Position numbers and translations under genes: made by a program. Shown here piece by piece: positions 1-64,000 of a DNA stretch of 64,000 nucleotides; position 1 is the stretch's first letter; each line of letters starts with the position of its first letter. The notes below the pieces were generated by a model. The model made no database searches, was not told the DNA's origin, and saw nothing but the letters and a program-made list of their open reading frames with translations. Source of the stretch: Halobaculum roseum (lineage in GTDB: Archaea > Halobacteriota > Halobacteria > Halobacteriales > Haloferacaceae); contig NZ_CP082286.1 in the NCBI RefSeq assembly GCF_019880245.1, positions 824,521 to 888,520 on the forward strand, in the 5' to 3' direction.

Positions 1-1
1 C

Positions 2-967
2 GATGAGGCGAGCGAGGACGCGGTCGACACCGACGAGTCCGACGACGGGATCCAGAACGGGGACTTCCTCCGGCTGGACTACACCGTTCGGACCGTCCCC
101 GGCGAGGACGAGGAGGAGGGCCGCGTGGTCGACACGACCCACAAGGAGGTCGCCGAGGAGGCCGGCATCGACGACGACGAGTACGACTTCTCCCCGCGCA
201 TCATCGTCGTCGGCGAGGGCCACGTGTTCGCGTCCGTCGACGAGGACCTGGTCGGCCGCGAGGTCGGCGACTCCAACGTCGTCACCGTCCCCGCCGAGGA
301 GGCGTTCGGCGAGTTCGACCCCGACGACGTGCGCACCGTCAGCGCCGAGAAGATCCCGGAGGACGACCGCTACCCCGGCGCGCAGGTCACCATCGACGGC
401 GAGCAGGGCTACGTCGAGACGGTCATCGGCGGGCGCTCGCGCGTCGACTTCAACCACCCGCTCGCGGGCGACGACCTCGAGTACGACTACGAGATCCTCG
501 AGCTCGTCGACGACGACGAGGAGAAGGCCGCCGGCCTCATCGGCATGTACCTCCAGGAGACCCCCGAGGTCCGCATCGAGGAGGAGACCGTCGAGGAGGA
601 GGTCACCGTCGAGGCCCACGAGGACGAGGAGACCGGCGAGGTCGACCGCGAGACCGAGCTCCAGGAGGTCGACAAGCGCACGCTGTACATCGAGGCGACG
701 CCGATGATGCAGATGAACCAGCAGTGGATGTTCTCGAAGCAGCAGATCGCCCAGGACATCATGGGCCGCCTCGACCTCGACCGCGTCGTCGTCGAGGAGG
801 TCATCGACGGCTCCGGCGGCATGATGGGCGGCATGGGCGGCATGATGGGCGGCATGGGCGGCATGGGCGGCGGCGACGTCGAGGAGGCGCTCGACGACGT
901 CGACATGGACGACATGGACGTCGACGCCGACGAGCTCGTCGAGGAGCTCGAGGACGCCGAGGAGTAA
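2..967 (+). CDS. FKBP/SlyD-type peptidyl-prolyl cis-trans isomerase, 5' end outside window
   Basis: Catalyses proline cis-trans isomerisation during folding, in the cytosol. The frame is open from the first bases, so the N-terminus is missing. The visible part begins in the first FKBP strand (QNGDFLRLDYTV) and carries the family hallmarks VPAEEAFGE and FNHPLAGDDLEYDYEILE, with the SlyD-like insert between them. A C-terminal extension of about 150 residues follows the FKBP core, as in large archaeal FKBPs. It ends in a Met/Gly run (GGMMGGMGGMMGGMGG, about 815-880) and an acidic tail. Similar GGM runs occur in DnaK and DnaJ later in this window. Family assignment is firm; the role of the tail is unknown. 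Confidence 0.93.
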   Translation, partial: DEASEDAVDTDESDDGIQNGDFLRLDYTVRTVPGEDEEEGRVVDTTHKEVAEEAGIDDDEYDFSPRIIVVGEGHVFASVDEDLVGREVGDSNVVTVPAEEAFGEFDPDDVRTVSAEKIPEDDRYPGAQVTIDGEQGYVETVIGGRSRVDFNHPLAGDDLEYDYEILELVDDDEEKAAGLIGMYLQETPEVRIEEETVEEEVTVEAHEDEETGEVDRETELQEVDKRTLYIEATPMMQMNQQWMFSKQQIAQDIMGRLDLDRVVVEEVIDGSGGMMGGMGGMMGGMGGMGGGDVEEALDDVDMDDMDVDADELVEELEDAEE

Positions 968-1042
968 CCCGCTCGCGCGTTCGCCGGCGGTCGCGCCCGC
1001 GAACCGACACCGATTACTTCCGGTTCACCGTTCCACCGATAG

Positions 1043-1303
1043 ATGGATCTCAGCGACGCGCGCGAGGACCTCGCCGTCGCCGGCGCGGCGGCCCTGGGGG
1101 CGGTCGTGCTGACGGTCGGACTGGACCTGCTCGGGGGCGTCGCGGTGTCGACCCCCGCGAGGGTCGCCCCGCTGGTCGTCTACTTCGCGTACCTGTTCAC
1201 CCGCAAGGGCGGCCCGTACGCCTCGTTCGACACCCCGCGCAACTGGACCGCGTTGGTGGTCGCCGTCACCGTCGCGGCCGGCGCCTACGCGGTCGCGACG
1301 TGA
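1043..1303 (+). CDS. small membrane protein, unknown function
   Basis: An 86-residue protein with three hydrophobic stretches (about residues 11-33, 42-55 and 68-85), so probably an integral membrane protein with two or three spans. A polar loop (TRKGGPYASFDTPRNW) lies before the last span. It sits 75 bases after the FKBP gene on the same strand. I recognise no family. Codon use and GC match the neighbours, which supports a real gene. Confidence 0.7.
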   Translation: MDLSDAREDLAVAGAAALGAVVLTVGLDLLGGVAVSTPARVAPLVVYFAYLFTRKGGPYASFDTPRNWTALVVAVTVAAGAYAVAT

Positions 1304-1379
1304 CCCCGTCGCCGGCGCGCGAGCGCTCGCACGCGTCCCCAGCCGCGGGGCTTAACAGCGGGCGATACCAAGGCGGGCT

Positions 1380-1781
1380 ATGAGCATCGAGACCGACGCG
1401 CCCGAGGCGGCCGCGGCCGACGACTCGGTCGAAGCCCTCGCGACGGAGTTGGGCGACGCCATCGCGGACTCGCCCGCGTACCGCCGCTTCGAGGAGGCGA
1501 AGGCGGCCGTCCAGAACGACGAGGAGGCGCAGGCGCGTATCTCCGAGTTCGAACAGCTCCGCCAGGAGTTCGCGATGGCCAAGCAGGCGGGCCAGGCCGA
1601 CCAGGAGACGATGGAGAAGGTGCAGGCCGCACAACAGGAACTCCACTCGCTGCCGGTGATGCGGGAGTACGTCGAGGCGCAGGACGAACTGGAGGAGCGG
1701 CTCGAAGCGCTGAACCGGGCGATCTCCGACCCGCTGGCCGTCGACTTCGGCGGCAAGGCCGGCGGCTGCTGTCACGACTGA
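1380..1781 (+). CDS. YlbF/YmcA-family (DUF964) protein
   Basis: A 133-residue, mostly alpha-helical cytosolic protein. The central segment (about residues 20-115: AIADSPAYRRFEEAKAAV, then EQLRQEFAMAKQAGQ and LHSLPVMREYVEAQ) matches the helical pattern of the YlbF/YmcA family. In Bacillus, members of this family help control RNase Y-dependent processing and competence. The archaeal role is not established. The C-terminus ends in GGCCHD, a Cys-Cys-His cluster that could bind a metal; this is inference. The ATG at 1380 follows a short AT-poor leader with no obvious alternative. Confidence 0.82.
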   Translation: MSIETDAPEAAAADDSVEALATELGDAIADSPAYRRFEEAKAAVQNDEEAQARISEFEQLRQEFAMAKQAGQADQETMEKVQAAQQELHSLPVMREYVEAQDELEERLEALNRAISDPLAVDFGGKAGGCCHD

Positions 1782-1906
1782 GGCGACTGCCGTCACGACC
1801 GAGCCGGCGACGCTGCTGGCAAGATCACCTTCTCACCGCGTGGCGGCCTACCCTGCTCTGCCCCACGAACGCGAGTATTGAAACCCGATAGCGACCCAGC
1901 CGCCCC

Positions 1907-2611
1907 ATGCTCGCGGTCACCGGCGGCAAGGGCGGAACGGGAAAGACGACGACGGCGCTCGGCCTGGCTCGCGCGTTCGGGGCCGACGGAACGGAGACGG
2001 TCGTCGTCGACGCCGACTGGGACCTGCCGGATCTGGGCGCGATCGCCGGGGTTGAACGCAGGATCGCGTACCCCGACGGCGACGCCGCTCGATCGCCCCT
2101 GGCGGCCGCGGTCCCCGACGCCGACGGAGCGAACGTTCGGGTCCTCCCGGCGCCGACGGCCCCACGCGAGCGGGACGTTCGGGAATCGCTGCGGCGGATC
2201 GCCGCGGCGACACCCGAGGCGACGCGGGCGGTCGTCGACTGCCCCGCGGGCGCCGCCGCGGACGCGGTCGCGCCCCTTCGGGTCGCCGAGCGAGCGATAC
2301 TCGTGACGGAAGCGTGTGCGCCCGCGCTGCACGACGCCGCGAAGATGGCCGCGGTCGCCCGGCGACTGGGAACGCCGGTCGCCGGTGCCGTCGTGACCCG
2401 ATCGACCGTCGTCCCGCCGGGCGTGCGCGACCTCCTCGGGTGCCCGCTCCTCGCGCGGGTGCCGAGCGCGTCGTCCCCGACCGCCCGGAACGAGAGCACG
2501 AACGGGTCCGAACCCGTGCTCGGGGACGAGCGGGTCGCCGGGGCGTACGAGCGGGCCGCGGACGCACTGACGCGGGCGGATCCGGACGATCCCGTCCCGA
2601 CACGGGCGTGA
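1907..2611 (+). CDS. MinD/ParA-like P-loop ATPase
   Basis: A 234-residue ATPase of the SIMIBI (MinD/ParA) class. The deviant Walker A motif, KGGTGKTTT, is at residues 8-16 with the signature first lysine. A Walker A'-type VVVDADWDLPDLG follows, then Walker B-like AVVDCPAGA and the family pattern RAILVTEACAPALHDAAK. MinD-like proteins act as dimers on the nucleoid or membrane in positioning and segregation; haloarchaea carry several paralogues of differing function. No C-terminal amphipathic membrane-targeting helix is obvious. The next gene, 37 bases downstream, encodes a RecA-like protein, so the two may be co-transcribed. Confidence 0.88.
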   Translation: MLAVTGGKGGTGKTTTALGLARAFGADGTETVVVDADWDLPDLGAIAGVERRIAYPDGDAARSPLAAAVPDADGANVRVLPAPTAPRERDVRESLRRIAAATPEATRAVVDCPAGAAADAVAPLRVAERAILVTEACAPALHDAAKMAAVARRLGTPVAGAVVTRSTVVPPGVRDLLGCPLLARVPSASSPTARNESTNGSEPVLGDERVAGAYERAADALTRADPDDPVPTRA

Positions 2612-2648
2612 GAAACGGTTATGTCGCGTCGGTCCGTCACCGGATCGC

Positions 2649-3275
2649 ATGGCGGATCGCCTCCCGACCGGGATCGACGTGCTCGACCGTCGGTTCGACG
2701 GCGGGATCCCGGCCGGGAGCATCGTGCTGTTCTCGGCGGACCCGGCGAGCCAGTCGGAGCTGCTGCTGTACGAGCTCACGGCCGCGCGGGGGACGCTGTA
2801 CCTCACGACGCTGCGCTCGGATCAGGCGGTGTCGGACGCGATCGATCGGACGAAATCACGGGTGGGGACGCCGACCGTCCGCGACATCGGCGGCGACGCG
2901 CCACTGGACGCGGCGAACCGGCTCGTCAGCGCGCTCCCGGAGAACGCGAACCTCATCGTCGACGTGGCCGACCCGCTGGAGCGGGCCGACCGCTCGCGAT
3001 ACCGGCGCTTCCTCACGGAGCTGCAGACGGCGATGGTCAACACCGAGAGCGTCGCCTTCCTCCACGCGATGAAGCGCGACGACGAGCCGAGGAACCGTGC
3101 GATGACCGAACACGTCGCCGACGTGGTGTGGGACCTCGACACCCAGGTACGCGGCTCCGACGTGGTCAACAAGCTCGCCGTCCCGAAGTTCCGCGGCGGC
3201 CGCGCGCTCGACGAGACGGTGAAGCTGAAGCTGGAGGAGCAGGTCGCCATCGACACCTCCCGCGACATCGCCTAG
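2649..3275 (+). CDS. RecA/RAD55-like protein with degenerate Walker A
   Basis: A 208-residue protein with the fold signature of the KaiC/RAD55 group: TGIDVLDRRFDGGIPAGSIVLF at the N-terminus, Walker B-like NLIVDVADPLE around residue 100, and a C-terminal KLAVPKFRGGRAL segment. Where the P-loop should read GxxGxGKT, the sequence is SADPASQSE, so both the glycines and the catalytic Lys/Thr are absent. It is therefore unlikely to hydrolyse ATP and may be a regulatory or structural paralogue. It follows the MinD-like gene closely. Haloarchaeal genomes carry related uncharacterised single-domain RAD55-like proteins. Confidence 0.8.
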   Translation: MADRLPTGIDVLDRRFDGGIPAGSIVLFSADPASQSELLLYELTAARGTLYLTTLRSDQAVSDAIDRTKSRVGTPTVRDIGGDAPLDAANRLVSALPENANLIVDVADPLERADRSRYRRFLTELQTAMVNTESVAFLHAMKRDDEPRNRAMTEHVADVVWDLDTQVRGSDVVNKLAVPKFRGGRALDETVKLKLEEQVAIDTSRDIA

Positions 3276-3323
3276 GCGTCGCGTACCGGTTCGGTTTTCA
3301 TTCCGGCGCGCCCGCTCGCGGGT

Positions 3324-4343
3324 ATGGTCTCGCTGCTCCCCGCGATCGCGCTCGCGGTCGTCGGCACCGCCGTCGTCTGGGTCGCCGGCGGCCGGCTCGA
3401 ATCCGCGAGCGAACGGCTCGGCGCCCACTACGGGCTTCCCGCCGTCGTGCAGGGCGCCGTCATCGCCGCCGTCGGATCGTCGTTCCCGGAGCTGACGAGC
3501 GTCGTCCTCGCGGTGTTGCTGCACGGGAACTTCGACCTCGGCGTCGGCGCCATAGTCGGATCGGCCGTGTTCAACATCCTCGTCATCCCCGGCTGGAGCG
3601 CCCTCCGCGGGCGGGGGCTGCGGGCCGACCGCGACGTCGTGTACAAGGAGACGCAGTTCTACATGCTCGCGGTCGCCGTGCTGCTGCTCACGTTCTCGCT
3701 GGGCGTGATCTACGCGCCGCAGCCGACGACGAACGGGCTCACGTCGACGCTCACGCGACCGCTGGCGTTGATCCCCCTCGCGTTGTACGCGGTGTACCTC
3801 TTCATCCAGTCGCAGGACGTGTCCGACTTCGAGGCCCCGGAGGTGAACGACGTGAACCCCGTCCGCCAGTGGCTCCTGCTTGCGGGCTCGCTCGTCGCCA
3901 TCCTCGTCGGCGTCGAGGCGCTCGTGCAGGCGGCGATCTCGCTCGAGACCGCGCTCGGCGTCCCGTCGACCGTCTGGGGGCTCACGGTCGTCGCCGCGGG
4001 GACGAGCCTGCCGGACACGGTCGTGTCGGTGCGCGCCGCGGAGGCCGGCCGCGGGCCGACGAGCCTCGCGAACGTCCTCGGCAGCAACACCTTCGACCTG
4101 CTCGTGGCCGTTCCCGTCGGGGTCCTGCTCGTTCCGGGCGGAACCGTGGCGTTGGACTTCGGCACCGCGGTCCCGATGATGGGCTTTCTCACCGTCGCGA
4201 CGCTGGGCTTCCTCGTCGTCACGCGGACCGACCTCGAACTCGACCGGCCCGAGGCGGTGTCGCTGCTCGGGCTGTACGCCGTCTTCCTGATCTGGATGGT
4301 GCTGGAGACGCTCGGGGTGACGGCGCTGGTTCCGGGCGTGTGA
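3324..4343 (+). CDS. CaCA-family sodium/calcium (cation) exchanger
   Basis: A 339-residue integral membrane antiporter with about ten predicted spans. The two inverted alpha repeats typical of the family are visible: GSSFPELTSVV followed by GSAVFNIL (about residues 52-80), and AAGTSLPDTVVSV followed by GSNTFDLL (about residues 225-260). The acidic residue in each alpha motif, an ion ligand in characterised members, is kept (Glu in the first, Asp in the second). Exchange of Na+ for Ca2+ or a related cation is expected. A second paralogue lies at 30.9-32.0 kb. Confidence 0.9.
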   Translation: MVSLLPAIALAVVGTAVVWVAGGRLESASERLGAHYGLPAVVQGAVIAAVGSSFPELTSVVLAVLLHGNFDLGVGAIVGSAVFNILVIPGWSALRGRGLRADRDVVYKETQFYMLAVAVLLLTFSLGVIYAPQPTTNGLTSTLTRPLALIPLALYAVYLFIQSQDVSDFEAPEVNDVNPVRQWLLLAGSLVAILVGVEALVQAAISLETALGVPSTVWGLTVVAAGTSLPDTVVSVRAAEAGRGPTSLANVLGSNTFDLLVAVPVGVLLVPGGTVALDFGTAVPMMGFLTVATLGFLVVTRTDLELDRPEAVSLLGLYAVFLIWMVLETLGVTALVPGV

Positions 4344-4345
4344 CC

Positions 4346-5338
4346 CTACAGCAGCCGTCCCTGCGCGACCGGGACGACCGACCCGCCGACCTCGACACGG
4401 GGGTCGCCGTCCGCGTCGCGCTCGGCGCGCAGGCGAAGCCGCGAGGGACGCCCCAACTCGTACCCCTGCTCGACCGTCGCGGCGACCGATCCGTGGCCGA
4501 GGTACCCGCGTTCGAGTAGCCACCCGGCGAGACAGCCGGCGGCCGACCCGGTCGCCGGGTCCTCCGGGACGCCGGCCCAGTCGGCGAACACCCGCGCGTG
4601 GAGGTCGCCGCCGTCGACGCCGCCGCGGGCGAACGCGAGGACGTTGTGCCCGCCGTACTCGTCGATGAACTCGCCGTACGCGGGCTCGGTCGTGCTCGCG
4701 CGCTCGACCGCATCGAGCGAGGCGAGCGGGACCACGAGCGTCGGAAGTCCAGTCGAGACCGCCTGTACGGGGTACTCGTCGTCGATATCGGCGGGGTCGA
4801 GCCCGAGCACGGCGGCGGCGACCTCGCCGGGAACCGTTTCGCCGAACTCCGGCGGGATCTGGCGCATCCAGTACTCCTCGGGGGCGTCGTCGCCGGCCGG
4901 ATCGGTGTCGTGGTCGCCGTGGTCGTCGCCGTCCCCGTTGTCGCCAGCCTCGCCCCCCTCGACCCACACGTCGATCGGACCGACGCCGAGGTCCAGGGTG
5001 AGGCGGTCGGTCGAGCCGTCGCCGACCAGTTCCCGCAACACTGCCGCGGTGCCGAGCGTCGGGTGGCCGGCGAAGGGGATCTCCTCGGCCGGGTCGAAGA
5101 TCCGCACGTCGCGGCCGGCGTCGGTCGTCCCGCCGACGAACGTACACTCCGAGAAGTTCGTCTCGCGGGTGAGCGCGAGCGCCTCGTCGGCGTCGACGTC
5201 GGCGGCGTCGTGGAACACGGCGAGCTGGTTGCCGGTGAATCGCTCGTCGCCGCGGGTGAACACGTCCACAACGTGGAACGTTTTTCCACGGGAGGACGGC
5301 GTCCCGCCGTCGACCGAGTGGAACCGGTGGCCGGTCAT
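4346..5338 (-). CDS. PhzF-family isomerase-like protein
   Basis: A cytosolic enzyme of the PhzF/YHI9 fold. Hallmarks are DVFTRGDERFTGNQLAVF, RETNFSECTFV (the Glu aligns with the catalytic Glu of PhzF), IPFAGHPTLGTAAVL, and near the C-terminus VPEDPATGSAAGCLAGWL. Characterised members catalyse isomerisations such as that in phenazine synthesis. Most archaeal homologues have unknown substrates, and no phenazine genes are nearby. An acidic insert at about residues 135-150 (DNGDGDDHGDHD) looks like a halophilic addition. An in-frame ATG at 5371 would add 11 residues; I prefer 5338 because family proteins start close to the VDVFT strand. It converges with the exchanger, 2 bases apart. Confidence 0.88.
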   Translation of the reverse strand: MTGHRFHSVDGGTPSSRGKTFHVVDVFTRGDERFTGNQLAVFHDAADVDADEALALTRETNFSECTFVGGTTDAGRDVRIFDPAEEIPFAGHPTLGTAAVLRELVGDGSTDRLTLDLGVGPIDVWVEGGEAGDNGDGDDHGDHDTDPAGDDAPEEYWMRQIPPEFGETVPGEVAAAVLGLDPADIDDEYPVQAVSTGLPTLVVPLASLDAVERASTTEPAYGEFIDEYGGHNVLAFARGGVDGGDLHARVFADWAGVPEDPATGSAAGCLAGWLLERGYLGHGSVAATVEQGYELGRPSRLRLRAERDADGDPRVEVGGSVVPVAQGRLL

Positions 5339-5449
5339 GTCGACGACTGCGGCGCGGAGCGGTAAGGGCATATCGGCGGCGTGACAGCCGTTCTCGCGCG
5401 GCTTCCCGGAGCGCGCCGCTTAACCGGCTCCGGTAGTTATCGGGGTGCA

Positions 5450-6487
5450 ATGAGCCAGCGGAGCGAGGGCGACCTCACCAAGACGGGGATGTCGCTCAAA
5501 CACGACCGCGAGTGGGACTACGAACTCGACCGAATCGTCGAGGCGGTCGAGGAGCGCGACGCCGACAAGGTCGGCCTCCAGTTCCCCGAGGGGCTGAAGC
5601 GCCGCGCGCCCGCGGTCGCCGACGATCTCCGGGAACTGACCGAGGACGTGACCTACCTCATCTCGGGGCAGCCCTGCTACGGCGCCTGCGACCTCGACAC
5701 CTACCTGATGCGGCGCTGCGACGTGTTCGTCCACTTCGGGCACTCGCCGATGAAGGAGTCGGACAAGATCATCTACGTCCCCCTCTTCTCCAACGTCGAC
5801 CCCTTCCCGATCATGGAGGAGTCGCTGGCGAAACTCGAGGATCCGGAGGACGACCCCGACGTGGGGCTGGTGACGACCGCCCAGCACATGAACCTCTTCG
5901 GCGACATGGTCGACTGGCTGGAGGAGCGCGGCTACGAGGTCCACACCCGCCGCGGCGACGACCGCCTCACCCACGAGGGGCAGGTGCTCGGCTGCAACTA
6001 CGCCAGCGCCGACATCGACGCCGAGCAGGTGCTGTACGTCGGCGGCGGGAAGTTCCACCCGCTCGGACTGGCGATGGAACACCCCGAGAAGACGGTCGTC
6101 ATCGGCGACCCCGTCAACAACGTCGTGACGGTCGCCGACACCGAGAAGTTCCTCAAACAGCGCTACGGCGCCGTCCACCGCGCGATGGACGCCGACACCT
6201 TCGGCGTCATCTTCTGCACGAAGATCGGGCAGGGCCGCTGGGATCAGGCCGAGGAGATCGTCGAGAACAACGACAACGCCCACCTCATCACGATGGACGA
6301 GGTGACGCCCGACCGTCTCCGCAACTTCGACTTCGACGCGTTCGTCAACACGGGCTGCCCGCGGATCACCACCGACGACGGGCCGCGCTTCCACAAGCCG
6401 ATGCTCACCCCCGGCGAGTACGAGATCGCCGTCGGGAACAAGCCGCTCGAGGACCTGGAGTTCGACACCTTCCACGGCACCTGGTAA
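5450..6487 (+). CDS. dph2: Dph2-type diphthamide synthase (first step of EF-2 diphthamide formation)
   Basis: Transfers a 3-amino-3-carboxypropyl group from S-adenosylmethionine to the histidine of translation elongation factor 2, using a non-canonical radical mechanism on a [4Fe-4S] cluster. The three cluster cysteines sit in their expected contexts: GQPCYGACDL, LGCNYASAD and NTGCPRI, one per repeated domain. VGLQFPEGLKRRA near the N-terminus and VHFGHSPM are also typical. Length (345 residues) matches archaeal Dph2. The ATG at 5450 begins MSQRSEGDL; the frame is open further upstream, but that part is low-quality arginine-rich sequence. Confidence 0.95.
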   Translation: MSQRSEGDLTKTGMSLKHDREWDYELDRIVEAVEERDADKVGLQFPEGLKRRAPAVADDLRELTEDVTYLISGQPCYGACDLDTYLMRRCDVFVHFGHSPMKESDKIIYVPLFSNVDPFPIMEESLAKLEDPEDDPDVGLVTTAQHMNLFGDMVDWLEERGYEVHTRRGDDRLTHEGQVLGCNYASADIDAEQVLYVGGGKFHPLGLAMEHPEKTVVIGDPVNNVVTVADTEKFLKQRYGAVHRAMDADTFGVIFCTKIGQGRWDQAEEIVENNDNAHLITMDEVTPDRLRNFDFDAFVNTGCPRITTDDGPRFHKPMLTPGEYEIAVGNKPLEDLEFDTFHGTW

Positions 6488-6541
6488 GCGCGAGGGGGTC
6501 GATCACCCGCTCGTCGTGTCCGGTTTCGTCTCCGTTTTCGC

Positions 6542-7588
6542 CTACGTCTCTGTCTCCGTCTCCGTTTCCGTCTCCGTCTCCGTCTCCGTCTCGAGTTCTC
6601 GTGCCGTCACGCGATAGGCCGTCCCTCGAAACCGGAACGTCCACGGGTCGTTCACGCCGAACGGCGGGACCGTGCCGTTCGGCTCGACGAGCCGGACCGT
6701 GTCGACGCCCGGTTCGAACGCCGGGAGCGTCTTCCGGAGCCGCGGGTCCCGAACGATCTGCTCCGGGATCCGTCGCTCGGCTTCCGGGTCGTCGGCGCGC
6801 TCAAGGACGAACACGCACGGCCGTGTCTCCGCCGTGGACTGCACGTCCGTCCGGACGGTGACCGTCGACCCTCCGCGGCTCGTCTCCGTCACGGAGTCGG
6901 CGAGTGTCACCGTCAGCGGATCGCCATCGAGGACGAACCGGACCGCCAGCCCGGTCGACTCCCGATAGTCCTGTCCCTCGAACCATCCGTCCGTCTCGAA
7001 CGCGTACGTCCCGCCGCCGAGTCCGCCGATCGTCACTGACTCGCTCCCCTGGGGTCCACCGTACTGTGAGTCCGGGAGGGAGCGATCCACGTCCACGGTG
7101 AGGCGCCACGCGTGCTCCGATCCGGGAGAGAGAATCGACAGCGGTTGAGGAACGATCTGCGGGGCGACGTAATACCACGAGCCGTCGACCCGCTTCCAGA
7201 GCCCCCAGTTGTACGGGTTGTAGGCGAACGGGAGGTCGCTGTCGTTCACGAGCGAGAACCCGAACGTCGCCTCCGGGAGCGACCCCGACCGGCGATCGAC
7301 CGCCAGCCTGACGGGACTGTCCGGGCGCTCGTCCCCCCACCAGACGACCCGGACGACATCGTCGTCGAACGGCGGGCCGCCGGCCTCGTCGGAGGGAACG
7401 CCGATCTCGGGGTAGTCGACGGGCGTGTCGGTCGAGGTATCGGTCCCGTGGTCGGCTGAGTCGGTCGCCGTCGCGGTATCGGTCGCGTCCGCCGTCTGCG
7501 ACATCGCGGTGTCGGCCCGGTCGTCGGCCGGTGCGAGACAGCCGGCGGTCGCCAGCCCCAGCGACGCGAGGAGGGCACGTCGGTGCAC
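6542..7588 (-). CDS. secreted lipoprotein with immunoglobulin-like domain and Glu-Thr repeat tail
   Basis: The proposed GTG start at 7588 gives MHRRALLASLGLATAGCLAP, an Arg-Arg signal with lipobox LATAGC. This suggests Tat export and lipid attachment at the cysteine. A Thr/Asp/Ala-rich linker (about residues 20-60) follows, as in haloarchaeal surface lipoproteins. The rest is predicted beta-rich with several Tyr/Trp residues (AYNPYNWGLWKRVDGSWYY). It resembles extracellular beta-sandwich domains of unknown ligand. The last 16 residues are eight Glu-Thr pairs encoded by a 6-base repeat (6545-6594). Function unknown. Confidence 0.75.
   Translation of the reverse strand: MHRRALLASLGLATAGCLAPADDRADTAMSQTADATDTATATDSADHGTDTSTDTPVDYPEIGVPSDEAGGPPFDDDVVRVVWWGDERPDSPVRLAVDRRSGSLPEATFGFSLVNDSDLPFAYNPYNWGLWKRVDGSWYYVAPQIVPQPLSILSPGSEHAWRLTVDVDRSLPDSQYGGPQGSESVTIGGLGGGTYAFETDGWFEGQDYRESTGLAVRFVLDGDPLTVTLADSVTETSRGGSTVTVRTDVQSTAETRPCVFVLERADDPEAERRIPEQIVRDPRLRKTLPAFEPGVDTVRLVEPNGTVPPFGVNDPWTFRFRGTAYRVTARELETETETETETETETET
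6545..6594. repeat. hexanucleotide repeat encoding (Glu-Thr)8
   Basis: About eight copies of a GTCTCC-type unit (plus strand) directly precede the stop codon of the lipoprotein gene and encode its Glu-Thr tail. Two units differ by one base. Short tandem repeats like this can change copy number by slippage, altering tail length in steps of two residues. Confidence 0.85.
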
Positions 7589-7692
7589 GTCGGAGGGTCT
7601 CCGCTCCCCAGTAAGTGTCTTCGGGTGGACACGACGAGATCCGCCGACCGAGTACCGCAACCTATTCACTACGGGCGACACCTTCGCCGACG

Positions 7693-8253
7693 ATGCCCTC
7701 CACACGCACGGCAGGCAGAGCCGTCGGCGCGCTGGCGGCGCTCGCGTTCGTCGGCGTCGCCGCCGCACAGTACAGTGACCCCCGCACGTCGCTCGATCTG
7801 ACGACCCGGATCGGCGTCCAGTTCGCCGTCGGGTTCGTGATCAACCTCCTCCTCGGGGGCGCGTTGGTGGCGTTGAGCCCGGGGTACGCGGACCGCAAGC
7901 TCGACCAGTTCTCCTCGGACCCAGGTGAGACGATCGTCTGGGGCCTCATCGTCGGTATCGGGGTCCCGATCGTGCTGGTGATACTCGCGTTCACGATCAT
8001 CGGACTCGTGATCACCATCCCCGGGGTCCTGATCCTCGCGGGCGTCGGGATCGTCGGGTCGGCGGTGATGGTCGTGGTCGTCGGCGACGCCGTCACCGAG
8101 GGTGGAGCCGCCGGTACGACCGTCCTGGTGGGCGCGCTCGTTCTCGCGCTCCTCACCGCGATCCCGTTCGTCGGCGGACTGATCAACTGGCTGGTCGGCC
8201 TACCCGGTATCGGGATGGTCGGCCACGACCTCTATCGAGGCTGGAAAAACTGA
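7693..8253 (+). CDS. polytopic membrane protein, unknown function
   Basis: A 186-residue protein starting at the ATG at 7693 (MPSTRTAGRAVGALAAL). It has hydrophobic segments at about residues 9-25, 38-60, 78-105, 108-130 and 140-160, so four or five membrane spans are likely. Gly/Val/Ile-rich helices dominate (IIGLVITIPGVLILAGVGIVG). The C-terminus GMVGHDLYRGWKN is probably cytosolic. It is divergent from the lipoprotein at 6542-7588, with about 100 bases between starts. No family recognised. Confidence 0.75.
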   Translation: MPSTRTAGRAVGALAALAFVGVAAAQYSDPRTSLDLTTRIGVQFAVGFVINLLLGGALVALSPGYADRKLDQFSSDPGETIVWGLIVGIGVPIVLVILAFTIIGLVITIPGVLILAGVGIVGSAVMVVVVGDAVTEGGAAGTTVLVGALVLALLTAIPFVGGLINWLVGLPGIGMVGHDLYRGWKN

Positions 8254-8306
8254 GACCGCACCCGTCGTGACGGGGAGGTCGACGGGGCGATCCGACCGTC
8301 CGCCGG

Positions 8307-8456
8307 TCAGTTCGCCCGGATCTCGAACGTCTGTGCGTCGACCAGGTCGACGCACTCCGCGATGTTGTCGCGCATCGCCGCGAACTCCAGCGTCCGATGA
8401 ACGCTCGTTTCCATGTCCCCCATGTCGGTGTTCTGTGCCATATGCTTTCGGGGCAT
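8307..8456 (-). CDS. small haloarchaeal-type protein, 49 aa
   Basis: A short frame read as MPRKHMAQNTDMGDMETSV and ending QTFEIRAN before TGA. An internal ATG at 8441 would give 44 residues. It has balanced composition (Glu, Asp, Ala, Val and one Cys, without the Arg/Pro bias of antisense shadows) and fills a 330-base gap between two genes. An AT-rich stretch (ATAACTAT on the minus strand) lies about 20 bases before the start and could be a TATA element for a leaderless transcript. No function can be assigned. Confidence 0.5.
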   Translation of the reverse strand: MPRKHMAQNTDMGDMETSVHRTLEFAAMRDNIAECVDLVDAQTFEIRAN

Positions 8457-8591
8457 GGTACCACGGGTGATAGTTATCAGGCCGCTTCCGCCGGTTACTC
8501 GGTCCCAACCGGGCCGGCGGGGGAGTTCCGCCCGCCCCTCGGGCGGGTCCGAGGCGACAGACCTTACCGCTCATGCTCGGAAGCGACGGCC

Positions 8592-9443
8592 ATGAGTGAC
8601 GCGAGCGACCCGCAGATCACGTCCGACTGGGGCGACTGGCTCCCGCGAACGATCGAGGCCGCCGAGCCCGACGGCGTCGCCGTCTGGTACCTCGGCTGCA
8701 ACGGCTTCGTCCTGAAGGGCGCTGACGAGACGAGCCTCTGGATCGACCCGTACGTCGGCCTCGGCGACCCGCCGCGCACGGTCCGGATGATCCCGGTCCC
8801 GTTCGACCCCCACGACGTGTACGACGCCGACGCGGTGTTGGCGACCCACGAGCACACCGACCACACGCACGGGCCCTCGCAGGCGCCGATCCTCGCGAAC
8901 TCCGGGGCCGACTTCTACGCCGCCGACGACTCCCTCGCAGTCACTGACGAGGAGCGCTGGACCGACAACTGGGAGGTCGACGACGACAAACTGGTCGAGA
9001 TCGAGGAGGGCGATTCGTTCTCCGTCGGCGGCTTCGATGTCGATGTCGTCCGGGTCAGCGACGCCGACGCGACCCATCCAGTCGGCTACGTGATCCGGTA
9101 CGGCGACGTGACCGTCTTCCACGGCGGGGACACCAAGCCCCACGACGGGTTCGCCGACCTCGGCGCCGAGTACGACATCGATCTGGCGGTCGTCGCGTTC
9201 GGATCCGTTGGCCGCGTCCCGGACAAACGGACCCGCGAGCCCCAGCGCACGCGCTGGTACTGCGACGAGAACCAGGCCGTCGAGGTCGCGGAGGCGCTGC
9301 GGGCCGACCGCATGCTCCCGAGCCACTGGGACATGTGGAAGGGGCTGACGGCCGACCCGACCGCGCTCCACGAGCACGTCCGCGGCTTCGAACACCCCGA
9401 GCGCCTCGACATCGTCGAGGTCGGCGACCGGATCGATCTCTGA
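8592..9443 (+). CDS. metallo-beta-lactamase-fold hydrolase, UlaG-like
   Basis: A 283-residue metal-dependent hydrolase. The metal-binding signature THEHTDHTHG (HxHxDH type, about residue 90) is followed by HGGDTKPHDG (second metal-site region) and SHWDMWKG near the C-terminus. This order is typical of the UlaG (L-ascorbate-6-phosphate lactonase) subgroup. The substrate in archaea is unknown. The ATG at 8592 (MSDASDPQ) was chosen because upstream in-frame sequence is Arg/Pro-rich and overlaps the small minus-strand gene. A second enzyme of this superfamily lies at 59.5 kb. Confidence 0.88.
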   Translation: MSDASDPQITSDWGDWLPRTIEAAEPDGVAVWYLGCNGFVLKGADETSLWIDPYVGLGDPPRTVRMIPVPFDPHDVYDADAVLATHEHTDHTHGPSQAPILANSGADFYAADDSLAVTDEERWTDNWEVDDDKLVEIEEGDSFSVGGFDVDVVRVSDADATHPVGYVIRYGDVTVFHGGDTKPHDGFADLGAEYDIDLAVVAFGSVGRVPDKRTREPQRTRWYCDENQAVEVAEALRADRMLPSHWDMWKGLTADPTALHEHVRGFEHPERLDIVEVGDRIDL

Positions 9444-9533
9444 GGAACAGTCGCGGTACGGTCGCGCAACGGTCGCACAACGATCAGAGTCCACCGTCCG
9501 TTCCGGCGTGGACGATCCCTCCTGAACCCTCAG

Positions 9534-9543
9534 GATTTTTTAT
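9534..9543 (+). promoter_or_regulatory. TATA-like box for uspA
   Basis: The AT-rich run GATTTTTTAT lies about 27 bases before the ATG at 9566, the spacing expected for a leaderless haloarchaeal transcript. Confidence 0.6.
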
Positions 9544-9565
9544 CCCCTCGCGACAGTCCATCGGT

Positions 9566-10012
9566 ATGGATCACGCGCTCGCAGTCGTCGGGCCGACCGA
9601 GACCGCAAAGACGCTGACCCGCGAGGCGGGCGAGCTAGCCGCCGGCGTCGACGCCGACCTCACGCTGTTGCACGTCGCCGACGAGGACGAATACGACGAA
9701 CAGCGCAAGCAGCTCGCGGAGGTCACCCGCGGCGACTCCACCTACAGCGTCGGGCAGGCGGTCGAGGGCGCGCGGGCGTACGCCGCCGACATCGGTCGCG
9801 AGGTGCTGGAGGACGTGGACATCGACTACGAGGCGGTGGGAACGGTCGGCGACCGCGCCGAGACCGTCCTCTCGGAGGCGCGCAAGCGCGGCTGCGACCA
9901 CGTCTTCATCGCCGGACGAAAGCGCTCGCCGACCGGCAAGGCGCTGTTCGGCGACGACACCCAGCGCATCATCCTCGACGCGGAGAAGCCGGTCACCGTC
10001 GTGACCGAGTAG
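9566..10012 (+). CDS. universal stress protein (UspA family)
   Basis: A 148-residue single-domain UspA protein, probably a cytosolic homodimer. The N-terminal strand MDHALAVVGPTETAK and TLLHVADEDEY are typical. The C-terminal GRKRSPTGKALFGDDTQRIILDAEKPVTVV corresponds to the ATP-binding Gly-rich motif (G-2x-G-9x-G-[S/T]), although the SGS/T element is altered to FGDDTQ. Nucleotide binding is therefore uncertain. The start at 9566 follows a good TATA-like element. Haloarchaea have many UspA paralogues and the role of this one cannot be told. Confidence 0.92.
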   Translation: MDHALAVVGPTETAKTLTREAGELAAGVDADLTLLHVADEDEYDEQRKQLAEVTRGDSTYSVGQAVEGARAYAADIGREVLEDVDIDYEAVGTVGDRAETVLSEARKRGCDHVFIAGRKRSPTGKALFGDDTQRIILDAEKPVTVVTE

Positions 10013-10104
10013 TCGACGACCGTCGCGGCGACCTGCCCGGCGACCGAACCGAACCGCTATGCGTCGGCCTCGCGGCCTGTCGATGCGATAATCGGCCCGG
10101 TGAC

Positions 10105-10113
10105 TTTTTATAC
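10105..10113 (+). promoter_or_regulatory. TATA-like box for the coiled-coil gene
   Basis: TTTTTATAC centred 26 bases before the ATG at 10135, consistent with a leaderless transcript. Confidence 0.65.
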
Positions 10114-10134
10114 TGTACTCGGCTCGGTGTATCC

Positions 10135-11928
10135 ATGAGCCAGGGGCCCGATGTCACGGACGCCGTCACCGTCGAGGAGGACGGCGTCACCGTCGAGAAG
10201 CGTTTCACCGCCGACGAGTTCCCCGTCCCCGCGATCGAGTTCACCCTCCGCTCGGACCGCGAGGACGCCACGGAGTTCCGCATCGTCGACGAGATCCCCG
10301 AGGACTTCCCGATGGACCGCATCGGCTTCCATCCGGAGTACGAGTCCGAACACTGGACGGCGTATCAGGACCACCGGGTCGAGTACCGACGCCGGCTCGA
10401 CGCCGGCGAGGAGGTGACGACCGTCTACGGCATCCGGACCGACGACCCCGACGACGGCGGCCGGTTCCTGGGGGAACCGGCGGTCACGGAAGTGTCCGAG
10501 GACGACGACCCCGTCGGCGACGTCGCCGACGTGATCGGCGACGACTCCTCGCAGGCGGTGCGCGACGTGCTCGCCGGGGACGACGGCGCCGGCGACGCCG
10601 ACGACGAGGGAACGGCCGTCGACGACGCGTCCGACGGGCTCGACCTCGCCGGCGCGGAGGCGGACCTTGGCGCCGACGAGGCGGCCGATCCGCTGGCGGA
10701 GGAGTCGGACGACCCGCTCGCTGAGGGGACCGATGACCCGCTCGCGGAGGACGCGAGCGACGACGACCTCGCCCCGCCGGACGAGCGGACGGACGAGGAG
10801 TCCGCCGCCGACTTCCTCGACGACCTCTCGGACGACGAGGGGACCGGCGAGGGGAGCGACGAGGAGTCGGACGTGGACGGAGCCGTGGCCGAGGTCGCCG
10901 ACGCGGAGGCGGCGGACGCAGCCGACGACGAACCGGAGCCGGCCGACGACGAGCCCGACGCGGTGCTCGACCTGGACGGCGACGCCGACGACGACGCGGA
11001 CGCCGTGAGCGACGACCTCGGAGAACCCGAACCCGAACCAGAGGACGAGGTTGCCGGCACCGACGGGGACGCGGGCGCTGCCGCAGCCGGGGGCGTCGCC
11101 GCCGGCGGGGTCGCGGCCGCGCTCGCCGAGGAGCTTCGCGCCGGGACCGTCTCCGAGGAGGACCGGGAGGTGCTCACGGAGGAGCTCGAACTCGACCACT
11201 CCACGAGCGTCGACGCGCGCATCTCCCGGCTCCAGTCGAAAGTCGAGGACATGGCGGCGTACTCGAACGCGCTGGAGGAGTTCATCGACGAGAACGGCCT
11301 CGCCAGCGAGTGGATGGACGGCCTGCAGGCCGACCTGGACGACCTGACCGCCGAGATCGCCGAGACGCGCGAGGAGGTCGCCGACGCGGCCGACGAGCGC
11401 GCATCGCTCCGCGAGGAGGTCGAGACGGCAAGCGAGGACGCACGCGACGCGAGCGAGCGGGCCGCCGCCGTCGACGAGGAGGTCGACGACCTCCGTGGCG
11501 ACGTGGGCGACCTCCGCGGCGACGTGGACGACCTCCGGACCGACGTGGACGACCTGGGCGAGGAGATCGCCGACACCGCCGACTCGGTCGAGTCCTCGAT
11601 CGACGAGGTTCGCGCGGATCTGGACGACCTCGCGGAGGAGGTCGCCGACGAGGACGAGGCCGTCGCGGAGGTTCGCGAGGAGGTCTCCTCGATCGGTGAG
11701 GAGGTGGAGTCGGTGTCCGCGCTCGTCGACGACGAGCTCTCGGAGATGCGCACGGAGCTGGAGGAGGTTCACGACGACCTCGAGGAGTTCGAGGAGTTCC
11801 GGACGCGGCTCTCGTCGGTGTTCGGCCCGGGCGGCGCGGCCGGCGGCGCCGGCCAGGGAGGCGAGGGCGCCGACGGCAACGGAGCCGACGGCGACGACGG
11901 CGACGACGGTACCGACGACGCGGAGTAG
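10135..11928 (+). CDS. large acidic coiled-coil protein, unknown function
   Basis: A 597-residue protein in four parts. Residues 1-120 form a compact domain (VEKRFTADEFPVPAIEFTLRS, then EHWTAYQDHRVEYRRRL). Residues 120-310 are an extremely acidic low-complexity linker with repeats such as DDPLAE. Residues about 340-575 look like a long coiled coil with heptad-like repeats (DDLRGDVGDLRGDVDDLRTD). The tail is Gly/Asp-rich. There is no signal peptide or membrane span, so it is cytosolic. Such a layout suits a scaffold, filament or chromosome-associated protein, but this is inference. It has its own promoter. Confidence 0.8.
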   Translation: MSQGPDVTDAVTVEEDGVTVEKRFTADEFPVPAIEFTLRSDREDATEFRIVDEIPEDFPMDRIGFHPEYESEHWTAYQDHRVEYRRRLDAGEEVTTVYGIRTDDPDDGGRFLGEPAVTEVSEDDDPVGDVADVIGDDSSQAVRDVLAGDDGAGDADDEGTAVDDASDGLDLAGAEADLGADEAADPLAEESDDPLAEGTDDPLAEDASDDDLAPPDERTDEESAADFLDDLSDDEGTGEGSDEESDVDGAVAEVADAEAADAADDEPEPADDEPDAVLDLDGDADDDADAVSDDLGEPEPEPEDEVAGTDGDAGAAAAGGVAAGGVAAALAEELRAGTVSEEDREVLTEELELDHSTSVDARISRLQSKVEDMAAYSNALEEFIDENGLASEWMDGLQADLDDLTAEIAETREEVADAADERASLREEVETASEDARDASERAAAVDEEVDDLRGDVGDLRGDVDDLRTDVDDLGEEIADTADSVESSIDEVRADLDDLAEEVADEDEAVAEVREEVSSIGEEVESVSALVDDELSEMRTELEEVHDDLEEFEEFRTRLSSVFGPGGAAGGAGQGGEGADGNGADGDDGDDGTDDAE

Positions 11929-11977
11929 GCCCGCCGGAAACGCGCCGCTTTTGCACCGGGGCCCCCACGTTCCGCCA

Positions 11978-12877
11978 ATGAGCAGACCCGTCTCCGTCGC
12001 CGTCCCCCGAAAGGGGCGGCCGCTGGAGGCCGCCCTCGAACGGTTCGCGGCCGTCGGCGGCGACGACGCGGCGGCGCTGGCAGACGACGTGTCCTCGACG
12101 CTCCGGTACGAGAAGGCGATCACCAAGGGCCGCGACCGCGACGAACGCGGCGTGTACGAGCGCCTCGCCGCCTACAGCGATCCGGAAGGGTCCGGTCCCG
12201 AGTACACGCTGATCCGTGACGACCGCGATGGGAACCCCCGCCGCGTCGTCTTCGACTCGGCGGTGATCGCGGTCGACGGACACGAGGTCCGGCTCGTCGG
12301 TCGCGAGGAACCGTTCCGCGCGCTGCGCACCCACGAGTTCGCGCTGGGGTTCGACTCCGCCGACCTCGTGTTGGAGGAGGTCGTCGGCCTGGAGCCGGAG
12401 GGGGTCTCGGACCTCTCGGACGTGAACGCCCGGATCGACCCGCGCGACACCGACGTTCGCGTCGCGACCGGGCTCGGCGACACCGTCCATCACACGCTGA
12501 TGGCGACGCCCGAGACGCTCCCGGCCGGCGTCGACCTCGACCGCTCGTTCGTCGTCGACTACGAGGGACCGCTGTGTATCTCCCCGCGGTACGAGCGCCT
12601 CGTCGAGGCGGTCCTCGGCACCGACGCCCTCGCCGGCGTCGAGTTCGTCTACCCCGAGGCCGGCCAGGAGGAGGAGGCGGCCATCGCCGACGTCGGCCTC
12701 GGCGTCTACCTCACCGTCACCGGCGGGACCGCCCGGGACCACGGGCTCGTGCTCGGCGAGGACCTGTTCCCCAGCGAGACCGTCCTGATGGAGAACGAGG
12801 CGGAGGCGACGCGCGCGACGCGGTCGCTCGAGATCGCGCTCGCCAGCGACATCGACACCGCGCTGGCCCCCGAGTGA
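11978..12877 (+). CDS. HisG-like (ATP phosphoribosyltransferase-related) protein
   Basis: A 299-residue cytosolic protein whose N-terminus, VSVAVPRKGRPLEAALERF, resembles the start of HisG (IAVPKGRL...). Later segments are acidic and lack the clear PRPP-binding stretch of catalytic HisG. The tail (AEATRATRSLEIALASDIDTAL) is helical. It follows the coiled-coil gene by about 50 bases. No other histidine genes are near. I regard it as a divergent homologue or unrelated protein sharing the opening motif rather than the histidine-pathway enzyme. Confidence 0.6.
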   Translation: MSRPVSVAVPRKGRPLEAALERFAAVGGDDAAALADDVSSTLRYEKAITKGRDRDERGVYERLAAYSDPEGSGPEYTLIRDDRDGNPRRVVFDSAVIAVDGHEVRLVGREEPFRALRTHEFALGFDSADLVLEEVVGLEPEGVSDLSDVNARIDPRDTDVRVATGLGDTVHHTLMATPETLPAGVDLDRSFVVDYEGPLCISPRYERLVEAVLGTDALAGVEFVYPEAGQEEEAAIADVGLGVYLTVTGGTARDHGLVLGEDLFPSETVLMENEAEATRATRSLEIALASDIDTALAPE

Positions 12878-13006
12878 GGCCGAGCGAGGCGGGCGAGGCG
12901 GGCCAGCGCACGCCCGAAACGGAACACGTGCGGCGATAGCCCCGTCTGAGTCGACCTGGGAGACTCCGACGCGGCTCGGACGTGTGAGTCGGACACGATG
13001 GTCAAC

Positions 13007-13015
13007 GTTATTTAG
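13007..13015 (+). promoter_or_regulatory. TATA-like box for the histidine kinase gene
   Basis: GTTATTTAG centred about 27 bases before the ATG at 13038. It supports that start over an in-frame ATG at 12984, which would lie upstream of the box. Confidence 0.6.
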
Positions 13016-13037
13016 GACGGCTAATATCTACGGTTCG

Positions 13038-14579
13038 ATGACAGCTTGTTCCCCGCACGTTCTGTACGTCGACCCGGACGCGGGATGCCGCGACCGGATC
13101 GCGGACGAACTGCGCCGGGAACTGCCTGACGTGACGGTGACGACCGTCCGCTCCGCGGACGAAGCGGTCGACGCGGTGGCCGACGCTCGCGAGATCGACT
13201 GCGTCGCCAGCGCGTTCGACCTTCCGGACGGGGACGCCCTCGATCTGCTCGCGCAGGTGCGCGACGGGAACGGCGGGCTTCCGTTCGTCCTGTTCGCCGA
13301 TGGGGGGGACGAGCGGGTCGCGAGCGACGCGATCACGGCGGGCGTTTCCGAGTACGTCCGGTCCGATCGGCGCGACCCGTACCGGACGCTGGCCCGTCGC
13401 GTCCGCGAGGTCGTCGAGGGACGCACGCCGGACGACTCCGCGGGGACGCGGTCGAGCGACGGGCGACACCGGCTCCTCGTCGAAGGGACGGACCAGCCGA
13501 TGGCGGTGCTCGAGGACGGCCGGTACCGGCTGGTCAACGACGCCTGCGTCGATCTCGTGGGCGTTCCCCGCGAACGGATCCTCGGGTCGAGCGACGACGA
13601 CCTGTTCCCGGCCGAGACGGCGCGAACGCTGCGCGAACACAGCGACGACGCGCTCGCCGCCGGCGAGCGGCGCGAACACCGTATCGATGCGGAGGTGAAC
13701 GGCGAGGCGACGGTGCTCGACATCGTCCACTTCCCGGACCCCGACGCCGACGGCCGCCGGGTCGTCGGCCGAGTCGCGCGGGACGTGACCGACCGGGTCG
13801 ATCGCGAACGATTGCTCCGCACGGAACGCGACCGACTCGAGGCCCTCTCGAGCGCGGTCGCCCACGACGCGCGAAACGCCATCCAGGTCATTCGGGGCCG
13901 GGCCCTCCTCGCCGAGGAATCGCTCCCCGACGACGCCGAGGAGTCCCGGGAACACCTGTCGGCGCTGGACGTCGGCGTCGACCGCCTCGGTGATCTCGTC
14001 GACTCGCTGGAGTCGCTGCGAGGGTTGAACGACCCGGTCACCGACCCGATGCCGGTGTCGATCGCCGAGGCGGCGCGGGACGCGTGGGCGACGGTCGCCG
14101 CGCCGGACGCGACGCTACGGGTCCGGGCCGATCCGCTGATGCTCGGCGACCCCGCGCGGGTGCGAACGATGCTGGAGAACCTCTTCAGAAACAGCGTCGA
14201 ACACGGCTCGTCGGCGACACGTGCCCCGGCCGAACCCGCCGCAGAGCGCGTCGACGGCGGAGACCCGTGTGGAGGCGGCGCCGACTCGACCCCGACGCCC
14301 CGCGACGATCGCGATGGCTCGTCGGTGACCGTGACGGTCGACGCGCTCGACGACGCCCGCGGGTTCGCGGTGAGCGACGACGGGAGCGGGATCCCCGAGG
14401 ACGAACGGGACCGCGTCCTGGAGTTCGGCTACTCGCCGACCGGCGGAACGGGGCTCGGACTCGGGATCGTCTCGGGGATCGCGGACGCCCACGGCTGGCA
14501 GATCGATGTCGCCGACTCCGACTCCGGGGGCGCACGCTTCGAGCTCCGCCAGGAGACGCTCGATTCGTTCGTCTCCTGA
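13038..14579 (+). CDS. sensor histidine kinase: pseudo-receiver, PAS, HisKA-like, HATPase
   Basis: A 513-residue soluble kinase. Residues 1-130 form a receiver-like domain. The position of the phospho-acceptor Asp reads Ala (CVASAFDLPDG against the usual SDYDMPG), and the C-terminal Lys is also replaced (EYVRSDRRDP). Residues 140-265 form a PAS domain (PMAVLEDGRYRLVNDACVDLVG). The H-box is AVAHDARNAIQVIRG. The ATPase part has an N-box FRNSVEHGS and the G-boxes SDDGSGIPEDERD and GTGLGLGIVSGIADAHGW. An acidic, Pro-rich insert of about 40 residues interrupts the ATPase domain. No cognate response regulator is adjacent. Confidence 0.92.
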   Translation: MTACSPHVLYVDPDAGCRDRIADELRRELPDVTVTTVRSADEAVDAVADAREIDCVASAFDLPDGDALDLLAQVRDGNGGLPFVLFADGGDERVASDAITAGVSEYVRSDRRDPYRTLARRVREVVEGRTPDDSAGTRSSDGRHRLLVEGTDQPMAVLEDGRYRLVNDACVDLVGVPRERILGSSDDDLFPAETARTLREHSDDALAAGERREHRIDAEVNGEATVLDIVHFPDPDADGRRVVGRVARDVTDRVDRERLLRTERDRLEALSSAVAHDARNAIQVIRGRALLAEESLPDDAEESREHLSALDVGVDRLGDLVDSLESLRGLNDPVTDPMPVSIAEAARDAWATVAAPDATLRVRADPLMLGDPARVRTMLENLFRNSVEHGSSATRAPAEPAAERVDGGDPCGGGADSTPTPRDDRDGSSVTVTVDALDDARGFAVSDDGSGIPEDERDRVLEFGYSPTGGTGLGLGIVSGIADAHGWQIDVADSDSGGARFELRQETLDSFVS

Positions 14580-14749
14580 CCCGATCGGCCGACTCGACGA
14601 GCACCGACGTGAGGCGACCGTCGTCGGAGGAATTCTATATCGCGAAATAGGATTTATCCGTCGTTCACGAGGCGGATCCGTCCCGTGGGGACCGGCACCG
14701 CGTTCGTCCGATCGTCAGACTAAGGCCGGAACCGGGGGTAGCTCGCGTC

Positions 14750-15559
14750 ATGTTCGACTCGCTGTTCGCGGACGGCCGACGGCCGGTGATCGGAATGGTC
14801 CACCTCCCGGCGCTCCCCGGGGCGCCGAAGTACGACGGCGACCGGGATGCGATCATCGAGACCGCAGAACGCGACGCGCGCCGGCTCGCGGCCGGCGGCG
14901 TCGACGCGATCATGGTCGAGAACTTCGGCGACGCGCCGTTCTACCCGGACGACGTGCCCAAGCACGTCGTCGCGAGCATGACGCGGGCGACGCGGGCGGT
15001 CGTCGAGGCCACGGACGTGCCCGTCGGGGTGAACGTCCTCCGCAACGACGCCGAGGCGGCGCTGTCGGTCGCCGCGGCCGCCGGCGGCGACTTCGTTCGG
15101 GTGAACGTTCACACCGGCGCGCGCGTAACGGATCAGGGCGTCATCGACGGGACGGCTCACGAGACGATGCGGCTGCGCGAGCGCCTCGACGCGGACGTGG
15201 CGGTGCTGGCCGATCACGACGTGAAACACTCCGCGCCGATCGCCGCGGCGGGGTTCACGGCCGAGTCCGTCGCCGACGGCGTCGAGCGCGGGCTCGCGGA
15301 CGCCGTCGTCGTCAGCGGCACCGGCACCGGCCACGAGACCGACCGTTCGGATCTGCAACACGCCGTCGAGCGCCGGGACGCGAACGACCTCGACACGCCG
15401 ATCCTCGTCGGCAGCGGCGTCGACGCCGACACCGTCGCGGAGACGCTCGAGCTCGCCGACGGCGTCATCGTCGGCACCGCGCTCAAGGAGGACGGCGACG
15501 TGGGTAACCCCGTCTCGGAGGCCCGCGTGCGGGAACTCGTCGAGGCCGCGCGATCGTAG
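14750..15559 (+). CDS. BtpA/SgcQ-family TIM-barrel protein
   Basis: A 269-residue protein beginning PVIGMVHLPALPGAPKYDG, the hallmark of the BtpA family. IMVENFGDAPFYPDDVPKHV and the phosphate-loop-like ends ILVGSGVDADTV and DGVIVGTALKEDG follow, indicating a TIM barrel. In cyanobacteria BtpA affects photosystem I stability; related SgcQ proteins lie in sugar clusters. The archaeal role is unknown. It converges on a PfkB-family kinase gene 30 bases away, which might hint at nucleoside or sugar metabolism. Confidence 0.9.
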   Translation: MFDSLFADGRRPVIGMVHLPALPGAPKYDGDRDAIIETAERDARRLAAGGVDAIMVENFGDAPFYPDDVPKHVVASMTRATRAVVEATDVPVGVNVLRNDAEAALSVAAAAGGDFVRVNVHTGARVTDQGVIDGTAHETMRLRERLDADVAVLADHDVKHSAPIAAAGFTAESVADGVERGLADAVVVSGTGTGHETDRSDLQHAVERRDANDLDTPILVGSGVDADTVAETLELADGVIVGTALKEDGDVGNPVSEARVRELVEAARS

Positions 15560-15589
15560 AAAACCACCCGAGGGAGTTACCGATCGGAG

Positions 15590-16651
15590 CTATCGATCGC
15601 CGCGATCACCGCGATCACCGCGACCGCCTCGCTCGGCGAGGTACGACTCGACCTCCGCGCGAGTCGCCAGCCCGCCGCGTGCCCCGTCCCCGGTAACGTT
15701 CAGCGCGGCGGCCGCCGCCGCGAATCGCCCCGCCTCGCGAACGTCGTCGCCGCCGAGCACCCACCGATCGATCAGCGCCGCCACGTACGCGTCGCCGGCG
15801 CCCGTCTCGTCGACGACCGGCACCTCGAACGCCGGGAGCTCGTGGAGCCCCTCCCCGTCGCCGAGGACGGCACCGTCCGGTCCGGCGGTGACGGCGACGC
15901 GTCCGGCGCCCCGAGAACGGAGTTCCTCGGCGGCCTCACGACCCGTGCATCCGAGGTACGAGGCGGCGGCCACCTCGCCGACGACGAACAGGTCGGCCGC
16001 CTCGACCCACCGGTCGATCGTCGCCTCGCGCGCGCCGCGCCCGGCCAACTCCGCGAGCGGTCCCGAGAGGTCGAAGACGAACGGCGGCGCCCCGGGTTGC
16101 CGGGCGATCTCGATCGCCTCGCGGTGGACCTCGTCGGGGTTGTAGGCCGTGAGGAAGGCGGCGTCGGCGCCCGCGAGCGCGGCGCGATCCGCCTCCGAGA
16201 ACCGGAGGCGCTTCGCCGAGTCGCCGGCGGTCACGATGCTCCGTTTCCCGTCGCTGTCACGGAGTATTACGCAGTGCGTGCTCGTTCCCGACTTCCGTCG
16301 GACGTGAGCGTCGTTGATCGGACTCGCGTCGAGGTCGGCGGCGACCCGGGCGCCGACGTCGTCATCGCCGAGCCGGGCGATCAGCCCGGTCGAGCGACCC
16401 AGGCGGGCGCTCGCGAGCGCGACGTTGGCGCCGACGCCGCCGAACGCCTCGGCGACCGTGTCGGCGTAGGCGCCGCCGTCGGGTTCGGGGATGTTGGTGA
16501 CGCGGTAGGTGCGGTCGACGGTCGCGGCGCCGACGGTGACGACCTCGGGTGCTGGCGAGTCGCCGACCAGCGTTCCATCGGGCTCGGCGTCCGCGGCCGC
16601 TGCGCCGCCGTCATCGCCTGTGTCGTCGCCCGCGGCGTCGCGACCGGTCAT
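15590..16651 (-). CDS. PfkB-family carbohydrate/nucleoside kinase
   Basis: A 353-residue ribokinase-fold kinase. It shows the N-terminal GGVGANVALASARLG (signature 1 region) and near the C-terminus VDETGAGDAYVAALI, where the GAGD motif contains the catalytic base and anion hole. Phosphorylation of a sugar or nucleoside using ATP is expected; the substrate is not evident. The first 30 residues are a disordered Asp/Ala-rich leader. The last dozen contain three RGD triplets encoded by a 9-base repeat. It begins 1 base after the stop of the upstream phosphoesterase gene, so the two form an operon. Confidence 0.9.
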   Translation of the reverse strand: MTGRDAAGDDTGDDGGAAAADAEPDGTLVGDSPAPEVVTVGAATVDRTYRVTNIPEPDGGAYADTVAEAFGGVGANVALASARLGRSTGLIARLGDDDVGARVAADLDASPINDAHVRRKSGTSTHCVILRDSDGKRSIVTAGDSAKRLRFSEADRAALAGADAAFLTAYNPDEVHREAIEIARQPGAPPFVFDLSGPLAELAGRGAREATIDRWVEAADLFVVGEVAAASYLGCTGREAAEELRSRGAGRVAVTAGPDGAVLGDGEGLHELPAFEVPVVDETGAGDAYVAALIDRWVLGGDDVREAGRFAAAAAALNVTGDGARGGLATRAEVESYLAERGGRGDRGDRGDR

Positions 16652-16652
16652 C

Positions 16653-17618
16653 TCACTCCTCGACCAGCGGGAACTGTGCGAGCCGCGCGGCCGCCATGCC
16701 GGTCAGCCCGCGCGCGGTGACGGAGTCGGACGACCGCTCGCGGTGGCCGACGACCATCCCGTCGAAGTCGGCGACGGGGACGAACCGCACCTCGGTGCCC
16801 TCGGGGCCGATGTCGAGGAGGCAGTACCCCTGCGGGAACGAGCACGTCGTCGGCATCATCAGCTCGCGGACCGACCCCTGCGTCGCCGCCGACGGCATGT
16901 GAAGGTGGCCGGTGAGCAGCAGCGGCACGTCGTGGCGTTCGAGCGTCCCGACGAACGGCTCGGGGTTATCCATCTCCGGCGGTACGAACATGTCGGGCTC
17001 GGCCAGGTTCCTGTGCTCGTGAACCTGCTCGGACATCGCCGGGAGGTTGTGGTGTGCGAGCACGAGCGGCGTCTCCGCCTCCGTGAGCAGCCCGTTCAGC
17101 TCGTCGAGCTGTTCCTCGGGAACGGTTCCGGCGTGCGAGTCGTAGAGCCATTCCTCGGTTCCCGCGGTGTTGACGCCGATCACGTCGATCCCACCGACGG
17201 CGGTGTGAAACGGAAACCCTTGCCCGTCGGGAGTGTACCGCTCGGCGAACTCGGCCATCGGGAGGTTCTCGTGGTCGTACCCCTCCTTGGGCACGTCGTG
17301 GTTGCCCGGGACAGAGTAGAATGGCGCCTCGAGGTCCGCGGCGATCTCGTCGAACCGGTCGAAGTTCCACGGCTCGCCGTCCTTCGTGATGTCGCCGACG
17401 CACAGCGTCGCGTCCACGTCGCGCTCGGCGATGTCGGCGACGGCGTTCGCGACGTGCGCCTCGGTGCGATCGAACAGCTTCGAGGTACCCGCCTCCTCGG
17501 TCGAGAGGTGTGGGTCGGCGATGACGGCGACGCGTGTCCGATCGTCGGCCTTCGGCCGGTCGAGCGCGGCCATCAACGAGCCCGCCGGGGACCCGGACCT
17601 GTCGAGCGGTATGACCAT
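16653..17618 (-). CDS. metallophosphoesterase (calcineurin-like)
   Basis: A dinuclear-metal phosphoesterase of 321 residues. All five family motifs are visible: VAVIADPHLS (DxH), CVGDITKDGEPWNF (GDxxxxG-like), VPGNHDVPKEGY (GNHD), LVLAHHNLP (H) and LLTGHLHMPS (GHxH). Substrates in this superfamily range from cyclic nucleotides to phosphoproteins; nothing here decides. The ATG at 17618 precedes MVIPLDRSGSPAG; an internal ATG at 17573 (MAALDRPKADD) is also possible. It is followed immediately by the PfkB kinase gene. Confidence 0.92.
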   Translation of the reverse strand: MVIPLDRSGSPAGSLMAALDRPKADDRTRVAVIADPHLSTEEAGTSKLFDRTEAHVANAVADIAERDVDATLCVGDITKDGEPWNFDRFDEIAADLEAPFYSVPGNHDVPKEGYDHENLPMAEFAERYTPDGQGFPFHTAVGGIDVIGVNTAGTEEWLYDSHAGTVPEEQLDELNGLLTEAETPLVLAHHNLPAMSEQVHEHRNLAEPDMFVPPEMDNPEPFVGTLERHDVPLLLTGHLHMPSAATQGSVRELMMPTTCSFPQGYCLLDIGPEGTEVRFVPVADFDGMVVGHRERSSDSVTARGLTGMAAARLAQFPLVEE

Positions 17619-17783
17619 ACGGTGGCCTCGGCCAGCCGTCTCAAAACGGTCCCGGTCCCGGTCGATCGTGCACGGTCGGCCGACCGTTGACGGGCGATCG
17701 ATCGCGTCCGACCGCCGGACGGTGATATATCATGGACGATACGTGGAAATGCAGATGTGTGAACTAGAGAGCGATCCGGAGGC

Positions 17784-17823
17784 GTATATATACACATAGG
17801 ACTGCAGATGGCAAGTTATTTGC
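17784..17823 (+). promoter_or_regulatory. promoter region of the peptide ABC operon
   Basis: Two AT-rich elements occur in the GC-rich background: GTATATATA at 17784-17792 and AGTTATTTGC at 17814-17823. The second, 30 bases before the ATG at 17848, would give a nearly leaderless transcript and favours that start over the ATG at 17839. Confidence 0.5.
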
Positions 17824-17847
17824 TGTCTGAACGGACGCATGTACCTG

Positions 17848-20001
17848 ATGTCCGAGGACACCACTCGGCGGCGCTTTCTCACCGCGGCAGGCTCGGGCGT
17901 GGCGGCGGCGCTCGCGGGCTGCTCCGGGAACCAGCCGGACGAACAGGCGACCGAGGCCGACACCGACACGCCGGAGTCGACGGCGACGGCGACCGCGACG
18001 CCGGAACCCGAACGGCAGTACACCGGCGGGACGCTCCAGTTGGCCTCCAACGGACCGGTCCAGACGCTCGACCCGATAAACGCGAAGGGCTCGGGCGCGG
18101 GATACAACCAGTACAACGGGACGCTCATGACGTTCGAGAACGGGGACCTGCCGCCGGTCGCCGGACTCGCGACCGACTACGAGGTCTCGGAGGACGGCCG
18201 CACGTACACCTTCCAGCTCCGGGAGGGCGTGCGCTTCCACAACGGCGACGAGCTGACGGCGCAGGACTTCGTCTACTCGTGGGAGCGGCTCGCGGGCGCC
18301 GAGGAGACCCGCAACGCCGACGACATCGTCGGCGACACGTTCGCCATCGAACACGAGAAGCAAAGCGACATGGACGGCGTCTCGGCGTACATCCCGGGGA
18401 CGCTCGCCGTCGAGGCGGTCGACGACTACACCTTCGAGTTCACGATGGCGACCGCGTTCACGGGAACGATGTCGCAGATCGCCAGCGGGACGTTCGCCCC
18501 GATCCCCGAGGGATCGGTCGCGTACCCGAAGGACTACGAGAGCCACGAGGGCGTGGACGGCCTCATGTGGGAGGGGGAGTACGAGTACAACGAGTACTTC
18601 TCGACGGACGGCGACGGGCCGTTCTTCGCCGGCGTCGGCCCGTTCCAGATCGACTCCTGGAGCAAGGGTGACGCGATCACCCTGTCGGCGTTCGAGGACT
18701 ACTACGGCGAGGGGCCGTACATCGACGAGATCGTCTACACCGTCATCGGCAACCAGCAAACGCGCTTCTCCCGGTTCAAGAACGGGAACCTCGACGTGCT
18801 GCTCAACGGAATGCCGACGGCGGCGTTCAACTCGGACCGCCGGAGCATCGACCGCGACCGCGGAACCTACCGGACGGGCACGTACGAGCTCGACAACGGC
18901 GAGACAGTCAACTACGGCGAGGCCCCCGCGCTCGACACCGACTACCTCGTGTTCAACTGCGCGCGGACCCCCAAGCCGGTCCGGCAGGCCATCGCGTACC
19001 TGATCAATCAGGAGCGGATCTCCCAGGACGTGTACAAGGGGCTCCAGCCCGCGGCGTACCACCTCACGCCGCCGGGCGCGTTCATGGCCCGCGAGGGCGA
19101 GAACCCCGGGGAGAACTACAACAAGCACTACCAGGACGGGCACCGGAACCAGATGGAGCAGTACGCCGACGGCTATCCCTACGGGGTCGGCGAGGCGCGG
19201 ATCGGCGAGGCCCAGCGCGTCATGGAGGAGGCCGGCTACGGCGAGGACGAGCGTGCGGAAGTCGAGTTCACGGTGTTCTCCGGCGACGGCGCCTGGGACT
19301 CGATCGCCCAGACGCTGCGCGACAAGGCGACGGCCGCCTACATCGACATCAACATCGTGAAGGCCGACTTCGGGACGATCATCGGCCAGGCGCTCGACGG
19401 GTCGATGGACATGTTCTCGCTGGGCGACGGGATGGAGTGGCCCGAGTCGGACAACTTCCTCCGATTCATCCCGCCGTACGACAATCCCAGCGGGATGTTC
19501 ACCCGGTGGACGTACCAGGTCGTCGCCGAGGAAGTGGACCTCGGCGGCGACGGCTCCGAGACCGTCCGCGAGAACGTCTACGCGGAACTCGACGGCGACT
19601 TCCCCGAGGACCACGTGAAGGTGAACACGGACGACGGTCAGGTCCGGGTCGCCATCGACGGCGTCGAGCCCGACGAGCTGGAGTCGGCGCTCGACGCGGC
19701 GGGGTACAGTCACGGCGGGGCCGAGTCGACCCAGGCGCCGTTCGACCCGCTCATGCCGGAGTCCGACCGCCGGTGGGACACGTACCTCGACAACCGCGGG
19801 CCCAGCGACGAGGCGGTTCGCGCTCGCGACGAGGTGTACTACTTCCAGGAGGAGGTCAACTGGGCGGCCGTCCAGGAGCTCCCGCTCGTGCACTCGATCA
19901 CTCAGCGGCTCTGGCAGGACCGGGTGAACGTCCGCATGGCCGGGACGATGGAGAATCAGACCTTCAACACGCTCACGCTCGAGGACCAGGACGGGAACTG
20001 A
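17848..20001 (+). CDS. dppA: ABC transporter substrate-binding lipoprotein, family 5 (peptide/nickel type)
   Basis: A 717-residue surface solute-binding protein. The N-terminus MSEDTTRRRFLTAAGSG is a Tat signal with a twin arginine, followed by lipobox ALAGC and a Thr/Ala/Glu linker. The mature part shows the family 5 pattern: TLDPINAKGSGAGYNQYNG, LREGVRFHNGDELTAQDFVYSWERL, and later KPVRQAIAYLINQERI. It is longer than bacterial DppA/OppA (about 540 residues) because of acidic inserts near residues 500-620. It heads an operon with two permeases and two ATPases. The ligand is a peptide or another class 5 substrate and cannot be told from sequence. Confidence 0.92.
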   Translation: MSEDTTRRRFLTAAGSGVAAALAGCSGNQPDEQATEADTDTPESTATATATPEPERQYTGGTLQLASNGPVQTLDPINAKGSGAGYNQYNGTLMTFENGDLPPVAGLATDYEVSEDGRTYTFQLREGVRFHNGDELTAQDFVYSWERLAGAEETRNADDIVGDTFAIEHEKQSDMDGVSAYIPGTLAVEAVDDYTFEFTMATAFTGTMSQIASGTFAPIPEGSVAYPKDYESHEGVDGLMWEGEYEYNEYFSTDGDGPFFAGVGPFQIDSWSKGDAITLSAFEDYYGEGPYIDEIVYTVIGNQQTRFSRFKNGNLDVLLNGMPTAAFNSDRRSIDRDRGTYRTGTYELDNGETVNYGEAPALDTDYLVFNCARTPKPVRQAIAYLINQERISQDVYKGLQPAAYHLTPPGAFMAREGENPGENYNKHYQDGHRNQMEQYADGYPYGVGEARIGEAQRVMEEAGYGEDERAEVEFTVFSGDGAWDSIAQTLRDKATAAYIDINIVKADFGTIIGQALDGSMDMFSLGDGMEWPESDNFLRFIPPYDNPSGMFTRWTYQVVAEEVDLGGDGSETVRENVYAELDGDFPEDHVKVNTDDGQVRVAIDGVEPDELESALDAAGYSHGGAESTQAPFDPLMPESDRRWDTYLDNRGPSDEAVRARDEVYYFQEEVNWAAVQELPLVHSITQRLWQDRVNVRMAGTMENQTFNTLTLEDQDGN

Positions 20002-20089
20002 CCCGACCGAGGGGCGGCCGCCTCACGTTTCAACAGTGTTTTTGTAATCCGATCGAACCAACCAACGAACTCAGAGACTCCCGCTACAC

Positions 20090-21136
20090 ATGAATCGGCT
20101 GAAATACATCGTCAAACGCGTCCTCATGTCCGTTCCCGTCCTGTGGTTGGGGACCAGCATGACCTGGTTCATCATCTACCAGGGCCCCGTGGATCCGGCC
20201 GCCAACCTCCTGAGCGGAAACGAGCGCCTCACGGAGGCGAAATACGAGGCGGCACGGACGGAACTGGGCCTCGATCAACCGCCCGTACAGCACTACGTCG
20301 ACTGGATGTGGAACCTGTTCACCCTCGATCTCGGACAGACCTGGCTCGTGTACACCGGGTCGAACGTCGGCGCGCTGGTGCTGGATTTCCTCCCGCGCAC
20401 CGTCTGGCTCGGCTTCTGGTCGGTGCTCATCGCCATCTGCATCGGCGTTCCCCTGGGCTTTTACGCGGGGATCCGGTCGAACACGGTCGCCGACTACATC
20501 GCCTCCGTCTCGGGGATCGTCTGGCGCGCGATGCCGAACTTCTGGCTCGCGGTGATCCTCCTGGCGCTGCTCGTGGGGTCGGAGCCGCTCTTCGGCTTCG
20601 ACTGGGACACCTTCCTGGTCGACCTTCCCTCCGGCGTGACCGGAAATCCTGGCCTGTCGTACATGGCCGGCGACCCCCTCGCGCTGTTCACACAGCCGGG
20701 GGAGACGCTCGCGGCGATCAAGAAGATCCTCCCGGCCGCGCTCGTGTTGGGCTCGGCGTCGATGGGCAACGAGATGCGTATCGGCCGGACCGCGGTCCTC
20801 GAGACGAAAAACGAGCAGTACGTCGACTTCGCGCGCGCCCGCGGCGTCTCCGGCCGCGCGATCGTCTGGAAGCACGTCTTCCGGAACGCGCTCGTCCCGC
20901 TGGTCCCCGTGATCACCACGGAGGCGTTCCTCCTCATCGGCGGGAGCGTCCTCGTCGAGTCGGTGTTCGGGATCAACGGGATGGGGAAGCTGTTCTTCGA
21001 CGCCGCGATCCAGGGCGACCTCCCGCTGGTCGGGTCGCTCATGTTCGTGTTCATCGTGCTCATGCTCGTGATCAACATCGCACAGGACATCCTCTACACC
21101 CTGATCGACCCCCGCGTCGGCTACGACGGGGCCTGA
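20090..21136 (+). CDS. dppB: ABC transporter permease, DppB type
   Basis: A 348-residue inner permease with six predicted spans. It has the N-terminal MNRLKYIVKRVLMSVPVLWLGTSMTWF helix typical of DppB/OppB. The EAA loop that contacts the ATPase reads EYVDFARARGVSGRAIVWKHVFRNALVP, roughly residues 242-270. It lies 89 bases after the binding-protein gene and 4 bases before the second permease gene, so it is in one operon. Confidence 0.93.
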   Translation: MNRLKYIVKRVLMSVPVLWLGTSMTWFIIYQGPVDPAANLLSGNERLTEAKYEAARTELGLDQPPVQHYVDWMWNLFTLDLGQTWLVYTGSNVGALVLDFLPRTVWLGFWSVLIAICIGVPLGFYAGIRSNTVADYIASVSGIVWRAMPNFWLAVILLALLVGSEPLFGFDWDTFLVDLPSGVTGNPGLSYMAGDPLALFTQPGETLAAIKKILPAALVLGSASMGNEMRIGRTAVLETKNEQYVDFARARGVSGRAIVWKHVFRNALVPLVPVITTEAFLLIGGSVLVESVFGINGMGKLFFDAAIQGDLPLVGSLMFVFIVLMLVINIAQDILYTLIDPRVGYDGA

Positions 21137-21140
21137 CTCC

Positions 21141-22595
21141 ATGGCTACACAATTCAACACGTACACCGAAGGCGAGGCCGCACCGCTTCGAGACAGAGTC
21201 ATGGCGAACCCCCGCCCGGCAGCGGTGTGGGTCGGCGTCGCCGCCGTGTTGTTCGGACTGCAGGCCGGCGCCGTCGTGCAGTTCCTCGCGGCGCTGCTCG
21301 TGGACGCCGTCGCCGCGTTGCCGGGTATCACCGTTCCCGCCGGCGTGGCCGCCCTCGACCGGGCGGCCGACGCCGTCCCGACGCTGCTGTCGCGCGAGAC
21401 GATCCCGAACCGAGGGTACTACGACGGCGGCGGCTACGTCGGCACGTTCCTCGGCCTGTCGCCGGATCTCGCGTGGCTCCTCCGGGTCACGCTCATCTAC
21501 GCGTACTCGTTTGCCGCGCTGGCGTGGGTGTGGGTCGGCTACGAGCGGTACCGGACCCACTACCGGATCGCCGACTGGACGCCCCGCGACGACGTGATCG
21601 ACCGGTTCCGCGGCCACAAGTGGGGCCTGTTCGGCGTCGTCGTCGTCGCGATGTTCTTCGTGATGGTCCTGTTCGCCCCGGCGCTGTCGCCGACGACGAC
21701 GGCGGCGAACCTGGAGAACCCCTACCAACACGAGGTCACCTACTGGGCCGACGGCGAAACCCGGACCGTGACCGTCGGCCAGGCGAACCTGGGATCGCAG
21801 TCGCAGGGGACGCCACAGGAGAACGTCGGCCCGATGCAGTACGACGACTACGGCCGGATCCACCCGTTCGGGACCCTCCCCAGCGGGAAGGACTTGTTTA
21901 CCTTCATCGCGCACGGGTCGCGGATCTCGCTGATCATCGGACTGGTGTCCGTGGGCCTGTCGGTGTCGATCGCGGTCGTCCTCGCGCTGATGACGGCCTA
22001 CTACAAGGGGAAGATCGACCTCGGCGCGGTGCTGGTCTCGGACGCGGTGATGGGGATGCCGCAGTTGCTCCTGCTCATCATGCTGTCGGTGATCCTCTCG
22101 GGGACGTGGGTCGGGAAGATCTATTCGGGGGCGTTCGTGCTCGCGTTGATCTTCGCGGGCACCGGCTGGCCGGCGATGTGGCGCTCGTTCCGCGGTCCGG
22201 CGTTGCAGGTGTCGAACCGCGAGTGGGTCGACGCCGCGAAGTCGTTCGGACAGACCCCCGGGACGATCATGCGAAAGCACATGCTCCCGTACATCACCGG
22301 CTACGTGCTCGTGTACGGCTCGATGACGCTGGGCGGGGCGATCATCGCCATCGCCGGGCTCTCGTTCCTCGGGCTGGGCGTCAACCCGCCCACGCCCGAG
22401 TGGGGCCGGGCGGTCAACGCCGGCCAGGACTACGTGACGACCGCCTCCTGGCACATCTCGCTCATCCCCGGCATCCTGATCACGCTCGTCGTGACCGGGT
22501 TCAACGCCCTCGGCGACGGCGTGCGCGACGCGATCGATCCCGAGTCCGACGCGGAGGATCAGGGCGGCGCCAGCGGCCGCGGGGGTGGTGCCTGA
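21141..22595 (+). CDS. dppC: ABC transporter permease, DppC type, with N-terminal extension
   Basis: The second permease of the system, 484 residues against about 300 for bacterial DppC. The extra N-terminal 150 residues contain two or three additional hydrophobic spans (about residues 28-58 and 108-130) before the conserved RFRGHKWGLFGVVVVAMFFVMVL helix. The EAA loop reads REWVDAAKSFGQTPGTIMRKHMLP. An extracellular loop of about 80 residues follows the first core helix (HEVTYWADGETRTVTVGQ). Its TGA overlaps the next gene's ATG. Confidence 0.92.
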   Translation: MATQFNTYTEGEAAPLRDRVMANPRPAAVWVGVAAVLFGLQAGAVVQFLAALLVDAVAALPGITVPAGVAALDRAADAVPTLLSRETIPNRGYYDGGGYVGTFLGLSPDLAWLLRVTLIYAYSFAALAWVWVGYERYRTHYRIADWTPRDDVIDRFRGHKWGLFGVVVVAMFFVMVLFAPALSPTTTAANLENPYQHEVTYWADGETRTVTVGQANLGSQSQGTPQENVGPMQYDDYGRIHPFGTLPSGKDLFTFIAHGSRISLIIGLVSVGLSVSIAVVLALMTAYYKGKIDLGAVLVSDAVMGMPQLLLLIMLSVILSGTWVGKIYSGAFVLALIFAGTGWPAMWRSFRGPALQVSNREWVDAAKSFGQTPGTIMRKHMLPYITGYVLVYGSMTLGGAIIAIAGLSFLGLGVNPPTPEWGRAVNAGQDYVTTASWHISLIPGILITLVVTGFNALGDGVRDAIDPESDAEDQGGASGRGGGA

Positions 22596-23719
22596 TGCGA
22601 CCGAACCCGGTCGACGGCGCCGACGAGCCTCCGACCGGCGACGGCCTCAGAACGGACGGCGGCGACGCGCTCCTCGAGGTGGAGGGGCTGACGACCGTCT
22701 TCCACACCGACAAGGAGACGATCCGCGCGGTCGACGACGTCTCCTTCGCCGTCGAGGAGGGCGAGACGCTCGGGATCGTCGGCGAGTCCGGCTCGGGGAA
22801 GTCCGTCACGGCCCGTTCGATCCTCGGGTTGGTCGACTCGCCCGGAGCCATCGAGTCCGGCTCGATCCGGTTCCGCGGCGACGAGTTGACCGACGGGAAC
22901 TGGGACACCCACCGCGGCGACATCTCCATCGTGTTTCAGGACCCGAGCAACTCGCTCAACCCGGTGTACACCGTCGGCAACCAGATCCGCGAGACGCTGC
23001 GGATCCACCAGGGGCTCACTGGCGCGGCCGCCCGCGAGGAGGCCGTCCGGCTGCTGGAGTCGGTGGGGATCCCCGACGCCCGCCGGCGGGTCACGGAGTA
23101 CCCGCATCAGTTCTCCGGCGGAATGAAACAGCGGGCGGTCATCGCCGTCGCGCTCGCGTGTGACCCGGACCTGCTCGTCTGTGACGAGCCGACGACCGCC
23201 CTCGACGTGACCATTCAGGCACAGATACTGGAGCTGCTCGACGAACTGCAGGACGAGGAGGATCTCGCGATCGTGTTCATCACCCACGACATGGGCGTCA
23301 TCGAGGAGACCGCCGACCGCGTGAACGTCATGTACGCCGGCGAGATGGTTGAGTCCGCGCCGGTCGACGAGCTGTTCGACTCCCCGCAGCACCCGTACAC
23401 GCGGGGGCTACTGGCGTCGATCCCGGGGCGGACGGTCAGCGGGGACCGCCTGCCGACGATCGGCGGGGAGGTGCCCACGCCGACGACGGAGCCGACCGAC
23501 TGCCGGTTCGCCGACCGGTGCCCGCAGGCGTTCGACGCCTGCGAACGCGTTCACCCGGAACCGGTCCGGGTCGGCCCCGACCACACCGCCGCGTGTCTGC
23601 TCCACGAGGAGGCGTACGACCACGATCCGAACGCGGGTGCCCCCGGGACGGAACGGGGTGTCGACGGCGCCGACGACGCCGGCGGCGACGCCGTCGCCGA
23701 CGGGGGTGATCGCGAATGA
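22595..23719 (+). CDS. dppD: ABC transporter ATP-binding protein, DppD type
   Basis: A cytosolic ATPase subunit of 374 residues. Walker A is GESGSGKSV, the Q-loop region is [11 protein letters not shown], the ABC signature is FSGGMKQR, Walker B is [12 protein letters not shown] and the H-loop is FITHDMG. The C-terminal oligopeptide-transport domain has the [14 protein letters not shown] cysteine cluster that in related proteins binds a [4Fe-4S] cluster or zinc. An acidic disordered tail follows. The ATG overlaps the dppC stop (ATGA), indicating translational coupling. Confidence 0.95.
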
Positions 23720-25188
23720 GTCGCGGCGACTCGCCGGCGGGTTCGGACGCGGACCGGGCGAGCGCGTCGACTGCCGGGCGGGCGACAGAACCGGCGGCGG
23801 CAGCCGGAAGCGCCGACGCCGCCGACACCGACGCCGCCGACCCCGACGAGACGCTCGTCGAGGTTCGGAACCTGAAGAAGTACTACGACGACGACGGGTT
23901 CCTCGGCGACGACCCGGTCAAGGCCGTCGACGGCGTCTCCTTCGACATCCGCCACGGCGAGACGCTCGGGCTCGTCGGCGAGTCCGGCTGCGGGAAGACG
24001 ACGCTCGGCCGGACGATCCTCGGCCTCGAGGACGCGACCGACGGCGAGGTCGTCTCGGACGGCCGCAACGTGGCGCGCCTCTCGGGGAAGCAGCTCCGCG
24101 AGTGGCAGCGGGACGCACAGATGGTGTTCCAGGACCCCGAGGCGAGCCTGAACGACCGGATGACGGTCGGCGAGATCGTCCGGGAGCCGCTGGACGCCCA
24201 CGACTGGGGGACCCCCGACGAGCGGAAACGACGCGTGTTCGAGCTGCTCGATCTCGTCGGGCTCAACGAGGAGCACTATTACCGCTACCCCCACCAGTTC
24301 TCGGGCGGGCAGCGCCAGCGCGTCGGGATCGCCCGGTCGCTCGCGCTCGAACCCGAGTTCATCGTGCTCGACGAGCCGGTGTCCGCCCTCGACGTGAGCG
24401 TCCAGGCGCGGGTGATCAACCTCCTGGAGGACCTTCAGGAGGACCTCGGACTGACGTACCTGTTCATCGCGCACGACCTCTCGGTCGTCCGCCACATCGC
24501 CGACCGCGTCGCCGTGATGTACCTCGGCGACATCGTCGAGCTGGGCGACACCGAGGCGGTGTACACCGACCCGGCGCACCCGTACACCCGGTCGCTGCTG
24601 TCGGCGATCCCCGGCAGCCACACGGGCACCGACCGCCGGCGCGTGACGCTGCGCGGGACGCCCCCGTCGCCGCGGGACCCCCCGCAGGGGTGTCGCTTCG
24701 CCACCCGCTGCCCGGCGAAGGTCCGTCCCGAGGAGTTCGACGACCTCTCGGGGACCGCCTGGGAGCGCCTCGACGCGCTCCACACGGTGTTCCGCGAGCG
24801 GGCGAACAGCGAGACGGGAGTGACGGAACTGCTGAAGCAGCGCCTCGGGCTCGCGGCGGCCGCCGACGACATCGACGAGGTGGTCGCCGACCTGTTCGGC
24901 TGGCATCCCGACGACGGCGCCGTGCCCGAGGACGTCGGCCCGGACGAGCCGCTCCTGTCGGGCGACGCCCGCGCGGCCGTCGAGGACGCCGTCGACGCCG
25001 CCCGCCGGGGCGACGACGCGGCGGCGGCGACGCTGCTCACGGAGACGTTCGGCTCCGTCTGCGACGAGCAGCGCCCCGAACGGCACGTCGTCGACGACGA
25101 CGGCCGCGTCAGCGCGTGCGTCCGCCACGACGCGGAGTACGAGTCGCCGGGTCCCGTCATGGCGCGTCGGTACGGCTCCGACGACTGA
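23716..25188 (+). CDS. dppF: ABC transporter ATP-binding protein, DppF type, with long C-terminal insertion
   Basis: The second ATPase subunit, 490 residues. An acidic Ala-rich leader of about 40 residues precedes the nucleotide-binding domain. Walker A is GESGCGKTT, the signature [15 protein letters not shown], Walker [13 protein letters not shown] and the H-loop IAHDLSV. The C-terminal module has [12 protein letters not shown] but the remaining cysteines (SVCDEQRP and SACVRHD) come only after an insert of about 130 residues, longer than in bacterial DppF. It starts within the stop of dppD (ATGA overlap) and ends the operon. Confidence 0.94.
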
Positions 25189-25500
25189 GGAAAGCAGAAG
25201 AAAATAGACAATTTAAGTTTTCTATTCTATTGGTTAGGTTGGTTCAGTTCAATTCTTCGCTGAGTACGGCGTCAGCTTCGTATATGAGATCTGGTCTGAC
25301 CGTTATGAGGTACTATCAGACTGGGAACCAGAATACGTGAGTTGATCAAGTTTAGAACTCGATTTTTAAATCACGCATCCCCAACAGATTCTGGAATTTT
25401 GGAACTGTTGCCCCCGATTAAATATAGCGATATGAGGTGTATTGGAGGTGGTGTGGTGGTTTCTTTGGAACGTAGCATACTAATAATAGTTATTCGGTTG
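25189..25500. other. AT-rich gene-free spacer, left edge of the recombinase island
   Basis: No convincing gene on either strand. GC content drops sharply right after the dppF stop. The stretch holds a probable T-rich terminator at its left end and a perfect 5-bp inverted repeat (AATAA-TAG-TTATT, 25482-25494) just beyond the stop of the minus-strand recombinase gene. I saw no tRNA fragment and no repeat matching the right edge of the island. Confidence 0.6.
25199..25231 (+). terminator. candidate terminator of the dpp operon
   Basis: About ten bases after the dppF stop an AGAAAA/TTTTCT inverted repeat surrounds an AT-rich loop and runs into a T-rich stretch (TTTTCTATTCTATT), as archaeal terminators do. 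Confidence 0.45.
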
Positions 25501-26544
25501 TCATTTTAGTACAAATACATGATTGAGGTACGGGCCACGAACTAGTTCATTCCAGTTGTGGGTATATCGATCCATCACATCGCCAACGTCGCCGCGAATG
25601 TACTTTACGACGTATGCGTCGCCCAGACGGTTCCGCATCTCAGTCGTGAAGAAGTGTCGAAAGTAATGCGGGGTGACGTTCTCTTCTGCACCACCGCCTA
25701 CTGCATACCAACCTCGCTCGGCTGCTAACTCTCGGACATACCCACGTACCATGTCACTTGTCAGTCGTTCTCCGTAGCTTCGACTGATACTAGTGAACAG
25801 AGGCTCTGCATCCCCCACATCAGGGCGTATGGCCAGCCACGCCACAAGCGCTTTGTGAAGTTCCTGGTCGATAGGAATCGTCGTGTCGCGGTGTCGCTTG
25901 TTCCCTTCACTCCGTTCCTCGCCGTTCACTACGTCGCCGATGCTAATTTCGCTGTCCACATACAGGGTCTTCGGCCTGTCACTGATTGCTGCGCGTGGTT
26001 CAATACCATAATAACTCTGAACGCCATTGTGATCGAGATGCACGTCCCGCAGGTCAAGATTGCAGAGTTCACCTACGCGCATTCCCGTTTTAACCAGTGT
26101 CAAAACGACCGCTTTGCGGAGCGGATTTTGAATTTCGGCGATGAATTCACCCATTTGAGTGACGCCAAGACTCCTGCGAGTCGGTGTGGAGTCGCCACGC
26201 TCGCTCATTTCTTCCATTACGACTACCATAGGGTTCTCTTCAAATACGCCGAGTTGCGCCATATATCCATAGAACCGATTAACATGGACGGCCTTCGTCC
26301 GGATCGACCCCGGTGCGTACTCACGGTCACGGAGTGACTGAATCCACTGAAGACAGTCCCGTCGGTCGACATCATCGAGACTTGCCGCTCCTCGCTCTTC
26401 GGTGAACCTCTCAAACTGGCGAAGCGTCGTCCGGTAATCACTGACCGTGCTTGCTGCCCGGCCGTATAATTCCATTTCGTCGAGAAAATCACGAACAGGA
26501 TTGACGCTGGATGTAGCAGAATCTGAATGCGTACTTCTAGCCAT
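25501..26544 (-). CDS. tyrosine recombinase/integrase, copy 1 of a divergent pair
   Basis: A 347-residue site-specific recombinase. The N-terminal core-binding SAM-like domain (residues 15-110: DFLDEMELYGRAASTVSDYR, then NRFYGYMAQLGVFEENPM) precedes a catalytic domain. Catalytic residues are Arg in TGMRVGELCNLDL, His and Arg in TPHYFRHFFTTEMR, and the nucleophile Tyr in DRYTHNW. The usual LGH histidine is replaced in the stretch IRGDVGD, as in copy 2. Its ATG overlaps by one base the stop of the small gene upstream. Copy 2 at 27695-28759 is clearly paralogous. GC is lower than in the flanks, suggesting acquisition. Confidence 0.92.
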   Translation of the reverse strand: MARSTHSDSATSSVNPVRDFLDEMELYGRAASTVSDYRTTLRQFERFTEERGAASLDDVDRRDCLQWIQSLRDREYAPGSIRTKAVHVNRFYGYMAQLGVFEENPMVVVMEEMSERGDSTPTRRSLGVTQMGEFIAEIQNPLRKAVVLTLVKTGMRVGELCNLDLRDVHLDHNGVQSYYGIEPRAAISDRPKTLYVDSEISIGDVVNGEERSEGNKRHRDTTIPIDQELHKALVAWLAIRPDVGDAEPLFTSISRSYGERLTSDMVRGYVRELAAERGWYAVGGGAEENVTPHYFRHFFTTEMRNRLGDAYVVKYIRGDVGDVMDRYTHNWNELVRGPYLNHVFVLK

Positions 26545-26918
26545 TAATTATCCCTCTTTGCCACAATAAGTCCGTCATCATTCACACTATATTCAATTGT
26601 TCCCGTTTCGTTCAGCTGTTCAATTGATTCTCTGACCAGATCTTCGATCTCCCCTGTGACTTCTTCGATCACTTCACCACTGCGCGCACCGTCAGCAGCG
26701 TTGACCGCATCCAAGATCCGTTCGTCGATGAAATCTTGGAGAGTACCGTCTTCGGCGCCATCACCCTGGGGGTCGAGACCGAACTCTCGGCGTCCAGCGT
26801 TGATCATTGCACGAAGATAGGCAGCACGAGAGTTGAAGCCCATTTTTTCGGCTTCCTTGTCGAAGCGATCGAGATCTTCTTTCGGGACTGTCACATTAAG
26901 AGACTTGTCGGAGGCCAT
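26544..26918 (-). CDS. RHH/winged-helix-like partner protein of recombinase copy 1
   Basis: A 124-residue acidic protein. Residues 5-45 (LNVTVPKEDLDRFDKEAEKM, then NSRAAYLRAMINAGRREFGL) look like a ribbon-helix-helix strand-helix-helix and resemble DUF5805. Residues 75-124 (VIEEVTGEIEDLVRESIEQL, then GTIEYSVNDDGLIVAK) look like a small winged helix. DNA binding is inferred. It is the first gene of a two-gene unit with the recombinase (1-base overlap), and the same arrangement recurs divergently at 27231-28759. It may be an autoregulator or a recombination directionality factor. Confidence 0.8.
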   Translation of the reverse strand: MASDKSLNVTVPKEDLDRFDKEAEKMGFNSRAAYLRAMINAGRREFGLDPQGDGAEDGTLQDFIDERILDAVNAADGARSGEVIEEVTGEIEDLVRESIEQLNETGTIEYSVNDDGLIVAKRDN

Positions 26919-26957
26919 CTAGTAGCGGAAGGTAGGGAGATGTGGTGTTAATGCTTT

Positions 26958-26990
26958 TGGACGGCTTATAGCCCTAATCTGTTTCTAAGG
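26958..26990. repeat. palindrome-bearing repeat, copy A
   Basis: Begins TGGACGGCTTATAGCCCTAA and ends TTTCTAAGG. It aligns with copy B with a few substitutions and single-base gaps. The core GGCT-TAT-AGCC is an inverted repeat with a 3-base spacer. It lies 40 bases before the start of the minus-strand module, a suitable place for an operator. Confidence 0.75.
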
Positions 26991-27030
26991 GTGGTAAAAA
27001 CGCCCGTCGCCTGTGGTAGTTTCATTGTTA

Positions 27031-27062
27031 TGGACGGCTTAGTAGCCTAATACGTTTTCAGG
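27031..27062. repeat. palindrome-bearing repeat, copy B
   Basis: Begins TGGACGGCTTAGTAGCCTAA and ends TTTTCAGG. It is a direct repeat of copy A, 73 bases away, with the inverted repeat GGCT-TAGT-AGCC (4-base spacer instead of 3). Confidence 0.75.
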
Positions 27063-27230
27063 CACCTACAAATCCGCATTGAACAATCGTAATCTCGCTC
27101 GCACTTTCGCTTTGAGATGAATGCCACAAATGACAATTGTTGTATATTTAGTGAGGTGCAGTATTGAGAATCGGACACTACTACTGGTTATTGCATCAGA
27201 TTGATGTAGCTGTGTTGAGCCATATTGTGT

Positions 27231-27698
27231 ATGTGTGAGGAGAAGGAAGACGTTGACACAGAACGAGTTGCCATTACTGCAAGGGTACCCGCATATCAAA
27301 AAGAGGAGTGGGTAAAGGAAGCCGACAAACTCGATATGTCACAGTCCGAGTACCTTCGAACTATGGTTCAGGCCGGTCGTCATGACCTCGGTATCGCCGA
27401 GGATATCGGTCCAGTGATACACGCAGAAGACTCAACTGGGTCGGATCAAGAGGAACAGATAAACGACTCGCAATACCAAGATACCTCTACCGAGCCATTC
27501 AATCTCAGGAGTGACGGACTCAAGGCCCACCTCCTCGAGGAGATAGAGCGAGAAGAGATTCTCTCATTTGAGGACTTAGTTAGGACGATCGCCGGTGACA
27601 TCGAAGAGCAGGTTGATGATGCCCTGGCCGACCTCCAGTCGAGTGACCGTGTCAGGTACAACGGTCGCGAAGGGGGTTACACAATGGTAGAGCGATGA
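27231..27698 (+). CDS. RHH/winged-helix-like partner protein of recombinase copy 2
   Basis: A 155-residue protein from the ATG at 27231 (a TTG at 27225 would add two residues). It has the same layout as the copy-1 partner. Residues 10-55 (VAITARVPAYQKEEWVKEAD, then MSQSEYLRTMVQAGRHDLGI) resemble DUF5805/RHH. An acidic linker follows. Residues 100-155 (FEDLVRTIAGDIEEQVDDAL, then VRYNGREGGYTMVER) resemble a winged helix. The two partners are clearly homologous but diverged. Its TGA overlaps the recombinase ATG (ATGA), so the pair is translationally coupled. Confidence 0.8.
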   Translation: MCEEKEDVDTERVAITARVPAYQKEEWVKEADKLDMSQSEYLRTMVQAGRHDLGIAEDIGPVIHAEDSTGSDQEEQINDSQYQDTSTEPFNLRSDGLKAHLLEEIEREEILSFEDLVRTIAGDIEEQVDDALADLQSSDRVRYNGREGGYTMVER

Positions 27699-28759
27699 GT
27701 ACTGGTGGCCGTTCCGAAGACAGCGCACAGGACGACCCTATTGGTTATTTCCTTGAGGATATGAATTTACAAGGCAAGAGCGAGCGGACTCGTGAGGAGT
27801 ATCGCCGGGTACTCCGGCGATTCGAGTCGTTTCTACATGACCCAGGACGTGGCCCTAGTGGGAAAGTGACCGGGCCTAGTGAAGCGTCCGAACGCGATTC
27901 CATGGCATTCATTTCCGAACTTCGCCAAAGCGCCGATATCGCTGATTCTACGATGGCGACATACGCCGCCTACCTCCACCGTTTCTACGCCTACATGAAC
28001 GAGATAGGCACGTTCGAGGCTAATCCAATGGCGTTCGTGACGGAGGAACTTGACGAACGGATTGACACCGATCCAATCCGGCGCGAGATCTCGATCTCCC
28101 GTATGCGTGAATTTGTTGCGGAGATCACTCACCCACTTGACCGGGCGCTTGTCGTCACGTTGGCAAAAACCGGGATTCGAGTTGGTGAACTCTGCAATCT
28201 CGACCTACGGGATCTTAAACTCAGCTGCACCGTTCCAGGGTTTAACCTCGGTGACCGTTCACAACTCGATGGTCGCCCAGACTCACTGTATATTTCCAGT
28301 GAACCAACTGCTGGAGAGTGCTACAACGGCGAGAAACGTACCGCCTCTAACGGGCGTGAGCGGGCGACGGTGATTCCTGTAGACCAAGAACTGGGAAAAG
28401 CACTCATCACGTGGCTTGCGATCCGTCCAGATGCTGTTTCACCAGCGGACCCCCTGTTCGTCGGCACCGGCAGCGGCTGGGGAGAGCGGCTCACCCCCGA
28501 GCAGGTCGGCCGGATAGTCCGTGAGCACGCCGAGCGGGCCGGATGGTACGAGCCTGGCGCCGGGATGGCCGAAAACGTCACGCCGCACTACTTCCGGCAC
28601 TTCTTCACCACGCACCTCCGGGACCAGATCGGTGATCGGGGCATTGTAAAACACCTCCGCGGCGACGTGGCAGACGACATCATCGACACCTACACCCACA
28701 ACTGGGGCGACAACGTCCGAGAGACGTACGAGCGCCACATCTACTCGCTGTTCGAGTAG
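27695..28759 (+). CDS. tyrosine recombinase/integrase, copy 2 of a divergent pair
   Basis: A 354-residue recombinase paralogous to copy 1: catalytic Arg in TGIRVGELCNLDL, His/Arg in TPHYFRHFFTTHLR, nucleophile Tyr in DTYTHNW, and the same LRGDVAD stretch in place of LGH. By eye about half the catalytic-domain residues match copy 1. Odd composition: the first two thirds are moderately AT-rich like the rest of the island, but from about 28440 to the stop the gene has the high GC and codon use of the host chromosome. That suggests a recombination joint inside the gene. Confidence 0.92.
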   Translation: MSTGGRSEDSAQDDPIGYFLEDMNLQGKSERTREEYRRVLRRFESFLHDPGRGPSGKVTGPSEASERDSMAFISELRQSADIADSTMATYAAYLHRFYAYMNEIGTFEANPMAFVTEELDERIDTDPIRREISISRMREFVAEITHPLDRALVVTLAKTGIRVGELCNLDLRDLKLSCTVPGFNLGDRSQLDGRPDSLYISSEPTAGECYNGEKRTASNGRERATVIPVDQELGKALITWLAIRPDAVSPADPLFVGTGSGWGERLTPEQVGRIVREHAERAGWYEPGAGMAENVTPHYFRHFFTTHLRDQIGDRGIVKHLRGDVADDIIDTYTHNWGDNVRETYERHIYSLFE

Positions 28760-29079
28760 CCGGACGGCACGCTCGGACCGTCCTCGCAGCCGAAGAGTCC
28801 TGCTTCTCTCTGCTGATCTCGGGAGAGAGAGCGACATCGACAACAAACTATACACTCGTGTACCGTGGAGACCGCGGTTCGAGACAGTCTGATAAACTGT
28901 ATTTCGATATATAGAATACATCACCCGATCCCGGACCCGCGATCGTGGGGTCGGCCGCGGATACGAACCCTGAGGCGGGCGCTCGCGAGTGTTGCGGGCG
29001 GAACTGTCCGATGACGACATCCGGCGAAGAGGGGAGGTGTTCGCTTCACGAACCGGTCGCCCGGCCGAGCGCGTCGCGT
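28760..29079. other. gene-free spacer at the right edge of the recombinase island
   Basis: No convincing gene. It contains an AT-rich patch (28840-28925) with small inverted repeats: TACAC-TC-GTGTA at 28851-28862, ACAGT/ACTGT at 28884-28900, and a 21-base near-palindrome at 28899-28919 centred on CGATATAT. These may act as terminators or mark the island boundary. No match to the left edge was found by eye. The last 130 bases are GC-rich and unremarkable. Confidence 0.5.
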
Positions 29080-29490
29080 TCAGCCGGCGGCCACGTCCGC
29101 GACGGCCGCCACGAGGACGGTGAAGAACGTCGCGACCAGCACCGCCTTCGTCGTCTCGACGGCCGAGCGCGCGCCCTCGAGCGGGAGCCCGTACAGGAGG
29201 ACGATCAGCAGGGAGACGCCGACCGCGATGGCGACCGTCGAGAGGAACCGCAGGGGGAGCCCGGCCACGGTTCGTCCGGCCGAGGGGTCGCGGCGCTCGA
29301 CGGCGGTGTAGAGGGCGAGGTAGGTGAGCGTCAGCGCGATCGCGACCGCGGCGACCGCTCGCCGGAGGCTCATCCCCGCGGCGACCTCCCAGACGTCGCC
29401 GGGGATCAACAGTCCACCCGCGATCAGCAACGCGCCGGTCAGCTGTTGGATGAGGTCGGCCCGATCGAAGCGTTCCGGACGGTTCGCCAC
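29080..29490 (-). CDS. DUF2391-family integral membrane protein
   Basis: A 136-residue protein read from the GTG at 29490 (MANRPERFDRADLIQQLTG). It has four hydrophobic spans: QLTGALLIAGGLLIPGDVW, RRAVAAVAIALTLTYLALY, STVAIAVGVSLLIVLLYGL and VLVATFFTVLVAAVADVAAG. The pattern, including the ALP/GLP turn and a C-terminal AAVADV, matches the small archaeal/bacterial DUF2391 membrane family. Function unknown. A GTG at 29535 would add 15 residues but these are Arg/Cys-rich and less likely. Confidence 0.7.
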   Translation of the reverse strand: MANRPERFDRADLIQQLTGALLIAGGLLIPGDVWEVAAGMSLRRAVAAVAIALTLTYLALYTAVERRDPSAGRTVAGLPLRFLSTVAIAVGVSLLIVLLYGLPLEGARSAVETTKAVLVATFFTVLVAAVADVAAG

Positions 29491-29783
29491 ACAGTCGGGT
29501 ACACGGCCGAGCGCAAGTAGGCATCGGGGAGACACCGAGAGCGCGACCGCTCGGAGTCGAGGGTCACCGAGCGGTTCGCTCCTCGATCAGCGACGGTTCG
29601 TCGTTGGGGGGCGAGCTCACGCGCATCGAGACCGGGCAGTACCGCATGCGTCGCCAGCGAGGAACGGGAGTCGGACGGGGCGCAACAGAACCCTTTAGCC
29701 TCGGTGCGCCCCCACATCGACCGACACGACGGCCGCGGAATCGGGGCGACGGCTCGTCCCGCCGCCCGCGGTCGCGCACAACC

Positions 29784-30566
29784 ATGCGCATCAAAAACAG
29801 CTTCATTCCGGTCGAGGGGGTCGGCGCGACGACCGAGCGCCGCATGTGGGAGAACGACATCCGCGAGTGGGACGAGTTCCGGCAGGAGCGCGCGCCGGGC
29901 GTGGGTGCGACGACCGCCTCGCGCATCGAGTCGTTCATCGACGAGGCGACCGAGCGCCTCGACGACCGCGACGCGCCCTTCTTCGACCGGGCGTTCCCCT
30001 CGGGCGAGCGCTGGCGGCTGTACGAGGACTTCCGCGACGGCGCGTGCTTCTTCGACATCGAGACGACCGGCCTCTCTCACGAGCGCGACCGGGTCACGAC
30101 CGTCTCGTTCCACCGCGACGGCGAGACGACGACGCTCGTGCAGGGGCGGGACCTGTCGGCGGCGACGCTGCGCGAGCAGTTCCGCGAGGCGGACCTGCTG
30201 GTGACGTTCAACGGGACGCGCTTCGACGTGCCGTTCCTGGAGACCTCCTTCGGGATGGAGATCGACACGCCCCATCTCGATCTCATGTACCCGTGCCGGA
30301 CGCTCGGGCTGACGGGGGGCCTGAAACCGATCGAGAACGAGCTCGGGATCGACCGCGACGGCCCGGACATCACCGGCCGCGACGCGGTTCGGCTGTGGCA
30401 CGAGTACGAGCGCGGCGACGAACGGGCGCTGGAGCGGCTGGTCTCGTACAACCGCGACGACACGGTGAACCTGCGGACGCTCGCCGACGAGGTCGCCGGG
30501 CGGCTCCACCGCGAGACGGTCCCCGACGGCGACGACCCGATCGGAACGACGTTGGGTCGACGGTAA
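29784..30566 (+). CDS. RNase H-like (YprB-type) 3'-5' exonuclease domain protein
   Basis: A 260-residue protein. The N-terminal 80 residues (MRIKNSFIPVEGVGATTERR) resemble the region that precedes the exonuclease in archaeal YprB-like proteins. The exonuclease core has the DEDD pattern: FFDIETTGL (Exo I, Asp and Glu), LVTFNGTRFDVPFLE (Exo II, Asp) and LVSYNRDDTVNLRTLADE (Exo III, with the final Asp). Single-strand DNA or RNA exonuclease activity is expected. It stands alone, just right of the recombinase island. Confidence 0.85.
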   Translation: MRIKNSFIPVEGVGATTERRMWENDIREWDEFRQERAPGVGATTASRIESFIDEATERLDDRDAPFFDRAFPSGERWRLYEDFRDGACFFDIETTGLSHERDRVTTVSFHRDGETTTLVQGRDLSAATLREQFREADLLVTFNGTRFDVPFLETSFGMEIDTPHLDLMYPCRTLGLTGGLKPIENELGIDRDGPDITGRDAVRLWHEYERGDERALERLVSYNRDDTVNLRTLADEVAGRLHRETVPDGDDPIGTTLGRR

Positions 30567-30619
30567 ACTCTCCCCGGCGTACCGACGGTCAGGTTCGGCC
30601 GCGGCCCTGCTTCCTCCCC

Positions 30620-30814
30620 TCAGACGATGTCGCCGATGCGGCGCGGCTCGCCGGACAGCGAGGGGCGCTCCTCGACGATCTTCAGTACCTCGTGGTCGGT
30701 CACGTCCATGTACGACTTGCGGGTCGCCTCCTCGATCAGGTCCTTCTCCAAGCGGAACTCGGTCCCTTGATAGACGACGTCGACGCCGGTCTCGTCGAAC
30801 GAGAGCGTGGTCAT
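30620..30814 (-). CDS. DUF5800-like small haloarchaeal protein
   Basis: A 64-residue acidic protein (MTTLSFDETGVDVVYQGTEF, ending SGEPRRIGDIV). It has the length and pattern of a conserved haloarchaeal family that I recall as DUF5800, of unknown function. No membrane span or metal site. The ATG at 30814 follows an AT-rich GTAGTTAAGCGG-type region. The frame is open upstream but the translation there is a low-quality arginine-rich shadow. Confidence 0.75.
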   Translation of the reverse strand: MTTLSFDETGVDVVYQGTEFRLEKDLIEEATRKSYMDVTDHEVLKIVEERPSLSGEPRRIGDIV

Positions 30815-30870
30815 GGTCGGTGATAGCCTACGGGGGTAGTTAAGCGGACGGCTCGGACCGGAGAGATCGC

Positions 30871-31983
30871 TCATCCGACGATACGAAGCAGGCTGAGCGT
30901 CCACCGGAGAGCCTCCGAGAGCGCGAGCACGATCCCTTCCGGACGGGTGAGCCGCCGGCCGGACCACAGCGCGGCGACGACCGCGACGGTCACGGCGACG
31001 AGCCACCCCACGCTCACCAGCGCCTCGGGAGCGACCGAAAGCGGCGTCAACAGGGCCGCGAGCCCGAGCACGCCGAGGACGTTGAACACGCTCGACCCGA
31101 CGACGTTGCCGACGGAGACGCCGAGGCTCCCCTGGCGAACCGCCACGAGCGACACGGCGAACTCCGGCGTCGAGGTGCCGGCCGCGACGACGGTGCCGCC
31201 GATCACCCACTCGGAGACGCCGGCCGCCCGCGCGAGCCCGACCGCCGCGTCGACGAGGAGGTCCCCGCCGGCGACGACGACGGCGACGCCGGCGATCACC
31301 AGAAGCAGGTCCCGGGCGGGCCCGTCCGCGATCCGTCGCGCCGGCGTGGAGAGGTCGACGGGATCGGTTTCGAAGGAGTTCCCGACGATGCCGCCGTCCG
31401 TGGGGGCGTCGTCGCCGTCCGTCGGGGCATCGCCGCCGGCCGGGGCGTCGCCATCGCTCGGAGAATCGCCGTCGGGCAGTGAATCGTCTTCAGTCCGGGC
31501 GTCCGCGTCGGCCCGCCCGTCGTCGACGCCCGCGCGCAGCGAGACGGCGACGTAGCCGACCAGCAGCGCGAGGAGCGCGCCGCCCTCGGCGGGCGTTACC
31601 CGGAGGTCCGACACCGCGAGCGCGCCCGCCAGCGTCGCGGCCACCAGCGCGACCCCCTCGCGCCGGACGATCCGGGGCTCGACCGCGAACGGGCCGACGA
31701 CCGCGACGGCGCCGAGGACGACCGCGAGGTTGTAGAGGTTCGAGCCGATCACGTTGCCGACGGCGAGGTCGCCGGCGCCGTCGACGGCGGCGCCGACGGT
31801 GACGACGATCTCCGGGCTGGAGGTGCCCACGGCGACGACCGTCAGCCCGATCACCAGCTCGGAGAGTCCGACCCGGCGCGCCAGGCGGACCGAGGAGCCG
31901 ACCAGCAGGCGGGCGCCGGCCCACAGCGCCGCGACGCCGACGGCGAGGAGGAGGCCGTCCGCGACCGGCGAGGGAACGACCAT
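30871..31983 (-). CDS. CaCA-family sodium/calcium exchanger with acidic central loop
   Basis: A 370-residue antiporter. Alpha-1 is VAVGTSSPEIVVTVGAA followed by GNVIGSNLYNLAV (residues 47-80). Alpha-2 is VAAGTSTPEFAVSLVAV followed by GNVVGSSVFNVLG (residues 265-300). Both alpha motifs keep the ion-binding Glu (SPE and TPE). Between the halves lies a cytosolic loop of about 70 residues, almost all Asp, Pro, Ser, Gly and Ala, in repeats such as DGDSPSDGDAPAGGDAP. Such loops regulate eukaryotic exchangers through Ca2+; that function here is only a suggestion. Start ATG at 31983. Confidence 0.9.
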   Translation of the reverse strand: MVVPSPVADGLLLAVGVAALWAGARLLVGSSVRLARRVGLSELVIGLTVVAVGTSSPEIVVTVGAAVDGAGDLAVGNVIGSNLYNLAVVLGAVAVVGPFAVEPRIVRREGVALVAATLAGALAVSDLRVTPAEGGALLALLVGYVAVSLRAGVDDGRADADARTEDDSLPDGDSPSDGDAPAGGDAPTDGDDAPTDGGIVGNSFETDPVDLSTPARRIADGPARDLLLVIAGVAVVVAGGDLLVDAAVGLARAAGVSEWVIGGTVVAAGTSTPEFAVSLVAVRQGSLGVSVGNVVGSSVFNVLGVLGLAALLTPLSVAPEALVSVGWLVAVTVAVVAALWSGRRLTRPEGIVLALSEALRWTLSLLRIVG

Positions 31984-32095
31984 GGAGCGAGCGTCGTCGT
32001 CCGTCGCCGTAACTCCCCGGGGCGACTGTCGGCGTGCGAACCGCCAGGTCAGCCGGACCGAAAGCGCCTTTCGGAGGCGCGGTCGATGCTGCCCC

Positions 32096-33277
32096 ATGAT
32101 CTCCATCGCGCTCGCGGGCAAGCCCAACGCGGGCAAGTCCACCTTCTACACTGCCGCGACGATGGCCGAGGTGGACGTGGGCAACTACCCGTTCACCACG
32201 ATCGACCCGAACCGGGGCGTCACCCACGTCCGCACCGACTGCCCGTGTCTCGACCGGGAGGAGCGTTGCGGCGACGAGGACTGCCACGACGGCAAGCGGT
32301 ACGTCCCCGTCGAGCTGCTCGACGTGGCGGGGCTCGTGCCGGGGGCCCACGAGGGGAAGGGACTGGGCAACCAGTTCCTCGACGCGCTCACCGACGCCGA
32401 CGTGATCCTCCAGGTCGTCGACGCCGCCGGCGCGACGAACGCCGAGGGGGAACCCGTCGAGGTCGGCGAGTACGACCCCGTCGAGGAGGTCGACTTCATC
32501 GAGGCCGAGATGGACGCCTGGCTCGCGGGTATCCTCGACCGCAACTGGGAGTCCGTCGAGCGGAAGTCGCGCTCGCCCGACTTCGATCTCGAGGAGGCCC
32601 TTACCGACCTGCTGACCGGCTTCGGCGCGACCGAACACGACGTGACGATCGTGTTGCGGGGGCTGGAGTACCCCGACGACCCGATCCAGTGGAGCGACGA
32701 GGACCGCGAGCAGCTGGCGGCGGCGATCCGCGCCCGGACGAAGCCGATCGTGCTCGTGGCGAACAAGGCCGACATCGCGCCCCCGGAGAACATCGAGCGT
32801 CTGCGCGAGACCGACAAGCCCGTGGTCCCCGCGACCGCCGACGGCGAACTGGCGCTCCGGCGCGCGGCCGAGGCCGGCGCCATCGAGTACGACCCCGGCG
32901 ACGCGGACTTCGAGGTCGTCGGCGACCTCAGCGACCAGCAGGAGGAGGGGCTCGAACGGATCCGCGAGGTGGTGGACGAGTTCGGCGGGACCGGCGTGCA
33001 GGGGGCGCTGAACGAGGCGGTGTACGGGCTCCTCGATCTGATCACCGCCTTCCCCGTCCAGAACGAGACGCACTGGACCGACGCGAAGGGGAACGTCCTC
33101 CCGGACGCGTTCCTGCTCCCGAGCGGCAGCGGTCCCAAGGACCTCGCGTACGCCGTCCACACCGACATCGGCGACGGCTACCTCCACGCGGTCGACGCCC
33201 GCGCCGACCGCCGGATCGGCGAGGACACCGAGCTCGAGGAGGGTGACGTGATCAAGATCGTCTCGACGGCGTCGTAG
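32096..33277 (+). CDS. ychF: translation-associated GTPase, YchF/OBG family
   Basis: A 393-residue cytosolic P-loop GTPase. G1 is GKPNAGKSTF, the switch/G2 region YPFTTIDPNRGV, G3 DVAGLVPGAHEGKG, and G4 ANKADI, the canonical NKxD. Bacterial YchF instead has NxxE and prefers ATP, so this archaeal form probably prefers GTP. A Cys-rich loop (CPCLDREERCGDEDC) sits after G2, as in archaeal members. The C-terminal 70 residues form a TGS domain (LAYAVHTDIGDGYLHAVDAR). Ribosome-associated function is inferred from the family. Confidence 0.94.
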   Translation: MISIALAGKPNAGKSTFYTAATMAEVDVGNYPFTTIDPNRGVTHVRTDCPCLDREERCGDEDCHDGKRYVPVELLDVAGLVPGAHEGKGLGNQFLDALTDADVILQVVDAAGATNAEGEPVEVGEYDPVEEVDFIEAEMDAWLAGILDRNWESVERKSRSPDFDLEEALTDLLTGFGATEHDVTIVLRGLEYPDDPIQWSDEDREQLAAAIRARTKPIVLVANKADIAPPENIERLRETDKPVVPATADGELALRRAAEAGAIEYDPGDADFEVVGDLSDQQEEGLERIREVVDEFGGTGVQGALNEAVYGLLDLITAFPVQNETHWTDAKGNVLPDAFLLPSGSGPKDLAYAVHTDIGDGYLHAVDARADRRIGEDTELEEGDVIKIVSTAS

Positions 33278-33318
33278 TTGCCGTCGGCATCGTAGTCGAG
33301 GCCGCCGGCGTCGTCCGG

Positions 33319-34491
33319 CTACGGTTCCGCGTTCAGCGCCTCGGCCAGCCGATCGACCTCCGCTTCCGTGTTGAACGCGTGAACGGACGCCCGGACCGCC
33401 ACCGGGTCAGGGAGATCGCGGATCACGATCCCCTCCCCGTGGAGGCGCTCGACGGTCGCCTCGGGGTCGGCCACGTCGACGGTCACGAGGCCCGATTCCG
33501 GGTCGTCGGGCGACAGCAGGCGGTCGTCGTCGACCCGGTCGGTCAGCCGGCTCGCCAGCTCCGACACGCGGTCGCCGACGGCGTCGAGCCCGACGGACTC
33601 CAACGTCCCGACGGCCTCGCGGAGTCCGACATGCGGCGCCAGCGACGCGGTGCCGCGCTCGAAGCGCGCGCCGCCCGGGTTCAGGTCGTATTCGCCGTCC
33701 CCGGCGTCGTCGACGCTCCGGTAGCTGACCTGCGCCGGGTGCAGGTCGTCCTCGACGGCCGGGTCGACGTACAGGAGCCCGGCGCCCCACGGCCCGAGAC
33801 ACCACTTGTGCCCCGAGCAGGCGACGGCGTCGGCGCCCCACTCGGGCACCGACAGCGGGCGCTGGCCCGGCGACTGTACCGCGTCGACGAGGGAGAACGC
33901 GCCCGCGTCGGCGGCGATCTCACACAGCTCCCGGACCGGGAGCCGGGTGCCGTAGTTCCACGACAGCGACGAGAAGCAGGCGAGGTCCGCGTCGGCGACG
34001 GCGTCGGCGAACGCGTCCGTGTCGATCCGATCGTCCTCGGTGTCGACGACGCGAACCTCGACGCCGCGGCGGCGTTCGAGCCGGTCGAACGGGAGCGTCC
34101 CCGCCGGGTGCTCCAGGTCTGTGCGGACGACCACGTCGCCGGGCTCCCAGTCGAGGGCGGCGGCGACGGCGCTGACGCCGTCGGCGGTGCTCTCGGTGAG
34201 GCCGACCGCCTCGCTCGGCGCGCCGAGGAACGCGGCGAGTCGCTCCCGCAGGCGCTCGTACTCGTCGAAGGCGACCTCGTAGGGGTCGGCGTCGGCGAGC
34301 ACGTCGACCTTGTGGTACCGCTCCCAGGCGGCCGCGGCGTCGAGGACGCGCCCCGGCGAGGGGCCGGTCGCGCCCGTGTTGAAGTAGGCGACGCGGTCGC
34401 ACGCGGGGATGGACTCGCGCAGCGCCTCGGGCGAGTCGGGACGGGCGCCGTGGTCGGCGTCGAGGTCGGGGTCGAACTCGCCGCCGGCCAT
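33319..34491 (-). CDS. class V aminotransferase (cysteine desulfurase/kynureninase-like)
   Basis: A 390-residue PLP enzyme. The substrate and PLP motifs are FNTGATGPSP near the N-terminus, LTESTADGVSAVAAAL, VDAVQSPGQRPLSV (Asp contacting the PLP ring) and ACSGHKWCLGPWGAGLLYVD, where the Lys in GHKW forms the Schiff base. Substrate is unresolved: the SufS/NifS active-site cysteine loop is not evident, so it may be a lyase or epimerase rather than a desulfurase. It starts 2 bases after the stop of the next aminotransferase gene, so the two are co-transcribed. Confidence 0.88.
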   Translation of the reverse strand: MAGGEFDPDLDADHGARPDSPEALRESIPACDRVAYFNTGATGPSPGRVLDAAAAWERYHKVDVLADADPYEVAFDEYERLRERLAAFLGAPSEAVGLTESTADGVSAVAAALDWEPGDVVVRTDLEHPAGTLPFDRLERRRGVEVRVVDTEDDRIDTDAFADAVADADLACFSSLSWNYGTRLPVRELCEIAADAGAFSLVDAVQSPGQRPLSVPEWGADAVACSGHKWCLGPWGAGLLYVDPAVEDDLHPAQVSYRSVDDAGDGEYDLNPGGARFERGTASLAPHVGLREAVGTLESVGLDAVGDRVSELASRLTDRVDDDRLLSPDDPESGLVTVDVADPEATVERLHGEGIVIRDLPDPVAVRASVHAFNTEAEVDRLAEALNAEP

Positions 34492-34493
34492 CG

Positions 34494-35612
34494 TCACCGC
34501 ACCGCCTCGGCGGCCTCGGCCATGATCGCCAGCGCCGCCTCCAGGTCGTCCTCGCCGGTGGCGTAGGAGATGCGCGCGTGGCCGGCGCCGTGCTCGCCGA
34601 ACGCCTCGCCGGGGACGACGACGACGCCGCGCTCGATGCACTCGTCGACGAAGCCCTCGGGGACGCGCGGCATCGCGTAGAAGGCGCCCTGTGGCGTCGG
34701 GCAGTCGAGCCCGGCGTCGGCGAGACCCTCGACGACGAGGTCGCGGCGGCGCTCGTAGGCCGCGTGCATCTCGTCGACGACGCCCTGCGGCCCGGAGAGG
34801 GCGGCCTCGGCGGCGTACTGGGCCGGGGCGGACGCGCACGCCTGGACGTACTGGTGGACCCGGAGCATGCGCTCGATCCGGTCGCTGGCGCCCGTGACCC
34901 AGCCGAGGCGCCAGCCGGTCATCGAGTACGCCTTCGAGGCGGCGTTGACCACGACGACGTTGTCGCGCTCGTACTCGATCGGCGAGTGATGGTCGCCGTC
35001 GAAGACGAAGTGCTCGTACACCTCGTCGGAGATGCACAACACGTCGTGCTCGCGGGCGATGCGCGCGAACTCCTTCACGTCCGCCTCCGAGGAGACGGTC
35101 CCTGTGGGATTGCCGGGGGAGTTGACGACGAACGCGGCCGTGTCGTCGGTGATCGCGTCCTCGACGGCAGCGGGGTCGATCGTCAGGTCCTCGCGCAACG
35201 GGACGGGGACGGGTTCGCCGCCCGCGAGCTTCGTCAGGGCGTCGTAGGCGACGAACCCCGGGTCGGGGATGAGCACCTCCTGTCCCTGATCCACGTGGGC
35301 CTCCATCGCGAGGTGCAACGCCTCGCTGCCGCCGGCGGTCGCGATCACGTCGCCGGGGTCGACCTGGACCCCCTGGTCGCGGGCGTGCTTGTCGGCGATG
35401 GCCTCCCGGAGTTCGAGGGTGCCCTTGTTGCCGGTGTACCCGTCGGTGTCGCCGGCCTCGATGGCGTCGATCGCCGCGCGCTTGGCGTGCTCGGGGGTCG
35501 GGAAGTCCGGCTGGCCGAGCCCGAGGTTGATCGCGTCGGCGCCGGCGGCCTCGAACACCTCGCGGATGCCGCTGATGGAGATGCGCTCCACGCGGTCGGA
35601 GAACGTCGTCAT
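34494..35612 (-). CDS. class I aminotransferase (aspartate aminotransferase-like)
   Basis: A 372-residue fold-type I PLP enzyme. It shows the N-terminal substrate loop INLGLGQPDFPTPEH, VNSPGNPTGTV (Asn and Pro around the PLP pocket), CISDEVYEHFVFDG (Asp/Tyr) and NAASKAYSMTGWRLGW with the Schiff-base lysine. A C-terminal Arg in ARISYATGEDD would bind the substrate carboxylate. Aspartate, alanine or aromatic amino acid transamination are all possible. It is the first gene of a two-gene unit with the class V enzyme. Confidence 0.92.
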   Translation of the reverse strand: MTTFSDRVERISISGIREVFEAAGADAINLGLGQPDFPTPEHAKRAAIDAIEAGDTDGYTGNKGTLELREAIADKHARDQGVQVDPGDVIATAGGSEALHLAMEAHVDQGQEVLIPDPGFVAYDALTKLAGGEPVPVPLREDLTIDPAAVEDAITDDTAAFVVNSPGNPTGTVSSEADVKEFARIAREHDVLCISDEVYEHFVFDGDHHSPIEYERDNVVVVNAASKAYSMTGWRLGWVTGASDRIERMLRVHQYVQACASAPAQYAAEAALSGPQGVVDEMHAAYERRRDLVVEGLADAGLDCPTPQGAFYAMPRVPEGFVDECIERGVVVVPGEAFGEHGAGHARISYATGEDDLEAALAIMAEAAEAVR

Positions 35613-35672
35613 GAGGGAACCGGCGGCGCCGGCGGTGTTAGGCGTTTCCCTCGGACGGTCCCGTCGGGGCGG

Positions 35673-36419
35673 CTACTGGTACATCCGGAGCTGCTGGGCC
35701 TGCGAGACGTTCTCCTCGCCCCCCTGCATCTGCGCCGCCAGTTGCTCCTTGGCGCGGCGGATCCGCTCCGCGTGCGTCTCCAGACTCGTCCCGTCGGCGT
35801 CCACCCCCGCGAGGGGCTCGACGACCGACTCGAGCACGACCCGGGCGGCGCCGGGATCCGGGAACTGCGGGTCGGCGTCGACGACCAGCCCGACCGCCGG
35901 GAGGTCGGTCTCCATCGCGTGTGCCAGCAACGCGCCGGTCGGTCCGGAGACGAGCCCGGCGGCTTCGGGGACCGGCACGTCGAGCCCGTCGAGGACGCCG
36001 TCAGCGCCGCCGACGGCGATCCCACGCAGCGTCGGCGACCCCTCGGCCTCGCCGTCGCGGCCGGCGCGCAGCCCCGCGATGTACAGCGGCGTCACGGACT
36101 CCTCGCGGAACCAGCCCTCGATGCAGCCCGCGAACTCCTCGGCGGCGTCCGGGGAGACGGGCACGTCCGACTGGAGGATCAGCAGGTCGGAGTTCCGGTC
36201 GGCGTACAGCCGCACGGGCGTCGTGACCGCGCGGTCGCCGGCGGCGTAGGCGGCCGCCGCGGGCAGGCCGTCGCAGTGGACGGTCGCGTACAGCTCCGTG
36301 TCGAGCGTCTCGACGAGGTGGTCGGCGACGATCTTTCCGACCAGCCCGACGCCGGGGAACCCCTCCACGAGCACCGGGTCGTCGAACTCGCGCTCGGAGA
36401 CCACGTCGATGTGTCCCAT
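35673..36419 (-). CDS. PAC2-family proteasome assembly chaperone
   Basis: A 248-residue protein of the PAC2/PbaB family, whose archaeal members help assemble the 20S proteasome. Family features are the N-terminal DPVLVEGFPGVGLVGKIVADHLV, DLLILQSDVPVSPDAAEEF, and the glycine-rich VSGPTGALLAHAMETDLPAVGLV. The C-terminal 35 residues are helical (ERIRRAKEQLAAQMQGGEEN) and end LRMYQ. An HbYX-like motif for docking to the core particle is not clear. A proteasome beta subunit gene lies elsewhere in the window (53.7 kb). Confidence 0.9.
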   Translation of the reverse strand: MGHIDVVSEREFDDPVLVEGFPGVGLVGKIVADHLVETLDTELYATVHCDGLPAAAAYAAGDRAVTTPVRLYADRNSDLLILQSDVPVSPDAAEEFAGCIEGWFREESVTPLYIAGLRAGRDGEAEGSPTLRGIAVGGADGVLDGLDVPVPEAAGLVSGPTGALLAHAMETDLPAVGLVVDADPQFPDPGAARVVLESVVEPLAGVDADGTSLETHAERIRRAKEQLAAQMQGGEENVSQAQQLRMYQ

Positions 36420-36503
36420 ACCCGTACTCGACCGCTCTCGGTCATAAACCTAGGTCGCGGCGGCGTCCGAAAGGGACAACTCCGGCGACGCGGACTCGTG
36501 CGT

Positions 36504-37445
36504 ATGAACGATGACGGCGGCGTGCTCGACAGGTACGCCCCACTCGTCGACGACGAGGCGGCGTTTCGGGCCGCCTGCGACCGGCCGCTCCCGTCGGTCG
36601 TGCGCGTCAACACGCTCGCGATCGACGCCGACCGCGTCGCCCGCGCGTTCGACGAGGAGGGAACCGACTACGAGCGCGTCGACTGGCACGACGGCCTGTT
36701 CCGGATGGCCGACCGCTCGCCGGGGACGACGTGGCCGTACGCCCACGGCTGGGTCCACGGGCAGGAGGAGGTGTCGTGTCTCCCCGCCATCGCGCTCGAC
36801 CCCGATCCCGGGACGCGTGTGTGGGACACCTGCGCAGCGCCGGGGAGCAAGACCACCCACCTCGCGGCGCTGATGGACGACACCGGGATACTCGTCGGCA
36901 ACGACACCAGCCTCGGGCGCCTCTCGGCGCTGCGGCACAACGCAGAGCGGCTGGGCGTGACGAACCTCGTCGTCGATCAGCAGGACGCCCGCAACTACTC
37001 GCTCAACGGGTTCGGCTTCGACGAGTTCGACGCGACGCTCGTCGACGCGCCCTGTTCGTGTGAGGGGACGATCCGCAAGAACCCGGACGCGTTCGACACC
37101 TGGACGCTCGATCACGTCCACGAGGTCGCGGGCATCCAGAAGGGGATCCTCCGACGGGCGGTGCAGGCGACGCGCACGGGCGGCACGGTCGTCTACTCGA
37201 CGTGCACGTTCGCGCCCGAGGAGAACGAGGCAGTGCTGGATCACGTGCTCCGCGAGGAGGACTGCCGAGTAGTCGAGTGGGACTGCCCGCTGGAGTCGGT
37301 TTCGGGGGTCACGGAGTGGAAGGGCGAGGAGTACGACCGGCAGGTGACGCGAGCAACGCGGATCTATCCTCACCACAACGACACGGGCGGGTTCTTCCTC
37401 GCGAAGTTGCGTGTCGGCGGGGAGGGTGAGGGGGTGGGAGCGTGA
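36504..37445 (+). CDS. NOL1/NOP2/Sun-family RNA m5C methyltransferase
   Basis: A 313-residue S-adenosylmethionine-dependent methyltransferase. It shows VRVNTLAIDADRV (N1 domain), the SAM-binding WDTCAAPGSKTTHLAALM, and the two catalytic cysteines in DAPCSCEGTIRKN and YSTCTFAPEEN. This is the RsmB/RsmF/NSUN pattern for 5-methylcytosine in tRNA or rRNA. It ends without the PUA-like C-terminal domain seen in RsmF-type enzymes; the overlapping downstream gene seems to supply it. ATG at 36504. Confidence 0.92.
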   Translation: MNDDGGVLDRYAPLVDDEAAFRAACDRPLPSVVRVNTLAIDADRVARAFDEEGTDYERVDWHDGLFRMADRSPGTTWPYAHGWVHGQEEVSCLPAIALDPDPGTRVWDTCAAPGSKTTHLAALMDDTGILVGNDTSLGRLSALRHNAERLGVTNLVVDQQDARNYSLNGFGFDEFDATLVDAPCSCEGTIRKNPDAFDTWTLDHVHEVAGIQKGILRRAVQATRTGGTVVYSTCTFAPEENEAVLDHVLREEDCRVVEWDCPLESVSGVTEWKGEEYDRQVTRATRIYPHHNDTGGFFLAKLRVGGEGEGVGA

Positions 37446-37984
37446 CGGACGGATCCGACGGCGAGGGCGCCCCCGGCAACGACGGGAGCCAGTTCGACCG
37501 GCTGCCCGCGACCGCCGCCGAGCGCGAGGTGGAGGGACGCGCGACCCGCGCGGAGGTACTCGACTGGTGGGAGGAACGCTTCGGGATCGAGCCGGAGACG
37601 TTCGCGGGTCACACTTTCTGGGAGAAGGGCAAGGGGAAGATCTGGGTCTTCGCGGACGACCTCCCCAGCCCGCAGGAGCGCGAGGGCGTCGGGATGACGG
37701 TCCTGCGCACCCGACAGGAGCACTGGAAGCCGACGACGACGGCGGTCAGGAAGTGGGGCCACCTCGCGACGAGGAACGTCATCGAACTGTCGCCGGGGCA
37801 GGCGACGGCGTTCGCCGCGGGCCACGACCAGGACCTCACCGAGTGGGACGGCGACTGGGGATACCTGATCGCGGCGCACGAACTCGCGGGCGGGCAGGTG
37901 CCGATCGGCGTGGGATTGTACCTCTACGACGAGCTCCGGTCGGTCGTGCCGAAGGGGTACCAGGAGGAGCTTCCGGAGCTGTAA
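37442..37984 (+). CDS. PUA-like RNA-binding partner of the m5C methyltransferase
   Basis: A 180-residue protein translated from a GTG that overlaps the methyltransferase stop (GTGA). After an acidic leader of about 30 residues, the sequence FGIEPETFAGHTFWEKGKGK, IWVFADDLPSP, GMTVLRTRQEHWKPTTTAV and PIGVGLYLYDELRSVVPKGY resembles the C-terminal region of RsmF-like enzymes that binds RNA. I infer that the methyltransferase is split into catalytic and RNA-binding polypeptides. No other family suggests itself. Confidence 0.72.
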   Translation: MTDGSDGEGAPGNDGSQFDRLPATAAEREVEGRATRAEVLDWWEERFGIEPETFAGHTFWEKGKGKIWVFADDLPSPQEREGVGMTVLRTRQEHWKPTTTAVRKWGHLATRNVIELSPGQATAFAAGHDQDLTEWDGDWGYLIAAHELAGGQVPIGVGLYLYDELRSVVPKGYQEELPEL

Positions 37985-38081
37985 CGGCCGCACCTGCACG
38001 GGTCGGTCGGGTTCGTCATCGTCCTCGCCCCGGGCGGCCGACGTGAGCGCCGTCCGCGACGAGGTATCAACGATCACGAAC

Positions 38082-38090
38082 GTTTATTGG
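38082..38090 (+). promoter_or_regulatory. TATA-like box upstream of the CPBP gene and its short leader frame
   Basis: GTTTATTGG centred about 27 bases before the ATG at 38114. It predicts transcription starting at or next to that ATG rather than at the GTG starts of the protease. Confidence 0.55.
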
Positions 38091-38113
38091 TGTCCCTTCG
38101 ACAGCACTCGGTG

Positions 38114-38176
38114 ATGTCGTTTGCCGCCCTCCATTCGGTGTGCATCGAGTCGTCGCAACGAGAGGCAGGATCGTGA
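38114..38176 (+). CDS. possible 20-codon leader peptide overlapping the CPBP gene
   Basis: Reads MSFAALHSVCIESSQREAGS then TGA. Its ATG is at the predicted leaderless transcription start. Its stop overlaps a GTG (38173, GTGA) that is in frame with the membrane protease. This would allow coupled translation. It could equally be a chance frame or reveal a frameshift near the protease start. Confidence 0.3.
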   Translation: MSFAALHSVCIESSQREAGS

Positions 38177-38916
38177 CCGCTATCGCCGAACGGCTCCCGT
38201 TCGGACCACGAGTCGGCGCCGTGCTGGCGGTTGCCGGGGTCTGCGTCGGCGCGCTGCTGGCGGGGCTTGTCGCCATCCTCTCGATCAGCGCGACCGTGCG
38301 GCCGCTGGTGGCCGGAGCGGACGCGTTCCGGGTCGTCTCCGGGAACCTGATCCAGGTCGGGTTCGCGGGGTTCGCGATCGGCTATCTCGCGTGGGTCTCC
38401 GAGGTGGATCGGTTCGTCTCGGTTCGGATCCCGACCCGGGGCGATATCGCGTGGACGGCCATCGCGGCGCTCGGCGTGCCCGTGGTCGGCGTGGCCGGTG
38501 CGGCGGCCCTGTCGGCGATCGGGCTTCCGGAGCCGATGCCCGGCGGCGGCGGTCGCGTCGATCTGCTGTCATCGCCGATGCTGTGGCCCGTCGCGTTCGT
38601 CGGACTGTACCTGTTCGCCGCTCCCGCGGAGGAACTCGTCTTCCGCGGCATCGTGCAGGGTCGACTCCGCGAGTGGTTCGGGACCGTCGAAACCGTGCTC
38701 CTGTCGGCGGCCGTGTTCGGGCTGCTGCACTTTCTGGTCGGCCTGCTCACGCCCGCCGTGGCGTTCGACGGGAGCCTGTACTGGGGGCTGTCCGCGCTCG
38801 TCCCCGGCGTTATCTGGGGGTACGCCTACGAGCGGACCCGCAACCTCGTCGTGCCGGCGACGGCACACGCGATGAGCTGGACCGTCCCGTTCGGGGAGCT
38901 GTTGCCGTTCGTGTAG
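38140..38916 (+). CDS. CPBP-family intramembrane metalloprotease (CAAX/bacteriocin-processing type)
   Basis: A 258-residue polytopic membrane protein with about seven spans. Family motifs are LFAAPAEELVFRGIVQGRLRE (the EExxxR motif, Glu pair and Arg), FGLLHFLVG (FxxxH) and a C-terminal NLVVPATAHAMSWT (second conserved His). Intramembrane proteolysis of an unknown substrate is expected. Two GTG starts are possible, 38140 and 38173; the second overlaps the stop of a short upstream frame. The first span begins around residue 25 either way. Confidence 0.88.
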   Translation: MHRVVATRGRIVTAIAERLPFGPRVGAVLAVAGVCVGALLAGLVAILSISATVRPLVAGADAFRVVSGNLIQVGFAGFAIGYLAWVSEVDRFVSVRIPTRGDIAWTAIAALGVPVVGVAGAAALSAIGLPEPMPGGGGRVDLLSSPMLWPVAFVGLYLFAAPAEELVFRGIVQGRLREWFGTVETVLLSAAVFGLLHFLVGLLTPAVAFDGSLYWGLSALVPGVIWGYAYERTRNLVVPATAHAMSWTVPFGELLPFV

Positions 38917-38928
38917 CTTCCTGGGGGC

Positions 38929-40446
38929 TCACTTCTCCCGCACCGTCCCGCCACCCAGTCCCTCCCACTCGACGCGGTACCCCAGCGCCGACAGCGACGC
39001 GCTCGCGTCGGTGAGCCCGGCGTCGGCGAGGACGGTCTCCGCCTCCGACAGGGACATCCCGGCCTCGATCTCCTCGCCCACGCGCTCCAGCACCGCGGGT
39101 CGCACGAGCGTCCCGCCGAGCCGGCGGTGCTCCGGGAACGCAACGTCCTCCAGCGCGTCGACCGGAACCCCGTGCTCGGTGGCCACGTCCGAGACCGAGA
39201 TCACGTCGTCCTCGGGGGCCAGCTCGTCGGGGAGGTCGGCGGTCACCTCGTCGGCGAGGTCGGCCTCGTACCCCCGGAGCACGTCGACCACGTCCTTCAC
39301 GCGGACGGTCCCCGAGTAGGTGACGACGCGGTGGTCGCGGGCGGCGATCTCCTCGCCCACGCCGAGGCTCTCGTCGACGGCGACGACGAGCTCCACGTCC
39401 TCCACGTCAGCGAGCTGGGCGAGCTTCTTCTCGACGTACTCCGGCGTCCAGAAGCCCATCACCTCGAAGAACACGCGGAAGTCGGCGTGGCGGTACTCGA
39501 ACGCGAAGTCGGGGATCATCACGCTCGCGCCGACGCGGAGCGGCTCGGGCTCCCTGGTGAGGTCCCAGTCGAGGTCCAGCGCCCGGAACCGGGCGGCGAA
39601 GTCGGCCTCGACGCCGGAGTCGAACGCCGGTTCGGCCAAGGGTTCGACGCCCGGGACGGACACGTCCCCGTCGTCGAGTTCCAGCAGGTACTCGCGCCCG
39701 CGGTCGTCGATGTCGGCCGAAAGCGTCCACTCGTCGGCGGTCGCGGCGACGGTGCGCAGGAGCCGGGCGAAGGCGGTTCCGTAGCGTCGCGTCCGGCGAA
39801 AGAGGGCGTCGGGACCGGTGATCACTACCTCGCGGTCGGTCGGACCCTCCCCCTCGCGCACGCGGATCTCGTACAGGAGGCCGAGGCGCTTGGCGGCCGA
39901 GACGAGCGCCTTCGGGTCCGTCGAACGCACGCGCACCTCCGTCGCGTCGAACAGCGCCGTTTGCGCCAGCGAGAGGTCGTACTGGACGAGCAGCTCCTCG
40001 GGGCCCCAGCGCGGGTCGAAGTCGGCGAGCACCCGGTTCGCGTCGCGGTCGGCGTACAGCGACGCCTCGATCTCGTCGGAGTCGACGCCGAGACGGTCGC
40101 CCGCGCGGTCGAGTGCCGCCGCCCGGTCGTCGGCGTCGGCGACCCCGACCGCCTCCGCGGCCTCGAAGGCGACCCGGCGCGCGCGCCGGGGCGGGAGCGG
40201 CGCGCGCGTCTCGAAGACGGCCTCGCGGTCGAGGAGAGCGGCGAACCCGCGCACGAGCTTATAGTCGTCGGCCTCCCGTTCGAGCGCCTCCAGCGACTCG
40301 TCGAGGTCGCTCCGACGCTCGCCGACGTGGCCCTGATACACGCCGAACACGCGCGCGGCGAGGCGGCGACCGTCCGGGTCGCCGGCGACGAACTGCGGCC
40401 GGTAGCCGCCGCGGCGACTGACGCGCAGGATGTCCTTCGTGATCAC
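38929..40446 (-). CDS. bax1: Bax1 (DUF790) nuclease, partner of XPB
   Basis: A 505-residue protein of the DUF790 family. It begins MITKDILRVSRRGGYRPQFV from a GTG, the typical opening, and carries a PD-(D/E)xK-like nuclease region: SVMIPDFAFEYRHADFRVFF followed by EVMGFWTPEYVEKKLAQL. The order PDF...EVxGFWTxEYxxKK matches the archaeal Bax1 nuclease. Bax1 binds XPB helicase and cuts DNA bubbles in a presumed archaeal nucleotide-excision repair. The xpb gene lies just upstream on the same strand, separated only by a lipoprotein gene on the opposite strand. Confidence 0.93.
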   Translation of the reverse strand: MITKDILRVSRRGGYRPQFVAGDPDGRRLAARVFGVYQGHVGERRSDLDESLEALEREADDYKLVRGFAALLDREAVFETRAPLPPRRARRVAFEAAEAVGVADADDRAAALDRAGDRLGVDSDEIEASLYADRDANRVLADFDPRWGPEELLVQYDLSLAQTALFDATEVRVRSTDPKALVSAAKRLGLLYEIRVREGEGPTDREVVITGPDALFRRTRRYGTAFARLLRTVAATADEWTLSADIDDRGREYLLELDDGDVSVPGVEPLAEPAFDSGVEADFAARFRALDLDWDLTREPEPLRVGASVMIPDFAFEYRHADFRVFFEVMGFWTPEYVEKKLAQLADVEDVELVVAVDESLGVGEEIAARDHRVVTYSGTVRVKDVVDVLRGYEADLADEVTADLPDELAPEDDVISVSDVATEHGVPVDALEDVAFPEHRRLGGTLVRPAVLERVGEEIEAGMSLSEAETVLADAGLTDASASLSALGYRVEWEGLGGGTVREK

Positions 40447-40572
40447 GGTCGTCGCGGGACGTACCGTCCCGGGCGATAAAGCGGCGGCGGTGTTGCCCGT
40501 CCGCCTTCGGGTTGGCGTCAGGGGATCACGGCGACGAGACGCCGCCGTCCCACGTCGCGATGGACAAGGTTC

Positions 40573-41013
40573 ATGCCGGATCCGCGAAACCGGGTCGACG
40601 TGAACCGCCGGCGCCTGCTCGCGACGGGCGCTCGCCTCGCCGCCGCCAGCGGCGTCGCCGCGCTCGCCGGCTGCACGAACTCGGCCGACCCGTCCGGTCC
40701 GCTGACGCCGCCGCGCTCGCCGGAGGCGACGGCGGGGCCCGGCGAGGGGCTCGTCATCACCGACTTCACCGACGCGGAGGGCGACGACGGCGACTTACTC
40801 GTCCGCGTCACCGTCGAGAACCGCGGCGGCGAGGAGCGAACCGGCACCGTGGTCGCGACCGTGAGCGCCACCGTGGACGGCGAGGAGCGCGAGGAAACCG
40901 TCTCTCGGGACGTGACCGTCGCTCCCGGCGAGCGAACCGAGGCGACGCTCGAAACCTCGCTGTCGTTCGAATCGTTCAACCGCAGCGGGTCGATGCGCGT
41001 CGAGATCGTCTGA
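40573..41013 (+). CDS. small Tat-exported lipoprotein with beta-sandwich domain
   Basis: A 146-residue protein. MPDPRNRVDVNRRRLLATGA is a twin-arginine signal and AALAGC a lipobox, so the mature protein is lipid-anchored outside the cell. After a short Pro/Ser linker, a single domain (VRVTVENRGGEERTGTVVAT, then VAPGERTEATLETSL) resembles FxLYD/CARDB-type beta-sandwich modules. Ligand unknown. It sits on the plus strand between two minus-strand repair genes, so it is an insertion into the xpb-bax1 pair rather than part of it. Confidence 0.8.
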   Translation: MPDPRNRVDVNRRRLLATGARLAAASGVAALAGCTNSADPSGPLTPPRSPEATAGPGEGLVITDFTDAEGDDGDLLVRVTVENRGGEERTGTVVATVSATVDGEEREETVSRDVTVAPGERTEATLETSLSFESFNRSGSMRVEIV

Positions 41014-41058
41014 ATCCGGCGTTCGCGTGAGTCGCCACCGACGCCGCCGTGTGCGTCG

Positions 41059-42447
41059 CTACCGACGCCGCTGCGCGACCCGTTCCTCGGCCGTCTCGTT
41101 CGTCACGAGTTCGTACAGCGTCGCCGTCTTCGCGCCGTCGTCACCGGGGCGGAGGATCCGGCCGAGCCGCTGGGTGAACTCCCGCTCCGAGCCGCTGCCC
41201 GAGAGGATGACGCCGACGCTGGCCTCCGGCACGTCGACGCCCTCGTCGAGCACGTTCGCCGCGACCACCCGCGAGTACGTACCCTCGCGGAACCGCGAGA
41301 GCGTCTCCCGGCGCTCCTCGGTCCCGGTTTCGGCGGTGATCGCGGGGATCAGGAACCGCTCGGAGATGCGGTAGACGAGCGCGGTGTGGGCGGTGAAGAC
41401 GATGACGCGCTCGCCGCGGTGGCGGTCGAGGATGCGGCCGAGCCGGTCGAGCTTCGCGTCGGCGTTCATCATCACTTCGCGGGCGCGCTGTTTGGCGAGC
41501 AGCGCCTCGCGGGCGCGCGGATCGTTCCCCGAACGCTTCACGAGCTCCTGGTAGTCCGAGCCGGACGTGAACCGGATCCCCGCGTCGCGGACGTAGTCGA
41601 CGAAGGTACCCTGCGCCTCCTCGTAGCGCTCGCGCTCCGCCCCCGACAGCTCCACCTCGATCCGGCGGACCTCGTAGTCGGCGAGGTGCTCGCCGGCGAG
41701 GTCGTCGGGGTCGAGATCGTACACGACCGGGCCGACCAAGTCGGCGACCGCCTCGTGGGCGCCGTCGGGGCGCTCGAACGTCGCCGTCAGGCCCAGGCGC
41801 GCGGGCGCGACGAACAGCCGCGCGATGTCCCGGTACCCCTCGCCGCCGAGGTGGTGGACCTCGTCGAGGACGAGCAGGCCGAAGCGGTCACCCAGATCGT
41901 CCGCGCGGAGGTACGCCGAGTCGTACGTGGCGACCGTGAGCGCCTCGACGGTCTGCTCGCCGCCGCCGAGGCGGCCGACGGGCACGTCGAACGTCGCGGA
42001 GAGTTCGCGGTGCCACTGCTCCAGCAGGTCGACGGTCGGGACGACGACGAGCGCCGGCGTCCCCGCGGCCGCGATCGCCGCCAGCGCGATCACCGTCTTC
42101 CCGCTCCCGGTCGGGAGTTCGAGCACCCCCCGGCGGTCGTTCCCCTCCCAGGCGTCGAGCGCCTCGCGCTGGTACTCGCGGAGGGTGTAGCCGGAGTCGA
42201 GCGGCGGGAGCGGCGGGAGATCGAGCACGCGGTCGTCCACGTCGCGGCCGCGGTCGCCGAGGGCGTCGCGGATCTCGCGGTAGCGGTGGGCGGGCGCGCG
42301 GCGGGCGTCCGAGCGCGCGTCCGTCTCGACGCCCGGAAGGCCGTCGAGATCGGCGCCGGCGGCGGCCGAGCCGGCGACCCGGACCGTCCCGTCCTCGAAG
42401 GTGAGCGTGACCGACGACACGGCCGGGGATGGGTCTCCGCTGCGCAT
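41059..42447 (-). CDS. xpb: XPB-type DNA helicase (superfamily 2)
   Basis: A 462-residue ATP-dependent 3'-5' helicase. An N-terminal damage-recognition-like domain of about 75 residues precedes LREYQREALDAWEGNDRRGV (Q-like motif), Walker A LPTGSGKTVIA (I), VVVPTVDLLEQW (Ia), Walker B VLDEVHHLG (II), GLTATFERPDG (III), VFTAHTALVYRI (IV), ANVLDEGVDVPEASVGV (V) and QRLGRILRPGDDGAKTAT (VI). The RED-like and thumb elements of XPB lie between motifs III and IV. The ATG at 42447 was chosen; a TTG at 42477 is less likely. It pairs functionally with Bax1. Confidence 0.93.
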   Translation of the reverse strand: MRSGDPSPAVSSVTLTFEDGTVRVAGSAAAGADLDGLPGVETDARSDARRAPAHRYREIRDALGDRGRDVDDRVLDLPPLPPLDSGYTLREYQREALDAWEGNDRRGVLELPTGSGKTVIALAAIAAAGTPALVVVPTVDLLEQWHRELSATFDVPVGRLGGGEQTVEALTVATYDSAYLRADDLGDRFGLLVLDEVHHLGGEGYRDIARLFVAPARLGLTATFERPDGAHEAVADLVGPVVYDLDPDDLAGEHLADYEVRRIEVELSGAERERYEEAQGTFVDYVRDAGIRFTSGSDYQELVKRSGNDPRAREALLAKQRAREVMMNADAKLDRLGRILDRHRGERVIVFTAHTALVYRISERFLIPAITAETGTEERRETLSRFREGTYSRVVAANVLDEGVDVPEASVGVILSGSGSEREFTQRLGRILRPGDDGAKTATLYELVTNETAEERVAQRRR

Positions 42448-42596
42448 AAGTCCGCCGTCGGTGGTCGACCGTGCCAACGGTAACCACCCTGTATCCGTTC
42501 GGAAGCCGTTCGGCAGGTCCGTTTATCTTCGACCGTTCGATATCCCCGTTGGGGCGGCGCCCCGAGCGGACGGGGCGCTCCGCCCGGTATCGAACC

Positions 42597-43346
42597 ATGA
42601 CCCGAACACCGCGGCAACGCGCGACGCTCGTGCTCGTGCTCGTCGCCGTCGGCGTCGCGATCGCGGGGCCGGCGAGCGCGCTCCCCGCGACCCACCCGTC
42701 GGGAGCCGTACCCGTCCCCGCCGCCGGCGGCTCGAACGACGCCGGGAGGACGATCGACGGACCCGCCGACTCCCCCGGCGACGCGGTCACGACCGGCGTG
42801 CGGACGATCGCGGCGGGAACCACGGCGGCGGTAGCCGACTCGCCGCACGTGCTGATCCCCATCGCGGGGTACAGCCGGTTCGGGGGCGACGGCTCGGACG
42901 CGCTCGATCACGAGACGCGCCGCCGGATGCACGACACGGTCGCCGACACGCCCGGCATCCACCTCGCCGGGATCGCCGACGCCGTCGGCGAGCCGGTGTC
43001 GACCGTCCGGTACCACGGCCGAGTCCTCGAACGCGAGGGACTGGTCGAGACGGAGAAGATCCGCGGGAAGAAGCGACTGTTCCCCGCGCTGTCCGGGGAA
43101 CGGAGCCGGACGCTGGAGGCCGCGCTCGCCGACGGTGCGAGCCGGGCCGTGCTGCACTCCGTGTGGCACAACGAGCCGACAACCGTGAGCGAGCTGGCGG
43201 AACGGCTCGACCGCGCGCCGAGCACGGTCTGTCACCACCTGTGCCGGCTTGCCGAGGACGAACTCGTCACCCGCGACCGGGACGGGGAACGGGTCGTCAC
43301 GACGCTGACGGACGCGGTCCGAACCACGCTGAAGGGTGGTCACTGA
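42597..43346 (+). CDS. membrane-anchored or exported double winged-helix regulator
   Basis: A 249-residue protein. It has an N-terminal hydrophobic segment (QRATLVLVLVAVGVAIAGPA, residues 7-26), then a linker of about 80 residues, with a second weak hydrophobic stretch near residues 82-90 (HVLIPIAGY). Two tandem MarR/ArsR-like winged helices follow (GIHLAGIADAVGEPVSTVRY and TTVSELAERLDRAPSTVCHH). The haloarchaeal pattern of membrane segment plus two HTH units suggests a one-component membrane regulator; this is inference. It is divergent from xpb. Confidence 0.82.
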   Translation: MTRTPRQRATLVLVLVAVGVAIAGPASALPATHPSGAVPVPAAGGSNDAGRTIDGPADSPGDAVTTGVRTIAAGTTAAVADSPHVLIPIAGYSRFGGDGSDALDHETRRRMHDTVADTPGIHLAGIADAVGEPVSTVRYHGRVLEREGLVETEKIRGKKRLFPALSGERSRTLEAALADGASRAVLHSVWHNEPTTVSELAERLDRAPSTVCHHLCRLAEDELVTRDRDGERVVTTLTDAVRTTLKGGH

Positions 43347-43372
43347 CCCTTTCGACGGGTCCGTCAGAACCA

Positions 43373-43382
43373 CTTTTTTATC
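43373..43382 (+). promoter_or_regulatory. TATA-like box for the regulator pair at 43402
   Basis: CTTTTTTATC centred about 25 bases before the GTG at 43402; it argues for this start over codons further upstream. Confidence 0.6.
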
Positions 43383-43401
43383 GGACGTTCTCGGTCGAAG
43401 C

Positions 43402-43815
43402 GTGACGACAGCACGCGGAGAGACGACCGACGACGTGTTCGCGTTGATCGAAGACCGACGGAGGCGGACGGTCCTCCGGTATCTCCGGAACCGGACTGGA
43501 ACCGGCGATATCACGGTCGGACGGCTCGCCGCCGCCGTCGCGTCGATGGAGTCCGTCGAAGGGGAGCCGGGAAGCACGGCTGCAACACCCGGAGACGGCT
43601 CCGTCGACCCCGCTATCGTCGAGCGGGTGTCGATCTCGCTGACGCACGTCCATCTGCCGAAGATGGCCGATTCCGGCGTGATCGACTACGACACCGACGC
43701 GGGAACGGTTCGGTTCGAGGGGTTCGAAACCGGGACGCTGGAGTCGCTCAAACGGATCGAGCGTGTGGCCGGGGAACTCGCCGCCTCCGGCGACTCGACA
43801 CGCGCCTCCGGATGA
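43402..43815 (+). CDS. DUF7344-like winged-helix regulator
   Basis: A 137-residue protein from the GTG at 43402. DDVFALIEDRRRRTVLRYLR is the opening of the haloarchaeal winged-helix family I recall as DUF7344. It continues LTHVHLPKMADSGVIDYDTD, which looks like the wing and recognition region. DNA binding is expected. Its TGA overlaps the ATG of a HalOD1 gene (ATGA), so the two are translated together. This pairing is common in haloarchaea and hints at a signalling output module. Confidence 0.8.
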   Translation: MTTARGETTDDVFALIEDRRRRTVLRYLRNRTGTGDITVGRLAAAVASMESVEGEPGSTAATPGDGSVDPAIVERVSISLTHVHLPKMADSGVIDYDTDAGTVRFEGFETGTLESLKRIERVAGELAASGDSTRASG

Positions 43816-44147
43816 CCGACGAGGACCGCGACGCTGACCGGACCGACCCCGGCAACCTGACGGTCGACGGCGACACCGTCCTCCGGTACGAGCCGGAGAC
43901 GGGCGCCTATCGGGGGACGTTCGACCCGGACGCGACGCCCCCCAGCCTGCTCGTCCCGCTGGTCGTCTCGGCGCTTCGCGAGGCGCCCCCGGAGACGCTT
44001 CCGGCCCTCCACTACTCGGTCGATCCGGCGTCGCTCGACAGGATCTGCGCCCCGGACACCGGAGCGAAGGCGCAGTTCACCTACGCCGGCTATCGGTTCT
44101 CGCTCGACGGGGCCGGGGTGGTGTGCGTCGCCGACGCGGACGAGTGA
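43812..44147 (+). CDS. HalOD1 output-domain protein
   Basis: A 111-residue protein. Residues 35-108 (PPSLLVPLVVSALREAPPET, then LHYSVDPASLDRICA, FTYAGYRFSLDGAGVV) match the stand-alone HalOD1 domain, a halobacterial output domain found fused to receivers or alone. Its biochemical role is unknown. Translationally coupled to the winged-helix gene upstream. Confidence 0.82.
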   Translation: MTDEDRDADRTDPGNLTVDGDTVLRYEPETGAYRGTFDPDATPPSLLVPLVVSALREAPPETLPALHYSVDPASLDRICAPDTGAKAQFTYAGYRFSLDGAGVVCVADADE

Positions 44148-44250
44148 CTGGCGCGACAGACCGTCAGCCCGTCCGGTTCGCGAGGACCGCGTTGACCGTC
44201 GCCCCGCCTCGCCCGCAAACCACACAAGGGGGACCGCCGAAGCGACGCGT

Positions 44251-44487
44251 ATGAACGACGAGAACGGCGGCGACGGCGCAGGTGACGGCGAGGGAGACAG
44301 CACCGGCGCCGGGATGCACGAGGCCGTCGCGGCGTTCCTGGCGGGCGCCGACGACGTGTACGGGGAGTACGACCAGGGGTACATGGACGCCGACGCGGCG
44401 CTGTCGATACTGTCGAGCCGGATCGACGACCTCCGAGACGCGGCCGAATCCGCCGCGGACGCCGGCGGCGACGGCGGCGACGAGTAG
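44251..44487 (+). CDS. small acidic protein, unknown function
   Basis: A 78-residue protein with Gly/Asp-rich ends and a central helical segment of about 45 residues (MHEAVAAFLAGADDVYGEYD, then MDADAALSILSSRIDDLRDA). It resembles a short regulator or adaptor. It sits about 100 bases upstream of grpE on the same strand but has no visible link to it. No family recognised. Confidence 0.6.
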   Translation: MNDENGGDGAGDGEGDSTGAGMHEAVAAFLAGADDVYGEYDQGYMDADAALSILSSRIDDLRDAAESAADAGGDGGDE

Positions 44488-44592
44488 GACGGCACCGACG
44501 ACGAGCAGGGCGACGCGGAGGACGGTCCGTCGTCGGGGACGGCCACGCCCGGATCCGCAATCCGTATTTCCGCGCGACCGCTTCGATGGGGT

Positions 44593-45222
44593 ATGAGCGA
44601 GGAGGCCGACGCCGGACACGACGACCCCGAGGACGCGACAGACGCCGCAGGCGACGCGGCGGGCACCGACGCGCGCCAGGAGTCGACCGAGCGCGACGGC
44701 GACGACGTGACCGAGACCGCGCTGGCCGACGAGGTCGCCAAGTACGACGACGCGCTGGCGGCGGAGGTCGCCGCCCTCGAACGCGAGGCCGTCGAGTCCA
44801 CAGAGCGCGTGGAGGAACTGGAGTCGAGCCTGCGGCGGACGAAGGCGGACTTCCAGAACTACAAGAAGCGCGCGAAGAAGCGCCAGGAGCAGGAGAAGGC
44901 GCGCGCGACCGAGTCGCTCGTGAGCCGCCTCACCGAGGTTCGGGACAACCTCGTGCGCGCGCTCGACCAGGAGGAGGACGTCGACATCCGCCCCGGCGTC
45001 GAGTCCACGCTGGAGACGTTCGACCGGATCCTCGCCGAGGAGAACGTCGAGGTGATCGACCCCGAGTCGGGGCAGGAGGTGGACCCCGAGCGCCACGAGG
45101 TGATGATGCGCGTCGACTCCGAGCAGCCGGAGGGTACCATCGCCGACGTGTACAAGCAGGGGTACGAGATGGCCGACAAGGTGATCGAAGCGGCCCAGGT
45201 GACGGTTAGCGACGGCGAGTAG
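44593..45222 (+). CDS. grpE: GrpE nucleotide-exchange factor
   Basis: A 209-residue co-chaperone that releases ADP from DnaK. An acidic disordered N-terminus (residues 1-65) leads into the long dimerisation coiled coil (EVAALEREAVESTERVEELE, then RRTKADFQNYKKRAKKRQEQ, which includes the conserved FQNYKKR). The C-terminal beta domain has EVIDPESGQEVDPERHEVMM and GTIADVYKQGYEMADKVIEA. One gene (alpha/beta hydrolase) separates it from dnaK. Confidence 0.95.
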   Translation: MSEEADAGHDDPEDATDAAGDAAGTDARQESTERDGDDVTETALADEVAKYDDALAAEVAALEREAVESTERVEELESSLRRTKADFQNYKKRAKKRQEQEKARATESLVSRLTEVRDNLVRALDQEEDVDIRPGVESTLETFDRILAEENVEVIDPESGQEVDPERHEVMMRVDSEQPEGTIADVYKQGYEMADKVIEAAQVTVSDGE

Positions 45223-45258
45223 GCGTACCGTTTTGTCGCCGCCGCGAGACGAAGTCGT

Positions 45259-45960
45259 GTGAACGTCACCGTCCACGGTCCCGTCGACGGCGACCCCCTG
45301 TGGTTCGTGATGGGGTGGGGAAACACGCCCGCACAGCCCGCGGTCGGCTGGCTGCTCGACACCCTCGCCGACGCCGGGTTCCGCACCCGGGCCGTCGAGA
45401 TCCCGACGAACGTCAGTCGCTTCGAGCGCGAGTACCTCGACCCGCTGGCAGCCGTCGTCGACGAGGAACCGGCCGCGGACCGCGTGCTCTCACACAGCAC
45501 CGGCGGACTGATCGCCGCTCACGCCATCGACGCCGGCGTGCTGCCCGAGCGGGCCGTCCACCTCAGCCCGTGGTGGGGGCTGCACCCGAGTCAGCGGATC
45601 CCGTTCCGCGTGCTCGGAGCCCTCCCGACGAGCCGGGAACTCACCTCGGTGGAGCCGGACCGCGAGACGCTGGGCGAGCGCGCGGAGCCGAGCGAGCGCG
45701 ATCCCGTCGGGCTGTCGCCGTCGTTCGTGCGGGAGGTCCGCCGCGCGCAGTCGTCGCTGCCGGCCGCGGGCGACGGGGAGGTCGCGTTCTGTACGCTGAC
45801 CGACGGCCTCGTCGGGGTCGACGCCGTCGGCGAACGGCTGTCCGCCGACAGGATCCGGCTGTACGACGGCGGTCACGAGTGCTTCGCGTCGACGGGACGG
45901 GAAGCGATCGTCGCGGACGCGGTCGCTGTGCTGCGGGACGGGCCGGAGGCACTGGAGTAG
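45259..45960 (+). CDS. alpha/beta-hydrolase-like protein between grpE and dnaK
   Basis: A 233-residue protein from a GTG, 36 bases after grpE. WFVMGWGNTPAQPAVGWLLD resembles the oxyanion-loop region. The nucleophile elbow reads LSHSTGGLIAAHAID (SHSTGG, the usual GxSxG with the first Gly replaced by Ser). A late GGHECFASTG offers the catalytic histidine, and DGLVGVDAVGERL the acid region. Esterase or lipase-like activity is possible; the substrate is unknown. Its presence inside the chaperone locus is unusual, and the strand and spacing suggest co-transcription with grpE. Confidence 0.82.
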   Translation: MNVTVHGPVDGDPLWFVMGWGNTPAQPAVGWLLDTLADAGFRTRAVEIPTNVSRFEREYLDPLAAVVDEEPAADRVLSHSTGGLIAAHAIDAGVLPERAVHLSPWWGLHPSQRIPFRVLGALPTSRELTSVEPDRETLGERAEPSERDPVGLSPSFVREVRRAQSSLPAAGDGEVAFCTLTDGLVGVDAVGERLSADRIRLYDGGHECFASTGREAIVADAVAVLRDGPEALE

Positions 45961-46131
45961 GCGGGTCGAGCGACCGGGTCGATCCGGCTGGATTCGCGGT
46001 TCGTGATAAGCGTTGCCACTCGATGGAATCCATCGGCGGGATAATCGCAACACGGCGGCGGTGTGGGGGGAGACCGCGGTACGCTCTGTCTAGTAACGTT
46101 TAACGGACTCGCGGCGCTATTCGGGGCCAAG

Positions 46132-48051
46132 ATGGCGACCAACAAGATCCTCGGGATCGACCTCGGGACCACGAACTCGGCGTTCGCGGTGATGGAGGGG
46201 GACGACCCAGAGATCATCGTGAACGGCGAGGGCGACCGAACGACGCCGTCCGTCGTCGCGTTCACCGACGACGGCGAGCGGCTCGTCGGCAAGCCCGCGA
46301 AGAACCAGGCCGTCCAGAACCCCGACCGCACGATCCAGTCGATCAAGCGGCACATGGGCGATGAGGACTACTCCGTCGAGATCGACGGGGAGGACTACAC
46401 ACCCCAGGAGATCTCGGCGATGATCCTCCAGAAGATCAAGCGCGACGCCGAGGAGTACCTCGGCGACGACGTGGAGAAGGCGGTCATCACGGTCCCCGCG
46501 TACTTCAACGACAAGCAGCGCCAGGCAACGAAGGACGCCGGCGAGATCGCCGGCTTCGACGTCGAGCGCATCGTCAACGAGCCGACCGCGGCGTCGATGG
46601 CGTACGGCCTCGACGACGAGTCCGACCAGACGGTGATGGTGTACGACCTCGGGGGCGGCACCTTCGACGTGTCCGTGCTCGACCTGGGCGGCGGCGTCTA
46701 CGAGGTCGTCGCCACGAACGGGGACAACGACCTCGGCGGCGACGACTGGGACGAGGCGATCATCGACCACCTCGCCGACGAGTTCGAGAACGAGCACGGC
46801 ATCGACCTGCGCGAGGACCGGCAGGCGCTCCAGCGCCTGAAGGACGCCGCCGAGGAGGCGAAGATCGAGCTCTCCTCGCGCAAGCAGGCCAGCGTCAACC
46901 TCCCGTTCATCACGGCGACCGACTCCGGCCCGGTCCACCTGGAGACGGAGATCACCCGCGCGACGTTCGAGAGCATCACCGCCGACCTCATCGAGCGCAC
47001 CGTCGAGCCGACCGAGCAGGCGCTCGCGGACGCCGGCTACGACGCCGACGACATCGACGAGGTGATCCTCGTCGGCGGCTCCACCCGGATGCCGCAGGTG
47101 CAGGACAAGGTCGAGGAGATCCTCGGCACCGAGCCGAAGAAGAACGTCAACCCCGACGAGGCGGTCGCGCTGGGCGCGGCCATCCAGGGCGGCGTGCTCT
47201 CGGGCGACGTGGACGACCTCGTCCTGCTCGACGTGACGCCGCTGTCGCTCGGGATCGAGGTGAAGGGCGGCCTCTTCGAGCGTCTCATCGAGAAGAACAC
47301 GACCATCCCGACCGAGGAGTCGAAGATCTTCACGACCGCGGCGGCGAACCAGACCTCGGTGCAGGTGCGTGTCTTCCAGGGCGAACGCGAGATCGCCGAG
47401 GAGAACGAGCTGCTCGGGGAGTTCCAGCTCACCGGCATCCCGCCGGCGCCCGCGGGCACCCCGCAGATCGAGGTGTCGTTCAACATCGACGAGAACGGCA
47501 TCGTGAACGTCGAGGCGGAGGACCAGGGCTCGGGCAACGCCGAGTCGATCACCATCGAGGGGGGCGCCGGTCTCTCCGACGAACAGATCGAGCAGATGCA
47601 GGAGGAGGCCGAGCAGCACGCCGAGGAGGACGAGGAGCGTCGCCGTCGCATCGAGGCCCGCAACGAGGCCGAGAGCGCGGTCCAGCGCGCCGAGACGCTC
47701 CTCGACGAGAACGAGGAGGAGATCGACGACGACCTCGAGTCCGACATCCGCGAGGAGATCGAGGCGCTGCAGGACGTCCTCGCCGACGAGGACGCCGAGA
47801 CCGACGAGATCGAGGACGCCACCGAGTCGCTCTCGGAGGCGCTCCAGGAGATCGGCAAGCAGATGTACCAGCAGCAGGCCCAGGCCGGCCCCGGCGGCGC
47901 GGGCGGCCCCGAGGGCGCCGCGGGCGCCGGTCCGGGCGGCATGGGCGGCATGGGCGGTCAGGGCCCCGGCGCGGGCGCGGCCGCCGACGGCGACGACGAG
48001 GAGTACGTCGACGCCGACTTCGAGGACGTTGAGGACGACGAGGACGCGTAA
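46132..48051 (+). CDS. dnaK: DnaK (Hsp70) chaperone
   Basis: A 639-residue ATP-dependent chaperone. The nucleotide domain has [69 protein letters not shown] and [14 protein letters not shown]. The linker is [17 protein letters not shown], and the substrate domain runs to about residue 500. The lid ends in a Gly/Met-rich and acidic tail ([14 protein letters not shown], then [17 protein letters not shown]). The ATG at 46132 is preceded by a weak TATA-like CGTTTAACGG 32 bases upstream. A GrpE gene precedes and a DnaJ gene follows. Confidence 0.97.
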
Positions 48052-48061
48052 GCGTCCGAGG
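48034..48061. repeat. dnaK 3'-end repeat, copy 1
   Basis: The last codons and stop of dnaK (GACGACGAGGACGCGTAAGC and eight more bases). A near-identical 28-base copy lies at 48197-48224, with TAA changed to TAC and one more change. Confidence 0.7.
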
Positions 48062-48072
48062 AGTGCTCAACT

Positions 48073-48092
48073 CGCCAGAGCTCGCTCTGGCG
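48073..48092 (+). terminator. hairpin after dnaK
   Basis: CGCCAGAGCTCGCTCTGGCG: a 9-bp perfect inverted repeat with a 2-base centre, 22 bases after the dnaK stop. It may terminate, attenuate or stabilise the transcript. Confidence 0.5.
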
Positions 48093-48137
48093 TAGTGGAC
48101 GAGAACGACGACGAGTAGTCGGCGTTCCCGTCTGCTC

Positions 48138-48156
48138 ACGAGAGCGAAGCTCTCGT
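48138..48156 (+). terminator. second hairpin after dnaK
   Basis: ACGAGAGCGAAGCTCTCGT: an 8-bp perfect stem around a GAA loop. Haloarchaeal chromosomes often have such short GC-rich palindromes behind genes. Confidence 0.5.
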
Positions 48157-48196
48157 AGTTTCAGTAACCTCGCCCCGCTCGGTTTCTGCAGTGGAC

Positions 48197-48224
48197 GACG
48201 ACGAGGACTCGTACGCGTCCGAGG
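48197..48224. repeat. dnaK 3'-end repeat, copy 2
   Basis: Matches 26 of 28 bases of 48034-48061. Read in frame it would give DDEDSYASE, without the stop present in copy 1. Confidence 0.7.
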
Positions 48225-48365
48225 GCGGCTTGGCTCGACGGACGACCCCGATGCCGGTCCGGTAGCTGTCCCGATCCGTTTCGACGGTCTCGAACACGGC
48301 CCCGATCAGTCCCTCCGCGAGCCACGCGATTGAAATAGCACGAGCGACCAACCAACGAACAACCA

Positions 48366-49541
48366 ATGAGCGAGGACTTCTACGACGTGCTCGGGGTCTC
48401 GCGGGACGCCTCCGAGGAGGAGATCAAGCAGGCGTACCGCCAGAAGGCCACCGAGTACCATCCCGACGTCAGCGACGAGCCCGACGCCGAGGAGAAGTTC
48501 AAGAAGGTCAAGAAGGCCAAGGAGGTCCTCACGGACGAGGAGAAGCGGCAGGCGTACGACCGGATGGGCCACGACCAGTTCGAGCAGGCCGAGAAGCGCG
48601 GCGGCTTCGACGGCGGCCCCGGCGGCGCCGGCGGCGGCATGGGCGGCGGCCCCTTCGGCGGCGGCGGAATGGGCGGCGGCATGGGCGGCGGCGGCATGGG
48701 CGGCCTCGGCGACATCTTCGAGGAGTTCTTCGGCGGCGGGGGCGGCGGCCGCGGCGGTCCGCGTCCGGGGAAGGACCTCCGGACGAACCTGGACATCACG
48801 CTGCAGGAGGCCCACGACGGCATCACCAAGCAGTTCTCCGTCGCGCGCCCGACGCGCTGTGAGGAGTGCGGCGGGAGCGGTCACCCGGAGGACGCGGACG
48901 TGCGGACGTGTCCGCAGTGTGACGGCCGCGGGCAGGTGACCCAGGTGCAGCAGACGCCGCTCGGGCGCGTCCAGCAGCGGGGCACGTGTCCCAACTGCGA
49001 GGGCGAGGGCGAGCTGTACTCCGAGGACTGCGCCGTCTGTGACGGCTCGGGGATCACCCGCGAGGAGACCACCCTCACGGTGGACGTGCCCGCGGGCATC
49101 GAGGACGGGCAGACGCTCCGGATGGACGGCGAGGGCGCCCCCGGCGAGCCCGGCGCCCGCGACGGCGACCTCCTCATCGAGGTGCGCGTCGAGGGCGACG
49201 ACCGCTTCGAGCGCGACGGCGCCGACCTCCACCTCACCGAGCCCGTCTCGTTCCCGCAGGCCGTCTTCGGCGACACGATCCAGCTGGAGACGCTCGACGG
49301 GAGCGTCGAGTTCGAGGTACCGGCCGGCACCCAGAGCGGGGAGACGTTCCGCCTGAAGGGGAAGGGGATGCCCCGCCTGCGTCGACGCGGCAACGGCGAC
49401 CTGTACGTGCAGGTGCAGGTCGTCACGCCCGACGACCTCACGAGCGAGCAGCGCGAGGCGCTCAAGGAGTTCGCTGAGGCCGGCGGCGAGGAGATCGACG
49501 TGAGCGAGGGCTTCTTCGAGAAGATCAAGAACTCGCTGTAG
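48366..49541 (+). CDS. dnaJ: DnaJ (Hsp40) co-chaperone
   Basis: A 391-residue type I DnaJ. The J domain (residues 4-70) has EDFYDVLGVSRDASEEEIKQ and the catalytic triplet HPD in TEYHPDVSDE. A Gly/Met-rich region (GGGMGGGPFGGGGMGGG, about 48616-48720) follows. Four zinc-binding repeats are CEECGGSG, CPQCDGRG, CPNCEGEG and CAVCDGSG. The two C-terminal substrate domains include PGEPGARDGDLLIEVRVE and RLRRRGNGDLYVQVQVV. It stimulates the DnaK ATPase and delivers clients. Confidence 0.97.
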   Translation: MSEDFYDVLGVSRDASEEEIKQAYRQKATEYHPDVSDEPDAEEKFKKVKKAKEVLTDEEKRQAYDRMGHDQFEQAEKRGGFDGGPGGAGGGMGGGPFGGGGMGGGMGGGGMGGLGDIFEEFFGGGGGGRGGPRPGKDLRTNLDITLQEAHDGITKQFSVARPTRCEECGGSGHPEDADVRTCPQCDGRGQVTQVQQTPLGRVQQRGTCPNCEGEGELYSEDCAVCDGSGITREETTLTVDVPAGIEDGQTLRMDGEGAPGEPGARDGDLLIEVRVEGDDRFERDGADLHLTEPVSFPQAVFGDTIQLETLDGSVEFEVPAGTQSGETFRLKGKGMPRLRRRGNGDLYVQVQVVTPDDLTSEQREALKEFAEAGGEEIDVSEGFFEKIKNSL

Positions 49542-49840
49542 ACGGGGCCGGCCGCGGGCCGCGAGTTGATTCCGGGCTCAGGGGCTCCGTTGATCTCCAC
49601 GTATTCGAGCCATCTACCGCTGAAACAGCCGTTAGCTAGGTGCTGTTAACCGAGCAGACAACGATCTCCTACTGGATCGACACCGCCGTCGATGAAACAG
49701 CCGGTACGTGAGTTTCGTATTGCGCACGGAAGCTACTGTCACTCGAAAATAGCGGGTCGACCACCGTGCGAGTGGAGATCTCACAGAGGGCGATGCAACG
49801 GGGCTTCGGTCCCGATCTCGCCCGCGGTTGCAGGCACCGG
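49542..49840. other. gene-free stretch after dnaJ with possible transposase scrap
   Basis: No intact gene in 299 bases. GC falls from left to right. An 11-base direct repeat TGAAACAGCCG occurs at 49621-49631 and 49693-49703, and a short frame between these resembles part of a haloarchaeal transposase. Confidence 0.5.
49640..49711 (+). pseudogene. possible remnant of an IS transposase
   Basis: The frame between two stop codons reads TTISYWIDTAVDETAG. The YWID...AVDET pattern resembles the segment around the first catalytic Asp of haloarchaeal DDE transposases as I remember them. Nothing else of an element is seen (no terminal repeats, no rest of the frame). The neighbouring gene has lower GC, which would fit past insertion. 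The match is short, so this is a hint only. Confidence 0.25.
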
Positions 49841-51760
49841 TTACTGGTCAGCAGTTCGTGCTTTAATAAACAGGAGGACAGCTGCAAGGCTCAACGGTAC
49901 ACCGATCACCAGATCGAACGGCGAGAGACTCGACGCGAACTCGTAGAAGAGGTTCCGTACGCGGTCGGTCGTGAGATCGGCGAAGATATCCGGTTCCTGT
50001 GCCGCAGGCGGTTCCGTCTGTGATGTCTCCGTCGGTATCGACAGAAGGGTGATCGACCGCGTAGCAAGCGTATAGGACTCGCTCGCATCCGTAACGAGCA
50101 GTTTGACCTGAAGCTCCTCGGATACAACCGGGTCCTCCAAGGTTCCCTCGGTGACAGTTATCTCATCCGCAGTATCGGCCGTTTCGAGTCCGGTCCCACC
50201 ATCGGGCCCATACGGCTGAAACCGGACAGTAACACGACCATCGTCGTTGTCATCGGAGACGACAGCCGCAACGGTTGTCGACCGTGATTCGATCGACAGC
50301 GTGGCCGACTCAAGCCGCTGCTGTTCCCCAGACGGTATCGTGATGGCGAACTCAAACGTTCCGCGAGCATCGCCGCTGGTGTTGGTCGTCCCGTCGGCGA
50401 AGTTCGGCGTCGGGCCGAACACACTGGCGTTCGGTTTCGGTGGGTTCTGTGCTGTCAGGACGTAGGGATCGAGCCAAGACGCAGTGTCTTCGCCCGCGAG
50501 ATCGACGATGATTCCGCGGAACTCCGTGTAGTTGAGACCCCCTTGCCCGCTGTGTTGGTTAACCCGATACATCACGTCGTGTATCGTCGCCTCGCCATCA
50601 GTTGCCTCCCGTAGCTTCACGTCCAAGGCGAACAACACCCGTGAACCTTTCTCGTAACTAGTCCGTCGGTCGTAGGTGTCTACTTCGCCGAGGGTGCTGT
50701 CTTCGTGGTAGTCCCCCTGTGGCCACTTGGTCTCGGGATCGGTTTTGTGTAAGAACGTTGCAGGCCGCCATTCGAGCTGGCCGTTAACAGGTTCGAAATA
50801 CGACCCGTAGTAGGTGGCGCTGCCCTCGGTGAACCACGCCATATCTCGGTTATAATATGTCATCTCATTGATGTGTGCGGTCTCGTGAATATAGATCGAG
50901 AGGGGAGATCCCGCATGTACCACTGCGCTTGCACTCGATGCCCCTCCGGCTGCGATCTGCCCTTCGAGAACGAAGACGGAGACGTCCCGATGAGGGTCGC
51001 CTTCAATTGCGCGTTCGGTTGCCGCAAGGGCTGTAATTGCTTTTTCTGGCGAAACGGCCATGTCGACCCGATCAGGCACGAACAGGGAGATCTCCTTGCC
51101 ATCCGCGCGCTCGGTGTACACGGTGTATTCGCCGGTGACAAATTCCGAGCCAGCGACAGTCCCCTCGCCGTGGACCCGAGCGGTCGTATCCAGGTAGAAC
51201 CCGACGGGCTCCTCGTACACCGAGTCAACGAACCTCCCCTCTGGGGGATCTCCACGCTGGATGACTCCCGAGGGAGACGGGATCGTGACACGGTGCATCC
51301 CGGCGTTTGACTCGTCGGGAAGCGTATGTTCGACCGTGATCGAGGGCGTTGAGGTTGTGGTATCCCACGTGAATTCTTGGCCCTCCTCGAACCCGGTCGT
51401 CTCGACCACGGAGTAACTGTCAATATATTTGATACTTCTGATTCCGAACTGAACGGTGTCGCTTGGAAGGTCGAACGTGTACGTGAACTGTACGGTATCC
51501 GTTCCATTGACACGTTCGATGTCGACTCTGGTGGGTATCACCCGTTCATCGGGGAGGGAGCCGGACACCTGTGGGTTCCCTGACTCGATTTGATCTCCGC
51601 TTGCGGCGCCGAAGTCGTCAGTGGTGTTCGAAGTCGTGGTCTCGGCGGGGGTGGAGGATGTCGGCCCGGATGCACCAGCAACGACAGGTGCCAGCGCCAG
51701 TGTCCCGATCACGAGACAGGCTCCGATGATAGCGAAGGTAGATCGGTTTCGTCGACTCAT
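49841..51760 (-). CDS. membrane-anchored extracellular HEXXH metalloprotease-like protein
   Basis: A 639-residue surface protein. Residues 1-30 are a signal peptide (STFAIIGACLVIGTLALAPV). A Thr/Ser-rich linker and beta-rich region follow. Around residue 294 lies IYIHETAHINEMTYYNRDMA, whose HETAH is an HEXXH zinc motif. It is followed by WFTEGSATYYGSYFE, where the Glu in TEGSA suits a third ligand of gluzincins (M1/M61-like). The C-terminal third has beta-sandwich character. The last 25 residues (DLVIGVPLSLAAVLLFIKA) form a membrane anchor. GC and codon use are lower than in the neighbours, suggesting transfer. The substrate is unknown. Confidence 0.85.
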   Translation of the reverse strand: MSRRNRSTFAIIGACLVIGTLALAPVVAGASGPTSSTPAETTTSNTTDDFGAASGDQIESGNPQVSGSLPDERVIPTRVDIERVNGTDTVQFTYTFDLPSDTVQFGIRSIKYIDSYSVVETTGFEEGQEFTWDTTTSTPSITVEHTLPDESNAGMHRVTIPSPSGVIQRGDPPEGRFVDSVYEEPVGFYLDTTARVHGEGTVAGSEFVTGEYTVYTERADGKEISLFVPDRVDMAVSPEKAITALAATERAIEGDPHRDVSVFVLEGQIAAGGASSASAVVHAGSPLSIYIHETAHINEMTYYNRDMAWFTEGSATYYGSYFEPVNGQLEWRPATFLHKTDPETKWPQGDYHEDSTLGEVDTYDRRTSYEKGSRVLFALDVKLREATDGEATIHDVMYRVNQHSGQGGLNYTEFRGIIVDLAGEDTASWLDPYVLTAQNPPKPNASVFGPTPNFADGTTNTSGDARGTFEFAITIPSGEQQRLESATLSIESRSTTVAAVVSDDNDDGRVTVRFQPYGPDGGTGLETADTADEITVTEGTLEDPVVSEELQVKLLVTDASESYTLATRSITLLSIPTETSQTEPPAAQEPDIFADLTTDRVRNLFYEFASSLSPFDLVIGVPLSLAAVLLFIKARTADQ

Positions 51761-52008
51761 GGGAGTGGGTAATCTCCTGGACTGATCTGTTTCGTCAGAG
51801 TGGGGTCGTCGTCCGCGATGACGGTATCGATGTGTCGCTCAAGCAAACTCAACGATAGATATCGGTTCGACTGTTACTCAGCATAAATCATTGGGTATCC
51901 GTCATACTGTGGACGGGGGGGCTGCCCGCCGGTGATCAGTTAATTCTCTGACTCTACCGATCTACTGCACTGGTTCCGGTAGTGATGGAGGAACCCAACA
52001 GAGCTGCT

Positions 52009-52548
52009 TCAGGACAACTGCGCCGCCAGGTCCGCCTCGGTGATGATCCCGACGGCGTCGCCGCCGTCGGTGACGACGACGGCCTTGTAGTGCTCCAACA
52101 GGTTCCGTATCTCGTCGACGGTCGCGTCCGGGCTCACCGGCGGGAACGACTCCGACATCACCTCGCTGACCGGGAGATCCGCGGCGTCCTCGCCGGCCTG
52201 GTTCACGTCCGAGAAGGATATCGACCCGACCGGCGTCCCGTTCTGGATCACCGGGAGCTGGGAGTACGCCTCCTCCTCCATCAGGTCGACGGCCTCGCGG
52301 ACGGAGTGGTCGGGCGCGACGCTGATCACCGACTCGTGCATGATGTCGCGGGCGCGGACAACCCCGCCCTCGACCTCGTCGAGCGCCTCGACGATGCGCC
52401 GGAGCGTCGACAGGCGAGGGTCCACGTCCCCGCCCTCGATGCGGGCGATCAGCGGCTGCGACACGTCCGCGCGCTCGGCGAGCGCGCTCTGGGTCAGATC
52501 GAGCGAGGTCCGCCGCTCGCGCAGGTCCTGCGGCGTGGGGAGTTCCAT
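52009..52548 (-). CDS. HTH-CBS regulator: XRE-type helix-turn-helix plus two CBS domains
   Basis: A 179-residue cytosolic protein. Residues 5-55 are an XRE-type HTH (LRERRTSLDLTQSALAERAD, then VSQPLIARIEGGDVDPRLST). CBS 1 starts ARDIMHESVISVAPDHSVRE and CBS 2 starts VSEVMSESFPPVSPDATVDE. CBS pairs bind adenosine nucleotides, so ligand-dependent DNA binding is likely. This domain order is conserved in archaea. The ATG at 52548 is 27 bases after a strong TATA-like element. Confidence 0.93.
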   Translation of the reverse strand: MELPTPQDLRERRTSLDLTQSALAERADVSQPLIARIEGGDVDPRLSTLRRIVEALDEVEGGVVRARDIMHESVISVAPDHSVREAVDLMEEEAYSQLPVIQNGTPVGSISFSDVNQAGEDAADLPVSEVMSESFPPVSPDATVDEIRNLLEHYKAVVVTDGGDAVGIITEADLAAQLS

Positions 52549-52568
52549 ACCCGCACGATTACCCGAGG

Positions 52569-52581
52569 TTATTAAAAATCG
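52569..52581 (-). promoter_or_regulatory. TATA-like box for the HTH-CBS gene
   Basis: On the minus strand this reads CGATTTTTAATAA, centred 27 bases before the ATG at 52548; a leaderless transcript is likely. Confidence 0.65.
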
Positions 52582-52618
52582 TTCGGTCGCCGCGGACCGC
52601 ACCGCGGGCGGTTGGGAC

Positions 52619-52981
52619 CTACTCGTCCTCGTCGTCGGCTTCCGTCTCGATCACGTCGAGCACGTCGAGGGGGACGTCGCGCAGGGCGCCGCCGATCTCG
52701 CTTTTGGCGATGCGGGTGGCGTGCTCCTCGCTGTCGGCGTTGAACACCTCGATCTCCAGCATCAGTCCGACGAGCGCGGTCGAGGCGGCGATGAACGCCG
52801 AGTCGAACGGCTCCCCGCAGGCGGGACACGGCGTCGCGCCGACCTCCACGTCGACGAACTCCTTGTTCGCCTCGTTGAGACGCCGGCCCGCCTCGCTGAC
52901 CGCCACGCCGATCGCGTCGTCGATCGCCTCCACGTCCCGCACCAACCAGGCCGCCTCTAACGCGACGAGATAGTTGCTCAC
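52619..52981 (-). CDS. DUF555/UPF0212-family protein
   Basis: A 120-residue archaeal protein from the GTG at 52981 (MSNYLVALEAAWLVRDVEAI). It has the family pattern AIGVAVSEAGRRLN, VEVGATPCPACGEPFDSAF and LVGLMLEIEVFNADSEEHA. The single CPACG could bind a metal with partners from another chain. The function of UPF0212 proteins is unknown. The downstream HTH-CBS gene has its own promoter, so they need not be co-transcribed. Confidence 0.9.
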   Translation of the reverse strand: MSNYLVALEAAWLVRDVEAIDDAIGVAVSEAGRRLNEANKEFVDVEVGATPCPACGEPFDSAFIAASTALVGLMLEIEVFNADSEEHATRIAKSEIGGALRDVPLDVLDVIETEADDEDE

Positions 52982-53346
52982 AGCACACCTCCCCGGCCTG
53001 CGGACAATAACCCGTTGGTTCCGTTCGCGCGTGTCGTCGTCGACCGACGCTGTCTCATTGTACCCTGTCGGTAGCCACCGGATCGGGTTCAAAGTTGCCA
53101 CTCCCGCGCGCTCAGCGCGCTCGCGGCCGGCGCGATGGGAACGCGCACCGAACCCGCTGGTTCGCCGTAAGTTATGACGAACCCGCGCGTCAATCCGTCG
53201 AAAGGTCCGACTCTCAACGGCGGGAACCGGACGACGATCCCCGATCCCGGCATGAACGGTCGAACCGCAAGAGGGCGACGCGATCGTCGTCATCGGGGGA
53301 GCCGACACGTTTATGAGTGGGCACGGCTCCACGAGGTGATACCGGT
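52982..53346. other. gene-poor spacer between UPF0212 and the small membrane protein gene
   Basis: 365 bases, GC-rich. A 58-codon plus-strand frame (53174-53350) exists but is arginine-rich and featureless, so I do not call it. An ACGTTTATGAG element (about 53307-53317), 30-35 bases before the ATG at 53347, may be that gene's promoter. A GGGTTCAAA string at 53087-53095 recalls a tRNA T-loop but has no matching stems. Confidence 0.5.
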
Positions 53347-53556
53347 ATGACCCACGCCGTCCGAGCCGCCCGCCGCGCTGGCGTTCACGCGATCCACCAC
53401 CTGACCGTGCTCGCGGGGATCTGTGCGTTCCCGCTGGTACTGCTCACTCGCAAGGCCGGGGTGCGCCTCCCCATGGGAGCCGCAGTCTCCCGCATTCGCG
53501 AGACCTACGAGGCCGTCGTCGACGCGACCGGCGAGTCGACGAACGGGGGCGAGTAA
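53347..53556 (+). CDS. small membrane protein, unknown function
   Basis: A 69-residue protein (MTHAVRAARRAGVHAIHHLT) with one hydrophobic span (VLAGICAFPLVLLTRKAGV, residues 21-39) flanked by positive charges and a polar C-terminus (ETYEAVVDATGESTNGGE). It probably has a single span with the N-terminus inside. A TATA-like element precedes it. It lies about 190 bases upstream of the proteasome beta gene on the same strand, but psmB has its own promoter. Confidence 0.65.
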   Translation: MTHAVRAARRAGVHAIHHLTVLAGICAFPLVLLTRKAGVRLPMGAAVSRIRETYEAVVDATGESTNGGE

Positions 53557-53710
53557 CGGGCGCGGGTCCGACGGCCGTCTCCGACGGCCGACGACGACGG
53601 ATTCTCTGATTCTCTCGTCTCCGAGCGGCGGTGCTATCACCACCCGCGATGGCGACGAGGCCCCGGGGACCGAGCGATGGCGTCGCCGCCGACCGGGTTC
53701 CTCAAAGGGT

Positions 53711-53720
53711 GCATTTATCA
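53711..53720 (+). promoter_or_regulatory. TATA-like box for psmB
   Basis: GCATTTATCA, centred 30 bases before the ATG at 53745. Confidence 0.6.
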
Positions 53721-53744
53721 GCGGCGCTGCCCAACCACGCGTCA

Positions 53745-54470
53745 ATGCGACCATCTAGTGACCTCGCGGACCTCGACGCCATCGGCGGCGACGAAACCGT
53801 GTTCGGACCGGAACTCGGGGAGTTCCCCAACGCCGACGAGCGTCGCGCCCAGGCGACCGGCGAAGGCGAGATGAAGACCGGGACGACGACCGTCGGCCTG
53901 CGGACCGAGGACGGCGTCGTGCTCGCGACCGACATGCGCGCATCGCTGGGTCGCATGGTCTCCTCGAAGGACGTCCAGAAGGTCGAGCAGATCCACCCGA
54001 CGGGCGCGCTCACGATCGCGGGATCGGTCTCGGCGGCGCAGAACCTCATCCAGACGCTGAAGGCGGAGACGAACCTCTATGAGACCCGCCGCGGCAAGGA
54101 CATGAGTATGCAGGCGCTGTCGACGCTCACCGGGAACCTCCTCCGCTCGGGGGCGTTCTTCATCGTCCAGCCGATCCTCGGCGGCGTCGACGACGAGGGT
54201 ACACACATCTACTCCATCGACGCGGCCGGCGGCATGACCGAGGAGGAGTACACCGTCACCGGCTCCGGCTCGCAGTTCGCGCTGGGCGTGCTCGAACAGG
54301 AGTACGACGAGGGCATGTCCATCGAGGACGCGAAGCGCGTCGCCGCCCGCGCGATCAAGTCGGCCGTCGAGCGCGACACCGCCTCCGGCAACGGGATCAA
54401 CATGTGCGTCGTGACCGACGAGGGCGTCGAGGTCACGAAGCACAAGGACATCGACGAGCTCACCGCCTGA
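53745..54470 (+). CDS. psmB: 20S proteasome beta subunit
   Basis: A 241-residue N-terminal nucleophile hydrolase, catalytic subunit of the archaeal proteasome core. A 46-residue propeptide ends at GEMKTG, and autocleavage exposes the catalytic Thr of TTTVGLRTEDGVVLATD. Other active residues are the Asp in ATDMRAS and the Lys region VSSKDVQKVEQI. GSGSQFALGVLEQEYDEGMS is the conserved C-terminal loop. No alpha subunit gene is in the window. The PAC2-type chaperone gene at 35.7 kb may help assemble it. Confidence 0.97.
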   Translation: MRPSSDLADLDAIGGDETVFGPELGEFPNADERRAQATGEGEMKTGTTTVGLRTEDGVVLATDMRASLGRMVSSKDVQKVEQIHPTGALTIAGSVSAAQNLIQTLKAETNLYETRRGKDMSMQALSTLTGNLLRSGAFFIVQPILGGVDDEGTHIYSIDAAGGMTEEEYTVTGSGSQFALGVLEQEYDEGMSIEDAKRVAARAIKSAVERDTASGNGINMCVVTDEGVEVTKHKDIDELTA

Positions 54471-54567
54471 CGACTCGGTTCGTTCTCACGGTTCCGACGC
54501 CCGGTTCTTCGGTCCCGGATCCGCGGGACACCGACGTTTTTGCACCCGGACGGCGAACGCGACGCCG

Positions 54568-54984
54568 ATGGCCCCCGGCGAGCGGATCACGTCGATCGAC
54601 GAGGTACCCGAGCGCGGCTCGCACCTGTTCACCGTCAGCGACCCCCACGGCACCGACCGGGAGGTGATCCTGGTCCGCTGTCGCGAGGACCCCGGCGTCC
54701 GCGCGTGGGTGAACGTCTGTCCCCACGAGTACCAGCGCCTCGACCGCGGCCGGGGCGCGGCGATGCGCGACGGGGAGGTGATCTGCCCCAAGCACGGCTC
54801 CATGTTCGACACGTGCTCGGGCGACTGCGACAACGGCGAGGCCGCGGGAACGTCGCTGACGGCCGTCGACATTGCTGTCGACGACGGCGCGGTGTACCTC
54901 GCGGACGAGGACTACACCTACCGCCACGAGGGGGCGCGCGACGACGACGACGGGCCGAGTTCCACCTCACACATCGGCTTCTAA
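54568..54984 (+). CDS. Rieske [2Fe-2S] ferredoxin-like protein
   Basis: A 138-residue soluble electron carrier. The two cluster-binding boxes are CPHEYQRLD (CxH) and CPKHGSMFDTCSGDC (CxxH), about 27 residues apart, so both Cys and both His ligands are present. There is no membrane anchor, as in ferredoxin-type Rieske proteins of dioxygenase or nitrite reductase systems. No partner oxygenase is adjacent. The acidic C-terminus is halophile-like. Confidence 0.92.
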   Translation: MAPGERITSIDEVPERGSHLFTVSDPHGTDREVILVRCREDPGVRAWVNVCPHEYQRLDRGRGAAMRDGEVICPKHGSMFDTCSGDCDNGEAAGTSLTAVDIAVDDGAVYLADEDYTYRHEGARDDDDGPSSTSHIGF

Positions 54985-55029
54985 CTCGCGAAGCGGGCGG
55001 GGACAGTCACGGGCTGACCGACCCGAACG

Positions 55030-56625
55030 CTACTCGTCGAACCAGTCCGCGAACGTGCCGTCGAACAGGGTCTCGCGCTGTCGCTCCACGTACGCTCGCT
55101 GCATCGCGGGGATCGCGTCGCCGAGGTCGGCGCCGTCGTCGAGCCGGTCGCGGACCCGGCTGCGCTTCCACGCGGCAGGCGTGACGCCGCTCCCGGCACG
55201 CCAGCGCAGCGGTTCGAGGTACGACTTCGCCTCCGTCTCGGAGAGGCCGACGTCCTCCAGGCCGGCCTCGGCGTGCGACAGCAGGTCGTCGAAGATCGCG
55301 TCGGCGTCGGTCGTCTCGACGCCGTCGGTCGTGACCCACGAGAGATCGGCGTCGATGCCGTCGTGGACGGCCGCATAGAAGTTGTCGCGGGCGGTTCCCC
55401 AGTCGAGGTCATAGACGGGGTGGCGCCGCCGCGGCAGGCTCTCCATCAGGCCCGCGAACGCCGCGAGGAAGGCGATCGAGTCGCCGACGGTCGGCTGTGC
55501 GGGGATCGGGCGGAACTCGATGCGCGCGTTCGCGGCCGAGCGGGTCGCGCCCTCGAACACCGGACGCACCCAGCGCCAGTAGGTCCCGTGTTTGCGGCGC
55601 AGCGTCGCGAACGCGTCGTCGAAGCGGTTGCCCTCCCCGACGGGCATCGGGACGATCGTCGGGTCGGCGGCGACGCGGTCGACCGCCTCCTCGACGGAGT
55701 CGAGGTCCTCGGGGAACGTCACCTTCTCGGCGCCCTCCTCGTTGAGGACGGACTCGAAGACGGCGACCCGGTTCTCGTGCCAACCGTCGGCGAGGACGTC
55801 CTCGGCGGTCGCGTCGGCGGCGTACAGGTCCGCCGGGAAGAACGGGGCGTTGACGCCGAGGGCGAGCAGCGGCCCGGCGACCCGGAGGGCGAGGTTGTGG
55901 TAGCGGGGGATGTCCTCCGCGCTCGCGACCTGGTAGTGCGGCTGGATCGACGTGATGAGGCTCTCGGGCATCACCGTGTCCGCCGTCAGGTCGACGTGCG
56001 GGGCGTCGATCGAGAACGACTCCGCGCCGGGGCCGTTCGCCATCGCGTGATAGCGCACGGCGTCGCTCATGTTGGTCGCGATGCGGACGCCGTCGTCCTC
56101 GACGGAGTCGGCGAGGTACTCGCGGGCGGTCTCGCCGACCGGCGGGACCGTCCACATCGCGTCCGAGACGAGGCGCATCCCCTCGGCGCCGGTCGTCTCC
56201 TCGGCCGCCTCGAGGCGGGCGCGGACCTCCGCCGACTGCGCGCGCACGCCGGCGGCGTTGAGCGGCTGCGGGCTCGTCGTCATCTCGGCGTTGTGCAGCC
56301 CCAGCTCCTTCTCGAAGCCGATGAGCTCCAACAGGCGCCGCGGAACCCTGCTGAGACGGGGCGCGTTCACGTCGGCCGCGGTCGCTTCGCCCGCGTTCGC
56401 GTCGCCGTCGGCGTCGCCGTCGCCACCCTCACGCCAGCGACCCTCCGAGACCGCGTAGAACTCGTACTCCAGCCCGATGATCGACTGGTGGTTGTCGAAG
56501 GTCCCGTCGCGAAGCTCCGCCTTCACCGTCTCCGCGTCCGCCTCCGCCCGTTTTCGGAACTCCTCGGGGTCGGTATCCAACACGCTCCGGACCCTGGCTG
56601 CGAGATCCCCGTCGGCGTCGGTCAT
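55030..56625 (-). CDS. glutamate-cysteine ligase family 2 (GCS2-like) protein
   Basis: A 531-residue ATP-grasp-like carboxylate-amine ligase of the GCS2/YbdK group. It shows the N-terminal HQSIIGLEYEFYAVSEGRWR (Glu-binding EYEF), GLHNAEMTTSPQPLNAAGV (ExTSPQP), ITSIQPHYQVASAEDIPRYH, and ARIEFRPIPAQPTVGDSIAF (RxEFRPxPAQPT). Haloarchaea use gamma-glutamylcysteine as a major thiol, so its synthesis is plausible, though YbdK-like proteins vary in activity. It is longer than YbdK by about 150 residues, with a Gly/Asp-rich insert near residues 65-85. The ATG at 56625 is preferred to 56655. Confidence 0.85.
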   Translation of the reverse strand: MTDADGDLAARVRSVLDTDPEEFRKRAEADAETVKAELRDGTFDNHQSIIGLEYEFYAVSEGRWREGGDGDADGDANAGEATAADVNAPRLSRVPRRLLELIGFEKELGLHNAEMTTSPQPLNAAGVRAQSAEVRARLEAAEETTGAEGMRLVSDAMWTVPPVGETAREYLADSVEDDGVRIATNMSDAVRYHAMANGPGAESFSIDAPHVDLTADTVMPESLITSIQPHYQVASAEDIPRYHNLALRVAGPLLALGVNAPFFPADLYAADATAEDVLADGWHENRVAVFESVLNEEGAEKVTFPEDLDSVEEAVDRVAADPTIVPMPVGEGNRFDDAFATLRRKHGTYWRWVRPVFEGATRSAANARIEFRPIPAQPTVGDSIAFLAAFAGLMESLPRRRHPVYDLDWGTARDNFYAAVHDGIDADLSWVTTDGVETTDADAIFDDLLSHAEAGLEDVGLSETEAKSYLEPLRWRAGSGVTPAAWKRSRVRDRLDDGADLGDAIPAMQRAYVERQRETLFDGTFADWFDE

Positions 56626-56700
56626 GGTCCCCGATGCACTCGCGGCGTCCTTCAACCCGTCGAGGGAGCCCGTTCGTTGCTATCGTAATCGAGAACCAAG

Positions 56701-56709
56701 ATTTATAAA
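56701..56709 (+). promoter_or_regulatory. TATA-like box for the DUF6884 gene
   Basis: ATTTATAAA centred 26 bases before the ATG at 56731; one of the clearest TATA boxes in the window. Confidence 0.7.
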
Positions 56710-56730
56710 TGAATCCCCGGATCGTCGCAT

Positions 56731-57240
56731 ATGGAGACGTTGGGGCTCGTGCAGGCCGGCGCCTGTCCGTTCCGGGGGCGGGGGACCGCGGTCGATCGCT
56801 ACGCGACGGCCTTCTTCACGAAGAAGGCCGAGCTCGCCGAGCTCGTCTGCGACGAGTGGGTCGTCCTCTCGGAGCGCCACGGCGTGATCGACCCCGACGA
56901 GGAGGTCGAGGGCATCGACCGGGAGTTCACCGAGCTGGAGCCGGCCGCGCAGGCGCGGTGGTCGATGGAGGTGGTGAGCGATGTCGCCTCCCACGTCCGC
57001 AAACACGAGTACGAGCGCGTGATCGTGTTCGCCGACCGGCCGATGCGCGACGCGCTGAAGGAACGCGGCGGGTTGCTCAGCCGGATCGCCGCCGCCGGCG
57101 CGGAGACGGTCGAGCCGCTGGCCGGGATCGGCGGCCGCGAGCGACAGGAACGCTGGCTCGACGAGCAGCTCTCGATCCGGCGGGACGCCGCTGATCCGAC
57201 CGCGGCGGATCTCGAATCGGCGCCCGGCGATCTGTCCTGA
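56731..57240 (+). CDS. DUF6884-like protein
   Basis: A 169-residue cytosolic protein. ETLGLVQAGACPFRGRGTAV, YATAFFTKKAELAELVCDEW, VVLSERHGVIDPDEEVEGID and YERVIVFADRPMRDALKE resemble DUF6884 proteins, whose usual pattern is an N-terminal Cys motif, YTSxxFxK, LSAKHG and a late YxxAL-type helix. Function unknown; the family resembles nucleic acid-associated enzymes. It is followed by the DNA ligase gene about 150 bases later. Confidence 0.78.
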   Translation: METLGLVQAGACPFRGRGTAVDRYATAFFTKKAELAELVCDEWVVLSERHGVIDPDEEVEGIDREFTELEPAAQARWSMEVVSDVASHVRKHEYERVIVFADRPMRDALKERGGLLSRIAAAGAETVEPLAGIGGRERQERWLDEQLSIRRDAADPTAADLESAPGDLS

Positions 57241-57280
57241 GGGAACGTCGCGGATCGACCCTCGCGGCCGGTGTCGCCCG

Positions 57281-57340
57281 CTCCCGCACCCGCTTTTGCA
57301 TCCCCTCCCGCATCCCCTCCCGCACCCGCTTCTGCACCCG
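57281..57340. repeat. 24-base imperfect tandem repeat upstream of the DNA ligase gene
   Basis: A unit starting CTCCCGCACCCGCTTTTGCA (57281-57304) recurs with two changes at 57317-57340, separated by the 12-base partial copy CTCCCGCATCCC. It lies 49 bases before the ligase start, in its probable promoter region. Confidence 0.75.
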
Positions 57341-57388
57341 CGGGCGCGAGTCGTCGGAGTTATTCTCGCCGCCCGACTTCGGGCCGGC

Positions 57389-59275
57389 ATGGACTTCGCA
57401 ACGTTCGCCGAGCGCGCCGAGTCGATGGCCGCCGAGCCCGGCGACCTCGCGACCGTCGCGCTCGTCGCCGAGACGCTGGCGGCCGCCGAGGGCGACGCGG
57501 CGTCCGGGAGCGACGACCTCCCGGTCGTCGCGCGGTTCCTCCGCGGGGCCGTGTTCCCCGGTTGGGACGGCCGGACGCTCTCGGTCGGCCCGGCGCTGTG
57601 TCACGCGGCGCTGGCGCGCGCGGCCGGCGCGAACGTCACTGCCGACGACATCGAGGCGCGCCTCGCCGAGACCGGCGAGATCGGCGCCGTCGCCGCCGAC
57701 CTCGATCTGGGCGGCCAGACCGGCCTCGCCGCCTTCGCCGGCGGCGACGGTGCCGGCACCGGCGACGACGCCGACGGCGCCGGGAACGGCAACGATCTGA
57801 CCGTCCGGGAGGTGTACGACGAGCTGGTCGCCGTCGCGGAGGCGACGGGCGACGGCAGCGAGTCGTTCCGCGAGGACACGCTGTTCGGCCTGTTCACGCG
57901 CGCGAGCCCGGTCGAGGCGAAGATCCTCGCCAGGCTCGTACTCGGGGAGATGCGGATCGGCGTCGGCTCGGGCACGCTCCGGGACGCCACCGCCGAGGCG
58001 TTCCTCGGCGCGTCAGTGACGACGCCGACGGAGGAGCGCGACGAGGACGACCGAACCGAGGAGCTGGTCGCGCTCGTCGAGCGCGCGCTGCAGGTGACGA
58101 ACGACCACGGGCGCGTCGCCCGGATCGCCCGCGACGAGGGCGAGGAAGGGCTTCGGGAGGTGTCGCTGTCGGTCGGGCGGCCGGTCCGCTCGATGCTCGC
58201 GCAGTCGGGCACCGTCGCCGACGCGCTGGAGTCGTGGGAGGAGGCGGTCGTGGAGACGAAGTACGACGGCGCGCGGGTGCAGATCCACTACGAGGAGGAG
58301 GAGTCCGATCGGTCCACGGGCGCGGACGCTGATACCGACGACCTCGTCTCGATCTACTCGCGCAACATGGAGGACGTGACCGCCGCGCTCCCGGAGCTGG
58401 TCGAACACGTCCGCGAGCACGCGAGCGCGCCTGCGATCCTCGACGGCGAGGCCGTCGCCGTCGACGACGGCGGCGAGCCGCTCCCGTTTCAGGAGATCCT
58501 CCGGCGCTTCCGGCGCAAACACGACGTGGACCGGATGCGCGAGGAGGTGCGCGTCGAGCTCCGCGCGTTCGACTGCCTGCACGCCGGCGGCGACGACCTG
58601 CTCGACGCGCCGCTCGTCGAGCGCCACGACCGGCTTCACGAGGTGCTCGACGAGGGCGTCTCCGAGCTGCTGGTCTCCGACGACGCCGACGAGATCGAGG
58701 CGTTCGAGGCCGAGGCGCTGTCGGCCGGCCACGAGGGCGTGATGCTCAAGCGCCCGGAGTCGACGTACGACCCCGGGAACCGCGGGAAGGAGTGGCTCAA
58801 GCGCAAACCCGACGTGGAGACGCTGGATCTCATCGTCACCGGCGCCGAGTGGGGCGAGGGGCGCCGGGCGGAGCTGTTCGGCACCTTCGAGGTGAGCGTC
58901 CGCGTCGCCGACGGCGACGGGGCGCCGTCGGACGGGGACACCGGCGGCGACGCTCCGCCGGACAGCGACGACGGCAACGACGGGCGGTACGCCACCGTCG
59001 GGAAGGTCGCGACCGGCATCACGGACGAGGAGTTGGCCGACCTCACCGACCTGTTGGAGCCGTACGTGCGCTCGGAGTCCGGACAGCGCGTCGCGTTCGC
59101 GCCCGAGGCCGTGTTCGAGGTCGGCTACGAGGAGATCCAGACCTCCCCGACCTACGACTCCGGGTACGCGCTCCGGTTCCCCCGGTTCGTCGCGGTTCGC
59201 GAGGACAAGGCGCCCGCGGACGCCGACTCGCTCGCGCGCCTGCGGCGCCTCGTCGGAGCCGCCGACGCCGAGTGA
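57389..59275 (+). CDS. lig: ATP-dependent DNA ligase
   Basis: A 628-residue replicative/repair ligase. The N-terminal DNA-binding domain (residues 1-260) is followed by adenylation motif I, VVETKYDGARVQIH, whose Lys is adenylated. Then come SIYSRNMEDVTAALPEL (Ib/III region), ILDGEAVAVDDGG, FDCLHAGGDDLL, HEGVMLKRPESTYDPGNRGK (IV) and EWLKRKPDVETLDLIVTGAE (V/VI area). Two acidic Gly/Asp inserts, near residues 115-135 and in the OB domain near 510-535, look halophile-specific. It is an archaeal/eukaryotic-type ligase I. Confidence 0.95.
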   Translation: MDFATFAERAESMAAEPGDLATVALVAETLAAAEGDAASGSDDLPVVARFLRGAVFPGWDGRTLSVGPALCHAALARAAGANVTADDIEARLAETGEIGAVAADLDLGGQTGLAAFAGGDGAGTGDDADGAGNGNDLTVREVYDELVAVAEATGDGSESFREDTLFGLFTRASPVEAKILARLVLGEMRIGVGSGTLRDATAEAFLGASVTTPTEERDEDDRTEELVALVERALQVTNDHGRVARIARDEGEEGLREVSLSVGRPVRSMLAQSGTVADALESWEEAVVETKYDGARVQIHYEEEESDRSTGADADTDDLVSIYSRNMEDVTAALPELVEHVREHASAPAILDGEAVAVDDGGEPLPFQEILRRFRRKHDVDRMREEVRVELRAFDCLHAGGDDLLDAPLVERHDRLHEVLDEGVSELLVSDDADEIEAFEAEALSAGHEGVMLKRPESTYDPGNRGKEWLKRKPDVETLDLIVTGAEWGEGRRAELFGTFEVSVRVADGDGAPSDGDTGGDAPPDSDDGNDGRYATVGKVATGITDEELADLTDLLEPYVRSESGQRVAFAPEAVFEVGYEEIQTSPTYDSGYALRFPRFVAVREDKAPADADSLARLRRLVGAADAE

Positions 59276-59310
59276 CAAGACACTACTCGGGGGCGGTCGT
59301 GCGCCCGGAC

Positions 59311-59514
59311 ATGGACACACGCCGTCTCCTCCGCGAGTACCCGCTGCAGGCGTTGCTCGCCGCCGCCACGGTCGCGGCGCTTTTCGCCACGCTCGTCGTC
59401 GCCGCCGGCGGCGCCGCCTCGACGACGACGCTACGCCTCGGCGCGCTCACGTTCGTCCTGTTCGTGTTCACGCTCGGCTTCTCGGCGGGCCCGCTCGGGG
59501 AACGGTACGTATAG
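59311..59514 (+). CDS. small two-span membrane protein
   Basis: A 67-residue protein (MDTRRLLREYPLQALLAAAT). Two hydrophobic spans (QALLAAATVAALFATLVVAA and TLRLGALTFVLFVFTLGFSA) form a hairpin with a short turn, and it ends GPLGERYV. A GTG at 59299 would add four residues. It lies between lig and a hydrolase gene on the same strand, 35 and 25 bases away, so it may be co-transcribed. Unknown family. Confidence 0.7.
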   Translation: MDTRRLLREYPLQALLAAATVAALFATLVVAAGGAASTTTLRLGALTFVLFVFTLGFSAGPLGERYV

Positions 59515-59539
59515 GGGCGTCCCGACCCGACGCCCGGGC

Positions 59540-60316
59540 ATGACCGTCAGACACGACGACCTGCGAGTCACGTGGTACGGCTACGCCACCGCGCGCGTCG
59601 AGAGCGCGGACGGCACGGTCGTCTACACCGACCCCGGACGCTACGGCGTGCTCTCGGGCGAGTGGACGCCCCCCGGCGGCGGCAACCCGAAGGAGGCCGC
59701 GCACCCGCGCGCGACCGACCACCGACCGATGGACGCCGACCTCGTGGTCGTCACCCACGACCACCACTACGACTCCGAGGGGATCGAGCGCGTCGCCGCC
59801 GACGACGCCACCGTCGTCGTGTACGAGGGCGTCGACGCCGCGAACATCGACCGCGACGTGAAGCCCGTCGACGACCTCCCGTTCGACGTCGTCCGGATCG
59901 GCGAGGAGGATCACGTCGCCGTCGACGGCGTCGGCGACGTGTGGTCGGTGCCGGCGTACAACGAGCCCGACGGCCCGCACGCCGATGCCGACGGCTCCGT
60001 CACGCACCCGAAGGGGTTCGGCGTCGGCTATCGGTTCACCGTCGGGGCGAACGGCACCTCCGTGTTCTGGCCCGGCGACTCCGACGCGCTCGACGCGTTC
60101 GCCGAGATAGACGCCTCGCTGTTTCTCGCGAACATCTCCGGATCGGTGTGTATGAGCGCCCCCGAGGCGGCCGACCTCGCCGGGCGGATGGACCCCGACC
60201 TGGTCGTCCCGATCCACTACAACACGCAGGCGTTCCTGGCGGCCGACTCCGCGGCGTTCGCGAGCGACGTGGCGAAGCGATCGATCCCCGTCGCGCTCGA
60301 CGAGTCGGCGGAGTAA
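59540..60316 (+). CDS. metallo-beta-lactamase-fold hydrolase
   Basis: A 258-residue enzyme of the UlaG-like superfamily. The metal motif is VVVTHDHHYDSEG (HxHHxD). WPGDSDALDAF supplies the bridging Asp, and VVPIHYNTQAF the late His. The opening RVTWYGYATARVESADGTVVYTDP is typical of the archaeal subgroup. Substrate unknown. It differs clearly from the enzyme at 8.6 kb. Confidence 0.9.
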   Translation: MTVRHDDLRVTWYGYATARVESADGTVVYTDPGRYGVLSGEWTPPGGGNPKEAAHPRATDHRPMDADLVVVTHDHHYDSEGIERVAADDATVVVYEGVDAANIDRDVKPVDDLPFDVVRIGEEDHVAVDGVGDVWSVPAYNEPDGPHADADGSVTHPKGFGVGYRFTVGANGTSVFWPGDSDALDAFAEIDASLFLANISGSVCMSAPEAADLAGRMDPDLVVPIHYNTQAFLAADSAAFASDVAKRSIPVALDESAE

Positions 60317-60336
60317 CGGGTCGGGGCAGGTCGGGC

Positions 60337-60369
60337 CGAGTCGGAACGAGTCGGAACGAGTCGGGTCGG
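60337..60369. repeat. 10-base tandem repeat after the hydrolase gene
   Basis: CGAGTCGGAA occurs twice in tandem, followed by the variant CGAGTCGGGT, starting about 20 bases after the stop of the hydrolase gene. A short simple repeat with no evident function. Confidence 0.6.
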
Positions 60370-60470
60370 GGGCGTGAGCCCGCAGCACCGGCCGATGACG
60401 CCGCGGTGAAGCCACCTCGCATCGACACTGCACGCAAGCTACTTCCCCTCCGGCGAGTGACATTCCGGCG

Positions 60471-61454
60471 ATGCCCTCCCGATCGACTGCGGCCGGCGGT
60501 TCCCACACCTGCGAGGCCTGCGGAACCCGGATCGACCCCGAGGACCGGTTCTGTTCGGGCTGTGGCCGCCCCGTGGGTTCGACCGATCGCGACCGACCCG
60601 AGCGAGGCTCGGGCCGTGGACACGGGTCGCCCAGCGCGGAGGACCGCGCGTGGCTCCGCCGCCGCGTCGCCGACCTGCACGCCGAGGGCTGGGAGACGCT
60701 CTCCGACGACGGCGACCGCGTCGTCCTCCGCAAGCGCGGCGTGGGCCGGGTGCCGATCCACCTGCTCCTGTTCCTCCTCACCGGCGGCTTCGGGAACGTC
60801 CTGTACGCGTTCTACAAGTACACCTCGGGGGGCCCGCGCCGGGAGGTGTACGCCGACGGCACCGAGCGCCTCCGCGGCGGCGACCGAGGGTCGGGGATGG
60901 ATCTCCCGACCGTCGCCGGCGTCGGGCTCGGCCTCGTCGCGGCGTTCGCGGCGGCGGTGTGGGTCGGGGCCGGCCTGATCGCGAACGTCTCGGCGGTCGC
61001 GGTCGCGGTCGGCGCGCTCGTGTTCCTCCTCATCGCGCTCGCGACGGCGACGCTCCCGCGCGTCGCCCGCGACGGCGTGAAGTCGGTCCGGACCTTCGGC
61101 ACGGAACGCGCCGTCGACCGCGAGCGCGTCCGCAACCCCCCGGAACCGTGTTCGGCCTGCGGCCGGCGGGTGTTCCGCGGAGAACACCGCCGCTACGCCG
61201 AACGGTTCTACCTCGCGGGGCTACCGCTGTGGACCGGGAAGTCGGGGGAGAACGTCTACTGTTCGGCGTGCGCCGACGAGGCGAACGGGCCGTTCGGGGA
61301 CGACGACGATATCGACGCCGAGTTGGACCGCCTGCGGAGCGCGACCGAGCGCGAGCCCCCGGCCACTGATCGGTGGACGGCCGGCCGCGACGACGGCCGG
61401 GACGGAGACCGCGACGACGAACGCGACCGGGAACTCGACTCGAACGCCCGTTAG
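60471..61454 (+). CDS. zinc-ribbon membrane protein, unknown function
   Basis: A 327-residue protein. The N-terminal zinc ribbon has [19 protein letters not shown] (CxxC...CxxC). A polar domain (residues 55-100) follows. [19 protein letters not shown] is one span, and [20 protein letters not shown] and [20 protein letters not shown] two more. A second CxxC pair sits near residues 225-260 ([18 protein letters not shown]). The C-terminus is Arg/Asp-rich. It may be a membrane sensor or scaffold, but no function is known. Its end overlaps top6A by 4 bases, convergent. Confidence 0.78.
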
Positions 61455-62566
61455 AGGATACCCATCTCCCCGAGGCGATCGGGGAGGTACGTGTCGGTCA
61501 CGAAGTCGAGCCCCTGGGCCGCCAGCGCCTGCTGTTCGGCCTTCTTTCCGATGTCGAGCTGCAGTTCGATCTGTTCCTCCCAGAAGTCGGTCTGGAAGCG
61601 CGGGTCCTCCAGCTCCGATTCGAGGGCGTTCACGTCCGAGTCCGCCAGCGGGTCCGTCGGCAGGTCGTAGTCGACGATGTCCTGCGGGCGGATGCCGACG
61701 TACTCTGCCTCCGGCGTCGCGAGGTACTCCGAGAGGTGCGCGGACTTGATCGACCCGTAGGCGACCGACCCGAAGATGCGGTACGACCACGGGTCGCCGT
61801 CAGTGAAGACCACGACCGGGAGGTCGAGTTCGTCGTGCAGGCGCTTGGTGATCCGCCGGGTCGCGCGCGCCGGCTGGCCCTTCAGGTGGACGACGAGGCA
61901 GTTGTAGTCGGTGTCGAAGCCGTTCTCGATGAGCCGGTCGCGCATGCCGCCGGTCTCCACCGCCAGCACGAAGTCGATGTCGTGGTCGAGGAACTCGATC
62001 GTGTCGGGGTTGTTGGGGATCTGGTAGCCGCCCTCCCCGACGTCCTCCTGGCAGTGGATGTCGCGCTCGCCGCGGCGGGTCTGCTCGCGGAGCTCCAGCG
62101 GACCCATCAGCGTCGCCCCGGACTCCTCCGGGCGCATGTGGAAGTCCTCGCGGGTGACGCCCGAGACGATCTCGAGGTCCTCGACCAGTTGGTTCGACTC
62201 GTCCTGGTCGTTGAACCCCGCGTCCTCGGAGTCCCACGACTCCGAGAGGTAGTACAGCTCACGCAGGGTGGACGAGCGGTCCTCGTCGAGCTGCTGGGCG
62301 AGGAACTCGACGGTGTAGGCCGCCTTCAGGAGCTTTCGCGCGCCGCGCACGGAGTTGGCCGAGCGGGTGGACGTACGGTCGCCGTACACCCACACGCCGG
62401 ATTCGTCGTCGAAGACGATGTTGCTCTTCGTCCGCGTCGGCAGGCTCATCTGCGGGATGTCGCCGCGCTCGAACTGATCGTAGATGTCGGCCGCCAGGTC
62501 GATCAGCTGCTCGCGGGCCTCGGCCTCGTTCAGCTTGGTGTCGGATTCTGGTGTGTCTGCGCTCAT
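61451..62566 (-). CDS. top6A: DNA topoisomerase VI subunit A (Spo11-like)
   Basis: The 371-residue DNA-cleaving subunit. The winged-helix CAP-like domain holds the catalytic tyrosine in [12 protein letters not shown] (YY, the second conserved Tyr attacks DNA). The Toprim domain has [12 protein letters not shown] (Glu) and [20 protein letters not shown] (DxD). It forms a heterotetramer with subunit B, whose gene ends 1 base upstream in the same orientation. Type IIB topoisomerase activity relaxes and decatenates DNA. Confidence 0.97.
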
Positions 62567-62567
62567 A

Positions 62568-64000
62568 TCAGGCGTTGACGGTCAGCTTCTCGCTCTCGAT
62601 GCCGTCGACGTTCACGTCGAACTCGGCGTCGCCGGCGACGGTGTACTCCAGGGTCGCCTCCTCGCCGCCGGGGACGCTCGGGTTCCACTTCACGAACCAC
62701 TCGCCGTCGAGGTCGACCACGGTGGCCTCATCCGGCACGTCCGTCGGCTCCGCGGAGACGATGTCGGTCACGTCGGGCTCCTCGGTCCGGTCGGAGTGGT
62801 TCTCGACGATCAGGCGCACGGTGTCGCCGTCGCGCTCGCGCTCGACGCCGACATTGTTCATGATGCGCGCCATCGCGCCCTCGATGTTCGGGTGATCGCG
62901 CCCGGTCACCTCCGCGACCTTCTCGGCCATCTCCGGGAGGATCCGGCCGAGGACGTCCTGCTTCTCGCGGCGCTTCTGCATCGAGCGGCGCTTGTTCAGG
63001 TAGCTCTTCAGCTCGCGGGCGGCCTCCCGGACCGCGAGCTCGATCTCGTCCTCGATGGCGGGGATGTTCGCGAGCGCGTCCTTCGACTCGCTCGTGAACG
63101 GCACGTTCGTCGAGGCGACGTGGATCATGATCACCGCGGGGCCGTTGGGCATTCCGGAGCCGCCGGGCTGGTCCAGCCCGTAGTTGCGCCAGCCGATCCC
63201 CTTCACCACGTCGGTCGTCGCACAGGCGCCCCGCTGGTAGACGAGCGGGACTCGGTTGGCGAACCGGAGCAGGTCGACCTGTCCGCCCTCCTCCAGCTCG
63301 CCGCCGTAGGCGATGCCGGCCTCGACGATGAACGGGTCGCCGCCGTGGACCTCGGCGTCGCGCGTCGCGGCGGCGTAGAAGTCCGCGTCGAACTCCTTGC
63401 GCAGGCCGGCCTCGACGAGTTCCGAGGTGATGGGCGCGAGACAGTCCGTCGGCGGCGCGAGGATGTCCGTCTCGCGCATCGCCTCCAGCAGCTCGCTGGC
63501 GGTGTCGCGGTCGGCGGCCGCCTCGCGCACCTTCGGCGCGTCGTCGGGCACGGTGACCATCCGCGACCACAGCGCCTCGACGACGTTCTCGCGGGCGGTG
63601 TCGCCGAACGTCGCGTCGTCGAACTCCTCGGTGTCGTCGGCCGCCTCGTCGACGAGCGCGCGCAGCTGCGCGTGGGTCGTGCGCGTCCGTTCGTCGCCGG
63701 CGGCGAACCGTCGGGCGAGCCGCTCGGCCATCCCGGCGACGACCGCGTCGTCCTTCCGGGTCGAGGTGGCGTCGTCGACGAGCCCGTACAGGTCGCCGGT
63801 GAGCTCGTCCTCGTCGGTCTCCTCGTCGTAGGCGGTCATCGTCGCCCACGCGGCCTCGACGGCGTTGTCGCGGACGGTCCCGCCGAAGCGCGTACCGTAC
63901 TCGTCCTCGGCGGCGTCGGCGACGTTGTCGACGATCCCGACGAGCTCGTGATGGCTCGTGCGCTCGCGCTCGGCGAGCGTGCTCGCGACCTCGCCCGCGA
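62568..64000 (-). CDS. top6B: DNA topoisomerase VI subunit B, 5' part outside window
   Basis: Only the C-terminal part (about 477 residues) is in the window; the GHKL ATPase domain that carries the N-box and G-boxes lies beyond position 64000. Visible are two similar segments of about 45 residues (63837-63968 and 63555-63695, each ending VEAxWxxM), then the transducer domain ([59 protein letters not shown]) and a C-terminal beta domain ([20 protein letters not shown]). The transducer passes ATP-driven closure to subunit A. It reads through the window edge with no start. Confidence 0.95.

Follow-up and report, generated by a model that had tools for sequence, protein, structure and literature searches.

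The window, a 64,000-nucleotide stretch of DNA from Halobaculum roseum (genome G000), holds two modules of two genes each that diverge from a shared control region, with 312 bp separating the starts of rhhA and rhhB. On the reverse strand, rhhA (26544–26918; Pfam RHH_1 3.5e-6, DUF5805 8e-9) is the partner of intA (25501–26544), an open frame for a Xer-type tyrosine recombinase of a rare subfamily, termed type A here (PF00589, 3.4e-15). On the forward strand, rhhB (27231–27698, with an alternative TTG start at 27225; DUF5805 5.6e-19) is a foreign allele of the core recombinase partner, and intB (27695–28759) encodes the core haloarchaeal Xer-type recombinase as a chimera, the native end of which includes the catalytic tyrosine. 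A DUF5805 domain is thus present in both small proteins and an RHH_1 match in RhhA, and both recombinases combine a SAM-like domain with a Phage_integrase domain (3e-15 in IntA, 1e-12 in IntB). The first-pass annotation of two homologous, divergent modules around a 312-base gap, each recombinase with its complete Arg, HxxR and Tyr residues, is confirmed by the open frames, the Pfam matches and the protein comparison, in which IntA and IntB are 47% identical and RhhA and RhhB 27%.

To the left lies a gene for an oligopeptide/dipeptide ABC transporter ATPase (23716–25188, forward strand; Pfam ABC_tran and oligo_HPY), and the right native flank (29080–30566), syntenic with congeners, consists of a hypothetical gene (29080–29535, reverse strand) and an RNase_H_2 gene (~29607–30566, forward strand). 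The island has a GC content of 0.50–0.59, against 0.67–0.76 in its surroundings, and a GC3 of 0.50–0.59, against 0.89–0.95 in the flanking genes. The AT-richness reported at first pass therefore stands, but not its extent: the last ~100 bp of intB have a GC3 of 0.94 and are host DNA, so that the foreign part ends inside the gene, between ~28574 and 28662, and not at 28925. Gene and tRNA scans of the window placed neither cargo nor tRNA genes in the island, as annotated, and a repeat search around it found no flanking direct repeats of site-specific integration. A direct repeat overlooked at first pass, D2 (26948–26984 and 27021–27057), lies in the control region. The long inverted repeats of the island correspond to the homologous genes of modules A and B, and the others are short matches. 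A PADLOC scan for defence systems found nothing, and scans for sigma-70 promoters and terminators, with models unsuited to archaea, returned background levels. The predicted structure of RhhB, built from three sequences, is poor (mean pLDDT 55), and a profile search against solved structures gave weak matches (cullin-3, 0.04; MCM4, 3.3) and no sign of an FtsK-gamma domain.

A universal core gene and a rare paralogue

A search with IntA through 392 genomes of the order returned a homologue in 378, nearly always a single one at about 50% identity, and a homologue of the core recombinase is present in all 345 good-quality haloarchaeal genomes. Within the genus, an IntB orthologue occurs in 11 of 11 genomes and is the sole copy in each of the ten congeners, where it is flanked, like intB, by the ABC-transporter and RNase_H_2 genes, the left neighbour being absent or degraded in some. 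A gene for a DUF5805-RHH protein precedes the recombinase at each of the 40 core loci inspected, which come from several families, and DUF5805 itself is essentially restricted to the haloarchaeal order, Haloferax volcanii included. Relatives of IntA or IntB were found neither in viral contigs nor in the phage collection, and the plasmid collection holds relatives of the recombinases solely on two megareplicons. Because it is universal, syntenic and hardly ever found in collections of plasmids, phages and viruses, module B is a resident module of the chromosome and not half of an element; sequence comparison identifies intB-rhhB as the Halobaculum roseum copy of a universal chromosomal Xer-type module. 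The suggestion that the two modules are the ends of an element that has lost its middle is not supported, given this placement.

Type A is distributed very differently. Nine other genomes encode a protein with 64–69% identity to IntA (10 of 392 in the order, counting Halobaculum roseum), namely five of the 13 genomes in genus g44, which we infer to be Halobacterium, and four of the eight in genus g58; in the family of Halobaculum roseum it is the only carrier among 170 genomes. These proteins form a separate clade in the tree (support 100/100), and a scan of genome contigs with IntA returned one full-length type-A relative, from Halobacterium sp. KA-4. Each of the nine other type-A modules is a lone rhhA-intA pair that never adjoins the core copy and is without evident cargo. 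Glycine-cleavage genes are found near five of them, four in Halobacterium and one in g58. Since type A elsewhere is always alone, the divergent pair is unique among the genomes searched. The first-pass annotation had held that the pair would be a chance arrangement if each module proved to occur singly at unrelated sites, and this is the pattern: core modules are single throughout the order, and type A is single at other places in nine genomes. Judged from these distributions, the pairing is a one-off neighbour arrangement gained through horizontal replacement, and as such it is no new kind of system.

Paired sites and a dif-like palindrome

Both arms of D2 hold a site on the reverse strand, the one proximal to rhhA at 26955–26977 (TTA-GGGCTA-TAA-GCCGTCCAAAA) and the distal one at 27028–27050 (TTA-GGCTAC-TAA-GCCGTCCATAA), exactly 73 bp away. 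The two are copies of TTA-N6-TAA-GCCGTCC, for which no chance matches are expected in the window, and they are the only two good copies in the genome. Every one of the ten type-A modules has such a pair of TTA-N6-TAA elements upstream of rhhA, always at a distance of exactly 73 bp.

In 40 of the 44 core loci sampled, nearly all of them outside the genus, a palindrome of the form TAA-N6-TTA or TTA-N6-TAA, most commonly GATAA-N6-TTATC, precedes the start of rhh by 54–94 bp. Its 6-bp spacer is invariant, its inner ends are usually ATAA/TTAT, and outside the inner bases its arms complement each other more than arms shuffled between genomes do, a level reached in 0 of 2000 permutations by a test that kinship makes optimistic. 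The exact palindrome was found in 19 of 20 largely complete genomes, mostly once and with a copy at the core locus, and a weak second copy precedes the core palindrome by 63 bp. Within the genus the equivalent place is taken by a conserved, less symmetrical GAATTA-N6-TAGGAC, which is degenerate in Halobaculum roseum: alignment with ten congeners places its counterpart at 27167–27188, in the control region of module B (27167–27206, forward strand), followed by the conserved TTGCATCAGATTGATG at 27191–27206 on the same strand.

The core palindrome may be a dif site, an operator for autoregulation, or both together. With arms in inverted orientation around a 6-bp spacer, a copy number close to one and a link to one recombinase, it has the architecture of a dif site such as difSL or difH (PMC2731167, PMC8371274). 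Its place in the promoter region, and the further elements at a distance of 63 bp in the core modules or 73 bp in type A, suit an operator. In the strict form of the latter, the palindromes would serve purely as operators for the RHH-DUF5805 proteins and the recombinase would act elsewhere. We consider this close to an even prospect: 54–94 bp upstream of the rhh start is the zone where a promoter is expected, and the weak second copy of the core site and the fixed type-A pair both resemble paired operators, but the extended inverted repeat with its invariant spacer and usual ATAA/TTAT inner ends is as in dif, there is essentially one copy per genome, and XerS/difSL and XerH/difH are known cases of a dif site linked to one xer gene (PMC2731167). 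A literature search found no haloarchaeal dif site. The operator reading concerns the sites only and is compatible with the history of replacement set out below.

Replacement of the native locus

Comparison with the nearest relative, a sister species (G269) that served as the reference for the flanks, delimits the foreign DNA sharply. The left flank (17617–25188) is 95.8% identical at the DNA level, stopping exactly at the stop codon at 25188, and the right flank from 29642 on is 94.6% identical; between 25188 and ~28662 identity falls to ~66%. Breakpoints in identity and GC3 bound the segment that replaces the native core locus at 25189–28661, the right end lying in the interval given above. 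Within intB, identity shifts from 66% to 92% at ~28574 and reaches 100% from 28662, with GC3 rising from 0.59 in the 5' part to 0.94 in the 3' part, and because the shift falls inside the gene, intB is a chimera of foreign and native sequence. The join is located in its most conserved stretch, just ahead of the catalytic tyrosine. IntB is only 71–74% identical to every congener, against 81–92% among the congeners themselves, and the corresponding values for RhhB are 49–56% and mostly 68–84%; the GC content of intB and rhhB (0.58 and 0.52) compares with about 0.66–0.73 in congeners. The genome contains no copy of the native 5' half of intB elsewhere. Fast evolution of the native intB in place was considered and rejected, given the ~95% identity of the flanks to the sister species, the sharp breakpoint and the jump in GC3. 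In a tree of the foreign part of intB, the Halobaculum roseum sequence (G000_B) forms a long basal branch of the genus clade, which points to a donor in a related, unsampled lineage, or to a replicon that once acquired the gene from one. None of the plasmids, phages or other genomes searched carries the two modules as a pair.

We regard it as likely that a universal Xer-type module was overwritten here by a divergent, AT-rich foreign version accompanied by a type-A module, IntB being the probable housekeeping Xer and IntA an accessory one. The overwriting allele would have come from a lineage related to the genus and so far unsampled, on the same foreign DNA that carried the paralogous type-A module. 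Homologous recombination in the conserved 3' end of intB would have joined foreign to native DNA, and the left join, just past the upstream ABC-transporter gene, would have been illegitimate or otherwise untraceable. IntB, partnered by RhhB as a DNA-binding protein, would still resolve circular-chromosome dimers as its housekeeping task. IntA-RhhA would form an accessory Xer-like system, and its paired TTA-N6-TAA sites would be where it acts or from where it is regulated. The comparisons themselves show the orthology and synteny of module B, its replacement, the chimera, the separate occurrence of the two module types in other genomes and the conservation of the sites; the role in dimer resolution, recombination at the sites as opposed to mere binding, and the part played by the RHH proteins are what we infer from them.

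An AT-rich plasmid or small mobile element with two Xer-type modules could instead have integrated at the core locus, in the manner of an IMEX, and later shed its cargo along with the native half that it had displaced. Both modules are low in GC and GC3, unlike the core modules of congeners, the right junction lies inside a recombinase gene, and the sequence immediately preceding the core module varies among the congeners examined, as at an insertion hotspot, with an AT-rich insert in one of them (G305). Such an integration is nevertheless unlikely, as flanking direct repeats are missing, the pair has no plasmid or phage relative, and the native 5' half of intB is gone from the genome, a loss for which plain allelic replacement is the simpler account. 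The first-pass view that the island is not a normal integrated element is borne out by the missing repeats, cargo and tRNA.

Very improbable is a single functional unit in which two diverged recombinases, similar to XerC and XerD, work on one composite site in the control region that they share. The modules do lie side by side in divergent orientation, both are intact and their AT-richness is similar, and two type-A sites lie between them, but these sites belong to module A and are conserved upstream of lone type-A modules, and no other searched genome pairs A with B. Core modules do without type A nearly everywhere and type A stands alone elsewhere, which leaves the proposed obligate dimer of diverged subunits unsupported; a XerC/XerD-like pair would be expected to co-occur. 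Least credible of all is a switch that inverts or excises DNA between the modules, as first proposed in self-contained form: the control region does have two repeats 73 bp apart, but they are direct and not inverted, and lie on one side in the rhhA control region, no sites bracketing a segment were found, and the constancy of the 73-bp distance, ~7 helical turns, across the ten type-A modules fits paired binding sites, not the ends of an excision.

Relation to known Xer systems and implications

Among the closest known systems are the archaeal XerA/dif systems of Pyrococcus abyssi and Thermoplasma acidophilum (PMC2958812, PMC8371274). As in these, a chromosomal Xer-type recombinase with a SAM-like and a catalytic domain, usually in single copy, is present in nearly all genomes of the lineage, an inverted repeat with a 6-bp spacer occurs about once per genome at the core module, and the best match of the recombinase among solved structures is Thermoplasma acidophilum XerA (5hxy). 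Unlike in these systems, the haloarchaeal module has an RHH-DUF5805 partner gene, and its palindrome adjoins the recombinase module instead of being distant. The proteins also differ: of the six catalytic residues R-K-H-R-[H/W]-Y of XerA, R, H, R and Y are present, but the H/W position is Asp (RGDV motif) in all 65 proteins compared, and IntA and IntB score 119.7 and 115.4 bits against the NCBIfam XerA model NF040815, below its cut-off of 220, so that strict membership of XerA is counted against. Both traits are compatible with a Xer-like role. The bacterial XerS/difSL and XerH/difH systems share the self-contained linkage of one recombinase to a dif-like site, which in haloarchaea is a candidate only, but they belong to other subfamilies, and the RHH-DUF5805 partner is specific to haloarchaea.

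Foreign DNA at a Xer/dif-like locus is also found in the IMEX LME-1 of Legionella, with XerL (PMC9765430). The island differs from it in having no flanking dif copies, and in that foreign DNA takes the place of part of the xer gene itself. SNJ2-type integrases are accompanied by small accessory proteins. They are, like IntA and IntB, haloarchaeal tyrosine recombinases with SAM-like and Phage_integrase domains (reviewed in PMC8371274), but the island has no viral or other element genes and no att pair.

Of broader interest than the pairing of A and B are the haloarchaeal Xer module and its palindrome. A 2020 review of Haloferax volcanii regards it as yet to be determined whether its 12 xerC/D-like genes play any part in replication termination (PMC7776575). 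The present comparison singles out one universal gene, one DUF5805 partner and one near-unique adjoining palindrome, and with these three identified the haloarchaeal Xer question becomes testable. It is possible, though we hold this more tentatively, that haloarchaea resolve chromosome dimers by means of the palindrome (GATAA-N6-TTATC and lineage variants), the RHH-DUF5805 protein and one RGDV-type Xer, a module overwritten here with type A and its paired sites added. The core palindrome may be the long-missing haloarchaeal recombination site, or a site of autoregulation. Even a housekeeping Xer locus can be exchanged for a divergent foreign allele, and if the three-part reading is true, the island would be a natural experiment in Xer/dif replacement.

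Catalytic motif and upstream palindrome

The LGH motif of XerA, the archaeal chromosomal Xer recombinase, is replaced by RGD(V) in the haloarchaeal relatives of IntA and IntB (65 of 65; window 28652-28690 and the intA counterpart), and thus the sixth catalytic position is Asp rather than His or Trp. A nearly unique, dif-like palindrome, GATAA-N6-TTATC, occurs in most families 54-94 bp upstream of the core rhh gene (loci L089-L128). Located beside a haloarchaeal Xer-type gene, it is a candidate dif (Xer recombination) site or a candidate operator.

Variable and AT-richer DNA

The DNA immediately 5' of the core rhh-intB module (upstream of 27231 in the window) varies among the window and the congeners G269, G305, G358 and G210 (L052-L055), and this position looks like an insertion hotspot. 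Upstream of the module, G305 carries an AT-rich insert of ~2.4 kb with one membrane-protein-like and one serine-protease-like gene. Another AT-richer stretch of the window (49841-51760, minus strand; GC 0.57-0.59) encodes a metallopeptidase-like protein of 639 aa, predicted to be secreted, with an HETAH motif.

Additional copies and type-A neighbourhoods

A third relative, 39% identical, lies on a separate contig in a Halobacterium genome (G080:C4:7629-8660; L080) and is possibly a replicon-borne version. Two genomes have a second DUF5805 gene (G115:C1:523537 and G006:C2:535298), which may represent additional paralogous modules, and a single internal TGA in one core recombinase frame (G356:C1:1256102-1256953) may reflect gene inactivation or a sequencing error. 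Glycine-cleavage genes lie near the type-A (rhhA-intA) modules of Halobacterium (4 of 5) and of one genome of a second genus, g58 (L067, L058, L062-L064). Halobacterium and g58 are members of different families, and the shared vicinity would represent either an old locus held in common or transfer of the module along with its neighbours.
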